A stretch of 49,759 nt of DNA from positions 1 to 49,759 of the forward strand of contig JACQBQ010000059.1 of the NCBI GenBank assembly GCA_016201905.1, read 5' to 3'. Below the pieces are notes generated by a model, which saw only the letters and a list, made by a program, of their open reading frames with translations, ran no database searches and was not told where the DNA came from. The first letter of the stretch is position 1. Every line of letters starts with the position of its first letter. The stretch is from Candidatus Melainabacteria bacterium (GTDB lineage Bacteria; Cyanobacteriota; Vampirovibrionia; 2-02-FULL-35-15). The translations under genes and the position numbers were made by a program. Below, in pieces: positions 1-49,759 of this stretch.

Positions 1-73
1 AAGTTTTCTTTTTGATACCAGTTAAACGACGGAATTCTATATCTTTTAAGTTTTTAGCTTGTTTATATTTCAT
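1..73 (-). CDS. IS5-family transposase, N-terminal fragment cut by the window edge
   Basis: Only the first 24 residues are present. They start MKYKQAKNLKDIEFRRLTG and match the opening of the helix-turn-helix domain at the front of many IS5-type DDE transposases, where an E-F-R-R-L-T-G segment leads into the HTH. The ATG is at 71-73 on the minus strand with an AAGG just before it, too close to be a normal Shine-Dalgarno. The catalytic DDE domain would lie outside the window. The family call rests on this short motif and on the terminal-repeat-like sequence at 121-137. Confidence 0.6.
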   Translation of the reverse strand, partial: MKYKQAKNLKDIEFRRLTGIKKKT

Positions 74-137
74 CCTTAAAACTTAGCTTATTTCCCATTA
101 TTTGGCCAGCCCTGTCTTAAGGTTTCGAAAGAAGTCT
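1..137 (-). mobile_element. IS5-like insertion sequence, one end only (partial)
   Basis: The left edge of the window holds the 5' part of a transposase on the minus strand (1-73) and the DNA upstream of it. Read on the minus strand, the outer part begins AGACTTCTTTCGAAACC (complement of 121-137), which resembles the terminal inverted repeats I remember for IS5-family elements. The outer boundary near 137 is therefore an inference. The other end lies outside the window, so neither the second inverted repeat nor a target duplication can be checked. The element points away from topA. Confidence 0.5.
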
Positions 138-235
138 ACTGTAGAAACATGATAAATGATGTCCAGGCTGTGAAAAAATCATAGTTATGTTATTTTATTT
201 GAGTTGCAAGGTATAAAGGTTTAGAGTAATAAAAA

Positions 236-2671
236 ATGAAAGCAAAAGCAAAAGCAAAAATAAAAACGAAAGAGAAAGAAAAAGCAGAAGAAAAGTCAAC
301 TGACAAATCCGGTAAGTCATTAGTTATTGTTGAATCACCCGGAAAAGTAAAAACAATAAGCAAATTTCTTGGCAAAGATTTTTTAGTAAGAGCCAGCATC
401 GGACATGTACGTGACCTGCCAGGAAAAGGTCTTGGTGTTGATGTAAAAAATAATTTTGAACCTGTTTATGAAATTTTAGAAGAGAAGGCAAAAGTTGTTA
501 AAGAACTTAAAGAGCTGGCAAAAAAAGCAGTTAAGATTTACTTAGCACCAGATCCTGATCGTGAAGGAGAAGCAATTGCCTGGCATTTATATGAAATTTT
601 AGGAAAACCTGAAAAAACCGTAAGAATTGAGTGCAATGAAATCACAAAAGAAGCAGTTAAAAATGCAATTAAACACCCAAGAAAAATTGATAAAAATCTT
701 GTTGCAGCACAACAAGCAAGAAGAATTTTAGACAGACTTGTAGGCTATAAAATAAGTCCTTTGCTCTGGAGAAAAGTTGGCGGAAAGTCTGCAGGTAGAG
801 TACAAAGCGTTGCTCTCAGGCTAGTAAATGAACGAGAAAAAGAAATAAATGCTTTTATTAAAGAAGAATACTGGTCAGTTCATGCAGATCTTGAAAAAGA
901 TAAAATTTCATTTTTAGCAAATCTGTTTAAGTGGGATGGTAAATCTGTTATCAGCCCCAAACAAAAAGAGAGTAAAACAACTTTAATATTAAAAAATAAA
1001 GAAATTGTAGATAAAATCCTCAGTGAGTTAAAAAAATCTGATTTTATCGTAGAAAGTGTTGAAGATAAAGCAAATCAAAAAAATCCATTTCCTCCTTTCA
1101 TAACAAGTACATTACAACGAGCCGGTGCAAATGTTCTGGGTTTCTCAGTAAAAAAAGTGATGAAAATTGCCCAGGAGCTTTACGAAGGTATTGATATTGG
1201 TGAAGAAGGACCTATTGGACTTATCACTTACATGAGAACAGACAGTACCAGAATATCCAAAGAAGCACAGGAAGAAAGTCATGATTATATTTTAAAAACA
1301 TTTGGTAAAGATTATTATCCTCCTGAGCCAAGGGTATTCAAATCAAGAAAGAAAAACGTACAAGATGCACACGAAGCTATAAGACCAACAAGTGTTTTCA
1401 GAGCACCCAGTTCAATAAAAACACATTTAAATTCAGATCAGTACAGGGTTTATAAATTAGTCTGGGAAAGATTTTTAGCAAGCCAGATGGCAGCTGCAAA
1501 ACTTCAAACTACTGTTGTTGAAATCAAGGCAGGAAAAGGAATTTTTCATACTACAGCAACAAAAGTTATGTTTGATGGTTTCTTAAAAGCATTTGAACCC
1601 GGTGATGAAGTTATAGAAGAGGAAGAAGAAGAAAAAGAAAATCGAAAAGATCAAATACTAGACGAAGTCATCAGTGCTTTGCCTGATTTAAAGTCAAAAG
1701 ATGAAATTGATTTAATTAACATTAATCCTAAACAGCATTTTACTGAGCCACCAAGCAGATTCAATGAAGCCAGCTTAGTAAAAAGACTTGAAGAACTTGG
1801 AATAGGAAGACCAAGTACTTATGCAAGTACGATAAGCACTATCATGGACAGAAAATATGTCCATAAAATCGATAAAAAGGCTATTGCTCCAACGAAGCTC
1901 GGAGAAATAGTTACAGAGCTTTTGGTTAATCACTTCCCAAAATATCTTGACTATGATTTTACCGCTCAGATGGAATTAAATCTCGATGAAATTGAAGAAG
2001 CAAAACAAAAATGGAACAAAATGATTGCTGACTTTTACGGTGATTTTAGTGAAAATCTAAAAAAAGCACAAATTGATATTCAAAAAGTTGAAATTAAATC
2101 AGATCATACCTGTCCAAAATGTGGGAAACCAATGTTGCTTAAAGGTGGAAGATTTGGGCCATTTTTAGGATGCTCAGATTATCCTGAGTGTAAAACTGTT
2201 TTAAATCTAACAAAAGATGGAGTACCTGTACCAAAAGATAGAGAATCAGAAGAAAAATGTCCAAAGTGTGAAAGTAAAATGATAATTAAACATGGACCTT
2301 ATGGAGAATATTTACAGTGCGGAAATGAAGAGTGTAAACATCGCATGACTTTAATTAAAACAATAGGTATTAAATGTCCAAAAGAAGGATGTAACGGTGA
2401 AGTCATTGAGAAGAGATCCAGATATGGGAAACCATTTTACGGCTGCTCAATGTGGTCAACAACAAAATGTAATTCTGTCTTCTGGAATAGACCCATCCCG
2501 GTAAATTGTCCTGAATGTAACTCATTGCTGACTTTTAAGGAAACCGCAAAAGCTACTCTTATCGTCTGCTCAAATAAGGAATGTAAATTTAAGAGAGAAC
2601 CTCTAGAAGAAGAGCTTACAAAATATTCTAGTCATAAACAAACTAAAGAACCCGTTGTAAGTAGCACATGA
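236..2671 (+). CDS. topA: DNA topoisomerase I (type IA)
   Basis: Relaxes negatively supercoiled DNA by transient single-strand cleavage through a tyrosyl-phosphate link. The 811-residue product has the Toprim start ESPGKVKT (33-40), the acidic metal site PDPDREGE (about 105-112) and the active-site tyrosine Y332 in ITYMRTDST. Four zinc ribbons follow at the C-terminus (from about 625), three with the usual C-x2-C...C pattern and one with wider spacing, as in full-length bacterial TopA. The first 27 residues are a Lys/Ala/Glu-rich run outside the conserved fold. A run of six glutamates lies near residues 462-467. No intein or frameshift is seen. There is no Shine-Dalgarno before the ATG; a TAGAGT hexamer lies 8 nt upstream. 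It converges on the thioredoxin-like gene, with 13 nt between the stop codons. Confidence 0.97.
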   Translation: MKAKAKAKIKTKEKEKAEEKSTDKSGKSLVIVESPGKVKTISKFLGKDFLVRASIGHVRDLPGKGLGVDVKNNFEPVYEILEEKAKVVKELKELAKKAVKIYLAPDPDREGEAIAWHLYEILGKPEKTVRIECNEITKEAVKNAIKHPRKIDKNLVAAQQARRILDRLVGYKISPLLWRKVGGKSAGRVQSVALRLVNEREKEINAFIKEEYWSVHADLEKDKISFLANLFKWDGKSVISPKQKESKTTLILKNKEIVDKILSELKKSDFIVESVEDKANQKNPFPPFITSTLQRAGANVLGFSVKKVMKIAQELYEGIDIGEEGPIGLITYMRTDSTRISKEAQEESHDYILKTFGKDYYPPEPRVFKSRKKNVQDAHEAIRPTSVFRAPSSIKTHLNSDQYRVYKLVWERFLASQMAAAKLQTTVVEIKAGKGIFHTTATKVMFDGFLKAFEPGDEVIEEEEEEKENRKDQILDEVISALPDLKSKDEIDLININPKQHFTEPPSRFNEASLVKRLEELGIGRPSTYASTISTIMDRKYVHKIDKKAIAPTKLGEIVTELLVNHFPKYLDYDFTAQMELNLDEIEEAKQKWNKMIADFYGDFSENLKKAQIDIQKVEIKSDHTCPKCGKPMLLKGGRFGPFLGCSDYPECKTVLNLTKDGVPVPKDRESEEKCPKCESKMIIKHGPYGEYLQCGNEECKHRMTLIKTIGIKCPKEGCNGEVIEKRSRYGKPFYGCSMWSTTKCNSVFWNRPIPVNCPECNSLLTFKETAKATLIVCSNKECKFKREPLEEELTKYSSHKQTKEPVVSST

Positions 2672-2684
2672 TCTAATGTTACTT

Positions 2685-3416
2685 TTACTTATCTGATTCT
2701 GGTTCTTGCTCTGCTTCATTAGGAGATCGTTCGTCTGACTGCTCTTTAGTCTCTTCTTCAGGTTTTGTTTCTTCTGAACCAACACTTCCTTTTTCAGAAT
2801 CCTTAACAGACTCATCTGGTGTTGGTGCAGGTGAAGCTTCTACTTTTGATTTTTCTTCTTTCTTTTCTTCTTCTTTAATTAATTCTTGCGGTTCCACATC
2901 TTTTGAAGGTAAGGGCTTAAGCTGAACAGGCTCAATTGGAAATGGAGCAATAGGTTCTCCTCTTTTTCTCTTCTTGCTTTTAATAAGATCATTAATGATT
3001 TCTGTTAAATCTTCTTTTTCAATTTCACCAACCTGTACTTTAAAAACAGATCCATCCGGTCTAACAAATACAGTGGTTGGTATTCCTTTTACCTGAAATT
3101 TAGATGAAATAGCTGTACCATTTGAATCATCAACATCTATATTTATAAAAGTAGCTTTATCTTTTAGTAATTCCTTTACTTCAGAAAAAACTGGTTTGTA
3201 CTTCCTGCAATGTGGACACCATTCTGCCGTAAAAGCAATAGCCAGAGGTTTACCACTTTCAACAGACGACCTTACCTCTGCTAAATAAGTTGATTCAGGT
3301 AAACCATCAAATATTGATACTTTACCGTCTTTCCCCTTACAGCCAAATAAAAAGATCACCACTGCAAAACAAGCTAAAATATAAATAGCTTTTTGTTTTA
3401 TCTTACATATTTCCAT
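2685..3416 (-). CDS. thioredoxin-like lipoprotein with acidic Pro/Glu/Lys-rich tail
   Basis: Probable periplasmic disulfide oxidoreductase anchored as a lipoprotein. The N-terminus has a hydrophobic stretch (about 11-25) ending in a lipobox L-F-G-C with C26 as the lipidated cysteine. A thioredoxin fold follows, with the catalytic WCPHC at 66-70 and the cis-proline in GIPTTVF (P113). The CPHC centre is more like DsbA or periplasmic thioredoxins than cytoplasmic Trx (CGPC). After about residue 150 the protein becomes a low-complexity tail of about 95 residues rich in Glu, Lys, Pro and Ser, possibly a linker through the envelope. Lgt encoded at 13136-13945 would supply the lipid modification. 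The substrate is unknown. Confidence 0.85.
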   Translation of the reverse strand: MEICKIKQKAIYILACFAVVIFLFGCKGKDGKVSIFDGLPESTYLAEVRSSVESGKPLAIAFTAEWCPHCRKYKPVFSEVKELLKDKATFINIDVDDSNGTAISSKFQVKGIPTTVFVRPDGSVFKVQVGEIEKEDLTEIINDLIKSKKRKRGEPIAPFPIEPVQLKPLPSKDVEPQELIKEEEKKEEKSKVEASPAPTPDESVKDSEKGSVGSEETKPEEETKEQSDERSPNEAEQEPESDK

Positions 3417-3497
3417 GAGTTTTAATTATTCTCCCACTTTAAACACAACTAGTTTACTACTGAACCACTAACATTACTAGATCTGTTTTTACCTACC

Positions 3498-3529
3498 GCC
3501 GGTTTTTTCGCTGCGCTCCCAAAACCGGC
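3498..3529. repeat. inverted repeat / hairpin (9-bp stem)
   Basis: GCCGGTTTT pairs with AAAACCGGC across a 14-nt GC-richer loop. It lies in the 255-base gap between the divergent lipoprotein gene and gshA. It could be a small mobile palindrome or a structured leader element; no T-tract follows in either direction that would make it a clean terminator. Confidence 0.55.
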
Positions 3530-3570
3530 TTTGCATAGTGCTCCTGAATTGCAAACCCATAACATTTTAC

Positions 3571-3602
3571 AGATTTTATCCGCCAGAGGCAGAATAAAAT
3601 CT
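3571..3602. repeat. inverted repeat / hairpin (9-bp outer stem)
   Basis: AGATTTTAT pairs with ATAAAATCT, with an inner GCC/GGC pair around AGA. It sits 41 bases after the first hairpin in the same gap, about 70 bases before gshA. Nothing else recognisable is in this gap. Confidence 0.5.
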
Positions 3603-3671
3603 TATCATTAAATCGCTTATTACGACATTTTGCAATAGCTAGGTAGTAACCTAGATCTATTAACTATATAG

Positions 3672-4835
3672 ATGTATGCTTTATTCAATATGACCTGTAA
3701 CCTATTAAAAAAAGGACTTGAAGTTGAATTATATGCCGGTACAGAAGCTGGAGAAGTACTTCCATTATCAACAAAATTAAAAGAAAAATTTTCGGACTTT
3801 TCCCAAGAACCCGATGAGAGAAACTTCGAATATATTACAAACCCAGTAACCAGTTACAATGAGCTATTTAATGAGATTATTCAGCCAAGGCTTAAGGTAA
3901 GAAAATATCTAAAAGATAATGGACAATTAACTTTAATACCAGGAAGTACAATACCACTACCTTTTAGTAAAGATTTTTATCGTTCAAAAGCTGATGATCC
4001 ATATCATGAGTTTATTTTAAATACTTACAAAACAAATGTGATTACAACAAGTTTGCATATTAATATAGGAATAGACAGTGAAAATCTTTTCAAATTATTA
4101 TGTGCTCTAAGGTTAGATATACCTCTGCTTTTAGCTCTAAGTGCTTCATCATGTTTTCACGACGGAAAAGTAACAGGCTATCATTCTTACCGCTGGCACA
4201 ATTTCCCAAAGACTCCAGAATTTGTTCCATTTTTTACGACCCATGAAGAATACATAAAATGGACAAATGAGCAGCTGTCATCAAAAAAAATGTTAAACGT
4301 AAGGCATTTATGGACAAGCATAAGACCGAATGGACCAGACAGGCCGCATGATTTAAACCGTTTAGAAATAAGGATCTGTGATCTTGTAAGTGACACTAAA
4401 AAAGTGCTTGCAATAGTTGCTTTTATAGAATGCATAATTCAAAAATATTTGCTGGAAGGAAACTATCCTAAAATATTAAGCAAAAAGCAAAAAGATTTAA
4501 ACGATCTAGTTATAACCATAGGAGAGCAAGAAGAGCTCATTGCAAAATCTGGTCTAAATGCAAAGATCTGGGACTGGAGAGGTGATACTGAAATTGAAGC
4601 TTATAAAATAATTGAGACATTGTATAAAGATTTAAAAAATACTGCAAGTAAGCTTGATATTTTAAAATATTTAAATCCTATTACTGGTATCTTAAAAGAT
4701 GGAAATGAAGCAACACAATTTTTAGAAATGTACAATAAAAACAAATCAATTCAACAAACAATACAATATTTTATCAAGCAATTTACTATTATGGATTCAA
4801 AGGCTCTTGATATGATAAAAAATCCAGTAACATAA
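3672..4835 (+). CDS. gshA: glutamate-cysteine ligase, cyanobacterial type
   Basis: Catalyses the first, ATP-dependent step of glutathione synthesis, joining glutamate to cysteine. The 387-residue product matches in length and motif order what I remember of the cyanobacterial GshA family: GLEVELYAGTEAGE near the N-terminus, then TLIPGSTIPLP, FYRSKADDPYHEF, SLHINIGID, LALSASS, HDGKVTGYHSYRW, NVRHLWTSIRPNGPDRP and NRLEIRICDLVSD. This is not the E. coli type. The start is uncertain: the ATG at 3672 and the in-frame ATG at 3690 (Met7) are both possible and neither has a clear Shine-Dalgarno. Glutathione synthetase (gshB) is not in the window. The polyprenyl synthase gene follows after 12 nt in the same direction. 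Confidence 0.88.
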   Translation: MYALFNMTCNLLKKGLEVELYAGTEAGEVLPLSTKLKEKFSDFSQEPDERNFEYITNPVTSYNELFNEIIQPRLKVRKYLKDNGQLTLIPGSTIPLPFSKDFYRSKADDPYHEFILNTYKTNVITTSLHINIGIDSENLFKLLCALRLDIPLLLALSASSCFHDGKVTGYHSYRWHNFPKTPEFVPFFTTHEEYIKWTNEQLSSKKMLNVRHLWTSIRPNGPDRPHDLNRLEIRICDLVSDTKKVLAIVAFIECIIQKYLLEGNYPKILSKKQKDLNDLVITIGEQEELIAKSGLNAKIWDWRGDTEIEAYKIIETLYKDLKNTASKLDILKYLNPITGILKDGNEATQFLEMYNKNKSIQQTIQYFIKQFTIMDSKALDMIKNPVT

Positions 4836-4847
4836 GTCTCAAAAGCA

Positions 4848-5864
4848 ATGAAACAAACTCTAGAAAAAATCACGAAAGAAAAAACCATAAAATGGCCTGA
4901 TTTTTTTAATGTTATAAATAATGAACTTTTTATATTAGAAGAAAATTTGACAAAAAAACTTCCAGCAAAGAGTTTATTATTACAGGAAATCGTTTCTTAT
5001 ATTTTTAAAGCTGGTGGCAAGAGGCTTAGACCTGCTTTGTGTTTTTTAATTGCTAAGTCAACTGGTGAAATCACAAATAAACATATAATCCTTTCCGAAC
5101 TGACAGAGCTAATTCATACTGCAAGCCTTATACACGATGACATAATTGATTCAGCAAATCTTCGCAGGGGAAGAGAAACTATAAACAGTCTCTGGAATGA
5201 TAAAATCTCAGTCATAACAGGAGATTTTCTTTTTGCGCAAGCTTCAATCAGGTTAGGAGAACTGGAAAACACTGAGATTGTAAAAATCTATGCAAAAGTT
5301 TTAAGTGATTTATGTGATGGCGAGATTGAACAATATTCTTCAAAATTTAATCCTGATATTTCATGGGAGCATTACTTAAATAAATCCACCACAAAAACAG
5401 CCAGTTTATTTTCAGCAGCATGTAAATCATCAGCCATTTTAAACAATCAAGAGAAAAAAATAATTAACCAGGCAGAGCAGTTTGGCAATAATTTAGGAAT
5501 AGCATTTCAAATAATCGATGATGTTTTAGACTTTACAAGTAATTCAAAAGAAATCGGAAAAGAAGTTGGCACAGATCTAAAACAAGGAATAATTACAGCT
5601 CCAGCATTATTTGCAGTAAACAGCACAGACATAAGAGCAAATCAAATAAAAACATTAATTGAAAACAGGTTTAATAATGGTTCTGAGGAAGATTTTGATA
5701 AGGCTATAAGGTTAGTGCATGAACTTGGTGGGTGTGAAAAAGCAAAGCAACTTGCATACGATTATATTGACAAAGCAAAAGAAAACTTAGACTTTGTTAA
5801 AGATGGAGACCTAAAGACTTACTTATCAAAAGCTGGTGACTTTATTCTTGAGAGGATTTCCTGA
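4848..5864 (+). CDS. polyprenyl diphosphate synthase (trans-isoprenyl family)
   Basis: Condenses isopentenyl diphosphate units onto an allylic primer to make long-chain isoprenoid tails. The 338-residue protein shows GGKRLRP (56-62), the first Asp-rich motif D97-D98-x2-D101 followed by LRRGRE, and the second Asp-rich motif around D224-D225-x2-D228, all intact. Small residues (A92, S93) occupy the -4/-5 positions before the first Asp motif, which in this family usually allows chains longer than C15-C20. A quinone side-chain (octaprenyl/solanesyl) role is likely, but product length cannot be read from sequence. The 3' end overlaps the convergent HTH gene by 39 nt. Confidence 0.92.
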   Translation: MKQTLEKITKEKTIKWPDFFNVINNELFILEENLTKKLPAKSLLLQEIVSYIFKAGGKRLRPALCFLIAKSTGEITNKHIILSELTELIHTASLIHDDIIDSANLRRGRETINSLWNDKISVITGDFLFAQASIRLGELENTEIVKIYAKVLSDLCDGEIEQYSSKFNPDISWEHYLNKSTTKTASLFSAACKSSAILNNQEKKIINQAEQFGNNLGIAFQIIDDVLDFTSNSKEIGKEVGTDLKQGIITAPALFAVNSTDIRANQIKTLIENRFNNGSEEDFDKAIRLVHELGGCEKAKQLAYDYIDKAKENLDFVKDGDLKTYLSKAGDFILERIS

Positions 5865-6836
5865 CGATTTATTTTGATAGACTTTTCTTAAAGGTCTTAG
5901 TTTTAATTCTTGTCCCTTACTTATATTAGGGGCTTTTTTACTTAAGTTTGATATGCTTTTATTAGCTGTACTTTTTATTGATTTTACTACTATTAAATTT
6001 TTATTTGTCTGCTTTACATGAACAGTTTTCTTTACTTGTTTTACTGGGCTAGTTTTTTTTGACTGTACATTAACTGGTTTATTTATTTTTACTTGTTCTT
6101 TAATACCTATGCCTTTACTTCCAGCCTCTGGCTTTTTACTTTTTTCTTTTACTTCCTGTTCTTTATTTTCTACTTCTTCTTTTTTAACTTCTGTATTTTG
6201 TTTTTCAGAGCCTACCCAGCTTTCTATTTTTTCGTAATCAACCTCAGGCTCTTCATCACTGGCATTGTCATTTTTTTCAAGGACAAGGTATGAAGCAGAA
6301 GAATCTCTTGGAATATTTCTTAATACTCCAAATACCAAATATACCCCCACAATAAATAGAATAAAAACAATAAAGAAATAAATATGATACACCTTTAAAA
6401 AGCTTTTTTCATTCAGCTCATCATAGAAACGCTTTTTTGCCAGTCTCAGATTAGCTGCATTATGCGACTTTTCTTCCTGAAATAATAAATCAAATGCATC
6501 AATTTCTTTATTTGGGTTTAAAGCTTTGCAGCTTAAATATTTTTCAACAATAGCTTGCTCATTTAAACCTAAAACTCTTGCATATCTTTTAATAAACCCA
6601 ATTAAAAAAGGATCTTCTGGTAATTTTCTTCGATCTCCTGCCTCAATAGCAATTATATGGTGAACCGGAATGCATGTTATTTCCCTAATATTCTTTAGAC
6701 TGTAAGATTTTTTTTCTCTTGCTTGCTTTAGTATATAACCGATTTCACTCAAAGAATTATTAACTACTTGAATAGCAAGATTTTTGTTGTCTTTTTTTGC
6801 CACATGGAATTGCATAAAATATTGATACTCATGCAC
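5826..6836 (-). CDS. RodZ-like membrane protein with N-terminal HTH
   Basis: A cytoplasmic Cro/CI-type helix-turn-helix of the RodZ/YmfM class (about 28-95; IGYILKQAREKKSYSLKNI and the E-A-G-D-R-R...P-x-D-P-F-L-I-G-F-I-K-R-Y-A pattern) is followed by one transmembrane helix (about 148-172). A long Lys/Glu/Ser-rich extracytoplasmic segment runs to the C-terminus. RodZ links MreB filaments to the cell-wall elongation machinery, and mreB is present at 21792. The C-terminal beta domain of E. coli RodZ is not evident; low-complexity sequence takes its place. The reading frame starts at a GTG; Met8 (start at 6815) is an equally good start. The end overlaps the polyprenyl synthase gene on the other strand. 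Confidence 0.75.
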   Translation of the reverse strand: MHEYQYFMQFHVAKKDNKNLAIQVVNNSLSEIGYILKQAREKKSYSLKNIREITCIPVHHIIAIEAGDRRKLPEDPFLIGFIKRYARVLGLNEQAIVEKYLSCKALNPNKEIDAFDLLFQEEKSHNAANLRLAKKRFYDELNEKSFLKVYHIYFFIVFILFIVGVYLVFGVLRNIPRDSSASYLVLEKNDNASDEEPEVDYEKIESWVGSEKQNTEVKKEEVENKEQEVKEKSKKPEAGSKGIGIKEQVKINKPVNVQSKKTSPVKQVKKTVHVKQTNKNLIVVKSIKSTANKSISNLSKKAPNISKGQELKLRPLRKVYQNKSSGNPLKNKVTSF

Positions 6837-6941
6837 TCAATACACTTATAGTTTTTTGTTTTCCTTATCTTAGTGTATGACGGTTTCAAATATTGTATGT
6901 TTCCTAAGATCGGGAGGTCTTGAACTACTATAATAAAAATC

Positions 6942-8288
6942 GTGAGCACTTCCAGCTATATTTTTAAGAGAGTTCTATCTGCAATCCCTTTACTATTTAT
7001 TGTTTCTATAATCAGCTTTGCAATTATACGTTTAAATATAACTGTAAAAAATATAAATTTAAGTTTGTTTATTTATCCGCTTGTATTTCTATTAGCATTT
7101 TATTGCCTTACAAAAACAAGAAACTGGTTTTTCCTAGGATTGCCCTGTTTGATTTTTTTACTTTGTTTTTCCTGGTATCTGTCATCTTTTTCTTTATTGC
7201 CATTTGACTTAATTACAAAAAATAATTTATTTGCTTTTGGAATTAGTTTTATATTTCTCACCGGCGTTATGCTTTTTTACTGGATTCCATCACTTATCAG
7301 CAAATCAACCTACGTCCCTAAAGTTGTTATTGGTATTGTTTTCCTTTTCATGTCAGCTAATTTTAGCTTCAATTATCCAATAAACATACCAGTTGCTCCT
7401 GTTGTTTTAAAATCAGGAGATCCATTGGCTGATCTTCGATTTAATCCTGCTATTAGCAAAGAAGTACTTAAAGCTGAAGAAAAAAGACTGGGTTTAAATA
7501 AACCATGGCATATGCAATATTTACTCTGGCTAAAAGGATTACTACATGGTGATTTAGGAGTAACCCAGCAAAATCAGTCAGTAATTAAAGTCATCCAGAG
7601 ACCAGTGTTAAACACTCTTTTATTGAGTTTGTGTACTTTGTTTTGCACATGGTTTATTGCGATTCCGCTTGGAATCTGGGCAGCACTTTCTCAAAATAAA
7701 TTCATTGATAAATTTTTAGCGATCTTTACCTCCTGCTCTATGTCAATTCCGACTTTTGTACTTGCAGTTCTTGGTTTGTTGTTTGCATTAAACAGCCAAA
7801 TAATTCCTGTCGGTGGATTAACAAGCGTAAGCTTTTATGAAATGAACATAATTGAAAAAATTATTGATCTTATAAAACATTTAATACTGCCTACATTTAT
7901 TCTTACCCTGGTTTCAATTGCTGGATTGCAAAGGCAAATGAGAGCTAACTTACTGGATGTACTAAGGCAGGAATACATAAAAACTGCAATAGCCAAGGGG
8001 CTTCCGACAGACAAAGTAGTTTACAAGCATGCTCTTAGAAATGCAATTAATCCATTAATTACATTATTTGGTTTTGAATTTGCCTCCCTGCTCAGTGGTG
8101 CAGCACTTACAGAAACAATCTTGGCATACCCTGGACTTGGTGCTTTGACTTTTGAAGCAGCAAGAAAGCTTGATGTAAATCTTACAATGGTCACATTAAT
8201 GATGGGTGCAGTAATGCTTATAGCCGGAAATCTGCTTGCAGATCTTTTGCTTAAGTTTGCAGATCCAAGAATAAAATTTGAAGGATAG
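6942..8288 (+). CDS. ABC transporter permease, DppB/OppB type, with inserted membrane block
   Basis: Inner-membrane subunit of a peptide/nickel-type ABC importer. TM1 (about 10-30) and, from about residue 155, the usual SGDPLADLRFNP...LGLNKPWHMQYLLWLKGLLHGDLG order, the core helices and the EAA loop that docks the ATPase (about 333-372) all match DppB. Between TM1 and the GDP motif there are about 120 extra residues with roughly four strongly hydrophobic segments (about 40-56, 60-85, 95-115, 128-145). That makes 448 residues against the usual 300-340. The start is GTG with no close Shine-Dalgarno. The DppC-type partner follows after 20 nt. No ATPase or binding-protein gene is in the window, so the substrate is unknown. 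Confidence 0.88.
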   Translation: MSTSSYIFKRVLSAIPLLFIVSIISFAIIRLNITVKNINLSLFIYPLVFLLAFYCLTKTRNWFFLGLPCLIFLLCFSWYLSSFSLLPFDLITKNNLFAFGISFIFLTGVMLFYWIPSLISKSTYVPKVVIGIVFLFMSANFSFNYPINIPVAPVVLKSGDPLADLRFNPAISKEVLKAEEKRLGLNKPWHMQYLLWLKGLLHGDLGVTQQNQSVIKVIQRPVLNTLLLSLCTLFCTWFIAIPLGIWAALSQNKFIDKFLAIFTSCSMSIPTFVLAVLGLLFALNSQIIPVGGLTSVSFYEMNIIEKIIDLIKHLILPTFILTLVSIAGLQRQMRANLLDVLRQEYIKTAIAKGLPTDKVVYKHALRNAINPLITLFGFEFASLLSGAALTETILAYPGLGALTFEAARKLDVNLTMVTLMMGAVMLIAGNLLADLLLKFADPRIKFEG

Positions 8289-8308
8289 AAATTCAGATTG
8301 ATTTTAAA

Positions 8309-9358
8309 ATGACAACATTACAAAAAATCCTAAAAGACAAAATTTCAAGAGTAAGTTTCATAATACTGATTTTTATATATCTTTTTATAACATTCTGTGA
8401 TTTTATTGCACCTTATAATCCAAATATAAGAGATCCAAAAGCAAGCTATATGCCACCTTCTAAAATTTATTTTTCTGAAGGCGGAAGAATATCACTGCCA
8501 TTTATATATAAGACTTCATATACATTTGATGAAAACACCTTTACGAAAAAAATTGTTGAAGACAAATCCACTAAATGTTTTATAAATCTCTTTACTCAAG
8601 GAGATGAGTATAATTTTTTTGGAATTATTCATTCTAATTTACATTTATTTGGCACTAACGATCAAAAGCTTTATTTGTTTGGAACAGACAGAAATGGAAG
8701 AGATATTTTTTCAAGAATACTATATGGCGGCAGGCCAAGTTTAACCATTGGCTTTATAGGATTACTTATTGTTTTTCCATTAGGACTTTTATACGGCGGT
8801 ATAGCAGGGTATTTTGGTGGTGCTATTGATAATCTCATGATGAGAGTAGCAGAAGCTTTTATGTCTCTCCCTTATTTTTATTTAATAGTTGTTCTTGCCA
8901 GTATTTTACCTGCTAATATTTCAAACTCGCAGAGATTCCTATTGATCACCGTTATTCTTTCTTTTGTCAGCTGGGCAGGGCTTAGCAGGGTGATAAGAGG
9001 GCAGGTTTTATCAATTAAAGAGGAAGAATACGTTCAAGCTGCAAAAGCAATTGGCATAAATGATTTAAAAATAATTATCAAGCATGTTATTCCTCAAACT
9101 GCAAGCTATATAATCATTGCAGCAACTCTTTCAGTCCCTGGATTTATTATTGGTGAGAGCGCGCTAAGCTTTTTAGGACTGGGAATTACACAGCCTGATC
9201 CAAGCTGGGGAAATATTCTTGCTGAAGGAAAAGAACTTTCTAACATGCTGGTAAGACCTTGGATACTATTTTTGCCAGCCTTTTGTATATTTATATCAGT
9301 CCTTTGTTTTAATTTAGTGGGAGATAAACTTAGAGATATTTTAGATCCAAGAGGATAA
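8309..9358 (+). CDS. ABC transporter permease, DppC/OppC type
   Basis: Second permease of the importer. The N-terminal TM (about 15-33) is followed by an extracytoplasmic stretch of about 90 residues, then LFGTDRNGRDIFSRILYGG, the core helices, the EAA loop (about 229-265) and the usual C-terminal ESALSFLGLG...PSWG and DPRG segments. The long loop with HLFG and FGTDR is known to me from a peptide-permease subfamily, so it is not unusual here. The stop TAA is directly followed by the ATG of the antiporter gene, which suggests one transcript. Confidence 0.9.
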   Translation: MTTLQKILKDKISRVSFIILIFIYLFITFCDFIAPYNPNIRDPKASYMPPSKIYFSEGGRISLPFIYKTSYTFDENTFTKKIVEDKSTKCFINLFTQGDEYNFFGIIHSNLHLFGTNDQKLYLFGTDRNGRDIFSRILYGGRPSLTIGFIGLLIVFPLGLLYGGIAGYFGGAIDNLMMRVAEAFMSLPYFYLIVVLASILPANISNSQRFLLITVILSFVSWAGLSRVIRGQVLSIKEEEYVQAAKAIGINDLKIIIKHVIPQTASYIIIAATLSVPGFIIGESALSFLGLGITQPDPSWGNILAEGKELSNMLVRPWILFLPAFCIFISVLCFNLVGDKLRDILDPRG

Positions 9359-10534
9359 ATGGATATTTACACCGCATTATTAGTTGGAAGTTTAATTTTT
9401 TTAAGCAGCTTTCTTTCGATCAAATTTATGATTTCAGCAGCTCTCATTGAAATAGCTATGGGCGCTATAGCTGGAAATTTTCTTGGACTACATCAGACTG
9501 AATGGATTAAATATTTAGGTGAGTTTGGTGGGATTGTTTTAACTTATCTTGCCGGAACAGAAGTAGATATTCCATTGCTTAAAGCAAAACTAAAAGAAAG
9601 TTTGTTAATAGGTGGCATATCATTTCTTGCACCGTTTATTAGTACATTTTTATTTGCATATTATGTTGTTCATTGGTCTTTTCAAGCTTCTGAAATAAGT
9701 GGCATAGCACTCTCAACTACTTCACTTGCAGTAATTTATGCTGTGTTAGTTGAAACCGGTTTAGTGAAAAGTGATTTAGGTAAATTACTTATGGCTGCCT
9801 GCTTTATAACAGACTTAGGAACTGCTATTGCTTTAAGTATTATGTTTGCACATTTTAACTTCTTCACTGTCATTTTCACAATTGTTTCAGTACTTGCAAT
9901 TATTTTCACCCCAAAGATTATTTCATGGATGACAAAATCATTTGGCTTTAAAGTGGTCGAGCCTGAATTAAAGTTTTTATTTTTTGTGCTGTTTTCATTG
10001 ATGTGGCTTGCAAAGCTTGGAAACAGCCATGCTGTTTTACCTACTTTTATTCTTGGGCTAGCAATGTCTGACTATTTCAAAACAAAAAACAAAGAACTTC
10101 AGACACGTTTTAGAGCAGTTGCATTTACCATGCTAAACCCATTCTTTTTTATAAAAGGTGGGCTAAACATTTCATTTGGCGCACTACAAAAAAGTTTATA
10201 TTTATTAGTTTCTTTCTTTTTTGTAAAAGTAATTGCAAAGATAGCAGGCGTACTACCCTTTGCAAAAAAATATGTCCCTAAAGAAGCCATATATACTACA
10301 CTTCTCATGAGCACTGGGTTAACTTTCGGGACCATTTCTTCTCTTTATGGTTTAAATGCTGGAATAATTGATACGACTCAATTTTCTATTCTTGTTACAG
10401 TTGTAATTTTAAGTGCAGTAATCCCAACTTTAATTGCACAAAAGTTTTTTGAACCAAAACATATTTATAAAAGCATCAGAGAAAACGAAAAAATCAAAGA
10501 AGCAATATATGATGCTGGTGAGGAAGATGTCTAA
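9359..10534 (+). CDS. cation:proton antiporter, CPA2 (KefB/NapA-like) membrane domain
   Basis: A 391-residue, almost wholly hydrophobic protein with about 11-13 predicted membrane helices. Recognisable segments of the Na+/H+ exchanger fold include LGEFGGIVLTYLAGTEVDI (about 53-71), the helix with SGIALSTTSLAVIYAVL, and LMAACFITDLGTAIAL, which holds the conserved TD pair of the unwound ion-binding helices. There is no C-terminal TrkA-N/KTN domain, so gating by NAD(H) or glutathione as in KefB/KefC is not supported. It starts on the base after the stop codon of the permease gene. Whether it works with the importer or only shares its transcript is unknown. Confidence 0.85.
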   Translation: MDIYTALLVGSLIFLSSFLSIKFMISAALIEIAMGAIAGNFLGLHQTEWIKYLGEFGGIVLTYLAGTEVDIPLLKAKLKESLLIGGISFLAPFISTFLFAYYVVHWSFQASEISGIALSTTSLAVIYAVLVETGLVKSDLGKLLMAACFITDLGTAIALSIMFAHFNFFTVIFTIVSVLAIIFTPKIISWMTKSFGFKVVEPELKFLFFVLFSLMWLAKLGNSHAVLPTFILGLAMSDYFKTKNKELQTRFRAVAFTMLNPFFFIKGGLNISFGALQKSLYLLVSFFFVKVIAKIAGVLPFAKKYVPKEAIYTTLLMSTGLTFGTISSLYGLNAGIIDTTQFSILVTVVILSAVIPTLIAQKFFEPKHIYKSIRENEKIKEAIYDAGEEDV

Positions 10535-10544
10535 GAACCGCTAT

Positions 10545-11273
10545 CTAAACAGGCTTCCTGCCAAAATACTTAGATACAGGCCAATAAACCGAATAAAACA
10601 CGCCAAGTAAAATAATCAAATAAAAAAGCAATCTTGTCTGATTAAATGTTAAAAAAATTGAAATCAATAAATATTGCTCACCAATATGAAACTGTAGCAA
10701 TGGAACTGACTTATAAATTTTTTCACCTAGCGAAAACAAAAAGTTTAAACTCATTGTCATAGGACATTTACTTTTCTTTTCAACTTCATCTACTCTCTTA
10801 ACTGCTTCCAGTTTAATGTCTTGGTTTACATAGTAATCAAACAAATAGACAAAAAATAGGCTTGTCATTGCCAAAGGCCATATTTTCCAGTCCTGGTAAG
10901 TCCGAAAATGCCCCCATGCAATTGAAAAATAAATTAAAAAATCTTTTACTCTATCCGTAACTCTGTCATACCATGCACCAAAATTGCTTGACTCATTTCT
11001 ATACCTGGCTAACTGCCCATCCAGGCAGTCTAAAATAAATACAAGCTGAATTAACACTGCTGAAAGAAATAAAAAGTGTGTAATGCCTGTCGAGATTAAA
11101 ATACATGAGACTACACAAACCAGCAAAGATGAGCTTGTTATACAATTCGGTGTTATCCACTTTCGCTCAGCAATGAAATACAAAAAAATATTTGCAATTG
11201 GTCCACTGAATCTGGACGCCCACCAGCCATCTTTTTTTTTCATTGCATCACGCAATGTCTGCTTATCAACCAA
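10545..11273 (-). CDS. CDP-alcohol phosphatidyltransferase family membrane protein
   Basis: Transfers a phosphatidyl (or related) group from a CDP-activated donor to an alcohol acceptor in the membrane. The family signature D-x2-D-G-x2-A-R-x8-G-x3-D-x3-D is complete: D82, D85, G86, A89, R90, G99, D103 and D107. Several hydrophobic helices surround it. The 242-residue length and the MKKKDGWW start suggest the broad inositol/CDP-diacylglycerol branch rather than classic PgsA; I cannot name the acceptor. The frame opens at TTG with an AAGGGA 7 nt upstream; the in-frame ATG at Met11 (start 11243) is an alternative. It follows panB after 10 nt. Confidence 0.85.
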   Translation of the reverse strand: MVDKQTLRDAMKKKDGWWASRFSGPIANIFLYFIAERKWITPNCITSSSLLVCVVSCILISTGITHFLFLSAVLIQLVFILDCLDGQLARYRNESSNFGAWYDRVTDRVKDFLIYFSIAWGHFRTYQDWKIWPLAMTSLFFVYLFDYYVNQDIKLEAVKRVDEVEKKSKCPMTMSLNFLFSLGEKIYKSVPLLQFHIGEQYLLISIFLTFNQTRLLFYLIILLGVFYSVYWPVSKYFGRKPV

Positions 11274-11283
11274 GATTTTTCCC

Positions 11284-12117
11284 TTATCGTTTGTTCAATT
11301 TCTCTGCTTCTGGTTCTGCCATAAAAAAACTTTCATTCACTTGTGGATATTTACCATTCTGAACATCATAAATAAAATCCTTTACAGCATCTTCAGTATT
11401 TTTACCAAGCTCTGCATATCTTTTTACAAAGCTCGGTTTGAAATCCATAAACTTACCCAAGAGATCATCAGTTACAAGAATTTGACCATCACAGTCAGAA
11501 CCTGCTCCAATACCGATAGTCGGGACATCAAGATTTTCTGTAATTAATGCACCGACTTCAGACGGTACAAGTTCTATAACAACAGCAAAACAACCAACAT
11601 TTTGTAAGTCCTTTGCTTGACTTAAAAGATCTTTTGCTGCAAGGGCTGTCTTTCCCTGTACTCTGTTTCCACCTAAAGCGTTAACTGACTGCGGTGTAAA
11701 ACCAACATGACCTAAAACAGGAATCCCAGTACTAATCATTTTTTCTATTGTCTTTAAAATATCTTTTGAAGCACCTTCTACTTTTACTGCCTGAGCACCG
11801 ATTTGAAGACATCTACCAGCATTTAAAACTGCATCTTTTTTACTTACTTGATAGCTCAAAAATGGCATATCAACCACTACGAGTGCATTCTTTACCCCCT
11901 TTACAACTGCTTTTGCATGATGGAGCATTTCATCCATGGTAAGAGACAAGGTATTTTCATGACCCAATGCTACTTGTGCCAAGCTATCACCCACTAAAAT
12001 AACATCTACTCCTGCATTATCCAATGACTTTGCAGTGCTGTAATCATAAGCTGTTAATGCGACGATTTTTCTTTTTTGTTTTTTACACTCTTTTATTGTA
12101 TGTATTGTGGTTCGCAT
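11284..12117 (-). CDS. panB: 3-methyl-2-oxobutanoate hydroxymethyltransferase
   Basis: Adds a hydroxymethyl group from methylene-tetrahydrofolate to alpha-ketoisovalerate, making ketopantoate for pantothenate and CoA. The 277-residue product has the full set of PanB motifs: LTAYDYSTAKSLDNAGVD, VGDSLAQVALGHENTLSLT, VVDMPFLSYQ, VKVEGA, GHVGFTPQSVN, the catalytic-glutamate helix VIELVPSEV, and IGIGAGSDCDGQILV. panC and panD are not in the window. The 72-nt gap before it carries TATACT and TAAAAT hexamers close to the ATG on the minus strand, so it may have its own promoter besides read-through from the ROK gene. Confidence 0.97.
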   Translation of the reverse strand: MRTTIHTIKECKKQKRKIVALTAYDYSTAKSLDNAGVDVILVGDSLAQVALGHENTLSLTMDEMLHHAKAVVKGVKNALVVVDMPFLSYQVSKKDAVLNAGRCLQIGAQAVKVEGASKDILKTIEKMISTGIPVLGHVGFTPQSVNALGGNRVQGKTALAAKDLLSQAKDLQNVGCFAVVIELVPSEVGALITENLDVPTIGIGAGSDCDGQILVTDDLLGKFMDFKPSFVKRYAELGKNTEDAVKDFIYDVQNGKYPQVNESFFMAEPEAEKLNKR

Positions 12118-12189
12118 AAGCAGTATAATTTTACACTATTCAATGTCATTCAACAGAAAAGTCCAATAAACTACACTCCTAATAGTAAA

Positions 12190-13128
12190 TTATAATGACT
12201 GACTAGCTAATAATGCAGCTCCAAGCAGTCCTGCATTATTTCCTAGTCTGCTTTTTTCAATACGAACTGATTTAGAAAGAGCTGGTAATAAGAGCTTCCC
12301 AGTTTCTTTTACCAAATAATTAATATTAACTTCTTCTGACAAACCCCCGGACAAAACAATTTTTTCAGGATCAAATACCTGAAACAAATTACAAATGCCA
12401 AGTGCAATATAAAAATGCCAGTCTTCAACTGCTCTTATTGCAAAAATGCTACTTTTATTTTTTAATCTTGCAAGTCTAAATAAATCTCTAGTAGAAATCT
12501 TTTTATACTTGTCAGGAAAATAATGTTTAATGAGAGCAAGAAGTCCATTTCCTGATGCATATGCTTCAAGACAGTCATATCTTCCGCATGTACAACGTCT
12601 TTGTTTTGTGTAGCTTAATTTTATATGACCAATTTCACCACCTGCAAAATGTGCACCTCTGACAAGTCTTCCATTTACGACAACCCCGCCACCAACACCT
12701 GTCCCTAGAGTAATCATAAGAAGTGGATTAGCACCCCTGGCAGAACCTATCTGATACTCAGCATAAGCAGCTGCATTTGCATCATTTTCTACTACTACAG
12801 GTAGTCTATATTTTTTCTGTAATATTTCTTTTACCTTTGTACCCTGCCATCCAGGAATATTTCCAGTTGAACCTACAATTCTGCCGTGATCGCTCACCAT
12901 TCCAGCAGTAGAAATACCAACACCACTGATTAAATATTTCCTGGAAAATTGTTCATAGAACTTACTGACAACACTTAATATTTTTTCACCTCTTGGAGTC
13001 CTTGCAGTATAAACGGGCGAAGCTAATTTTCCACTTGAGACTAAAGCACAAGCTATTTTTGTGCCACCTATGTCTATTCCCATAATTGTTTTTTTTAATT
13101 GTTGTTTTTTCATTTTCTTACCTATCAT
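12190..13128 (-). CDS. ROK-family sugar kinase (glucokinase-like)
   Basis: Phosphorylates a hexose with ATP. The 312-residue protein has the ATP-binding DIGGTK (19-24), the NDANAAAYAE segment with the catalytic Asp, GTGVGGGVV, and the ROK zinc site with C-x-C-G-x4-C-L-E near residues 176-186. No DNA-binding HTH precedes the kinase domain, so it is an enzyme rather than a ROK repressor. Glucose is the commonest substrate of this subfamily, but N-acetylhexosamines are also possible, and murQ in this window would supply sugars from cell-wall recycling. Met6 (start at 13113) has an AGGT 6-7 nt upstream and may be the true start. The gap to lgt is 7 nt. Confidence 0.88.
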   Translation of the reverse strand: MIGKKMKKQQLKKTIMGIDIGGTKIACALVSSGKLASPVYTARTPRGEKILSVVSKFYEQFSRKYLISGVGISTAGMVSDHGRIVGSTGNIPGWQGTKVKEILQKKYRLPVVVENDANAAAYAEYQIGSARGANPLLMITLGTGVGGGVVVNGRLVRGAHFAGGEIGHIKLSYTKQRRCTCGRYDCLEAYASGNGLLALIKHYFPDKYKKISTRDLFRLARLKNKSSIFAIRAVEDWHFYIALGICNLFQVFDPEKIVLSGGLSEEVNINYLVKETGKLLLPALSKSVRIEKSRLGNNAGLLGAALLASQSL

Positions 13129-13135
13129 TTTACAA

Positions 13136-13945
13136 TTATCGTTTGATTAGAAAGTTTAAAGATATAACAAAAATAATTACACTTAATATATGAGCACTTG
13201 CAATATTTCCAAACAAATTAAGACTATCAACTCTTAAAAACTCTAGAAAGAACCTTATAACAGAATAACAAAACAAATAAGTCCAAAATGTTTTACCAGG
13301 TTTTTTTTTCCATACAGGAAACATCTTAAACAAATATACAAAAAGTGCAAAGTCTAAAAATGATTCATATAAAAATGTTGGGTGAAAATACTCAGTGTTT
13401 AAGTACTGGCTTGGTCTAAATTCATAAGGGATATTTAGACGAATAGGCCAGTAGAGTCTGGATAACCCACTCTCTATTGGTTTCCCAAAAGCTTCATTGT
13501 TAAAAAAGTTTCCCCATCTGCCTATCGACTGACCCAAAGGCATAACAACTGCAATTACATCAATATACTTATAGAAGGAGATTTTTTTTAATCTTGCAAA
13601 AATTAAGGCAGCTAGTACTGCCCCAAAAATACCTCCATGAATTGATTGTCCACCATGCCATATTTTTGGAATTTCATTCCAGTGATCTTTAAAATAATCC
13701 CAGCTTAAAAAGACAAAATACAACCTGGCAAAAATAATGCTAAAAATCAATATTAAAAAAATCATGTCACTAAAGTGAGCAATACTTAAATCAGCTTTTT
13801 TAATAAGACTTTCTGCAAGAAAATACGCTATAAGAAAGCTAACTGCAATAAGAACACCATACCATCTGATGGGCCATACACCTATGTAAAATGCAACTGC
13901 TCCAGGCGAGGATAAAGTAAGTACAGGAAAATTACTTAACATCAT
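13136..13945 (-). CDS. lgt: prolipoprotein diacylglyceryl transferase
   Basis: Moves diacylglycerol from phosphatidylglycerol to the lipobox cysteine of prolipoproteins, at the inner membrane. Seven hydrophobic segments are apparent, with the signature GRWGNFFNNEAFG (about residues 140-152 here) and the upstream HGGQSIHGGIFGA segment containing the essential His. The frame opens further upstream at 13972, but the ATG at 13943-13945 has AGAAGG about 7 nt upstream and overlaps the stop of the preceding gene by only 14 nt, so I prefer it. The substrates include the thioredoxin-like lipoprotein at 2685-3416. Confidence 0.95.
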   Translation of the reverse strand: MMLSNFPVLTLSSPGAVAFYIGVWPIRWYGVLIAVSFLIAYFLAESLIKKADLSIAHFSDMIFLILIFSIIFARLYFVFLSWDYFKDHWNEIPKIWHGGQSIHGGIFGAVLAALIFARLKKISFYKYIDVIAVVMPLGQSIGRWGNFFNNEAFGKPIESGLSRLYWPIRLNIPYEFRPSQYLNTEYFHPTFLYESFLDFALFVYLFKMFPVWKKKPGKTFWTYLFCYSVIRFFLEFLRVDSLNLFGNIASAHILSVIIFVISLNFLIKR

Positions 13946-14504
13946 AAATGCCTTCTTTTTTAAATATGACAAAAGATGTCTTAAGTATAATTTTCAAATC
14001 CAGTAAAATATTCCAGTTTTTTGCATACCAACAATCTAACTCCATCCTTTTTTTATATGGAATAGAATTTCTTCCGTTAATTTGAGTCCAGCCAGTTAAT
14101 CCTGGTTTTACAAGCAGCTTGTCATATTCATTTTCTGTAAATTGCTTAACCTGAGATGGCAGAGCAGGGCGAGGGCCTACTATTGACATTTGACCTAATA
14201 AAACATTTATTAATTGTGGTGTTTCATCCAGACTGGTTTTTCTTAAAAAATTACCAATTCTGGTAACCCTTTTATCTTTTGGATCGCTGACAAGCAAGTC
14301 TTGATCAGCTCCCTTATACATTGATCTAAATTTCAAGCATATAAATTCTTTGCCCTCTATACCAACCCTTTTATGTCTGTAAAATATAGGGCCTGGGGAG
14401 TCTAACTTTATAATTATTGAAAAAAAGATCCAAGCAGGAAGAAATAAAATAATACCGATTATTGACAAATAAACATCTATTATTCTTTTAAAAAAGATTT
14501 TCAT
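13932..14504 (-). CDS. bacterial sugar transferase (small polyprenyl-phosphate glycosyl-1-phosphate transferase)
   Basis: Starts assembly of a surface polysaccharide by moving a sugar-1-phosphate from a nucleotide sugar onto undecaprenyl phosphate. It has a re-entrant hydrophobic helix (about 10-34) ending in DSPGPIFYRHKRVG, then LKFRSM (57-62), the catalytic Asp-Glu pair D93-E94 in LDETPQLIN, GQMSIVGPRPALP and KPGLTGWTQINGR. At 190 residues it is the minimal catalytic-domain type, without the long N-terminal membrane region of WcaJ/WbaP. The neighbouring epimerase could make its nucleotide sugar. The sugar cannot be told from sequence. Confidence 0.93.
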   Translation of the reverse strand: MKIFFKRIIDVYLSIIGIILFLPAWIFFSIIIKLDSPGPIFYRHKRVGIEGKEFICLKFRSMYKGADQDLLVSDPKDKRVTRIGNFLRKTSLDETPQLINVLLGQMSIVGPRPALPSQVKQFTENEYDKLLVKPGLTGWTQINGRNSIPYKKRMELDCWYAKNWNILLDLKIILKTSFVIFKKEGIYDVK

Positions 14505-14519
14505 AAAAACAAATTTGAA

Positions 14520-15443
14520 TCATACTTTCTCAACATGTTTAATATTTTTCACCATGAGTCGTAGACCTTCTTCAATACTATACTTTGTAACCCAATTTAA
14601 CTCTGTCTGAATTTTTTTCACATCTAAATACAAGCCCTTCTGCTCCTTATCTGGATAAAGTGCATTGGTTTTAAACTCGGGTTCTGGTGCATGTGGGAAA
14701 TACTCATACAAAATATCTAAAATTTCTTTCAGTGTAGTGGGCTTGCCAGAGCCTATATTATATATTTTATTTTTCACCTGAGGATCATTCAAGATTACTT
14801 TAACAATTGCACTAACAAGATCATCCACATAAATAAAATCCGAATAAAGATCAATACTGTTAAATACAACTGGACTTTGATTATTTTTCATTCTGTTTAT
14901 AAACTTGGCAATAACACCTGATTTTTGATGGTCTTGCATAGGTCCATATACACTTGAGATTCTAAATACTACATAATTTAAACTACTTTTTATAATCACA
15001 TTTTCAGCTTTTAGTTTATTTTCTCCGTATATAGTTTTAGGGTGTGTTGCATGAGACTCAGGAACAGGTAAGCATTCAGGCAACCCATAGACTGCCTGAC
15101 TTGAAAGATAAATTATTTTTTCTGGCTTGGATTTTAATTGGGAAAGATTTTTGTTTAATGATTCTGTACTTAACACAGAATCATTAAACTCTTTTTCTTT
15201 ATTTTCATTTGCCCGCATAATATTAGAGCCACTTGCAAAGTGGCAAACGACATCAGGCAAAAAGTCCTCAATAATATTTTTAAATCTTGGATCGCGTAAA
15301 TCAATCTTGCAATCCTCTTTTTCACCTCGTCCAACAGTTAATACACTTAAATCACAATTGCTCAAATTATTTTTTAGATTAGAACCAATAAACCCTGAGC
15401 CACCAGTAATTAATATTTTTTTTTTCATTGTTGAATTTTTCAA
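14520..15443 (-). CDS. NAD-dependent epimerase/dehydratase (extended SDR)
   Basis: Probable nucleotide-sugar 4-epimerase or reductase. The NAD-binding Rossmann motif TGGSGFIGSN lies at 13-22, the catalytic Tyr and Lys are in YGENK (near residue 138), and the substrate-binding RISSVYGP and FIYVDDLVSA segments are in place. The length, 307 residues, is normal. The first codon is TTG; the ATG at Met6 (start 15428) is equally likely and gives the usual spacing to the Rossmann motif. It ends 15 nt before the sugar transferase, which suggests both serve the same surface glycan. Confidence 0.88.
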   Translation of the reverse strand: MKNSTMKKKILITGGSGFIGSNLKNNLSNCDLSVLTVGRGEKEDCKIDLRDPRFKNIIEDFLPDVVCHFASGSNIMRANENKEKEFNDSVLSTESLNKNLSQLKSKPEKIIYLSSQAVYGLPECLPVPESHATHPKTIYGENKLKAENVIIKSSLNYVVFRISSVYGPMQDHQKSGVIAKFINRMKNNQSPVVFNSIDLYSDFIYVDDLVSAIVKVILNDPQVKNKIYNIGSGKPTTLKEILDILYEYFPHAPEPEFKTNALYPDKEQKGLYLDVKKIQTELNWVTKYSIEEGLRLMVKNIKHVEKV

Positions 15444-15453
15444 GAGAAGAACG

Positions 15454-15903
15454 TTATCTTTCTAAGTCTCGAATTTCTTGAACACGCCTTTGATGTCTGC
15501 CACCTTCAAAGTCAGTATTTAACCAGGCTTTGACAATGTCCTTAGCTAGCTCGCTATCTGTGATTCTTCCACCAATTGTTAAAATATTTGAATTATTATG
15601 CTGGCGCGCTAATTTTGCAGTTTCAATATCACAGCAATGTGCAGCAATTATTCCTTTTATCTTATTTGCAGCAATAGACATACCAATGCCTGTACCACAT
15701 ATTAGTATTCCTCTCTGTGGATTTTTATTTGCAACTGATGTTGCAAGAGATTTTGCAATTAAAGGGTAATCAACTGAATCTGTAGAGTTCGTACCAAAAT
15801 CAATAACCTCATAACCAATTTCACTTAGAAGAGGTTTAATTTTTTCTTTTAATTCAAAACCTGCATGATCAGCACCTATTGCAATTTTTTTATCTTGAGT
15901 CAT
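15454..15903 (-). CDS. rpiB: ribose-5-phosphate isomerase B
   Basis: Interconverts ribose 5-phosphate and ribulose 5-phosphate in the pentose phosphate pathway. It carries IGADHAGFELKE at the N-terminus, the catalytic Cys in GILICGTGIGMSIAANK, and the phosphate-binding Arg/His residues in ARQHNNSNILTIGGR. The frame is open up to 15948, but that upstream ATG lies inside the HU terminator stem; the ATG at 15901-15903 gives the usual RpiB N-terminus, so I start there. It is the first gene of the minus-strand envelope/sugar run and ends 10 nt before the epimerase frame. Confidence 0.93.
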   Translation of the reverse strand: MTQDKKIAIGADHAGFELKEKIKPLLSEIGYEVIDFGTNSTDSVDYPLIAKSLATSVANKNPQRGILICGTGIGMSIAANKIKGIIAAHCCDIETAKLARQHNNSNILTIGGRITDSELAKDIVKAWLNTDFEGGRHQRRVQEIRDLER

Positions 15904-15937
15904 ATCATTTATAAGTATATTAAAAAAAATCCTGTTA

Positions 15938-15975
15938 CAAAAAAACAAGGTGTTTTATTGCTAAAACACCTTGTT
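15938..15975 (-). terminator. Rho-independent terminator of the HU gene
   Basis: A perfect 14-bp stem (AACAAGGTGTTTTA, 15944-15957, with its complement at 15962-15975) around a 4-nt loop. On the minus strand it is followed by a run of five or more T. It lies 20 nt after the HU stop codon and separates HU from rpiB. Confidence 0.88.
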
Positions 15976-15995
15976 ATATATATTGCCAATTAGCT

Positions 15996-16385
15996 TTATC
16001 TTCCTCTTCTTTTGCTTGACTTCTTGGATTTGCTCTTTGATTTACTGGAGCCTTTCCAAGATGGCATCTTAGCTTTGATTGGTTCCATAGTTAACCTTGG
16101 AGCTCTACCAGAAGCTACTGCTGCCTTTAGTTCAGAGCCTGCTGAAAATGCTGGTGCTTTCTTTGCAGGAATTTTAATTTTTTCTGTTGGTCTTTGTGGA
16201 TTTACACCCATGCGTGCTTTTCTATCTCTTCTTTCGAATGTTCCGAAACCAACAAATGTTACCTTCTCACCACGAGAAAGTGCTGCAGAAATATTGTAAA
16301 TAGTACCTTTGATAGCACGATCTACATCTGCCTTTGATAATCCAGTTGTTCTTGCAACTGCATCAACTAATTCTGACTTATTCAT
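15996..16385 (-). CDS. HU-family DNA-binding protein with basic Ser/Lys tail
   Basis: Histone-like nucleoid protein that bends and compacts DNA. Residues 1-93 are a standard HU/IHF fold: MNKSELVDAVARTTGLSK, GEKVTFVGFGTFE, and the DNA-arm region with RMGVNPQRPTEKIKIPAKKAP including the intercalating proline. About 36 extra residues follow, ending in a Ser/Lys/Arg repeat (SKSKSKKSS and RRGR), so the protein is 129 residues against the usual 90-95. The gene has the strongest ribosome-binding site in the window (AAGGAGG, 5 nt before the ATG) and its own terminator, consistent with high expression. Confidence 0.95.
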   Translation of the reverse strand: MNKSELVDAVARTTGLSKADVDRAIKGTIYNISAALSRGEKVTFVGFGTFERRDRKARMGVNPQRPTEKIKIPAKKAPAFSAGSELKAAVASGRAPRLTMEPIKAKMPSWKGSSKSKSKSKKSSKRRGR

Positions 16386-16508
16386 TAGATCCTCCTTATT
16401 TTGGCCCTTGTCAGGCCGTTTTTTGAAAGGCTTTAAAGGTAAGCACTTCCGTTGACATGCTTTCTTTAAAACCTCTTCACTATAAAAGGCTTTGTTACCA
16501 AAGCCTTT
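16386..16508 (-). promoter_or_regulatory. HU 5' leader with strong RBS and two hairpins
   Basis: On the minus strand the leader holds AAGGAGG (16391-16397), a short GGCC/GGCC hairpin (16403-16417) just before it, and a 10-bp hairpin AAAGGCTTTG/CAAAGCCTTT (16485-16508) further upstream. These may tune HU translation or stability. I see no convincing -35/-10 pair, so no promoter is called. Confidence 0.45.
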
Positions 16509-16632
16509 ATTTATCAGGGTTTAATTGGGATGCCCAAATAACCACATTGAAGTATGGCAAACAATGTAAACTAAGTCAATAGCAACTTCTAAAAACTATG
16601 CACAATAGTTCTAAATCTGTTACATTATATTT

Positions 16633-17289
16633 ATGACTACAAGTAACCCTCAAAAGGCTGTTCACGAGAGTTTTGCAGAAGTCATCTATTCCACAAATGA
16701 GATGATTATTGCACAGTGTTATAAAGAAGATGTCATAAACAAAACCCCTCAAAACACTCTTGTCCAGGGTTCTGTCGTTAAAGTTATAAGCTCGTATGAC
16801 AATTCTTACGTAGCATTTGGATTGATTGCCAAAATAAACAACTCCAGCCTGGACAATATCCATAAGCCTTACGCATTGGGTTTAAGTTTTAAAGAATTAG
16901 CAGAATTGCAACCGCAAGTTTATGACTTGCTTAGAAAAGAACTAGAGATTTACTTATTTGCTTGTAAAGAACATAGTAATGAAATATTTAACTACCCACC
17001 CCAAAAACCAATGATGATCCATGATTTCATTCAAAATGCTTCAGAAGTAGAAATTGTTGAACTAACAAATAACTTTTCAAGCTTGATTAACTTGATTAAA
17101 AGAAATCAGCTAAAAATCGACCTTTTGTTTAATCTAATTATGCTTGGATATAAGCTTAGAAGTTATAATGACCGCTATTTAATTAGCATTGGAAAAGAGC
17201 TTTCACTGGCTTTTTCTGATGAAGTTGAGGGTTTAATGCAAGTTCTCAAAAGACTTTCTCAAAGTAAAAAAAGTATTCAAATTAAATAA
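16633..17289 (+). CDS. HAS-barrel domain protein, cyanobacterial type
   Basis: A 218-residue soluble protein. The N-terminal half (about 10-75) has the beta-rich pattern of the HerA/ATP-synthase (HAS) barrel, with IYSTNEMIIAQCY and GSVVKVIS. It is followed by HKPYALGLSFKELAELQPQ, which closely resembles a conserved line in cyanobacterial HAS-barrel proteins as I remember them (H-R-A-x-A-L-G-x-S-x-E-E-L-x2-Q-Q-P-Q). The C-terminal half is predicted helical. There are no membrane segments or catalytic motifs, and the function in the family is unknown to me. A TG-t-TACATT extended -10 lies 6 nt before the ATG. It is flanked by the HU leader and comF. Confidence 0.65.
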   Translation: MTTSNPQKAVHESFAEVIYSTNEMIIAQCYKEDVINKTPQNTLVQGSVVKVISSYDNSYVAFGLIAKINNSSLDNIHKPYALGLSFKELAELQPQVYDLLRKELEIYLFACKEHSNEIFNYPPQKPMMIHDFIQNASEVEIVELTNNFSSLINLIKRNQLKIDLLFNLIMLGYKLRSYNDRYLISIGKELSLAFSDEVEGLMQVLKRLSQSKKSIQIK

Positions 17290-17401
17290 CTTTATTTAAT
17301 AATATCTATATGTACATATGTAAGGGCTTCTTATTTTTAAGTCCAATACAGCATTTGCCTGATTCACAAAAAGTGTTTAGTTTCATACACTATCAACTAT
17401 T

Positions 17402-18064
17402 ATGCAAAGCTTTTTAATGAAAGCTCTTGACCTTATATTTGAAAATTCCTGTTTAATTTGTAATGAGTCATCAAATAATTTATTGGTTTGTAATAAATGT
17501 GAAAATGATTTTACTGAAAGAGAAAAAAATCATACAAAGCACTTCGAAGAAATAACTGTATTTAGCTGGGGATTATATGACGGAAAACTTAGAGATGGAA
17601 TCTTAAATCTAAAAGCTGGCAAAAAGAAATTAGCAACTTATTTTACAAATAGGCTTACAAAGTTCTGGAACAATATTTCTCAACAAATTAAAAATAACGA
17701 TTATTTAATTATCCCTGTCCCCTCTCATAAGAAAAGAATTGAAGAGCGGGGCTACTGCCAATCGTCACTTATAGCAAAAGGGTTTGCAAGGAATATAGGC
17801 AAAGAATTTTCAGCCCAAGTTGTCATAAGAAACAAAGAGACTAAATACATGAATAGTTTAAATAATATAAATGAAAGAGCAGCAAATATAAAAAATGCCT
17901 TTACATTGATCAATTCAATAAAAAAAGAAAAATGCATTCTAATAATCGATGACATTTTAACTTCAGGCAGTACCATGTGCGAACTAGCAAGAACAATTCA
18001 TAGAAATTATTCAGAAATTAGTTTGCTTGGGTTAACAATTGCATCAGGAGATAGATACGACTAA
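17402..18064 (+). CDS. comF: ComF-family phosphoribosyltransferase
   Basis: Homologue of the competence protein ComF/GntX, used for uptake of transforming DNA in bacteria that have it. The N-terminus carries a C-x2-C ... C-x2-C zinc site (CLICNESSNNLLVCNKC). The middle has IIPVPSHKKRIEERGYCQS, and the C-terminal PRPP-binding loop is ILIIDDILTSGSTM (about 180-193). The length of 220 residues is normal. No other competence gene is nearby. It is convergent with the ABC ATPase gene, with only 4 nt between the stop codons. Confidence 0.92.
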   Translation: MQSFLMKALDLIFENSCLICNESSNNLLVCNKCENDFTEREKNHTKHFEEITVFSWGLYDGKLRDGILNLKAGKKKLATYFTNRLTKFWNNISQQIKNNDYLIIPVPSHKKRIEERGYCQSSLIAKGFARNIGKEFSAQVVIRNKETKYMNSLNNINERAANIKNAFTLINSIKKEKCILIIDDILTSGSTMCELARTIHRNYSEISLLGLTIASGDRYD

Positions 18065-18068
18065 ATTC

Positions 18069-18806
18069 TTATTCTTTTATTACCACCATTGGTCCATGCA
18101 CAGCGCCTTCTCTGAATTGTTTTGTGTAAGGATGTTCCGCCGTAAACAGTTCTTGTGATGTTCCTTCCCAAGCAATCTTTGAATCATATAAAAGTATGAC
18201 ACGGCTAGAAATCTTTTTAATCACATTTAAATTATGAGTGACCAATACACTTGATGCATTTAACTCATGTTGAAGCTTCAAAATATAATCTACGATCACA
18301 TTTGAAACTACAGGATCAAGCCCACTAGTAGGTTCATCATAAAGAATAATGTCCGGATCGTTAATAATCGTCCTTGCAAAACCAACTCTTTTCTTCATAC
18401 CACCAGACAATTCATCTGGCCTTAGATTTTCCATTCCAGCAAGGCCAACTAATCTCAATTTTTCCAGAACTTTTTCTTTAATCTCACCTGCTGTGAGTTT
18501 TGTCGGATTATTTATCAGCGGGAATGCAACATTGTCAAAGACATTCATAGAATCAAACAATGCTGACCCCTGAAATACCATTCCAATGTGTTTAGTTTTA
18601 AGAATCACTTCACCAGAATCCGGCTCTTCAAGTCCACAAATTAATTTAAGTAGCGTTGATTTTCCAGTACCAGAAAACCCTATAATTAATAAAAGCTCAT
18701 TCTGAAAAACTTTAAAACTAACATTATCCAATACTTTTTTTTTGCCAAAGTATTTAGTTAAGTTTCTAACTTCTACTATTGGTTCGGGTTTTTTCTCAAT
18801 GGACAC
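18069..18806 (-). CDS. mlaF: ABC transporter ATP-binding protein, MlaF/Ttg2A type
   Basis: Probable ATPase of a phospholipid (Mla/MCE) transport system between the membranes. It has Walker A GFSGTGKST (43-51), the signature LSGGMKKRVGFART, Walker B IILYDEPTSGLDP and the H-loop VLVTHN. The SGGM-K/R-KRVG form of the signature and YDEPT-S/T-GLDP are typical of MlaF rather than of importer ATPases. The matching permease (MlaE) and MCE protein (MlaD) are not adjacent, so the system is split in this genome or the assignment is only to subfamily. It overlaps the end of kdsA by 11 nt on the same strand. Confidence 0.82.
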   Translation of the reverse strand: MSIEKKPEPIVEVRNLTKYFGKKKVLDNVSFKVFQNELLLIIGFSGTGKSTLLKLICGLEEPDSGEVILKTKHIGMVFQGSALFDSMNVFDNVAFPLINNPTKLTAGEIKEKVLEKLRLVGLAGMENLRPDELSGGMKKRVGFARTIINDPDIILYDEPTSGLDPVVSNVIVDYILKLQHELNASSVLVTHNLNVIKKISSRVILLYDSKIAWEGTSQELFTAEHPYTKQFREGAVHGPMVVIKE

Positions 18807-19626
18807 TGCTTTTTCTAACTGCTTCCTTTATTCTTAAAGTCTCCTTGAGTAAATCTTCTACTTTATTCAAAGGCACCATATTTGGACCGTCACTTAATGC
18901 TAAGTCTGGGTCAGGATGTGTTTCCATAAAAATCCCATCGCAGCCAGCTGCCACTGCTGCTCTAAGAAGGGATGGAATAAATTCCCTCTGACCGGAAGAT
19001 TTTGTACCAGCACCACCTGGCAATTGCACAGAATGTGTAGAATCAAATATCACCGGTATTCCAAACTTATGTATTATGTCAAACGATCTCATATCAACTA
19101 CTAGATTATGATAGCCAAACGATGTTCCTCTTTCAGTTATTAAAATATTTTCATTGCCAGCAGCATATGCTTTTTTTACAATATTCAAAACATCATCCGG
19201 AGCTAAGAATTGACCTTTTTTTATATTTATAACTTTACCGGTTTTTGCTGCCTCCACAATAAGATTTGTCTGACGGCATAAAAAAGCAGGTATCTGAATT
19301 ACATCAAGAACATCCTTCACTGATTCTATTTCAGTAATTTCATGGACATCTGACAAAATAAAAACATCAAATTCTTTTTTTACCTGACTTAATATTTCAA
19401 GTCCTTCATCAATTCCATGCCCACGAAAGCTATCTATGGAGGTACGGTTGGCTTTATCATAAGAAGACTTAAAAATAAAAGGTACTTTAAGTTTTTCACA
19501 AATAGTTTTTAATTTTTCTACAGTTCTAAAAACAAGATCTTTACTTTCAATTACACATGGACCTGCAATTAATGGCAGGCTATCCTCACTTCCCCACACT
19601 ATGTTTTTTAATCTTACAGTTTTCAT
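18796..19626 (-). CDS. kdsA: 2-dehydro-3-deoxyphosphooctonate aldolase (Kdo-8-P synthase)
   Basis: Condenses arabinose 5-phosphate with phosphoenolpyruvate to give Kdo 8-phosphate for lipopolysaccharide. The 276-residue protein has IAGPCVIES, the PEP-binding FKSSYDKANRTS, FRGHGIDEGLEIL, SDVHE, IPAFLCRQTNL, INIKKGQFLAP, ERGTSFGYHNLVVDMRS, DSTHSVQLPGG and ETHPDPDLALSDGPN. It is direct evidence for an LPS-bearing outer membrane. It shares an 11-nt overlap with the Mla-type ATPase, so the two are probably cotranscribed envelope genes. The ATG at 19624-19626 gives the normal N-terminus. Confidence 0.97.
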   Translation of the reverse strand: MKTVRLKNIVWGSEDSLPLIAGPCVIESKDLVFRTVEKLKTICEKLKVPFIFKSSYDKANRTSIDSFRGHGIDEGLEILSQVKKEFDVFILSDVHEITEIESVKDVLDVIQIPAFLCRQTNLIVEAAKTGKVINIKKGQFLAPDDVLNIVKKAYAAGNENILITERGTSFGYHNLVVDMRSFDIIHKFGIPVIFDSTHSVQLPGGAGTKSSGQREFIPSLLRAAVAAGCDGIFMETHPDPDLALSDGPNMVPLNKVEDLLKETLRIKEAVRKSSVH

Positions 19627-19714
19627 AGCATTAATGATATCGCACCTTAGGTGTGTTAACTATTTACGAGTGACGCTGTTTTTACCCGTAAAAACTTTAT
19701 ACACCCCACCTTAG

Positions 19715-20314
19715 TTACTTAATCTCACACCTGTTTTCTAAAGCCCTTGTTAAAGTAAGTTCATCAGCATATTCAAGCTCTGTCCCAACAGGCAAGCCAA
19801 AACCAAGTCTTGTAACCTTATCACATACAGGTGAAAAAATTCTATGCAGATACAGCGTAGTCGCTTCACCTTCAGTACTAGTATCTAGTGCAATGATAAT
19901 CTCACTTAAATTATTTTTACTAACTCTGCTCAACAACTCTTTAATAGTTAGGTTCTCGGGACCAACACCATCTAATGGCGATATAAGTCCACCTAATACA
20001 TGATATAAGCCTTTATATTCGTTAGTCTTTTCAATTGCAAGGAGATCTTTTGGCTCAGAGACTACACAAATCATTTTTTTATCCCGGGATAAATTAACAC
20101 ATATCTCACATGGATCATTTGCACTTAGATTCTGACAGACAGAACATCTTTTTATCTGCGTTTTTGCTTCCAAAATAATTCTGGAAAGATCTTCTATGTT
20201 TTGCATGTCCTGATTTAAAATGTGAAAAGCCATTCTCTCTGCTGATTTTGGACCAATACCAGGAAATTTTTGAAATTCTTCAATAAGTTTTAATAATGGC
20301 TTTGTATACTTCAT
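19715..20314 (-). CDS. recR: recombination protein RecR
   Basis: Acts with RecF and RecO to load RecA on gapped DNA. The protein begins MKYTKPLLKLIEEFQKFPGIGPKSAER (helix-hairpin-helix). It has a C4 zinc site at C57, C60, C69 and C72 and a Toprim domain starting ICVVSEPKDLLAIE, then LDTSTEGEATTLYL. The C-terminal Walker-B-like region RLGFGLPVGTELEYADE is complete. The frame extends upstream to a TTG at 20335, but the ATG at 20312-20314 matches the family start and lies 6 nt after a TATACT hexamer. The gene lies between kdsA and the Cys-rich protein gene, with a terminator upstream. Confidence 0.95.
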   Translation of the reverse strand: MKYTKPLLKLIEEFQKFPGIGPKSAERMAFHILNQDMQNIEDLSRIILEAKTQIKRCSVCQNLSANDPCEICVNLSRDKKMICVVSEPKDLLAIEKTNEYKGLYHVLGGLISPLDGVGPENLTIKELLSRVSKNNLSEIIIALDTSTEGEATTLYLHRIFSPVCDKVTRLGFGLPVGTELEYADELTLTRALENRCEIK

Positions 20315-20326
20315 TGTCAGAGTATA
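20315..20326 (-). promoter_or_regulatory. -10-like hexamer directly before recR (leaderless candidate)
   Basis: TATACT on the minus strand (20321-20326), then 6 nt, then the recR ATG. With normal -10 spacing, transcription would begin at the A of the ATG. No good -35 is seen; that position falls in the terminator hairpin of the upstream gene. Confidence 0.4.
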
Positions 20327-20336
20327 TTTTATCAAA

Positions 20337-20375
20337 CAAAAAGAGTAGAGGCATGATTAATCATGCCTCTACTCT
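20337..20375 (-). terminator. Rho-independent terminator after the Cys-rich protein gene
   Basis: A perfect 16-bp stem (AGAGTAGAGGCATGAT at 20342-20357 and its complement at 20360-20375) with a TA centre. On the minus strand it is followed by TTTTTG. It sits 19 nt after the stop of the 75-residue gene. Confidence 0.88.
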
Positions 20376-20393
20376 GGCAATTAATTTTTATTG

Positions 20394-20621
20394 CTAAGCT
20401 TGTTTTTGTTTGCAACAGCAGATCTCATCTGTAGGATGTTTTTCATAGCCAGCTTTGCACTTTGCACCTGGCTCTGGCGCTAAATAATATCCGTCTTCCG
20501 AATCATTGCTTTTACATTCATTCTTACACTGTTCATCGAGCTCATCAGCATATGCTGGCATATAAGCAATTGCAAAACCAATTAACAATAAAAAACTTAG
20601 CAACATCCTGTAATTCTTCAT
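20394..20621 (-). CDS. small secreted cysteine-rich protein, unknown family
   Basis: A 75-residue protein with a clear Sec signal peptide (MKNYRM then a hydrophobic core at about 7-20, likely cleavage after A-Y-A near residue 25). The mature part is about 50 residues and holds six cysteines: C-x3-C, a single C, then three in a row (ICCCK). That suggests three disulfides or a metal site. The gene is real by several signs: an AAGAGGT ribosome site 8 nt before the ATG, a monocistronic setting with a strong terminator, and normal codon use. I do not recognise the family. Disulfide-forming enzymes such as the WCPHC lipoprotein at 2685-3416 could act on it, but that is speculation. Confidence 0.75.
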   Translation of the reverse strand: MKNYRMLLSFLLLIGFAIAYMPAYADELDEQCKNECKSNDSEDGYYLAPEPGAKCKAGYEKHPTDEICCCKQKQA

Positions 20622-20737
20622 AAATCAGTACCTCTTGTGAAATCAAATAAAGGCTACACATAAAATATGCACATATTTAAGGTCCATTACTTAGGGACAA
20701 CCCTATTTATCCTGCAAAGACCCACATTACATAAAAC

Positions 20738-21667
20738 TTAAACTTTAATTGTTTTACTGGGTTCAGTTAAGAACTGGATAATACTCGGCAGCTCGTTTTC
20801 TTGTCCTACTGCCATCACATGAATACCACCTATATTGGTTTTCTTGATTTCAGAAACAATCTCTTTTGCAATCTCTAATCCTTCTTGCCTTTGATCATTT
20901 GCCTTTTCTAGTCTTTCCATTATTTTCTGTGGAACAGTTACACCAAAAACTTTTTCATTCATAAAATTAGCCATCTTAATACCCTTTAGTGGTGTAATTC
21001 CTAGAATTACTTTTTTAGCTAATTCACCCAGTGAATCAATAAATATTTTTATCTGATCAATTTCATAACATATCTGGGTTTGAATAAAACTTGCTCCAAT
21101 TTGAAATCTTTCATCAAGAATTTCTTTTTGTTTTTTTAAATCTGGAGCATTTGGATGGGCCGTACAACCAATTAAAAAATCAGTTTTACCTTTCAACTCT
21201 TTCCCCGACATATCAAAACCATCATTAAGTTTTTTTAGCACTTTTATCAACTCAGTGGTTTCAAGATCAAAAACTGCTTTTGCATCCGGATGATCACCTA
21301 CTTTTGGATCATCACCTTTCATTGGCAAAACATTTTTAATTCCTACTGCACTTGCTCCAAGACAATCTGCTTGTAAGGCAATCCTATTCCTGTCCCTACA
21401 AGTTAATTGCCAAATTACATCTACATTTTCTTTAAGTAAAAAAGTCCCTGCTGCAAGTGGACACATTCTCATGTTGCTACCTTGCCCATCTGTTAAATTA
21501 ACTGCTTCTACTAAACCACTTAGAGATTTTGCCATCTGAATTAAATTTGATACGTCTGTACCCTTTGGTGGCGCTAGTTCACAAGTAATAATAAATTCCC
21601 CGGTTTTATTTCCGATAATTGCTTCTCTTAATGTCATGGAATGAATTCTCAACTTTGGTTTGCTCAC
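20738..21667 (-). CDS. methylenetetrahydrofolate reductase family protein
   Basis: Flavin-dependent reductase of the MetF family, reducing methylene-THF to methyl-THF for methionine synthesis. The 309-residue TIM barrel shows FIITCELAPPKGTDVSN, AVNLTDGQGSNMRM, the folate/FAD segment VIWQLTCRDRNRIALQADCLGA, VLPMKGDDPKVGDHP, and FIQTQICYEIDQI with the conserved Q. The PPKG...DGQ form matches the branch found in methanogens, acetogens and many uncultured lineages rather than E. coli MetF. The start is GTG; an in-frame ATG at residue 11 is an alternative. It could feed a methionine synthase not seen here, and its folate pool is shared with PanB and the glycine cleavage enzyme at 41319. Confidence 0.85.
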   Translation of the reverse strand: MSKPKLRIHSMTLREAIIGNKTGEFIITCELAPPKGTDVSNLIQMAKSLSGLVEAVNLTDGQGSNMRMCPLAAGTFLLKENVDVIWQLTCRDRNRIALQADCLGASAVGIKNVLPMKGDDPKVGDHPDAKAVFDLETTELIKVLKKLNDGFDMSGKELKGKTDFLIGCTAHPNAPDLKKQKEILDERFQIGASFIQTQICYEIDQIKIFIDSLGELAKKVILGITPLKGIKMANFMNEKVFGVTVPQKIMERLEKANDQRQEGLEIAKEIVSEIKKTNIGGIHVMAVGQENELPSIIQFLTEPSKTIKV

Positions 21668-21756
21668 TTAATCAAAATCAATTACACTAGATTATAACTT
21701 ATCAGAGGAATAAGAAAAGATTATGCATAAAGCTTTCTTGCAAAAAAATTGAAAGT

Positions 21757-21780
21757 AAGGAAACTTCAGTTTATCTGAAG
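21757..21780 (+). promoter_or_regulatory. mreB leader: AAGGAA followed by a small hairpin
   Basis: AAGGAA (about 21757-21762) is followed by the hairpin CTTCAG-TTTAT-CTGAAG (21764-21780) and then 11 nt to the mreB ATG. The Shine-Dalgarno-like run is too far from the ATG unless the hairpin folds and brings it to about 12 nt. Confidence 0.3.
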
Positions 21781-21791
21781 ATAAATAAAAA

Positions 21792-22832
21792 ATGTTTTGG
21801 AAAAGGTTAGCAAGAGATATTGGAATTGATTTAGGGACAGCAAACACGCTGGTCTGTACCTCAGAACGTGGCATTGTACTAAGAGAGCCATCAGTAGTTG
21901 CAGTAAATAACGAAACAAAAGAAGTTTTAGCAGTAGGTGAAGAAGCAAGGGCTATGATTGGCCGTACCCCTTCACACATTGTCGCAACAAGACCACTACG
22001 TGATGGAGTAATTGCAGACTTCCGTCATGCAGAAATGATGTTAAGGTATTTTATTGACAAAGTAAATGGTAAGAGCAACCTTGGGAGACCACTTGGTAAA
22101 CCAAGGGTAGCAATTGGCATTCCATCAGGAATTACTGAGGTTGAAAGAAGAGCTGTAAGAGAAGCTGCCGAAAATGCTGGCGCAGGTCCAGTTTACCTAA
22201 TAGAAGAACCAATGGCAGCAGCTATTGGAGCAGGGCTGCCAGTTGCAGAACCTATAGGAAGCATGATTGTAGATATTGGCGGCGGGACTACAGAAGTTGC
22301 TGTAATTTCACTTTCCGGAATAGTTGTCAGCGAGTCTATAAGAGTAGCTGGGGACGAACTTAATGAAGCCATTATTCAGTACATGAAGAAAGTTTATAAT
22401 CTGGCAGTAGGTGAAAGAACTGCTGAAGAAATCAAGTTCAGACTAGGTTCAGCATTTAAAACAAATGAAGACAATGAAAAATTAGAAGTACGAGGACTGA
22501 ATCTTATAAACGGACTTCCAAGAACCGTAGTAATAGGAAGACCAGAAGTAAGAGAATCAATGCAGGACCCACTTGCAGCAATTGTAGAAGCTGTAAAAAG
22601 AACACTAGAAAGGACTCCACCAGAGCTGGCCGCTGATATTTATGATCGTGGAATTGTAATAGCAGGCGGCGGAGCATTATTGCATGGGCTGGATGAATTA
22701 ATTTCGCATGAAACAGAAGTACCAGTTCATATAGCAGAAGATCCATTATCATGTGTAGTTGTTGGGACTGGTAAAGTTCTAATTGACAAGACTTTGCGTA
22801 GAATTTTAGATGCATCTGTTCAATACGATTGA
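21792..22832 (+). CDS. mreB: rod shape-determining protein MreB
   Basis: Bacterial actin that guides lateral cell-wall synthesis under the inner membrane. The 346-residue protein has the N-terminal amphipathic [11 protein letters not shown], the phosphate-1 loop [10 protein letters not shown], the middle motif [23 protein letters not shown], phosphate-2 [12 protein letters not shown] and the adenosine motif [17 protein letters not shown]. It is followed after 16 nt by mreC. A RodZ-like partner is encoded at 5826-6836. The organism is therefore probably rod-shaped. Confidence 0.98.
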
Positions 22833-22848
22833 TTGAAAAATTTGAAAA

Positions 22849-23670
22849 ATGTCTTTTAAAAAGCCTTTATTTATTCAGAACATTAATCCAAAGGCCGTTT
22901 TTACCATCGTAATATGGCTTATAGTCGCATGGGTTTTATCAAGACCTTTACACGGCATAGGTCAGCATATATATGAGTTACTAGGAACTCTTACAAGTAG
23001 CACATTTCAAAACATTTCTAAAACCAAGTCAAATGCAGAAGATCTTTTAAAATCAAAAGTCTTAGTCAGCAAGCAAGCAAAAACAATTTCCTTATTAAAA
23101 ATCAAAATGAATTATCTGGAAAATCAAATAAAGGAAACTGAAAATCTTAAAGGACTTTTAAATTTAAAAAGGAGCTTAAGTTATAAAACTGTTTGTACCA
23201 ATGTTATTGGTCGTAGTGCTGACAACTGGCACAAACAAATAATCTTAGATAAAGGCAAAGAATATAACATTATGCTGGGTGATTCTGTTCTCAGTGCAAA
23301 AGGAATTATTGGGCAGGTAGTCGATGTAGATAAAAATATTTCAATTGTTCAATTAATCTCTGATCCATCTTACAAGCTTGGTTGTAAAATTGCTAAAAAG
23401 AATATACTTGGAATACTTACAGGAAAAACGAATTCGATAAGTATAATTCAGTTTATTCCTGTTGGCAGCAACGTAAAAACAGGAGATTTAGTTATAACCT
23501 CTGGTATTGCAACAGGTGGCTTACAACCCACATATCCAACTAACCATCCTATTGGAAAAGTAAGTAAAGTAAGTAAGAAAAAAAGCAAGACATCAGATTT
23601 ATACATTGAAGTAAAGCTGTCTGAGGATTTAAATTCGCTAAGCGATGTATTAGTATTTTCACCAAATTGA
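22849..23670 (+). CDS. mreC: rod shape-determining protein MreC
   Basis: Periplasmic scaffold of the elongation complex, anchored by one N-terminal helix (about 16-32). A coiled coil (about 50-105, ending NLKGLLNLKRS) and the two beta-barrel lobes follow, with NVIGRSADNWHKQIILDKG, VLSAKGIIGQVVDVDKNISIVQLISDPS and GDLVITSGIATGG, all typical of MreC. The length of 273 residues is normal. No mreD follows; the next feature is the SRP RNA gene. MreD is often hard to recognise, so absence here means only that it is not adjacent. Confidence 0.94.
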   Translation: MSFKKPLFIQNINPKAVFTIVIWLIVAWVLSRPLHGIGQHIYELLGTLTSSTFQNISKTKSNAEDLLKSKVLVSKQAKTISLLKIKMNYLENQIKETENLKGLLNLKRSLSYKTVCTNVIGRSADNWHKQIILDKGKEYNIMLGDSVLSAKGIIGQVVDVDKNISIVQLISDPSYKLGCKIAKKNILGILTGKTNSISIIQFIPVGSNVKTGDLVITSGIATGGLQPTYPTNHPIGKVSKVSKKKSKTSDLYIEVKLSEDLNSLSDVLVFSPN

Positions 23671-23706
23671 AAAACAGCATAAAATTATACATTATCTGTT
23701 CTACGC

Positions 23707-23712
23707 TATAAT
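23707..23712 (+). promoter_or_regulatory. -10 element of the SRP RNA gene
   Basis: A perfect TATAAT, 6 nt before the inferred 5' end of the SRP RNA. No clear -35 is present at the expected distance. Confidence 0.55.
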
Positions 23713-23718
23713 TATCCT

Positions 23719-23808
23719 GCTGTTAGGTATGGCAAAGATTTTGTGAACCTGGTCAGATAGGAAACTAAGCAGCCATAAGTTAAATTTTTGGGTATACCTA
23801 ATGGCTCA
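23719..23808 (+). ncRNA. ffs: signal recognition particle RNA (small bacterial 4.5S type)
   Basis: The RNA part of SRP, which binds Ffh and targets nascent membrane proteins. The conserved apical domain is present: GAACCTGGTCAG, a GAAA tetraloop closed by UAG/CUA, then AGCAGCC (about 23744-23774). The outer stem is formed by TTAGGTAT (23723-23730) pairing with ATACCTAA (23794-23801). The length, about 90 nt, is that of the small bacterial form without an Alu domain. The tetraloop is GAAA rather than the usual GGAA. A TATAAT stands just upstream. The exact ends are estimated from pairing. Confidence 0.87.
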
Positions 23809-23965
23809 TTCAAAACTTTTGGGTTTGCCCCCTTTTTTCAACATGGAAAGCCCTACTTAATGTGTAACATTTCATATTTCTTGGGAAAATAATATTACTG
23901 TGAATATTTTTCTAGGCAGCTAACACTTAGTTGCAAGATTTTGAAATATTGGTTAAGCTAAACAC

Positions 23966-24184
23966 ATGACACAAAAAAAATATTTATTAGGTGAGATTTT
24001 AATAAAGCTTGGCGTATTAACTGAAGAACAATTACAACAGGCACTGAAAGAACAAGAAATTATTGACTCACAGGGAAAAGAACATAAACCGGTAGGGCAA
24101 ATCCTATTAGAACATGGGTTTATCTCTCCAAATGACTTAATTGAAGCTATTAAAATACAGACAAAACAAAGAGAGCCGATATAA
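23966..24184 (+). CDS. stand-alone MshEN / GspE N-terminal-like domain protein
   Basis: A 72-residue protein that consists almost wholly of the N-terminal domain of type II secretion/type IV pilus ATPases: LLGEILIKLGVLTEEQLQQALKEQ, a short charged loop, then PVGQILLEHGFISPNDLIEAI. In GspE/MshE this domain precedes the ATPase and can bind cyclic di-GMP or a partner; here it stands alone with no ATPase after it. The usual c-di-GMP ligand pattern (R-L-G-x2-L with later repeats) is only partly present. It follows the SRP RNA. A TAAGCT hexamer lies 6 nt before the ATG. Confidence 0.75.
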   Translation: MTQKKYLLGEILIKLGVLTEEQLQQALKEQEIIDSQGKEHKPVGQILLEHGFISPNDLIEAIKIQTKQREPI

Positions 24185-24186
24185 CT

Positions 24187-24254
24187 AATTAAGAATTGAG
24201 AATTAAAACTAAACTCTATAATTATGAATTTTTAATTCTTAATTTTTAATTCTC
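24187..24254. repeat. AT-rich inverted repeat between the MshEN-like and PDZ genes
   Basis: GAGAATTAAAA (24198-24208) is complementary to TTTTAATTCTC (24244-24254), and AATTAAGAATT (24187-24197) to AATTCTTAATT inside the same stretch. It may act as a weak terminator for the upstream gene or be a small dispersed AT-rich repeat; I cannot decide. Confidence 0.45.
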
Positions 24255-24287
24255 GTTTTAATCAATCTTTAATGTTCAGGAATTAAA

Positions 24288-24839
24288 TTGGAATATACCA
24301 TGATGAGAAGAAATTATTATCAGTATTTATTTCTATTGATTACAATTTCATTTTTGAAATTTAATCTTTCTGCTCTTGCAATTGATGAAATAGAACTAAA
24401 GTCCCCTCCATGGTTAAAAAAAGAAGAATCAAACGTTACATTAAAAGGGAACATCAGAGAAGATATAAGCAAAATAAAACCTTTAACAGGGATTGGTGTA
24501 ATTGGTCTAAGATTTATACATCAGGCCGGCTACTCATCATACATTGAACAGGTATACCCAAACTCTCCTGCAAGCAGAGGAGGACTACAACCAAAAGATT
24601 TGATTTTTGCAATTGACGGGGTTAGAACAGATTATTTAAATTCTGACAGTGTTTATGAAATGTTATCAGGCAATCCAGGCACTAAAGTAAAACTTTTCAT
24701 TACAAGAGGGCAGTCTATGTTTAATATAGAACTTGTAAGAGAAGACTTAGCTAATTTCCCAAATGAGGTACAAAACAGGTATTTATCTGGACCTATTGCT
24801 GTTCCTATAAACCCTAAAGATTTTCTCCCATATCACTAA
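24288..24839 (+). CDS. secreted PDZ-domain protein
   Basis: A 183-residue exported protein. A hydrophobic signal (about 12-32, ending LSALA) is followed by a linker and one PDZ domain (about 68-151): TGIGVIGLRF, YIEQVYPNSPASRGGLQPKDLIFAIDG and GNPGTKVKLFITRG. There is no protease domain, so it is probably a periplasmic adaptor or peptide-binding protein. The start may be TTG at 24288, which has AGGA 7 nt upstream, or the ATG at 24300 without a clear ribosome site. It stands between the MshEN-like gene and rpsB, which has its own leader. Confidence 0.82.
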   Translation: MEYTMMRRNYYQYLFLLITISFLKFNLSALAIDEIELKSPPWLKKEESNVTLKGNIREDISKIKPLTGIGVIGLRFIHQAGYSSYIEQVYPNSPASRGGLQPKDLIFAIDGVRTDYLNSDSVYEMLSGNPGTKVKLFITRGQSMFNIELVREDLANFPNEVQNRYLSGPIAVPINPKDFLPYH

Positions 24840-24995
24840 AATTTTATAACTTAATCTATTGTAGAGGCATTGCACAGAGCGCTTTCCAATTTTGGAGTCA
24901 AGGATACAGTCGTGCTAAAATATCCAAGCTATATTTTTAAACTATAGTATAAAATAACTTGTTAGAGAAGGAATAATACTTAATTCAAAGGAAAA

Positions 24996-25823
24996 ATGCA
25001 AACACTTGAAATAAAAGATTTACTTGAAGCTGGGGTACACCTTGGACATCAAAGAAAAAAATGGAACCCAAAAATGCAGCCTTATATTTATTGCGATAAG
25101 GATGGGATTTGCATAATTAATTTAGTAAAAACCACTGAGCTCTTAGAAAGAGCAGGCACATTTTTAAAAGAAGCTGCTTCACAAAAGAAAAACATAATTT
25201 TTGTAGGTACTAAAAGACATATTTCTGACATAGTAAAAGAAGAGGCAATAAGGTGTGGTGCTTTCTTTATAAATAGACGTTGGCTTGGCGGTCTACTCAC
25301 AAATTTTGACACTATCAGACAAAGGCTAAATAGACTAAGAGAGCTGGAAGAAATGCAGGAAAGTGGAACACTACAGCATTCAAACAAAAAAGAGCTGGCA
25401 GTATTTAACAAAGAACTGGATAAATTACAAAAAACACTTGGTGGAATTAAAAACATGCGTGGCAAGCCAGATATATTGTTTGTAGTCGATCAACAAAAAG
25501 AAGAGATAGCCATTAAAGAAGCACAATTAACAGGTGTAAAAATAGCTGCAATTATAGATACAAACTGCAATCCTGATGGAATTGACTATCCTATACCAGG
25601 AAACGACGACTCTATTAGATCTGTAAAATTAATAATAAGCTCAATTGCTGATGCAATCATAGAAGGACATGAGGGACAAGTACCCGATGTTCACAAGCCA
25701 GTCACTGCAAAAAACGGATTTTCAAAAAAAACCTTGACCAATATCAAACCCCAAGTACAACCAGCTGTACAACTGGTTCAAGAAATCACAATAACAGCAG
25801 CACCACAGGGACAGGAAGCATAA
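24996..25823 (+). CDS. rpsB: 30S ribosomal protein S2
   Basis: Late-binding small-subunit protein. The 275-residue product has the usual opening (MQTLEIKDLLEAGVHLGHQ), RRWLGGLLTNFDTI, the coiled-coil insertion, MRGKPDILFVVDQQKEEIA, and PGNDDSIRSVKLI. About 40 residues past the conserved core form a Gln/Val/Thr-rich tail. AGGA lies 4-7 nt before the ATG. The 156-nt upstream gap contains an AT-rich TATAGTATAAAAT stretch that could hold the operon promoter. tsf follows after 4 nt and pyrH after that. Confidence 0.98.
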   Translation: MQTLEIKDLLEAGVHLGHQRKKWNPKMQPYIYCDKDGICIINLVKTTELLERAGTFLKEAASQKKNIIFVGTKRHISDIVKEEAIRCGAFFINRRWLGGLLTNFDTIRQRLNRLRELEEMQESGTLQHSNKKELAVFNKELDKLQKTLGGIKNMRGKPDILFVVDQQKEEIAIKEAQLTGVKIAAIIDTNCNPDGIDYPIPGNDDSIRSVKLIISSIADAIIEGHEGQVPDVHKPVTAKNGFSKKTLTNIKPQVQPAVQLVQEITITAAPQGQEA

Positions 25824-25827
25824 GGCT

Positions 25828-26757
25828 ATGACATTTACAGCAAAAGATGTAGCAGAGCTTAGACAAAAAACTGGTGCTGGCATGATGGAGTGCAAAAATG
25901 CTTTAAAAGAAGCAAATGGCAACTCTGAAAGAGCAGCAGAAATTCTGAGACAAAAAGGACTCATAGCTGCTGCAAAAAAATCTGAAAAGTCTGCACTTGA
26001 AGGAATTGTTGCAAGCAAAATCTCTATCGATAAAAAAGGTGGTGTAATTGTTGAGTTAAACACACAGACAGATTTTGTAGCAAAGAATGATCTGTTTTTA
26101 GATTTAGCTAAGATAATTTTAGAAAGCATTTTAAGTAGCAAACCCAAAAACATTGATGAGCTGCTAAAAATCAAGTCAAACGGAACCCCAATATCTGAAT
26201 TGATTTCAAGCAAAATTGCAACTATAGGTGAAAATATACAGCTAAGAAGATTCAAATTGTTTGAACTAAAGAATGATAGCGGAATAGTTGGTACTTATAT
26301 ACATCCTGTTGGAAATAAAATCGGTGTACTTGTTAAATTAGTTACAAATCCAAGCCTATCAAATCCATCAGAGCTTGAAGAAATTGCAAAAAATATTGCA
26401 ATGCATATTGCAGCAAGTCAACCTCAAGCTGAGTTTATTGATAAAACACAAATTCCAAAAGAAATAATTGAAGACGAAAAAAGAATTGAAATGGGCAAAG
26501 AAGATCTAGCTAAGAAACCTAAAGAAATTGCTGAAAAGATAGTACAAGGAAGGCTCGATAAAATACTTTCTCAAAGATGCCTCTTAGATCAACCATATAT
26601 TAAGGATCAAAGCCTAACAATTGAAAAGTTAGTTAAGGATAAGGGTAAACAATTAAATACTGATATCCGCATTATTCAATTTGTACGTTACAATGTTGGA
26701 GAATCACTTGAAAAGAATTCAAACAATGATCAGAAAATGACAGCAGGTATAATTTAG
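25828..26757 (+). CDS. tsf: translation elongation factor Ts
   Basis: Exchanges GDP for GTP on EF-Tu. It has the N-terminal UBA-like domain ([19 protein letters not shown]), the core motif QTDFVAKND with the Asp-Phe pair that enters EF-Tu, HIAASQPQ, and the C-terminal segment ending VRYNVGE. At 309 residues it is of the long two-subdomain form seen in most bacteria. It begins 4 nt after rpsB and ends 7 nt before pyrH, the standard rpsB-tsf-pyrH order. Confidence 0.98.
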
Positions 26758-26764
26758 CTTTAAC

Positions 26765-27508
26765 ATGTCAAAGCTTACTTATCAAAGGATCTTACTTAAA
26801 TTATCTGGCGAAGCCTTAACGGGAAATCAATCTTCCGGCATTGATCCAAAAATTGTAAATCAAATTGCACAAGAAGTAAAAAGTACACATGATTTAGGTG
26901 TACAGGTAGCAATTGTTGTTGGTGGTGGAAATATTTTCCGTGGTGTTCAGTCAAGCGCTGCCCTTGGTATGGACAGAGCTGCTGCAGATTATGTAGGAAT
27001 GCTAGCCACCGTAATGAATAGTCTTGTTTTACAAGGTGTTCTTGAATCCTTAAACGTAAACACAAGAGTACAGTCAGCAATAGGAATGCAAGCAATTGCA
27101 GAACCATACATAAGGCGAAGAGCAATAAGACACCTAGAAAAAGGAAGAGTTGTAATTTTTGCTGCTGGGACTGGAAATCCATTTTTCACCACAGACACTA
27201 CTGCAGCATTACGAGCAGCAGAAATAGATGCAAATGTGCTTCTTATGGCTAAACATGGTGTTGATGGAGTTTATGACAGCGATCCTAAAAAGAATTCAAA
27301 TGCAAAGAGATTTAATCACCTGACTTACAATGAGGTTTTAAGCAAAGAATTAAAAGCCATTGATGCAGCAGCAGTTGCACTTGCTCAAGAAAGTAGTATT
27401 CCAATTATTGTTTTTGACTTTTCAGCAAAAGGAATAATTAAACAAATTGTCCAGGGTGAAAAAATTGGAACTCTAATTGGGGAACGATTAGTAACTCAAA
27501 AACACTAA
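26765..27508 (+). CDS. pyrH: UMP kinase
   Basis: Phosphorylates UMP to UDP. The 247-residue hexameric-type kinase shows [30 protein letters not shown]-like [12 protein letters not shown], the phosphate-binding [20 protein letters not shown], and [11 protein letters not shown]. All regulatory and catalytic regions are intact. In most bacteria frr (ribosome recycling factor) follows pyrH; here the next gene is a convergent dioxygenase, so frr has moved elsewhere or is lost from this locus. Confidence 0.98.
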
Positions 27509-27519
27509 GTTAAATGGGG

Positions 27520-28416
27520 TTATACCTTGTTACTTGATAAGGTAAGCATCTCTACGGTTGCTTTGTATACTTCATCTGAAAGAGGATACATATGCTTATA
27601 TTGCAAAATTTGCTTGCATATAAATTGCACCCGAGATTTTAAATCCATAACCGGATTCACAGAAATAAAAGGACTGTTATAAGGCGGGACATCGCCCCTC
27701 TGAAACTCAAAAGCAACACTTATTCTAGGAATCTTTATCTTCTCACTGCTTCGGCCACCCCAGTGAAGAATAGCCTGATTCCAGCCTAAAACAGAGCCTG
27801 CATTAGCTGGTAATGCTCTAATGTTGTGATAATCAATTTTATCGCTTTTAATTGTAGGATCTTTAAAGTAAGGATCCCAATTTGCTGGCAAAATATACAT
27901 GCACCCATTTTGCGATGTAGCATCTGTTAACGGTATCCAGACAGTAAGACTTTTAGGTTCTCCTTTTTCAGTTAAACTATCAACCCCTTTATCTCTATGT
28001 GGTTTCCAACCACCCTCTGATTTCAAAGGATCTATATACCATGCCCAAAAATCCGGGAGCTGTTTAAAATCTTTTCCAAGAACACTACTTAAAATTTCTG
28101 AAACGCAATATGGTAATAAAAAGAATTCATCATAAACCAGTGCAAAAACAGTTGGCCATCCCATATCTACGAATTTCTTTACTGCTTCTGCCATAAGTGA
28201 AATCGGCAGTTGCCATTTCTGAGGTTCTAATTGAAAATAACCTTCTTTCACTAAATCAGAATTGATTTCTTTCAACTTGACTGCATCAAATCTAAGGGCA
28301 GAATGCTGGGTTAAAAAAGTTTTATCTTCTACATGAAGAGCTGGATTTATTGAAGTCCAGAATTTTGGATCAAGAAATTTTTGTGGTTCTAATTGTATTT
28401 TGTTTATGCTGTTCAA
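27520..28416 (-). CDS. PhyH-like 2-oxoglutarate/Fe(II) dioxygenase
   Basis: Probable non-haem iron dioxygenase of the phytanoyl-CoA dioxygenase superfamily. The first two metal ligands are in PHRDKG (H-x-D, about 140-142), the distal His in ILHWGGRSS (about 218), and the 2-oxoglutarate-binding Arg in IPRISVAFEFQR. The surrounding LTVWIPLTDATSQNGCMYILPANWDP is the typical strand before the distal His. Length 298. The substrate is unknown; such enzymes hydroxylate lipids, amino acids or small metabolites. It is convergent to pyrH with an 11-nt gap and stands alone. Confidence 0.8.
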   Translation of the reverse strand: MNSINKIQLEPQKFLDPKFWTSINPALHVEDKTFLTQHSALRFDAVKLKEINSDLVKEGYFQLEPQKWQLPISLMAEAVKKFVDMGWPTVFALVYDEFFLLPYCVSEILSSVLGKDFKQLPDFWAWYIDPLKSEGGWKPHRDKGVDSLTEKGEPKSLTVWIPLTDATSQNGCMYILPANWDPYFKDPTIKSDKIDYHNIRALPANAGSVLGWNQAILHWGGRSSEKIKIPRISVAFEFQRGDVPPYNSPFISVNPVMDLKSRVQFICKQILQYKHMYPLSDEVYKATVEMLTLSSNKV

Positions 28417-28488
28417 TGCTGGGTTACCTGATTAGTTTTTACCCATAAATATAATGATAAAACCTTCTATACTTAACCCATAAAATAG

Positions 28489-28517
28489 CCTGTTAATCAT
28501 CTGTTCTGGATAACAGG
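28489..28517. repeat. inverted repeat CCTGTTA/TAACAGG upstream of smpB
   Basis: A 7-bp perfect inverted repeat with a 15-nt centre in the 159-nt gap between the divergent dioxygenase and smpB genes. It could be an operator for either gene or a weak hairpin. No other element is clear here apart from the smpB -10. Confidence 0.3.
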
Positions 28518-28561
28518 ATTTACACAGTTAATTTTAAAGATCTAAGTCTCTCATCTAACGT

Positions 28562-28567
28562 TATAAT
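28562..28567 (+). promoter_or_regulatory. smpB -10 element (leaderless candidate)
   Basis: A perfect TATAAT 8 nt before the smpB ATG. Normal spacing would start the transcript at or within two bases of the ATG. No ribosome-binding site precedes the ATG and no -35 match is seen. Confidence 0.5.
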
Positions 28568-28575
28568 CGTTAACT

Positions 28576-29064
28576 ATGGTAAATAAAAAAAGCAAAACAG
28601 ATAACAAAAGAAAATACCAGTCCATAGTAATTGAAAACCGGAAAGCAAGGCATGATTATCACATTGAAGATTCAATTACATGTGGCATAGTTTTGTCTGG
28701 GACTGAAGTTAAATCGATAAGAACAGGGAAAGCACAATTAAAAGACAGCTTTGCAAAAATAGAAAATGGCGAAGCATGGCTATATAATTGTCATATTTCA
28801 CCATATCAGTATGGGAACAGATTTAACCACAGTCCACTCAGAAGAAGAAAATTGCTCTTAAAGAAAAAAGAGATTTTAAAACTCTACGGAACAACAAAAG
28901 AAAAAAACCTTATTCTGGTTCCATTAAAAATCTATTTTTCAAAAAATTGGGCAAAGCTTGAGCTTGCTTTAGCAAAAGGCAAGAAGGTGTATGACAAAAG
29001 AGATGCTATAAAGAAAAAAGAACTACAAAGGTCCATTAAAGAAGTAAAAAGTAAATATATCTAA
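28576..29064 (+). CDS. smpB: SsrA-binding protein SmpB
   Basis: Binds tmRNA and rescues stalled ribosomes. The 162-residue beta-barrel protein has NRKARHDYHIEDSITCGIVL, the signature GTEVKSIRTGKAQLKDSFAKI, GEAWLYNCHISPY, HSPLRRRKLLL and the C-terminal basic helix starting GKKVYDKRDAIKKKE. The N-terminus has about 13 extra Lys/Asn-rich residues. The tmRNA gene itself is not in the window. Confidence 0.97.
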   Translation: MVNKKSKTDNKRKYQSIVIENRKARHDYHIEDSITCGIVLSGTEVKSIRTGKAQLKDSFAKIENGEAWLYNCHISPYQYGNRFNHSPLRRRKLLLKKKEILKLYGTTKEKNLILVPLKIYFSKNWAKLELALAKGKKVYDKRDAIKKKELQRSIKEVKSKYI

Positions 29065-29083
29065 TCGTGAGCTTATGGACTCA

Positions 29084-29092
29084 TGTTAAAAT
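29084..29092 (+). promoter_or_regulatory. rplU extended -10-like element
   Basis: TG-t-TAAAAT (TG at 29084-29085, hexamer 29087-29092), 9 nt before the rplU ATG. It lies in the 37-nt gap after smpB, so rplU may have its own near-leaderless start as well as read-through. Confidence 0.35.
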
Positions 29093-29101
29093 ATTTGAGC
29101 T

Positions 29102-29548
29102 ATGTTTGCAATATTAGAAACAGGTGGAAAACAAGTTAAGGCAATAGCTGGCCGATATATTGATATTGAAAAAATTCCACAAAACAAAGATGAAAAGATT
29201 TCTTTAGACAGCATAGTAATGCTTGTAAATGGAAAAGATTCAAAAGTTGGAAATCCTTATATAAAAGGTGCCGTTGTCAAAGGTCAAATAATAGAACAAG
29301 GCAAAGATGACAAAGTAATCGTTTATAAAATGAGACCCAAAAAGGGCACTCGTAAAAAATATGGGCATAGACAATACTACTCCAGAGTATTTATAGAAAG
29401 TATAGAACTAGAGGGGAAAGTTATTTCAAAAGCAGAAAATGCCCCACCAGTAAAAAAACAAAAAATAAAGGAAGAACAAGTATCAAAGCTAGATAGCACT
29501 ACTGAAAAAGTATCAAAAAAGAAAACAAGCAAAAAGAAAGAAGAATAA
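29102..29548 (+). CDS. rplU: 50S ribosomal protein L21 with basic C-terminal tail
   Basis: Large-subunit protein binding 23S rRNA. The first 103 or so residues are normal L21: [25 protein letters not shown] and the RNA-binding signature [24 protein letters not shown] tail of about 45 residues rich in Lys, Glu and Ser follows, ending [10 protein letters not shown], absent from most L21 proteins. rpmA (L27) follows after 16 nt, the usual partner. Confidence 0.97.
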
Positions 29549-29564
29549 TTCAGGAGATAATGTT

Positions 29565-29816
29565 ATGGCATCAAAAAAAGGCGTAGGCTCAACAAGAAAT
29601 GGCAGAGACAGTAACCCCAAGTATCTTGGAGTTAAAAAATATGGTGGCGAAAAAGTAATTGCTGGAAATATAATTATCAGGCAAAGAGGTACCAAGTTTC
29701 ATCCTGGTCTAAATGTAAAAAGTGGAAGAGATTACACACTGTTTGCAGTTAAAGATGGCAAAGTAAAATTTGAACACAAAAGAGGCAAACAGTTTGTAAG
29801 TGTTTTACCAGCTTAA
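29565..29816 (+). CDS. rpmA: 50S ribosomal protein L27
   Basis: Reaches the peptidyl-transferase centre with its N-terminus. The 83-residue protein starts [16 protein letters not shown] and has [15 protein letters not shown] and the C-terminal GKVKFEHK. The N-terminus is of the directly mature type (M-A-S-K-K-G), with no cleavable extension of the kind found in Firmicutes. A good AGGAG ribosome site lies 8-9 nt before the ATG. It is 16 nt after rplU and 15 nt before the DoxX gene. Confidence 0.98.
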
Positions 29817-29831
29817 TCAGGAATTCTTTTT

Positions 29832-30266
29832 ATGAACTTAAGTAGTCTATCGTTATTACTTTTAAGATTAGCGATAAGTTATATTTGGCTTACAGCTGGT
29901 TTAAGTAAGCTTTTCAACCCACAGTTCATAAGCAATTTCCCAGTTACTTTAGATGGCTTTGTAAAAAATACCCCATTTGATTTTTATGAAGGATTTTTAA
30001 AACAATATATTTTGCCACATGCTTATATTTTTGCTCAGCTTACAATCTGGGGAGAAATCCTTACAGGGATTGCTTTTCTACTAGGATTTCCAATGGTTAT
30101 TGCAGCATTGGCTGGAATATTTATGAACCTTAATTACTACCTAGTAGCCACTTCTACACCTTCTCAGTTTGTAAACATTATAATGATCTTTTCTCAGTTT
30201 GCAGCATATGCATGTGGAGCTGGAAATTTTTGGGGCATTAATGCAAAGCTAAATAAGAAGCTGTAG
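29832..30266 (+). CDS. DoxX-family membrane protein
   Basis: A 144-residue integral membrane protein with four hydrophobic helices and the DoxX pattern: LLLRLAISYIWLTAGLSKLFNP at the start, WGEILTGIAFLLGFP in the middle, and a last helix around FAAYACGAGNFWG. DoxX proteins are tied to thiol/sulfur redox chemistry or act as quinone-linked membrane subunits, but the exact role here is unknown. It is the last gene of the smpB-rplU-rpmA run; the MITE-like palindrome begins 26 nt after its stop. Confidence 0.8.
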   Translation: MNLSSLSLLLLRLAISYIWLTAGLSKLFNPQFISNFPVTLDGFVKNTPFDFYEGFLKQYILPHAYIFAQLTIWGEILTGIAFLLGFPMVIAALAGIFMNLNYYLVATSTPSQFVNIIMIFSQFAAYACGAGNFWGINAKLNKKL

Positions 30267-30291
30267 AGTAAGTGAAAATTTAATGTGGCTT

Positions 30292-30493
30292 GTCATTGCT
30301 ATGAGAATGCAACATTTTTCTGACAAAATGGGCTTACATAAAAGCGAAACCCATACCCTTAAGCGGAACGTGTGCATTGTTCGCACAAGTGGAGCGAAGG
30401 GTATGGGTAAGCAAAAAAAAGTAAGCCCATTTGAAGTTTTGCTAGAAAAACAGGAGTTTCTCCTATAAGAGTTTTGAGATAGCTTCCAATGAC
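30292..30493. repeat. MITE-like palindromic element, full copy (202 bp)
   Basis: The element is bounded by GTCATTG (30292-30298) and its complement CAATGAC (30487-30493). Inside are nested inverted repeats: AAATGGGCTTAC (30326-30337) with its complement at 30421-30432, ACCCATACCCTT (30349-30360) with its complement at 30397-30408, and a TGTGC/GCACA hairpin at the centre (about 30371-30386). It would fold into one long cruciform or RNA hairpin. No transposase is encoded; a 61-codon open frame inside is an accident of the palindrome. A second, shortened copy is at 44181-44302. The ends resemble a GTCATTGC...GCAATGAC type of dispersed bacterial repeat that I know from other genomes. It lies between the DoxX gene and dnaE. 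Confidence 0.85.
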
Positions 30494-30530
30494 GTTACTT
30501 GTTCTTATTAACACACTCTACAAAAATTGA

Positions 30531-30539
30531 TGTTAGAAT
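30531..30539 (+). promoter_or_regulatory. dnaE extended -10-like element (leaderless candidate)
   Basis: TG-t-TAGAAT (TG at 30531-30532, hexamer 30534-30539), then 6 nt, then the dnaE ATG. There is no Shine-Dalgarno before the ATG, so a leaderless mRNA is plausible. Confidence 0.4.
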
Positions 30540-30545
30540 TTTTCC

Positions 30546-33500
30546 ATGGAAGCAGAATTAAAAAATATTCCTCAGCATGTCCCACTCCATCTTCATACTG
30601 AATACAGCTTACTTGATGGTGCAAGCAGAATTAAGGATCTTATAAAAAAAGCAAAATTAAATAATATTCCAGCACTTGCAATTACTGATCACGGTGTTAT
30701 GTACGGTGCCATAGAACTGTACAAGACAGCAAAAAGTGAAGGCATAAAACCAATTATTGGCTGTGAAACTTATATCGTAAATGGCGATCACAATGATAAA
30801 TCAGCAAGAAGTCCACTTTATCATTTAATACTCCTAGCTAAGAATGATGAAGGATATATAAATCTTTCAAAAATAGTTACTGAAAGCAATTTAAATGGAT
30901 TTTATTACAAGCCAAGGATTAACAAAGATTTCCTGAGAAAACACAGCAAAGGTTTAATTGCATTAACTGCATGCCTAGGTGGCGAAGTACCAAACACTCT
31001 TTTAAAAGGTAAATATGAGGAAGCGAGAAATATTGCTGAATCTTACAAAAATATATTTGGTGAAGATTTCTATCTGGAGATTCAAGACCATGGACTGTCA
31101 GAAGAAAAATTTGTAAATCCTTTTATAGCTAAACTTTCAAAGGAATTAAATCTAAAAATTGTTGCTACAAATGACAGTCATTTTACAAACAAAGAAGATG
31201 CGATTTCACAGGATGCCATGCTTTGCCTTCAAACAAACAAACTTGTTAAAGACTTTCCAAGAATGCACTTTACTGGCACAGAGTATTTAAAAAATGGGTT
31301 TGAGATGATGAGGCTATATTCAGATCATCTTGAAGAAGAAACAATCAAACAAGCAGTATTAATTTCACCTCTTGAAATTGCAGAAAAGGTAGAGGATTAT
31401 AGAATTTTATCTGATGCTTTTACAAGATTACCTGAATATCCTTTAGAAGAAGGATTTACAAAAGAAACATTTTTGTCAGAACTTGTCTGGAAAGGAGTTA
31501 AAAAAAGATATGGAGAAGTAACTCCAGAAGTCAGGGAAAGAACAGAACATGAATTAAAAATAATTTTCAATCTTGGTTTTGCAAATTATTTTTTAATAGT
31601 GTGGGATTTTATTAAATATGCCAAGGATCACAAAATTGCAGTCGGTCCTGGAAGAGGATCAGCAGCAGGCTCAATAGTCGCTTATGCACTGAACATTACC
31701 GATATAGATCCTCTAAGATATAATTTGCTTTTTGAGAGGTTTTTAAACCCTGAAAGAAAATCCCTGCCTGATATTGATACAGATTTTTGTATTGAAAGAA
31801 GAGACGAGGTCTTAGAATATGTAAAAAATAAATATGGCACAGACAGAGTAGCTCAAATAATAACTTTTAACAAACTAGCATCTAGAGCTGTTATTAAAGA
31901 TATGGCAAGAGTTTTGGATTATCCATATAGCGAGTCTGAAAAGATTGCAAAATTAATACCAGTCGTTCGCGGTAAACCAAGAGAACTTGCTTGGATGAAA
32001 GAAAATCATTCTGAATTTACCGGGCAATATAAAACAAATTCCGACTTTAGAGAAATTATAAATCTGGCAGAAAAACTTGAAGGGATAAATAAAACTTTTG
32101 GGGTTCATGCTGCCGGTGTCGTAATTTCTGATAAATCACTGGATGAAATTGTCCCTCTTTCAAAGAACAATGAAGGCACAATTATCACACAGTACAGTAT
32201 GGACGAACTTGCATATCTTGGTCTTTTAAAGATGGACTTCCTTGGGCTTAGAAATTTGACAATGATAAATAAATCTATAGATATTATTTTAAATACCAGA
32301 AATATAAATATTGATTTAAATTCAATTCCACTGAACGATGAAAAAGTGTTTAAGATGATTTCGGAAGGACAACTTGCTGGAATTTTTCAGCTTGAAACAT
32401 CTACAGGAATGAAACAGGTCGCAAAGGAGATGAAGCCTTCTACCATTGAAGATTTATCAGCTTTAATAGCACTTTTTAGACCAGGTCCACTGGATACAGG
32501 AATGATCAATGAATTTATTGATAGAAAAAACAAGAAAAAAGAAATTCGTTATTTATTACCTGAGCTTGAACCTATTTTAAAAGATACTTATGGATCAATC
32601 GTTTATCAGGAACAAATCATGCAGATTGCTCAAAAGCTTGCTGATTTTTCACTTGGAGAAGCAGATCTTTTAAGACAAGCAATGGGTAAGAAAAAACCAA
32701 AAGAAATGGCAAAATATCGCCTGAAATTTATTGACGGGTTTAAGAAAAATAATCATGACCCAAAACTTGCTGAAGAACTCTATGAAATGATGGTTAGTTT
32801 TGCAGAGTACTGCTTCAACAAATCACACAGTGCAGCATATGGAATGCTTACATATCAAACTGCATATTTAAAAGCAAATTATCCTATAGAATATATGACT
32901 GCATTGTTGTCCAGCGTCCTTGATGATCAAGACAAAATGAAATATTACATGGCTGAATGCAAAAAAATGGGTATACAAATAATGCCTCCAGACATTAACC
33001 TCTCTGGTGTCAATTTTACTGCAGACGTAGGAAATAATTCTATTAGCTTTGGACTTGCTGCCATTAAAAATGTTGGCGTACAAGCAGTCAATGAAATCAT
33101 TAAAGCACGATCTAAAAACAGGACTTTCAATTCACTTACAGAGTTCTGCAGCCTAGTTGATCTTAGAGTAGTAAATAAAAAGACTTTTGAATCACTTATT
33201 AAATCCGGAGCATTTGACTCACTAAAACAAAGCAGAAAACAAATGATTGAATCCCTGGAGGAAATCGTTAGCTTAGCTCAAAAGAAAAGAGAAATGATTT
33301 TAAGTGGACAATTAAACATCTTTGGCACACCTGCTGATTTTTTAGCTTCCACTTCCACTAATGGAAATTCTTCTACTGAGAAAAATGGAAAAATCCAAGA
33401 CGAGTACACCCCAAAAGAACTTCAGATGATGGAAAAAGAACTTACTGGTTTTTACATATCGAGTCATCCACTTGAAAATATTCCTGATGTTATTCCCAAG

Positions 33501-34103
33501 ATTACATCATGTAACCTTGCTGAAATCCATGAAATGCCCGATAATACTGAGGTTTTAATCATTGCAATTATAAGTGAAATAAATAAAAAACTTACAAAAA
33601 ACAATAAACTTATTGGCATAGTTCAGCTTGAAGATATATTAGGAAAGGTTGAAGCAGTAATATTTTCAGAACAACTAATACAATTTGGAGATTTCTTACT
33701 TCCAGAAGTCCCTTTATTAATACTGGGCAGAGTGCAACAAAAAAGTGAAGGAAACATCAGTTTGCAAATAAAATCATTACAACCATTAGAAGAAATAAAA
33801 CTATTGTCAATTGAAATACAAGAGGAAATTTCAGAAAACGACTTATACACAAGTATTCATTCATTGAGAAATATTCTTCAAAAAGAAAAGTCAAGCCCAT
33901 TCTACCCAATAGTCCTAAAAGCAAAGCATAAAAATAAAACAAGCTCTTATGTACTGGATAGAAAATTTTGGATTGAACCACAGGAAGGACTTCTTAAAAA
34001 TATTCAAAAAATGTCTCCTGCTATAAAAGCAGAGATCTTAAGACCATTTATTGAGATTCAGAAAAAAGAGATTGAAAAACTGGATACAAGCCCTGTGTCT
34101 TAG
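30546..34103 (+). CDS. dnaE: DNA polymerase III alpha subunit
   Basis: Replicative polymerase catalytic subunit, 1185 residues in one unbroken frame. The N-terminal PHP domain starts HLHTEYSLLDGASRI (about 15-29) with ITDHG next. The polymerase core has the catalytic Asp motif PDIDTDF (D409, D411), GPGRGSAAGSIVAYAL, FGVHAAGVVIS and FNKSHSAAYGMLTYQTAYLK. A helix-hairpin-helix region and a C-terminal OB fold (VLIIAIISEI onward) follow. No intein splits it, unlike the split dnaE inteins known in many cyanobacteria. It is of the DnaE1 size and layout. The C-terminal region is shorter and less conserved than in E. coli. Confidence 0.98.
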   Translation: MEAELKNIPQHVPLHLHTEYSLLDGASRIKDLIKKAKLNNIPALAITDHGVMYGAIELYKTAKSEGIKPIIGCETYIVNGDHNDKSARSPLYHLILLAKNDEGYINLSKIVTESNLNGFYYKPRINKDFLRKHSKGLIALTACLGGEVPNTLLKGKYEEARNIAESYKNIFGEDFYLEIQDHGLSEEKFVNPFIAKLSKELNLKIVATNDSHFTNKEDAISQDAMLCLQTNKLVKDFPRMHFTGTEYLKNGFEMMRLYSDHLEEETIKQAVLISPLEIAEKVEDYRILSDAFTRLPEYPLEEGFTKETFLSELVWKGVKKRYGEVTPEVRERTEHELKIIFNLGFANYFLIVWDFIKYAKDHKIAVGPGRGSAAGSIVAYALNITDIDPLRYNLLFERFLNPERKSLPDIDTDFCIERRDEVLEYVKNKYGTDRVAQIITFNKLASRAVIKDMARVLDYPYSESEKIAKLIPVVRGKPRELAWMKENHSEFTGQYKTNSDFREIINLAEKLEGINKTFGVHAAGVVISDKSLDEIVPLSKNNEGTIITQYSMDELAYLGLLKMDFLGLRNLTMINKSIDIILNTRNINIDLNSIPLNDEKVFKMISEGQLAGIFQLETSTGMKQVAKEMKPSTIEDLSALIALFRPGPLDTGMINEFIDRKNKKKEIRYLLPELEPILKDTYGSIVYQEQIMQIAQKLADFSLGEADLLRQAMGKKKPKEMAKYRLKFIDGFKKNNHDPKLAEELYEMMVSFAEYCFNKSHSAAYGMLTYQTAYLKANYPIEYMTALLSSVLDDQDKMKYYMAECKKMGIQIMPPDINLSGVNFTADVGNNSISFGLAAIKNVGVQAVNEIIKARSKNRTFNSLTEFCSLVDLRVVNKKTFESLIKSGAFDSLKQSRKQMIESLEEIVSLAQKKREMILSGQLNIFGTPADFLASTSTNGNSSTEKNGKIQDEYTPKELQMMEKELTGFYISSHPLENIPDVIPKITSCNLAEIHEMPDNTEVLIIAIISEINKKLTKNNKLIGIVQLEDILGKVEAVIFSEQLIQFGDFLLPEVPLLILGRVQQKSEGNISLQIKSLQPLEEIKLLSIEIQEEISENDLYTSIHSLRNILQKEKSSPFYPIVLKAKHKNKTSSYVLDRKFWIEPQEGLLKNIQKMSPAIKAEILRPFIEIQKKEIEKLDTSPVS

Positions 34104-34283
34104 TACCTTTACTATTCCTATACATTAGGCTTCTTGGGCATATTACTAAGCTTAGAATCATTTGATCTTAAGAATTCGTAAAATAGAATAAAATAAACCC
34201 CTTTAGGGAATATATTAAAAAACCAAAGATTTAACTAAATCTTTAGATTTTGATGATTATGTAGAATTAAAGTAAGATTGTTT

Positions 34284-34808
34284 ATGACACTACCAAATAA
34301 CCCAAATAAAAAAATGATAGAAATGTTTGTAACAGGAATAGCATTAGATGTTAGGAATAACCATCCTTTGGTAATACTCAACGATGCTTCCAAAAAAAGA
34401 GCATTGCCTATCTGGATCGGACATGCTGAAGCACAAGCCATTGCAAGGGCACTAGAAGAGTTTAAGCCAGAAAGACCATTAACCCACGATCTTTTAATCA
34501 ATATTATTGAAGGCACGGGCTACAAAGTACATCATATAGAAATAAATGATTTAAATGAAAACACTTATTTCTCGTCTATTATTTTAGAAAATGCAATAGG
34601 AGAATTAGTTCCTGTTGACTCACGACCAAGCGATGCAATTGCTGTTTCTCTTAGGGTTGACTGTCCTATTTTAATTTCTGAAAAAGTATTTGCAGATGGA
34701 ACGATTCCAACCGAAATGGACTCAGATGATGAAGATACAGAAGCATTTAAAAGTTTTTTACAAAATGTTAAAGCTTCAGATTTTAAGTTAGCCAGCTCTG
34801 ACGATTAG
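34284..34808 (+). CDS. bifunctional nuclease (BFN/DUF151) domain protein
   Basis: A 174-residue protein dominated by the BFN domain (about 8-140): VTGIALDVRNNHPLVILND, RALPIWIGHAEAQAIARALE, RPLTHDLL, and the signature VDSRPSDAIAVSLRVDCPI. Plant members have been reported to have RNase and DNase activity; for bacterial ones the role is uncertain. An acidic Asp/Glu segment and a short helix end the protein. The frame can begin at a TTG at 34278, but the ATG at 34284 fits the family better. A small hairpin (AAAGATTT-AACT-AAATCTTT, 34225-34244) lies upstream. Confidence 0.87.
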   Translation: MTLPNNPNKKMIEMFVTGIALDVRNNHPLVILNDASKKRALPIWIGHAEAQAIARALEEFKPERPLTHDLLINIIEGTGYKVHHIEINDLNENTYFSSIILENAIGELVPVDSRPSDAIAVSLRVDCPILISEKVFADGTIPTEMDSDDEDTEAFKSFLQNVKASDFKLASSDD

Positions 34809-34824
34809 TAATGCACACAATATT

Positions 34825-36162
34825 CTACAATAAAACACCAGATCTGATTCTTGCTCTTAAAAGATACCTGATTTCAGAAAACAAAAATTGAAGTTCAAAA
34901 GGTTTAGGCAAATAAAGATCTGCTCCACAGTCAAGAGCTGTATGATGATCTGGATTTTTTGTCGTCATAACAAGCCAGATACCAGCTAAGTTTGGATCCT
35001 GCTTCACTTTTTTTGTTAATTCCCACCCATTAAAACCATCTGAGGAAATATCAACTTCCAATAAAATTAACTCCGGACGCCAATTATTTATAAGCTGCCA
35101 GGCTTCACTAGAACTGTGTGCAACATCTACCATATAGCCTTCCATCTCAAGTGTGTCCCTCAAAAGCAATGACATTGAAGCATCTGGTTCTACAACTAAG
35201 ATTTTTATTCTATTATCTATTTGCTCATGTTCACTCGCAACAAGCCTCAACCTGTCACTAACCCAGTCTGAACCGCTCTTACTTTTAGCCAGGTACCTCA
35301 TGTCTCGAGAGACCTGAACTATTTCAACAGCACTTAAAAAATTACGGCGCCCTTTTGCTGTTACTCCAATACTAATAGAAACAAGTGGCACCCTTCTTCT
35401 TATACCTTTTGGACCAACGCCAATTACATAACCTCTGCTTGCATCAACCTGTGTATAAAATCTTGGTGCAATAAAATCAAACCTTCGGCATATTTCTTCA
35501 GCAATTGCTTCAGCATTTTCACTACGCGTAACAAGTATAAAATCATCACTGTCCCTATGGGCAAGAAAATCATCCTGAGTTAAAACAGACTTCAAGACAG
35601 CAGCTAAAGCTTTAATCATTTGATCTCCACGATTTTCGCCATATGTCTCGTTATAAACTCTCAAATTATCCAAATCGATTGATAAAACAGCCCAATCATT
35701 AATTTCAGTCAAACAATGTTCCAGAACATTGTTTGCTATGACTCCATCAGGTAATCCTGTCAGCTGGTTTACATGGGTCTCCTGCCTTCTTCTAATGTGT
35801 GCCATTACCCGAAAAGCAATTTCCTTTCCGGAAAGAGGATAAGAAATTACATCGTCAGCTCCAGCCCTCAGGACTTCAATCCTTTCATCCGGGTTATCCT
35901 CGTGAACCAGAAAAACAATTATTGGTCTTGGATTAATTTCAGAAGCTCTGACCTGCTGGCAGAAATTTAAACCGTGATCTCCTGTCATATTGCTGTAGAG
36001 TAATATCAAATCAGGTCTAAGCAGCTTTAGATTATTTTCAGTATCTGTAACATTATTAAAAGTTTCAACCTTAAAGCCTGCCATCTCCAATGCATCAGCT
36101 ATAGTTACATCCACATCACTGGTAATTAAGAGGACTTTTGATGTTGGCTGAATAGAAACCAT
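34825..36162 (-). CDS. response-regulator-like protein: pseudo-receiver, degenerate GGDEF, pseudo-receiver
   Basis: A 445-residue soluble protein of three domains. The first receiver fold (about 8-127) has Y56 where the phospho-acceptor Asp belongs (DLILLYSN), Y108 in place of the conserved Lys and no conserved Thr. A GGDEF-type domain follows (about 131-310): QLTGLPDG and the metal-site SIDLDNLRVYNETYG are kept, but the GGDEF signature reads DSDDF (204-208), so cyclase activity is doubtful. The second receiver (about 322-440) has E369 in place of the Asp (ELILLEVDI), keeps the Thr and Lys (K420 in LPKPF), and may be locked in an active-like state by the acidic side chain. The ATG directly follows the stop of the histidine kinase gene, so the two are certainly linked in expression. 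The output is unknown. Confidence 0.85.
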   Translation of the reverse strand: MVSIQPTSKVLLITSDVDVTIADALEMAGFKVETFNNVTDTENNLKLLRPDLILLYSNMTGDHGLNFCQQVRASEINPRPIIVFLVHEDNPDERIEVLRAGADDVISYPLSGKEIAFRVMAHIRRRQETHVNQLTGLPDGVIANNVLEHCLTEINDWAVLSIDLDNLRVYNETYGENRGDQMIKALAAVLKSVLTQDDFLAHRDSDDFILVTRSENAEAIAEEICRRFDFIAPRFYTQVDASRGYVIGVGPKGIRRRVPLVSISIGVTAKGRRNFLSAVEIVQVSRDMRYLAKSKSGSDWVSDRLRLVASEHEQIDNRIKILVVEPDASMSLLLRDTLEMEGYMVDVAHSSSEAWQLINNWRPELILLEVDISSDGFNGWELTKKVKQDPNLAGIWLVMTTKNPDHHTALDCGADLYLPKPFELQFLFSEIRYLLRARIRSGVLL

Positions 36163-37302
36163 TTAATTTATTATTTCCTCACTTTTATTTTTAGGCTCAC
36201 TTGTCGACAAAGGAATTGCCTGATTAGAAATCACTGCAGGTAAAATAACTGAAAATATTGTTTCTCCAGGCTTGCTTGATACATCTATTTCTCCTTTCAA
36301 AGCTAAAACCAATGATTTTGTAATGAATAGACCCAAGCCCGTTCCCTGCGTTTGTCTTGTTAGTGGATTGTCTAACCTGCCAAACTTAGTAAATATTTTT
36401 GGTAAATCATTTTCCTTAATTCCAACACCTTGATCTATGACTTCAATTTTTAATCTATCTTTTACATTTTGATCATTTTTCAGAGTTGAAACTTTTATTG
36501 TCACTACTCCACCATCTGGTGAATATTTAATTGCATTGTCTATTAAGTTAGTTAGTATTTGTTCTAATCTATCTGCATCAGCCCATACATGTGGAATATC
36601 TTCTTCAATTTTTTGCAGGACCTTATGATTTAAAGATTTTGAACTTAAAGAATCACAAACCTTATCTATATTTTTCCTTAAGTCTAACGCTCTGACAGTT
36701 AATTGATAATTCTGGGATTCAAGTCTTGAAACTGCAAGTAAATCTTCAACAAGTCTTATAAGCCTGTCTGCTTGCTCTTTAATTATTGTTGTATATTTTT
36801 TTTTATTTTCTTCCAGAAGCTTATCACCCGATCTTAATAAAGTTTCTGCAAAGCCCTTAATACTTGTAAGCGGAGTCCTAAGCTCATGACTAACTGTACT
36901 TACAAACTCTATCTGCGCACGATCTAAATTAGATACAATCGGGTTTTCAGTGTGAAATATTATCAGATAACCTTTAAATCTGTTTTGATTTTTCTTATCA
37001 TTTAAGTTTTTAATTTCTATTTGCCTGGCTTTAAGCGTGATTTTTTTTCCATCTCTTCTAAATAATATTGCAGCCTGAGGTTTTGTTAAGCTTTCAGTAC
37101 CTGATGCTTTTGACAGTAAGCTTTCCGGCAAAGAATAAATTTTTCCTGTTTCTTGCCCTAAGAGTTCATCGAAACTCCAGCCTGTTATTCTTTCAATTAC
37201 TTCATTTATAAAAATAATCTTTCCAAATTCATTAGATGCTACATACCCATCTGGAGAGCAGGAAACTAATGCATTTAGTAATTCTTCCGGCTTATAATTC
37301 AT
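36163..37302 (-). CDS. PAS-domain sensor histidine kinase, soluble
   Basis: A 379-residue two-component kinase with no membrane helix. A PAS domain (about 5-118: SPDGYVASNEFGKIIFINEVIERITGW) precedes the dimerisation helix with H139 in STVSHELRTPLTS. The HATPase_c domain shows the N box ILTNLIDNAIKYSP, the G1 box VIDQGVGIKENDLPKIF, and the G2 box GTGLGLFITK. All catalytic boxes are intact, so it should autophosphorylate. The PAS signal, cytoplasmic and perhaps a cofactor or redox state, is unknown. It is followed without a gap by a receiver protein that cannot accept the phosphate at either Asp site, so its true phospho-partner must be elsewhere or the pair signals by contact. Confidence 0.93.
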   Translation of the reverse strand: MNYKPEELLNALVSCSPDGYVASNEFGKIIFINEVIERITGWSFDELLGQETGKIYSLPESLLSKASGTESLTKPQAAILFRRDGKKITLKARQIEIKNLNDKKNQNRFKGYLIIFHTENPIVSNLDRAQIEFVSTVSHELRTPLTSIKGFAETLLRSGDKLLEENKKKYTTIIKEQADRLIRLVEDLLAVSRLESQNYQLTVRALDLRKNIDKVCDSLSSKSLNHKVLQKIEEDIPHVWADADRLEQILTNLIDNAIKYSPDGGVVTIKVSTLKNDQNVKDRLKIEVIDQGVGIKENDLPKIFTKFGRLDNPLTRQTQGTGLGLFITKSLVLALKGEIDVSSKPGETIFSVILPAVISNQAIPLSTSEPKNKSEEIIN

Positions 37303-37488
37303 GTCAATCTAAACCATTCCATACCCTAACTGCAGAATTTTAATAAAATTAAATGTCATTATTATGACTTGATCATAGGACTAAAATAGTAAATCACTTA
37401 TAAAAATGAGGATTTTTTAATATTTCAGCATGAAATTCAGCATTTATCTAGAATTTGATCTTTTGTAGAAAGCAATTATAGTGGATAT

Positions 37489-37519
37489 TTGACAAAAAAC
37501 CAGTAAAACATTGTAGTAT
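37489..37519 (+). promoter_or_regulatory. candidate promoter of rpsL-rpsG
   Basis: TTGACA (37489-37494) and TAGTAT (37514-37519) with a 19-nt spacer, 38 nt before the rpsL ATG. This is the best -35 match I found in the window. The long spacer lowers confidence. The rest of the 255-nt gap is AT-rich with nothing else I can name. Confidence 0.5.
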
Positions 37520-37557
37520 TTAAGTTTGCAGATTTCATAGCTAAACAGAAAGAAAAC

Positions 37558-37971
37558 ATGCCCACTTTTAATCAACTAATTAGAAAAGAACGAAAAAAAA
37601 TTCAATCAAAAACAAAGTCACCAGCTCTACAAGGCTGTCCTCAAAAAAGAGGTGTTTGTACACAAGTTAAAACAACAACACCAAAAAAACCAAATTCAGC
37701 TTTAAGAAAAATAGCCAGGGTAAAACTAACAAATGGTGCTGAAATTACAGCCTATATACCTGGTGTTGGACATAATTTACAAGAGCACTCAGTTGTTCTA
37801 ATCAGAGGTGGAAGAGTAAAAGATCTTCCAGGTGTCAGATACCATATCATCAGAGGAACTCTTGATACTCAAGGCGTAAAAGACAGAAAACAAAGTCGTT
37901 CGAAATATGGTGCCAAGAAAGATGGAAAAGTAGCTATCGGTGCACCTGCAGCTGCTCCTGCTAAAACATAA
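37558..37971 (+). CDS. rpsL: 30S ribosomal protein S12
   Basis: Decoding-centre protein. The 137-residue product has the usual [29 protein letters not shown], the decoding loop [17 protein letters not shown], the second conserved loop [21 protein letters not shown] around the usual Pro-Gly, and [15 protein letters not shown]. Lys at TPKKPNS is the wild-type residue whose changes give streptomycin resistance, so no resistance mutation is visible there. A short Ala/Pro tail ([10 protein letters not shown]) is added. rpsG follows after 15 nt. Confidence 0.98.
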
Positions 37972-37986
37972 GAGGTAAATGAATTC

Positions 37987-38460
37987 ATGCCACGTAAAGG
38001 ACCAGTAGAAAAAAGAAGAGTAGTTGAACCAGATCCAAAGTTCAAAAGTACACACATTCAACGTTTTATAAACAGAGTAATCCAAAGAGGTAAAAAATCT
38101 ACTGCTCAAAGGATTGTTTATGACTCTCTTGATCTCGTTAAAGAACGTACAAAACAAGAGCCGCTAGAAGTTTTCAAAAAAGCAATTAAAAACGTTACTC
38201 CACTTGTAAAGGTAAAAGCAAGAAGAATCGGCGGAAGTACTTATCAAGTTCCAGTTGAAGTAGGACAGTTTGAAGGAGAATCCTTAGGCTCAAGATGGCT
38301 TATTAATGCAGCAAGAAGCAGACCTGGAAGATCAATGAGTGAAAAATTAGCATCTGAAATTTCAGATGCTGCCAGTGGTCAAGGCTCAGCTTTCAAAAAA
38401 AGAGAAGACACACACAAGATGGCTGAAGCAAATAAAGCATTTGCACATTATCGCTACTAA
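37987..38460 (+). CDS. rpsG: 30S ribosomal protein S7
   Basis: Primary 16S rRNA-binding protein that starts head assembly. The 157-residue protein has MPRKGPVEKR, KFINRV-like RFINRVIQRGKKSTAQRIVYDSL, the beta-hairpin KARRIGGSTYQVPVEV, and SRPGRSMSEKLASEI. It follows rpsL as in the str operon, but fusA and tuf, which normally come next, are absent; the gene ends overlapping the convergent unknown gene by 4 nt. Confidence 0.98.
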   Translation: MPRKGPVEKRRVVEPDPKFKSTHIQRFINRVIQRGKKSTAQRIVYDSLDLVKERTKQEPLEVFKKAIKNVTPLVKVKARRIGGSTYQVPVEVGQFEGESLGSRWLINAARSRPGRSMSEKLASEISDAASGQGSAFKKREDTHKMAEANKAFAHYRY

Positions 38461-39608
38461 CTAACTGCCCTTATAGGCTGTGGCTGAACTTTCGATGACT
38501 CTTCAATCTCTACAGGAGTACTAGGACTTCCTTTTATATTTTCTACTACAGGCTCATAATGCTTAATTTTAGACTCAACTTTTTTATCATCCTGAAATTC
38601 AACTACAATATTTCGATCTTTATCCAAATAATACAATGGGGGGGTACATCCAAGAAACTTAAATATAGGTTTTAAACAGTAGTTTCTAAATCCACTACTT
38701 CCTTTTCCACCAACATCAAATTCAGCACCAATTAAAAACTTCAAGAATTTATTAAATGGCCAACAAAGCCTATATTTATTTTGCCCGTTAACACTTTCTG
38801 GTTTTTTGTCCATAAATAATGAAAGTGGATTAATAATAGCTTTAATGATTTTCTGTAATGTTTGACTTTGCAATTTATCAGGCAGAAAAGTAATACTTCC
38901 CTGTTCATCAAAAGTATCAAGACCTTCTCTAATAGCCATATATGTTACGCCGACATCTACAAGTTTTTTTACTGCCCTGATATTAGAGAGCCAAGGTATT
39001 GTAGCCATTACAGCCCATTCTGGTACTGCTCTTCTATCGCCAAGCGCACTAGTTAAACTAGTCCTATATTCTCCTTTAGTTTTATCAGCTCTATTCCAGC
39101 AAACCATTGATAAAAGAGTTTTTTCAATTGCATTTGAAGCCATAGAAAAAACATTTAACAATGAAACTCCGGATAAAGTGAGCTTTTCTAGAAACGGGAC
39201 TTCTTTATAGTCTTCTCCATTGCCACTTTCAATCGACTCTTTAGCAATTCCAAGAAAACCAGAAATACCTGATACAACTTGAAACCAGGCCAAGAATCCA
39301 TCTTTTGTTTTTTTAGTCAGATTCTTAGATTTTGAAATTAAAATCGAAGATGCATCTCCAATCGTTGAAAGTAAATTTACAAAAGTAGCAGGTCCAGGGA
39401 AACAGCGCATCAGTGCACCAGCTCCAACAATCTCTAATCCTGCTGCTGCACTTGCAGGACTCCATGGAACATCATTTGACTCAATAAAATATTTGTCTGC
39501 TAATTTTGCTGTGTATTCATTTGACACAAGGCCATTGCTTGAAAAATTTTTTGATCCGAGAACTTGAATTCCGGATTGATTAAATGTTTGGCTAGCTACT
39601 ATTTCCAT
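38457..39608 (-). CDS. unknown protein, paralogue B of a tandem pair
   Basis: A 383-residue protein with no domain I recognise. It is clearly homologous over most of its length to the gene just upstream (39799-41085). Shared blocks are GDRRAVPEWAVMATIPWLSNI (matching NDRRCTAEWSIMTLLPWISNI), then V-D-x5-Y-x-A-I-R-E-G-x-D, and near the end GSSGFRNYCLKPIFKFLGC and PPLYYLDKDRNIVVEF. Four moderately hydrophobic stretches (about 48-85, 102-120, 140-165, 200-230) suggest membrane association or a hydrophobic helical bundle. No signal peptide is seen. The C-terminal 35 residues are polar and Pro/Glu-rich. It is shorter than its paralogue by loss of small loops and may be cotranscribed with it across a 190-nt gap. 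Confidence 0.8.
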   Translation of the reverse strand: MEIVASQTFNQSGIQVLGSKNFSSNGLVSNEYTAKLADKYFIESNDVPWSPASAAAGLEIVGAGALMRCFPGPATFVNLLSTIGDASSILISKSKNLTKKTKDGFLAWFQVVSGISGFLGIAKESIESGNGEDYKEVPFLEKLTLSGVSLLNVFSMASNAIEKTLLSMVCWNRADKTKGEYRTSLTSALGDRRAVPEWAVMATIPWLSNIRAVKKLVDVGVTYMAIREGLDTFDEQGSITFLPDKLQSQTLQKIIKAIINPLSLFMDKKPESVNGQNKYRLCWPFNKFLKFLIGAEFDVGGKGSSGFRNYCLKPIFKFLGCTPPLYYLDKDRNIVVEFQDDKKVESKIKHYEPVVENIKGSPSTPVEIEESSKVQPQPIRAVS

Positions 39609-39798
39609 TTCTAATTTTTTATCTGCCGTAGATCTTCGAATGCTACATTTTTACTACAATTTGCCATCGAATTAAATTGGTCCACCTGCCTTTGTTTTAA
39701 AAATGTTATAAAGCCATTCTCTCCAAAAAATTTTCTGCCTGTAGGGCAAAACCTTCTTGGAAATGCTAGCCACTAAATAAAGCACCTTCACATATCAA

Positions 39799-41085
39799 TC
39801 AATGAGCTACTGCTGCTTGTTTTCTAACTGTAGGGGTTAAGCTACAGCCACTTTTATCCTGCCTAGTTTGCTTTCTTACCTCACTAGAGCCAGTAGATTT
39901 ATCAATATCACCACTATAAAATTCGCTCACGACACTACCAGCTTTATCCAGATAGCAAACAGGTGGATTTGCACCAAAAAACTTTAATACAGGCAGCATG
40001 TACTTATACCTAAAACCAGAAGTACCAGGTCCATTTTGATCAGTTTCAGTACCTAGAAGCCATTCTTTTGCCCTACTAAATGGGAAACAAACTATTTCAT
40101 TTTCATTTCTGTCTCTAGCTTTCATTCCTACCAATTCTTTGATTTTAGAAATCGGGTTTGTAATAGATTGAAGAAGTCCCTTTAAAATCGGTATTTTATT
40201 CAAATCATTACAGATACCCTGAATTTTGTTCTTGCTTACAAAGTGATCAAATCCTTCCCTAAGAGCACCATAAATTACCACTAAGTCAACAATGTTTTTT
40301 ATTGGGTTTATGTTTGAAATCCATGGGAGTAACGTCATGATTGACCACTCAGCAGTACACCGCCTGTCATTATGCCCATTTATTTCCATGTCCTCATACT
40401 CATTTCCTCTTAAATTATCCTTCTCCTCATTTCTGCTTAGTCCAGAGATAAGAGTCTTCTCAGCAGAACCAAAAAACATAAAAACGCCATTAAAAGCCGA
40501 TGAAATACTTAATGCTATTTTTTCCCATAGAGGTATTTCCTTTACATTATGCTCTTTGCCAAAAAGCCTATCCCATATAAAACCTAAAGCACCACCACCA
40601 CCGGCAATTACCTGGGTCCAAGCCATATATGCTTCTCTTCTATCTTTAGCCTCTTCAGCTTTTTTCCTGTTCGGATCATTTGGATTACCAAGAGAATCAG
40701 TACCAGCTGCCCAGGTTTGCAAAAATTCTCCCAAAGTAGTTACTAGATTTATAAAAGTTGAGATGCCAGGAATAGCTTTCAGTAAAAATCCTGCTGCTAT
40801 AGTTTCGGTAGTTGCAATAAATGGACCCATCCCAACAATAAGTGGATTTTTAACTTCTGTCGGTGGAGTCGGTAAAGAGTTTAGATTTGCTTTTCTAAAA
40901 GGAAGTCTGTTTAACTGCTTTGCAAAATAGTAGTCCATAAGGTAAGCAGCTTGATACTTAAATGGATTATTAAATCTTTCATTTAAACTGATATCGGCCT
41001 TTAAGTTTCTTGAATCGCTAACAACTGGCATTCCATTTGAGGAATGAACAGTTACAGAAATTGGTTTTTGAATATTATTTGACAT
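39799..41085 (-). CDS. unknown protein, paralogue A of a tandem pair
   Basis: A 428-residue protein, the upstream member of the tandem pair. The order of parts is: polar N-terminus (1-40), YQAAYLMDYYFAKQ, a hydrophobic region rich in Gly/Ile/Leu (about 75-125), AYMAWTQVIAGGGGALGFIWD, a second hydrophobic region with the shared E-K-T-L motif (about 187-215), the most conserved block with DRRCTAEWSIM and PWISNINPIKN (about 243-285), then FPFSRAKEWLLGTE, GTSGFRYKYMLPVLKFFG and PPVCYLDK. The tail is polar, Lys/Gln/Ser-rich. I find no catalytic motif, metal site or signal peptide. A possible promoter (TTGAAA, 15 nt, TATAGA) ends about 12 nt before the ATG. Confidence 0.8.
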   Translation of the reverse strand: MSNNIQKPISVTVHSSNGMPVVSDSRNLKADISLNERFNNPFKYQAAYLMDYYFAKQLNRLPFRKANLNSLPTPPTEVKNPLIVGMGPFIATTETIAAGFLLKAIPGISTFINLVTTLGEFLQTWAAGTDSLGNPNDPNRKKAEEAKDRREAYMAWTQVIAGGGGALGFIWDRLFGKEHNVKEIPLWEKIALSISSAFNGVFMFFGSAEKTLISGLSRNEEKDNLRGNEYEDMEINGHNDRRCTAEWSIMTLLPWISNINPIKNIVDLVVIYGALREGFDHFVSKNKIQGICNDLNKIPILKGLLQSITNPISKIKELVGMKARDRNENEIVCFPFSRAKEWLLGTETDQNGPGTSGFRYKYMLPVLKFFGANPPVCYLDKAGSVVSEFYSGDIDKSTGSSEVRKQTRQDKSGCSLTPTVRKQAAVAH

Positions 41086-41318
41086 CTATAATTACTGAGA
41101 AAGTATTTCAATAAAATATTTTCACTGATAAATATTCTCATTTGTTAGGATTACTGACAAAAGTTCTCAAAAAGTTATATTTATACTCGTATACAGCTAA
41201 TACATATCATTGCATCTATTTATAAAGATCGATTTATGAAAATAGAACAAGCTGCTTAAAAGTTTTTACTACTTTATAGCTAAGTTAGAATGTAAGTTCA
41301 ATACCATTAAAGTATTTT

Positions 41319-42779
41319 ATGACAAAACTAATATTCGAAAAATCAAAACCTGGCAGGATTAGTGCTAACATTCCTTCCCTTACAAATGAGCAACTTAAAC
41401 CTATTAATGATTACATACCAGAAAATTATGTAAGAAAAGACATAGCAAAACTTCCTGAAGTTTCAGAAGTTGATTTGATTAGACATTTTTCAGAACTAGC
41501 AAGAAGAAATTTTTCAATTGATTCTGGCTTTTATCCTCTTGGCTCATGCACAATGAAATATAATCCAAAAATAAATGAGCAGGTTGCAAGATTTGAAAGA
41601 CTAACTAAGCTTCATCCAAAAGCTCCTGAAGAACAAGTTCAGGGAGCCTTAGAAATAATGTTTATTTTAGGTGAATATCTAAAAGAAATTAGTGGTTTCA
41701 AGGCAATTACTCTACAACCAGCTGCTGGTGCTCATGGAGAACTTACTGGCTTGCTCATGATAAAGAAATATTTTGAAAAATTGGGAGATAAAAAACGAAC
41801 CAAGGTTTTAGTACCTGACACAGCACATGGAACAAATCCTGCAACAGCAGGCATGTGCGGCTTTAAAGTTATTGAAATTAAATCAAATAGTAAAGGGCAG
41901 GTTGATCTTGAATCACTAAAAAATAATTTAGACGAAGAAGTAGCAGCCATAATGCTTACAAATCCAAACACACTTGGAATATTTGAAGAAGATATTTTAA
42001 CCATAAGCAAAATGGTTCACAAAGTTGGAGGACTTCAATACTATGATGGTGCAAATTTAAATGCCATTATGGGAATTGCAAGACCTGGTGATATGGGCTT
42101 TGATGTTTGTCATTTAAATCTACATAAAACATTTTCCACTCCACATGGAGGTGGAGGACCTGGTGCCGGCGTAGTTTGCTGCAATGAAAAGTTAGAGGCG
42201 TTTTTACCAATACCTATTCTGACTAAAGACAAAAGAGGAAAATATTTTTGGAATTATGACAAAAAGGATTCCATCGGAAAAATAAAAGCTTATTATGGAA
42301 ATTTCGGTATGTTTGTAAGAGCACTTGCTTATATATGGGCTAATGGCAAAGAAGGCTTAAAACAAGTCAGTTTTGATGCTGTTCTTAATGCAAATTACTT
42401 AAAAAATAAACTAAAAAAAGATTTTGATCTTCCTTATGATATTAATTGCATGCACGAGTTTGTTTTATCTGGTAACAGGCAAAAAAAACAAGGTGTCAGT
42501 ACTTTATCTATGGCAAAGAGGCTTTTAGATTTTGGAATACATGCACCGACTATTTATTTTCCGCTCGTTGTTCAGGAAGCTATTATGATTGAGCCGACAG
42601 AAACAGAATCAAAAGAAGAGCTAGATAATTTTGTAACCATAATGAAGCAGGTAGCAGGTGAAGTTATTTCAAAACCAGACTTTGTAAATGGTGCACCATA
42701 TAATACACCTGTTCGTAGAGTTGATGAAACACAAGCAGCAAGAAATTTGAATCTTTGCTGGAGCTTAAGCTGTAATTAA
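41319..42779 (+). CDS. gcvPB: glycine dehydrogenase (decarboxylating) subunit 2
   Basis: PLP-dependent P-protein subunit of the glycine cleavage system, two-gene form. The 486-residue protein has FYPLGSCTMKYNPKINE, LQPAAGAHGELTG, DTAHGTNPATA, LTNPNTLGIFE, the PLP lysine K270 in HLNLHKTFSTPHGGGGPGAG, and PTIYFPLVVQEAIMIEPTETE. The partner gcvPA and the T and H proteins are not adjacent; in most genomes gcvT-gcvH-gcvPA-gcvPB sit together, so here the system is dispersed. The methylene-THF it makes would serve PanB and the MetF-type enzyme. The 233-nt gap upstream holds no clear promoter; TAAAGT lies 5 nt before the ATG. Confidence 0.97.
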   Translation: MTKLIFEKSKPGRISANIPSLTNEQLKPINDYIPENYVRKDIAKLPEVSEVDLIRHFSELARRNFSIDSGFYPLGSCTMKYNPKINEQVARFERLTKLHPKAPEEQVQGALEIMFILGEYLKEISGFKAITLQPAAGAHGELTGLLMIKKYFEKLGDKKRTKVLVPDTAHGTNPATAGMCGFKVIEIKSNSKGQVDLESLKNNLDEEVAAIMLTNPNTLGIFEEDILTISKMVHKVGGLQYYDGANLNAIMGIARPGDMGFDVCHLNLHKTFSTPHGGGGPGAGVVCCNEKLEAFLPIPILTKDKRGKYFWNYDKKDSIGKIKAYYGNFGMFVRALAYIWANGKEGLKQVSFDAVLNANYLKNKLKKDFDLPYDINCMHEFVLSGNRQKKQGVSTLSMAKRLLDFGIHAPTIYFPLVVQEAIMIEPTETESKEELDNFVTIMKQVAGEVISKPDFVNGAPYNTPVRRVDETQAARNLNLCWSLSCN

Positions 42780-42784
42780 TTCTT

Positions 42785-43009
42785 ATGGAACTATCATCGA
42801 TAGCAAAATACTTGATTTATATTGGTGTACTCTTACTTATAATTGGTTCTGTTTTGTATTTTCTTAGTAAAATCGGCTTAGGAGTTGGCAAGCTACCCGG
42901 TGATATATTAATTCAAAAAGGAAATGTTACTTTTTACTTTCCATTAGCTACTTCGATCATCATAAGCATTATCCTTACTTTATTACTTAGTTTTTTCTCC
43001 AGAAAATGA
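42785..43009 (+). CDS. DUF2905 family small membrane protein
   Basis: A 74-residue protein with two transmembrane helices (about 9-29 and 49-70). Between them is the family's signature loop GLGVGKLPGDILIQKGNVTFYFPL. The function is unknown in all members. It begins 5 nt after gcvPB and its stop overlaps the SpoIID gene start by 4 nt (ATGA), so the three genes probably form one transcript. Confidence 0.9.
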   Translation: MELSSIAKYLIYIGVLLLIIGSVLYFLSKIGLGVGKLPGDILIQKGNVTFYFPLATSIIISIILTLLLSFFSRK

Positions 43010-44166
43010 AAAACAGCAAACCAAAATACTCGTTTTTCATTGTTTTAAATTTAATAGTAATTTTTTTATTTTCACTGAGTGCAATAAGCAAAGAAATTGA
43101 CATTGGGCTTATTACTGGCGATCAAGAAATTAGGTTTGGCTCAAACCAAAATGCAACTTTAATTAACCTGCACACAAATAAAGAGATTAGCAAAATAAAC
43201 AAACATGAGACTTATACAGTACACAATACCAATGGCTTTGTCAGCATTACACACAACCTTACCAAAGCTACTTTAGGCGCATTTACCGGACCAGTTCAAT
43301 TGATCCCAGAAAGCAAAAACGGTCTTGTGTTTTGTAATAAAAGCTGGTACAGAGGTACATTGATTTTGCTTACTAATAAAGATAAAAAAAACATTACCGT
43401 AGTAAACAAACTTGATCTTGAGGATTATCTGCTAAGTGTAGTACCATCTGAAATACCAAACAATTGGAATAGAGAAACCCTAAAAGCTCAGTCAATAGCT
43501 GCCAGATCATATGCTCTTGGTTATCTAGGAAGGAGAAGAAATAAAGGATATGATCTTGAGTCAAGTGTAGAAGACCAGGTGTACTTAGGCGTATCTTCGG
43601 AAAAAAGATCAACTTCCCAAGCTGTAAAGGAAACCAGTGGAATTATTTTAGTAGATGAGAACAATAAGCCTTTAATTGCTTTATATCATTCAAGCGGAGG
43701 TGGATATACTGACAGCATAGAAAATCTGTGGAATGAAAAACCATCAGCTCATATTAAGCCAAGACCTGACTACGACGATAACTCACCTCACTTCAAGTGG
43801 TTTAGGAGCTATGAACTTAAGGAAGCAAATATGCTTTTAAGTACTTTAAATATTGGAGATATAACAGATATTGTTCCTCTTTCAAGAAGTATTTCTCAAC
43901 GAGTTACATGGATTGAAATAAAAGGAGTAAATGGAAATGCAAAAATAAGAGGAGAAGAATTTAGAAAATTTTTAAAACTCCCCAGTTCAAAGTTTAATTT
44001 AAAAATTGAAAATAATTATCTTAAGTTTGCAGGCAGGGGATTTGGGCACGGACTTGGTCTTTCACAATGGGGTGCAAAAGCACTTGCTGAGGAAGGATTT
44101 ACTTACGAACAAATACTTGCTCATTATTATCCTGGCGCAAGACTAGTAAAGTGGACTAATAAGTAA
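43006..44166 (+). CDS. SpoIID/LytB-domain protein (septal/denuding peptidoglycan enzyme-like)
   Basis: Exported protein of 386 residues with an N-terminal hydrophobic signal/anchor (about 8-25). The SpoIID core spans about 125-385: LDLEDYLLSVVPSEIPNNW, LKAQSIAARSYALGYLG, DQVYLGVSSEKRST, ALYHSSGGGYTDS, and the C-terminal GRGFGHGLGLSQWGAKALAEEG and HYYPGA. In spore formers SpoIID is a lytic transglycosylase acting on denuded glycans; non-sporulating bacteria, including cyanobacteria, carry related LytB/amidase-enhancer proteins. This one most likely acts on septal peptidoglycan, in keeping with the division genes just downstream. A truncated MITE-like repeat follows 14 nt after the stop. Confidence 0.92.
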   Translation: MKNSKPKYSFFIVLNLIVIFLFSLSAISKEIDIGLITGDQEIRFGSNQNATLINLHTNKEISKINKHETYTVHNTNGFVSITHNLTKATLGAFTGPVQLIPESKNGLVFCNKSWYRGTLILLTNKDKKNITVVNKLDLEDYLLSVVPSEIPNNWNRETLKAQSIAARSYALGYLGRRRNKGYDLESSVEDQVYLGVSSEKRSTSQAVKETSGIILVDENNKPLIALYHSSGGGYTDSIENLWNEKPSAHIKPRPDYDDNSPHFKWFRSYELKEANMLLSTLNIGDITDIVPLSRSISQRVTWIEIKGVNGNAKIRGEEFRKFLKLPSSKFNLKIENNYLKFAGRGFGHGLGLSQWGAKALAEEGFTYEQILAHYYPGARLVKWTNK

Positions 44167-44180
44167 TATTTAGGGTAACT

Positions 44181-44302
44181 GTCATTGTTCGCACAAGTGG
44201 AGCGAAGGGTATGGGTAAGCAAAAAAAAGTAAGCCCATTTGAAGTTTTGCTAGAAAAATAAGTAAAACCTATAGTAGGACTTTTGAGATGAGTTCCAATG
44301 AC
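44181..44302. repeat. MITE-like element, copy lacking the left arm (122 bp)
   Basis: Second copy of the element at 30292-30493. Positions 44183-44258 are identical over 76 bp to 30375-30450, and the right end (TTTTGAGAT, then TTCCAATGAC at 44293-44302) is kept with small changes. The left end GTCATTG (44181-44187) joins directly to the middle of the element. The 81 bp between the two CATTG copies of the full element (30299-30379) are missing, so this copy can no longer form the long outer palindrome. It sits between the SpoIID gene and argF. Confidence 0.85.
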
Positions 44303-44341
44303 GTGTTATCCTCAGAATTTCTGACAGCCCCTAATCTCTAG

Positions 44342-44347
44342 TAAAAT
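44342..44347 (+). promoter_or_regulatory. argF -10-like element (leaderless candidate)
   Basis: TAAAAT 7 nt before the argF ATG, which has no Shine-Dalgarno. It would start the transcript at the ATG. Confidence 0.35.
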
Positions 44348-44354
44348 ATATAGA

Positions 44355-45296
44355 ATGGCTAAGACACAAAAAAGAAAATCTATTAAAAAAAATAACCTGG
44401 TAAGTATGAGTGATATATCACAAGACGACTTATTTCAAATAATTAATTTAACAAAAAAAATAAAAGCTAAACCTCTTTTGAAATCAGGTTTTCTAAAAAA
44501 CAAATCTATTGCATTAATCTTTGCAAAACCCAGCCTCAGGACCAGAGTTAGTTTTGAAGTAGGAATAAGAGAATTAGGCGGACAAGCAATAACTATAAAA
44601 ATGGATGAAATTAGTGTTGGTATAAGAGAAAATGTAGAAGACATTGCAAATGTTTTAAGCAGATATGTAAGTGCTATAGTCATTAGAACTTATGAACAAA
44701 ATCAGATCGAAGATCTTGGAAAGTTTTCCTCAGTACCAGTAATTAACGGTCTAAGCAATGAAGAACATCCATGTCAAGTTATAGCTGACCTTTTTACATT
44801 AAGTGAAGTATTTGGAAAGCTTTCAGGATTAAAGCTTACTTACGTCGGAGACGGAAACAATGTAGCACAAAGCCTTCTTCTAGCCTGTGCATTAGCAAAT
44901 GTAAATATTTCTATTGCTTGTCCCAAAAAATATGAACCGAAATTGATCTTTCTAGAAAAAGCAAAAGAAATTAATCCAAGAATTAAGATTGAACTTACAA
45001 ATGATCCAAGACTTGCAGCAAAAGGTGCTAATGCTTTATATACAGATGTATGGACAAGCATGGGGCAAGAGAAAGAACAGGAAAAAAGAAAAAAAATATT
45101 TGCATCATACCAGATTAATGATGGACTTTTATCCTGTGCAAATAAAAATGCAATTGTACTTCATTGCTTACCAGCTCATAAAGGTCAAGAAATTACAGGC
45201 AAAGTCTTTGAAAGATTTTCTAGCATTATTTACCAGCAAGCTGAAAACAGACTCCATGCCCAAAAAGCAATCTTATTAAAGCTGCTTGACAAATAA
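44355..45296 (+). CDS. argF: ornithine carbamoyltransferase
   Basis: Makes citrulline from ornithine and carbamoyl phosphate in arginine synthesis. The 313-residue protein has the carbamoyl-phosphate loop FAKPSLRTRVSFEVG (Leu in place of the common Thr of S-T-R-T-R), EEHPCQVIADLFTL, the ornithine-side SMGQE loop, and HCLPAHKGQEIT. The Leu variant also occurs in some OTCases, and in N-acetyl- or N-succinyl-ornithine enzymes, so the exact substrate deserves care; the SMG motif favours ornithine. The first 14 residues are Lys-rich and outside the fold. rsmH follows after 19 nt. Confidence 0.9.
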   Translation: MAKTQKRKSIKKNNLVSMSDISQDDLFQIINLTKKIKAKPLLKSGFLKNKSIALIFAKPSLRTRVSFEVGIRELGGQAITIKMDEISVGIRENVEDIANVLSRYVSAIVIRTYEQNQIEDLGKFSSVPVINGLSNEEHPCQVIADLFTLSEVFGKLSGLKLTYVGDGNNVAQSLLLACALANVNISIACPKKYEPKLIFLEKAKEINPRIKIELTNDPRLAAKGANALYTDVWTSMGQEKEQEKRKKIFASYQINDGLLSCANKNAIVLHCLPAHKGQEITGKVFERFSSIIYQQAENRLHAQKAILLKLLDK

Positions 45297-45315
45297 TCCT
45301 GTAGAGTAAAAAAAA

Positions 45316-46218
45316 ATGCACAAACCAGTACTTTTAAAAGAAGTAATTAATTTTTTAAATATAAAAGATGATGGTATTTATGTTGACTGTACTTTAGGAC
45401 ATGGAGGACATAGTCTTGAGATTTTAAAAAGATTAAATGGTCGTGGAAAGCTCATCGGCATAGAAAGAGATGAATCTGCCTTGAAAATTGCTAAGGATAG
45501 ATTAAAACAATTTTCAAATTGTTATCTTTTCCACTCAAATTATTTAGATTTAAAGGATCTTTTAAAAACACTAAACATAAGCAAGATAACAGGTGGAGTA
45601 CTGCTTGACTTAGGCATAAATTCCATGCAACTCGATGATCCTTCACGGGGCTTTAGCATTAAAAATGATGCGCCACTTGATATGAGAATGGATCAAAACC
45701 AAACATTAACTGCCTATAAAATAGTAAATAGCTACAAAGAAAATGAACTGGCAGACATTATCTACAAGTACGGGGAAGAAAGATATTCAAGAAAAATAGC
45801 AAGATTGGTAGCCCAAAAGAGGGATAAAAATGGTCCGCTTAAAACAACAAGTGACTTAGCAAACCTAGTTTTACATTGCTATCCCAGAAATAAGCATTTT
45901 AAAACACACCCTGCTACAAGAACATTTCAAGCATTAAGAATAGAAGTTAATAAAGAGCTTGAAAACATTGAGAAATTTCTTTGTTTTATTCCGGAACTAC
46001 TTTTACCCCCATGCCGACTAACAGTGATATCTTTTCACTCATTAGAGGACAGAATCACAAAAAACTTTCTAAAAAATAACAGCAATTTCAAAATATTGAC
46101 CAAAAAACCTGTTGTTCCTTCTGAAAGTGAAACAGAAATAAACCCAAGAGCAAGAAGTGCAAAGCTACGGGCCGCAGAAAGAATACAAAGTGAAGAAGTA
46201 TCCAAATTTTTACAATGA
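45316..46218 (+). CDS. rsmH: 16S rRNA m4C1402 methyltransferase RsmH (MraW)
   Basis: SAM-dependent methyltransferase for C1402 of 16S rRNA. The 300-residue protein starts MHKPVLLKEVINFL and has the SAM motif DCTLGHGGHSLEIL, VLLDLGINSMQLDDPSRGFS, APLDMRMDQNQ, HPATRTFQALRIEVNKELEN, and VISFHSLEDRITKNF with the C-terminal RSAKLRAAERI. It usually opens the division/cell-wall cluster after mraZ; here argF takes that position. Its 3' end overlaps the ftsL-like gene by 62 nt. Confidence 0.97.
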   Translation: MHKPVLLKEVINFLNIKDDGIYVDCTLGHGGHSLEILKRLNGRGKLIGIERDESALKIAKDRLKQFSNCYLFHSNYLDLKDLLKTLNISKITGGVLLDLGINSMQLDDPSRGFSIKNDAPLDMRMDQNQTLTAYKIVNSYKENELADIIYKYGEERYSRKIARLVAQKRDKNGPLKTTSDLANLVLHCYPRNKHFKTHPATRTFQALRIEVNKELENIEKFLCFIPELLLPPCRLTVISFHSLEDRITKNFLKNNSNFKILTKKPVVPSESETEINPRARSAKLRAAERIQSEEVSKFLQ

Positions 46219-46690
46219 AGAATCCCTGCAAAGAAATCAAATACTTAGTTCACTTGTATTAAATCCTCCTTATAAAATCGACGGATTTACAACTTCTCCA
46301 AAGATTTCAAAAATATTTAGTTTTCCATTTGGGTTGAGAATCGATTCTTATCTTTTATTTAAATTTATTTTTCAGTTCATGTTGTCAATGTCACTATTTA
46401 TGACGGTGTCATGCTTTTTGATTCTTTGTTTTTATTTACCGATAGAAAAACAAAACAACAAATTACTTAACACTACAAGAAGTCTAACAAGTGAAAGATA
46501 TTCACTTTTAGCAAATCTGCAGGAAGCTTCCACCTACAAAAAATTGTTTTTAAATGCAGACATATACTCACTAAAGGATGCAAAAAAAATTATTTATATA
46601 AAACAATCAGGCATTAAAGTCCAAGACAAAGAAGATTCAAGACTTATTGCATCAAGCAATTATCCAGTCATTCAATTTGCAGGGTTTTAG
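46157..46690 (+). CDS. FtsL-like single-pass membrane protein
   Basis: A 177-residue protein in the position of ftsL, between rsmH and ftsI. It has a cytoplasmic N-terminal part of about 65 residues, one or a tight pair of hydrophobic segments (about 71-96: LLFKFIFQFMLSMSLFM onward), then a predicted coiled coil (about 98-125, QNNKLLNTTRSLTSERYSLL), matching the FtsL/DivIC layout. Sequence is too divergent for a motif match; the call is by position and topology. The only in-frame start before the membrane part is GTG at 46157, deep inside rsmH; the long N-terminus and 62-nt overlap are unusual, so a downstream non-standard start is possible. Confidence 0.6.
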   Translation: MQSYGPQKEYKVKKYPNFYNEESLQRNQILSSLVLNPPYKIDGFTTSPKISKIFSFPFGLRIDSYLLFKFIFQFMLSMSLFMTVSCFLILCFYLPIEKQNNKLLNTTRSLTSERYSLLANLQEASTYKKLFLNADIYSLKDAKKIIYIKQSGIKVQDKEDSRLIASSNYPVIQFAGF

Positions 46691-46705
46691 TAGATCTGTA
46701 CTTCT

Positions 46706-48403
46706 TTGGTTTATAATCAAGTTTGCATGTATTTAAGTTACAAGCTTAGAGTTTTTGTCTGTCAGGCAGTGTTGATATTGGTTTTTATACTAATCTGGCT
46801 GCAATTATTTAACATACAAATAATTAAATCAGGTGGATTTGTTCTAGAGGCAAAAAAACAGTTTTACAAACAACTGATTTCGCTAAGAGGAGACATTAGA
46901 GATAGAAATGGGGATTTGCTTGCTTTAGACATAATTACATATGATCTCTATAACAACGTTCGCAATCTAAATAAAATTTCAGAAGAAAGTATCGATAGGT
47001 TGTCTAAGTTACTAAATATTAGTCCAAGCAATCTTAAAGTTAAACTAGGTCAAAAAAAAGACACAAGAATGCTTTCTGGAATTAGCGAGAAGACAGCAAA
47101 CAGGATAAGAAAAATTAATCCTGGCTTTGCTTATCTAATACCGGTCGTTAAAAGATCATATCCACATAAAAAAATGGCTTCGCACTTAATTGGTTTTGTA
47201 AACAGCGATCATAAAGGACAACACGGTGTTGAATATAAGCATCAAGATCTTCTTACAAAAATCTCTGACAAGTCAAGCAAGACAGAGCTCTTCCCCAAAG
47301 GAACAGACATAGTTCTGAGCATAGATTCACAGTTACAGGAATACTGTGAAGAGGAATTAAACAAAGCAGCCAGAAAATCAAATGCTGCAAGAGGAGCAAT
47401 TATTGTTCTTTCACCTAAAACAGGAGAGATATATGCCTGGGCAGTTTATCCAAACTATGATCCAAATATTTATTATAAAGAAAAGGTGCTTAAAAACTGG
47501 TCTATAACTGACATTTATCAGCCAGGTTCCACGTTTAAAATACTTACTATATCATCAGCGCTTGAAAATATGACCATTGAAAAAACTTCTACATTTTACG
47601 ATCCAGGGTTTTTAAAAGTAGGGAAAAGGATAGTTAGAAACCATGCAAAGAATAAACCACAACAAATAAATCTGCTTGAGCTTTTTAAGCAGTCAAGCAA
47701 TGTTGCAAGTGCCCAGGTCGGGCTTTCAATGAAACCAGAAACTTTTTATAATTCAATGAAAAAAATTATGATTGGACAAAAAACAAACATAGATTTGCCG
47801 GGAGAGTCAGAGGGTCTTTTACTTGATTCTAGCAAGTGGAGAACAATTGATCTGGCTACTACTGCTTTTGGGCAGGGAGCTGTCTCTGTAACACCTATAC
47901 AACTTTCCTGCGCAATAAGTGCAATAGCTAACCATGGCTTATGGTTTCAGCCACATGTTTTAAAAGGTACATGGGATCCAGCTTATATGCTTATAAATAA
48001 AAGTCCAAATCAGATTTACAGTGAACAGGTCATTTCAGAAGAGACTGCTGATTATGTATCCGGTCTTCTAAAACAAAGCGTAAAAGAAAACCTTAAAGCA
48101 ATGGCATATATTGCAGGTGATGTGCCAGGCTATGAAGTAGCCGGTAAAACAGGTACTGCACAGAAGATCAGACCAGATGGAAAAGGATACTGGGGCGGGC
48201 ATACTGTGGCTTCTTTTATTGGATATTTACCAGCTGATGATCCGGGCATCTTAGCCCTTGTAGTTATTGACGATCCAAAGACTGGTGGTGGCTGGGGAAA
48301 TACAGTCTGTGGTCCTGTATTTAACAATATTGCAAAGATGGCAGCAAAAAGGTTTCTTGGGACTCATAATAGTATGAAGAAAAAATATGAAAGCAAAGAA
48401 TAA
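46706..48403 (+). CDS. ftsI: division-type penicillin-binding protein (FtsI/PBP3 class)
   Basis: Peptidoglycan transpeptidase of the septum. The 565-residue protein has an N-terminal TM (about 15-34), the dimerisation/pedestal domain (ISLRGDIRDRNGDLLA), and a transpeptidase domain with the catalytic S275 in S-T-F-K, the S-S-N triad at 330-332 and K481 in AGKTGTAQ. No PASTA repeats are present. FtsI rather than elongation PBP2 is favoured by position after rsmH and the ftsL-like gene. The frame begins at TTG (46706); an ATG at 46727 is an alternative. It overlaps murQ by 17 nt. Confidence 0.92.
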   Translation: MVYNQVCMYLSYKLRVFVCQAVLILVFILIWLQLFNIQIIKSGGFVLEAKKQFYKQLISLRGDIRDRNGDLLALDIITYDLYNNVRNLNKISEESIDRLSKLLNISPSNLKVKLGQKKDTRMLSGISEKTANRIRKINPGFAYLIPVVKRSYPHKKMASHLIGFVNSDHKGQHGVEYKHQDLLTKISDKSSKTELFPKGTDIVLSIDSQLQEYCEEELNKAARKSNAARGAIIVLSPKTGEIYAWAVYPNYDPNIYYKEKVLKNWSITDIYQPGSTFKILTISSALENMTIEKTSTFYDPGFLKVGKRIVRNHAKNKPQQINLLELFKQSSNVASAQVGLSMKPETFYNSMKKIMIGQKTNIDLPGESEGLLLDSSKWRTIDLATTAFGQGAVSVTPIQLSCAISAIANHGLWFQPHVLKGTWDPAYMLINKSPNQIYSEQVISEETADYVSGLLKQSVKENLKAMAYIAGDVPGYEVAGKTGTAQKIRPDGKGYWGGHTVASFIGYLPADDPGILALVVIDDPKTGGGWGNTVCGPVFNNIAKMAAKRFLGTHNSMKKKYESKE

Positions 48404-49235
48404 AAACTTAGACCTAATGACTACCAGCAATCTCGTGGATCTTGTTTTACAAGAAGAACAAAAAACAATCAATTCACTTAAAAAAGAAAAAATAAATATT
48501 GCAAAAGCTATAAACACTATTATAAAAAAATTACAAAACGGTGGAAGGGTAATTTATATTGGAGCAGGCACTAGCGGAAGACTTGGAATACTCGATGCAG
48601 TCGAATGTAAACCTACGTTTAGTACAGATTTGTTTTTGGGACTCATGGCAGGCGGTAAAGATGCTGTTTTTAAAGCCAAAGAAGGTGCTGAAGATAATTC
48701 CAAACAATCTATAAAAGATTTAAAAAAACTAAAGATAAACAAAACCGATGTCATTGTAGGCATTTCAGCAAGCGGTGAAACTCCATATACTGTTTCAGCA
48801 GTTAAATATGCAAAAAAAATTAAAGCAACAACTGTTTCCATCACATCAAATCCAAAATCAACACTTTCAAAAATAACATCTCACAAAATAAGTCCACAAA
48901 TCAGCGAAGAAATAATTTCAGGTTCAAGCAGGTTACGATCTGGAACAGCTCAAAAAATTATTTTAAATATGCTAAGTTCAATTTCAATGATTAAAGGCGG
49001 TAAGGTCTATAAAAATCTAATGATAGATGTCCAACCCACAAATGAAAAGTTAATTAAAAGAGCAATCAGGATTATCTCCATTATTTGTAAAGTATCACTT
49101 AACAAAGCAAGCCTTTTATTTAACAAAGCTAAAAAAGATACTAAAGCTGCTATTGTTATGCATTTCAAAGATTGTGATTTTGAAACAGCAAAAAAATTAC
49201 TTTTAAAAGCAAACCTAAGGCAACTAATAGGTTAA
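48387..49235 (+). CDS. murQ: N-acetylmuramic acid 6-phosphate etherase
   Basis: Cleaves the lactyl ether of MurNAc 6-phosphate in cell-wall recycling. The 282-residue SIS-domain protein has YIGAGTSGRLGILDAVECKPTF with the catalytic Glu, the second acidic site in KEGAEDNS, VGISASGETPYTV, the signature SGSSRLRSGTAQKIILNM, and the C-terminal helical part with VMHFKDCDFETAKKLL. It is slightly shorter than E. coli MurQ at the N-terminus. Location directly overlapping ftsI is unusual; murQ more often sits with murP, anmK or recycling genes. The product, GlcNAc 6-phosphate, links to amino-sugar metabolism; the ROK kinase at 12190 might act in the same area. Confidence 0.95.
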   Translation: MKAKNKNLDLMTTSNLVDLVLQEEQKTINSLKKEKINIAKAINTIIKKLQNGGRVIYIGAGTSGRLGILDAVECKPTFSTDLFLGLMAGGKDAVFKAKEGAEDNSKQSIKDLKKLKINKTDVIVGISASGETPYTVSAVKYAKKIKATTVSITSNPKSTLSKITSHKISPQISEEIISGSSRLRSGTAQKIILNMLSSISMIKGGKVYKNLMIDVQPTNEKLIKRAIRIISIICKVSLNKASLLFNKAKKDTKAAIVMHFKDCDFETAKKLLLKANLRQLIG

Positions 49236-49284
49236 TAGCCCTAGGTACATTTATCCCGATATGGGAATAGTTTTCTAGGAAATT

Positions 49285-49383
49285 ATGCTACTTGTAGGTC
49301 AATTATCAGTTTTACTTTCAGCACTTATATTCATTGCTGTATTAATTTTATTTTTTGAAGCACACTTTGAACAAGCTGAATAA
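49285..49383 (+). CDS. 32-residue single-pass membrane protein, unknown
   Basis: A short open frame with an AGGA 4 nt before the ATG. The product starts MLLVGQLSVLLSALIF and is one hydrophobic helix (about 2-24) followed by the acidic, amphipathic end FFEAHFEQAE. It lies 49 nt after murQ on the same strand. The ribosome site, the clean membrane-helix composition and the position at the end of a division/wall cluster support a real small protein, but at this length chance cannot be excluded. I recognise no family. Confidence 0.5.
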   Translation: MLLVGQLSVLLSALIFIAVLILFFEAHFEQAE

Positions 49384-49386
49384 GTC

Positions 49387-49759
49387 TTAGAACCCACCTA
49401 GTGTTAGTGCCTCACTCCTTAGTTCCACTACTAATCTTTTCCAAGCAGCTTGAAATTCTTCTTCTGTTGCATCAGGAGGTAGGCCAACAAGTTTTCTGTT
49501 TCTTGCAGCTAGCTTTTTTTCTTTGTCTGGACCTGCTGAGTTAACAAGATCTAGATCAAAGTATTTCTTATCGCCTTCACATACTACTCTATCAAAGAAG
49601 GTTTTAGCTTCTAGACTTATACGACTTGTGAAAAATTATATTCAAAAGCAGCTTAACCCATTTTGAGAATGTATGAGCTAGATGAGCAGCTCTCATTTCA
49701 AGTTTAGTGTAAATAGATTTGTAACACCTGACATAACGATTAGCCATATGTTCTTGTAT
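49387..49759 (-). pseudogene. frameshifted gene of unknown family, cut by window edge
   Basis: Two overlapping minus-strand frames appear to be one broken gene. The upstream frame enters from beyond the window (Q-E-H-M-A-N-R-Y-V-R-C-Y-K) and contains LEMRAAHLAHTFSKWVKLLL before a stop near 49604. The next frame has no start codon of its own, continues with LEAKTFFDRVVCEGDKKYFD, and ends in GLPPDATEEEFQAAWKRL and EALTLGGF at a stop at 49387-49389. The switch lies near 49610-49630. The P-P-D-A-T-E-E-E-F-x-A-A-W-x-R-L segment looks like the start of a J-domain helix pair but lacks HPD. It could be a decayed gene, a sequencing error or a programmed shift. Confidence 0.55.

Follow-up and report, generated by a model that had tools for sequence, protein, structure and literature searches.

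We found that the 202-bp palindrome between doxX and dnaE in a Melainabacteria genome, judged from its sequence, resolves into three repeat families nested in one another: a REP-like repeat, a MITE, and a hairpin termed R1. The palindrome occupies 30292-30493 of the window (the whole stretch of DNA analyzed, 49,759 nucleotides), which is contig C5 of a 2.28-Mb genome in 59 contigs. We consider it highly probable that this feature is a decayed nested insertion, in which the MITE sits in the REP-like repeat and R1 sits in the MITE. The window copy is probably an immobile, non-autonomous relic because its left MITE end is missing, and the insertion adds no gene.

The following history would account for this arrangement. 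A REP-like palindromic repeat, GTCATTGCGAG...CTCGCAATGAC, would originally have stood between doxX and dnaE, and a MITE of about 210 bp would then have entered the foot of this repeat at a TTG/CAA trinucleotide. The MITE was presumably moved in trans by a resident IS5-family transposase, as suggested by its matching ends and by the 3-bp duplications at sister copies. R1 (about 110 bp), which also exists alone, would most likely have been picked up by the MITE at its center and then multiplied, and later losses would have removed the remaining interior of the REP-like repeat together with 21 nt from the left end of the MITE. Against a simple account of this kind, the window copy itself has neither a target duplication nor a left terminal repeat. 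The case shows palindromic repeats building on each other in uncultured relatives of the cyanobacteria that have received little study.

The nested palindrome and its site

The palindrome is preceded by smpB, rplU, rpmA, and doxX (Table 1). Folded as RNA, the 216 nt at 30285-30500 form a nested hairpin of −74.6 kcal/mol (z −6.1), which none of 200 shuffles equaled; with DNA parameters, the same 216 nt gave a z of −5.7, again equaled by 0 of 200 shuffles. No ORF of 80 aa or longer was found inside 30292-30493. The second copy includes 76 nt (44183-44258) that are 100% identical to 30375-30450; it lacks the left half and is broken at a CATTG microhomology (GTCATTG versus TGCATTG), with a weak R1 model match at 44148-44242 (E 0.011). 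The preliminary description, made from the letters alone, had reported a palindrome with matching 7-bp ends, the absence of a protein, the gene run ahead of it, and a related second copy, and all of these, coordinates included, were confirmed. It had also proposed a dispersed, non-autonomous family, and this was borne out: 21 DNA matches were found in the genome itself, and matches occurred in 7 of 40 genomes including its own, one of the seven resting on a single 36-nt match that is perhaps due to chance. With these matches in its own genome and in relatives, the sequence is not confined to two copies.

Table 1. Window positions of the parts of the nested palindrome, its second copy, and the adjoining genes
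Feature	Position	Strand	Evidence or remark
Left foot of host REP-like repeat, GTCATTG	30292..30298	+	sequence
MITE left arm without its outermost ~21 nt (terminal inverted repeat present in L002 and L007)	30299..30324	+	
R1 hairpin (inner palindrome, MITE center)	30325..30434	+	covariance model R1, 103.6 bits, E 2.7e-24; the model's training set (18 copies) includes this copy
Apical cassette TGTGCATTGTTCGCACA	30371..30387	+	also tips an unrelated hairpin
MITE right arm	30435..30486	+	terminal inverted repeat GAGTTTTGAGATAGCTTC at 30469-30486; 76% over 58 nt to resident IS left end
Right foot of host REP-like repeat, CAATGAC	30487..30493	+	sequence
Second copy	44181..44302	+	foot GTCATTG 44181-44187; distal R1 and MITE right arm 44188-44295; foot CAATGAC 44296-44302
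DoxX-family gene, upstream, 25 bp from left foot	29832..30266	+	PF07681, E 1.5e-9
dnaE (DNA polymerase III alpha), downstream, 52 bp from right foot	30546..34103	+	PF07733, E 3e-99

Below, G000 denotes the genome of the window, G001, G002, G003, G007, G008, G009, and G010 denote genomes of relatives, and L numbers denote individual loci. In L002 and L007, a 21-nt end, GAGCTCATCT.., precedes CTATGAGAATG; in the window copy, GTCATTG is joined straight to CTATGAG. Elsewhere in the window, 23716-23811 corresponds to the bacterial small SRP RNA (Rfam RF00169). The two window ends (approximately 1-138 and 49620-49759) are repeats common to 3 and 12 other contig ends, respectively, and are probably IS copies.

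Across relatives, rpmA, doxX, and dnaE stand together in 10 of 10 loci, as does rplU, of which the truncated locus L324 has only a part. The distance from the doxX stop to the dnaE match is 9, 18, 21, 38, 45, 49, and 64 bp in seven relatives and longer in G001 (168 bp), G002 (485 bp), and G010 (132 bp); the window gap is 279 bp. R1 had no match in the ten loci up to E 1, and blastn with four MITE copies against the ten gaps gave only short, chance-level matches, the stronger ones being only to the central-type palindrome at L319 170-260, outside the gap. The G010 gap holds an unoccupied GTCATTGCGAG repeat without a MITE, which may be an independent insertion because G010 belongs to another genus. 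A TG[C/T]TA[A/G]AAT motif is found 6-7 nt before the dnaE start codon in 7 of the 10 relatives; the window has it too, on the downstream side of the insertion. This conserved motif, TGTTAGAAT, is likely a promoter, and its position suggests that the dnaE promoter was spared. With the motif downstream of it, the insertion looks tolerated rather than regulatory.

Repeat ends, target duplications, and the resident insertion sequence

The GTCATTGCGAG motif was present in 13 of the 14 genomes searched, with 110 matches in G000, 122 in G009, and 289 in G010, and the reversed control gave 0 in all three. Complete repeats are inverted pairs, GTCATTGCGAG...CTCGCAATGAC, for example in L022 and in the G010 doxX-dnaE gap; a CGTC or TGTC tag, a stem beginning with AT, and head-to-head dimers were seen by eye in L005, L022, and L323. 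No intact GTCATTGCGAG was found in the window, even when one mismatch was allowed. The feet of the window palindrome belong to the GTCATTGC..GCAATGAC class of dispersed repeats, to which the preliminary description had compared the ends. A second IS type, with CATATGTGTCAACTTAAG ends, was seen at 8 plus 3 contig ends of G000 (e.g., L246 at the end of C35 and L112 at the start of C6); its flank is GTCATTGCGAGCCCGCC in at least two cases, which places this IS, too, within GTCATTGCGAG repeats but at a different point.

Complete MITE copies start and end with GAGNN[C/T]ATCTCAAAA or near variants, and GTCATTG lies outside these ends. We examined at least 24 MITE places in G009 (a genome of 7 contigs), 20 of which had both ends recognized; 17 of the 20 MITEs are 206-209 or 198 bp long, and the others are 194, 232, and 276 bp. 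An exact 3-bp target duplication was found in 12 of these 20 copies (11 TTG/CAA and 1 GAA), and a GTCATT[G/C] foot adjoins the MITE in 18 of them (one mismatch at most). Both terminal inverted repeats, with up to two substitutions per end, were recognized in 20 copies of G009, 4 of G000, and 2 of G010, whereas the window copy has the right one only, so this single copy lacks the inverted pair. Two more G000 end pairs (L001 2694-2960 and L016) were excluded as chance or truncated. Exact 3-bp duplications also flank 2 of the 4 complete copies in G000 and 1 of the 2 in G010: TTG within a GTCATTGCGAG repeat in L005, GAA in L007, and TTG within a complete GTCATTGCGAGG..CCTCGCAATGAC repeat in L022. 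The family is short and non-coding, has inverted ends and target duplications, and has a resident IS with matching ends, and by these criteria it is a MITE family. Flanking target duplications had been named as a feature to look for; they are present as exact 3-bp duplications in sister copies, but the window copy has none.

The alternative that the palindrome is one REPIN-like or MITE-like unit, moved whole, with GTCATTG/CAATGAC as its true ends, would suit the copies that have feet on both sides and no 3-bp duplication, namely 4 of the 20 in G009 and both window copies (30292-30493 and 44181-44302). However, the complete copies have other ends, with duplications inside the feet: exact 3-bp duplications lie directly outside the GAG/GGG/GAA..ATCTC ends in the 12 G009 copies and in L005, L007, and L022, and the host repeat carries on beyond the duplication in most such copies. 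In addition, MITE-free GTCATTGCGAG repeats exist (G010 doxX-dnaE), and no duplication was seen by eye outside the feet. The duplication positions largely refute this alternative, which we regard as very unlikely. The 7-bp ends had been taken at first as termini of the element; they are feet of the host repeat, and the MITE ends lie inside them. More generally, palindrome ends read from one copy may be those of the target, not of the element.

The foot-flanked copies without a duplication include L100, L104, L196, and L199, for which simple insertion does not account. Double insertion followed by recombination was considered for copies of the form GTCATTG-MITE-CAATGAC but is a doubtful explanation: in 11 of the 12 copies with a duplication, it is one and the same end of the MITE that adjoins the foot, so two insertions would be inverted relative to each other and would not lead to a deletion. 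L205, in which ..CTC is directly followed by GCAATGAC, hints instead at deletion of the remaining hairpin.

The MITE ends match those of a resident IS. In G000, 6 contig ends carry a nearly identical IS left end (99-100%) and 2 carry the right end; over 45-55 nt, this left end agrees at 84-90% with four MITE ends. The element is known from these contig-end pieces, and a whole copy of the IS was not found. A 41-aa C-terminal fragment at the right end matched the IS5-family transposase model NF033580 (E 4.5e-7; 29.7 bits, which is below the full-length cutoff of 110, as expected for a fragment) and ISAzba7 (52.5% over 40 aa). This fragment had no match in Pfam, the 21-aa N-terminus had no significant match, and PF13340 had no match in either of two overlapping sets of 11 and 6 genomes. 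Patterns of the IS left end and of R1 each gave 0 matches in viral contigs. A RAYT/IS200-like or other transposase with matching ends had been proposed as a search target; a resident IS with such ends does exist, and its type is the IS5 family, as recognized from the end fragment. Members of some IS5 subgroups make 3-bp target duplications. Contig ends C37 and C55 read CCCTTT and TTTCAGGG, which is consistent with a TTT duplication if these contig ends are paired as we infer. GTCATTG adjoins 0 of the 6 IS left ends, so the IS and the MITE may differ in target choice.

The R1 hairpin family and its placement behind genes

R1 is a hairpin of about 110 bp with two conserved internal loops, and it forms the MITE center in G000 and G010. 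In two genome searches with stricter filters, by which weak copies could be lost, a covariance model built from 18 copies gave at least 55 matches in at least 8 of 146 genomes and, in a phylum sample, matched at least 3 of 292 genomes. All 8 R1-bearing genomes are among the 11 labeled as the family of the window, with none in the other 135 among the matches listed, and the phylum-sample genomes also all belong to this family (5 members of which are listed there). R1 has so far been seen only in this bacterial family. Across 53 of the 55 copies (52 distinct), 95.9% of cells pair, and in 24 of 26 pairs both partners vary (reached by 1 of 500 shuffles), with a covariation score of 0.616 versus 0.193 for shuffles and at most 0.130 for slid controls, in an alignment fitted to the model, which favors pairing. 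RNAalifold applied to the unfitted 18-copy alignment gave 13 pairs, double changes being present in 4; the outer stem was not predicted.

Rfam 15 gave no match at R1 when the window was searched at the gathering threshold. When the loci L001, L036, L090, and L095 were searched at E up to 5, two weak matches appeared, both below their gathering scores. One, in L001, was to a lncRNA and lay apart from R1; the other, in L090, was to a snoRNA (E 3.6) and extended over the edge of R1. One R1 copy searched against plasmids had no match. The R1 tip is modular: the cassette TGTGCATTGTTCGCACA has 5 exact matches in G000 (0 for the reversed control), and the copy at G000:C23:27950-27966 (L040) sits on a different stem, with no MITE by eye.

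Two side observations concern the tip. At L033 and L094, in the latter with a one-base change, the cassette tops hairpins whose stems differ and which end in AGGACTTACGCA. Repeats of AGGACTTACGCA occur in cyanobacteria; a link of R1 to these was rejected, as its occurrences in the phylum sample all fall in its own family, and the string AGGACTTACGCA was not found in the open-licence literature. An R1 subgroup (L301, L310, L312, L313, and L314) has GAAAAAGTC-like ends and a long second hairpin inserted at the tip.

The relation of R1 to the MITE was assessed by scoring the 80-nt flanks of 53 R1 copies and of L037 and L088 against the MITE arms, with shuffled flanks as the control. MITE arms were clear at 7 of 8 R1 copies in G000 and at 3 of 3 in G010, and arm remnants were found at L088 and L023 (G001) and at L274 and L282 (G008; L282 weak). 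The eighth G000 copy, L008, has no arms beyond its edge. The armed copies and remnants speak for a reading in which R1 is not independent, having arisen within the MITE, with its other copies being MITE remnants. We consider this unlikely: at 39 R1 copies in five genomes (G001, G002, G003, G007, and G009), arm similarity within 80 nt did not exceed that of shuffled flanks by a callable margin, and the outer arms of R1 are varied and covary. Furthermore, 20 of 20 G009 MITEs have another center, a GTCATTCC or GGAATGAC palindrome where complete G000 MITEs hold R1, and the R1 model had no match in them. Within G000, L011 has a different central palindrome and L036 has none. R1 appears to exist also on its own, and its capture by the MITE is the most likely relation between the two.

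The placement of R1 relative to genes was analyzed for 39 copies, leaving out G000, G010, and the remnants L023, L274, and L282, and with our own ORF calls of at least 70 aa, not annotated genes. An ORF entering on the reverse strand of R1 stops within −15 to +10 bp of the edge at 21 of the 39 copies, and on the opposite side this holds for 5 of the 39. By copy, such a stop is confined to that side in 16 and to the other side in 0, and 5 have it on both (sign test, 3e-5, computed on 42 copies, of which the three excluded later had no such stop on either side; the range was picked after the distances had been seen, so the p value is descriptive, and copies from the same genome are related). Beyond the inner hairpin, T accounts for a fraction of 0.57 on the stop-side strand versus 0.12 on the other (42 copies), and in the terminator-reading orientation R1 has TTCGCTTTT after the hairpin. 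This T-rich pattern is reminiscent of an intrinsic terminator whose T tract is interrupted. The placement pattern is absent from G000 and G010 (1 of 11 on each side).

These observations bear on a possible role at the window site, where the palindrome had been suggested to end transcription of the doxX run. A structured RNA or terminator of the smpB-rplU-rpmA-doxX transcript, kept there for its function, would fit the strength of the hairpin (z −6.1) and the R1 relatives elsewhere that are often found directly after stop codons, in a single orientation and with a T-rich tail on that strand. The window R1, however, points the opposite way relative to doxX, with the T-rich tail of its inner hairpin on the minus strand; a pattern scan found no plus-strand terminator between doxX and dnaE and only a small minus-strand one; and 10 of 10 relatives keep the gene order there without R1 or the MITE. 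Such a function at this site is very unlikely in our view, and the suggestion of a transcription end was not upheld; a decayed nested insertion remains our reading of the window copy.

The R1 family is the most promising lead from this analysis. As a tentative proposal, about which we are more doubtful than confident, R1 would be a lineage-restricted, undescribed class of structured palindromes that are inserted or retained at the 3' ends of genes in a strand-specific way and serve there as portable terminators or 3'-end elements. MITEs would take up palindromes of this kind as an interchangeable center and insert into REPs, so that hairpins recurrently enter hairpins. Should R1 prove to be a mobile 3'-end element, it would offer a testable example of mobile DNA spreading signals that end transcription.

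Comparison with known systems

In the genomes studied here, REP repeats are precise landing sites of a MITE, and the MITE ferries other palindromes to new places. No description of the present MITE or of R1 was found in the open-licence literature, among the matches listed, and, by title and start of abstract, the open-licence matches listed included none on Melainabacteria MITEs or palindromic repeats.

R1 is comparable to the REP, ERIC, and RPE extragenic palindromes, which are likewise dispersed hairpins near gene 3' ends; according to the available part of PMC3733652, REPs between codirectional genes lie close to the 3' end of the upstream ORF. R1 differs from these palindromes in its length of about 110 bp, its two conserved internal loops, its orientation to the upstream gene, and its lack of an Rfam family. 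The host repeat fits the description of head-to-head dimers of CGTC-tagged REPs in the same part of PMC3733652, compared by description and not by consensus figures. Shared features are a (C)GTC tag with AT directly after it, a pair of inverted units in each repeat, and many copies, intergenic where seen; the difference is the MITE that sits here at one fixed base in the foot.

The targeting of REPs by IS is known, and IS5 is among the five families given in the available part of PMC1525189. As with the REP-targeting elements named there (IS1397, ISPpu9, and the IS5-family ISNm1106 with Neisseria REPs), palindromic repeats serve as the landing site; unlike in those cases, as far as they are described in that part, the inserted element here is a non-coding MITE, it usually lies at one trinucleotide, and it holds a further palindrome. 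Finally, the family resembles the MITEs of bacterial insertion sequences in the available part of PMC10969869 in being short, non-coding, and multicopy, with the ends of a resident IS and target duplications. It departs from the MITEs described there in that its central palindrome varies between species, with both types of center belonging to repeat families that exist elsewhere.
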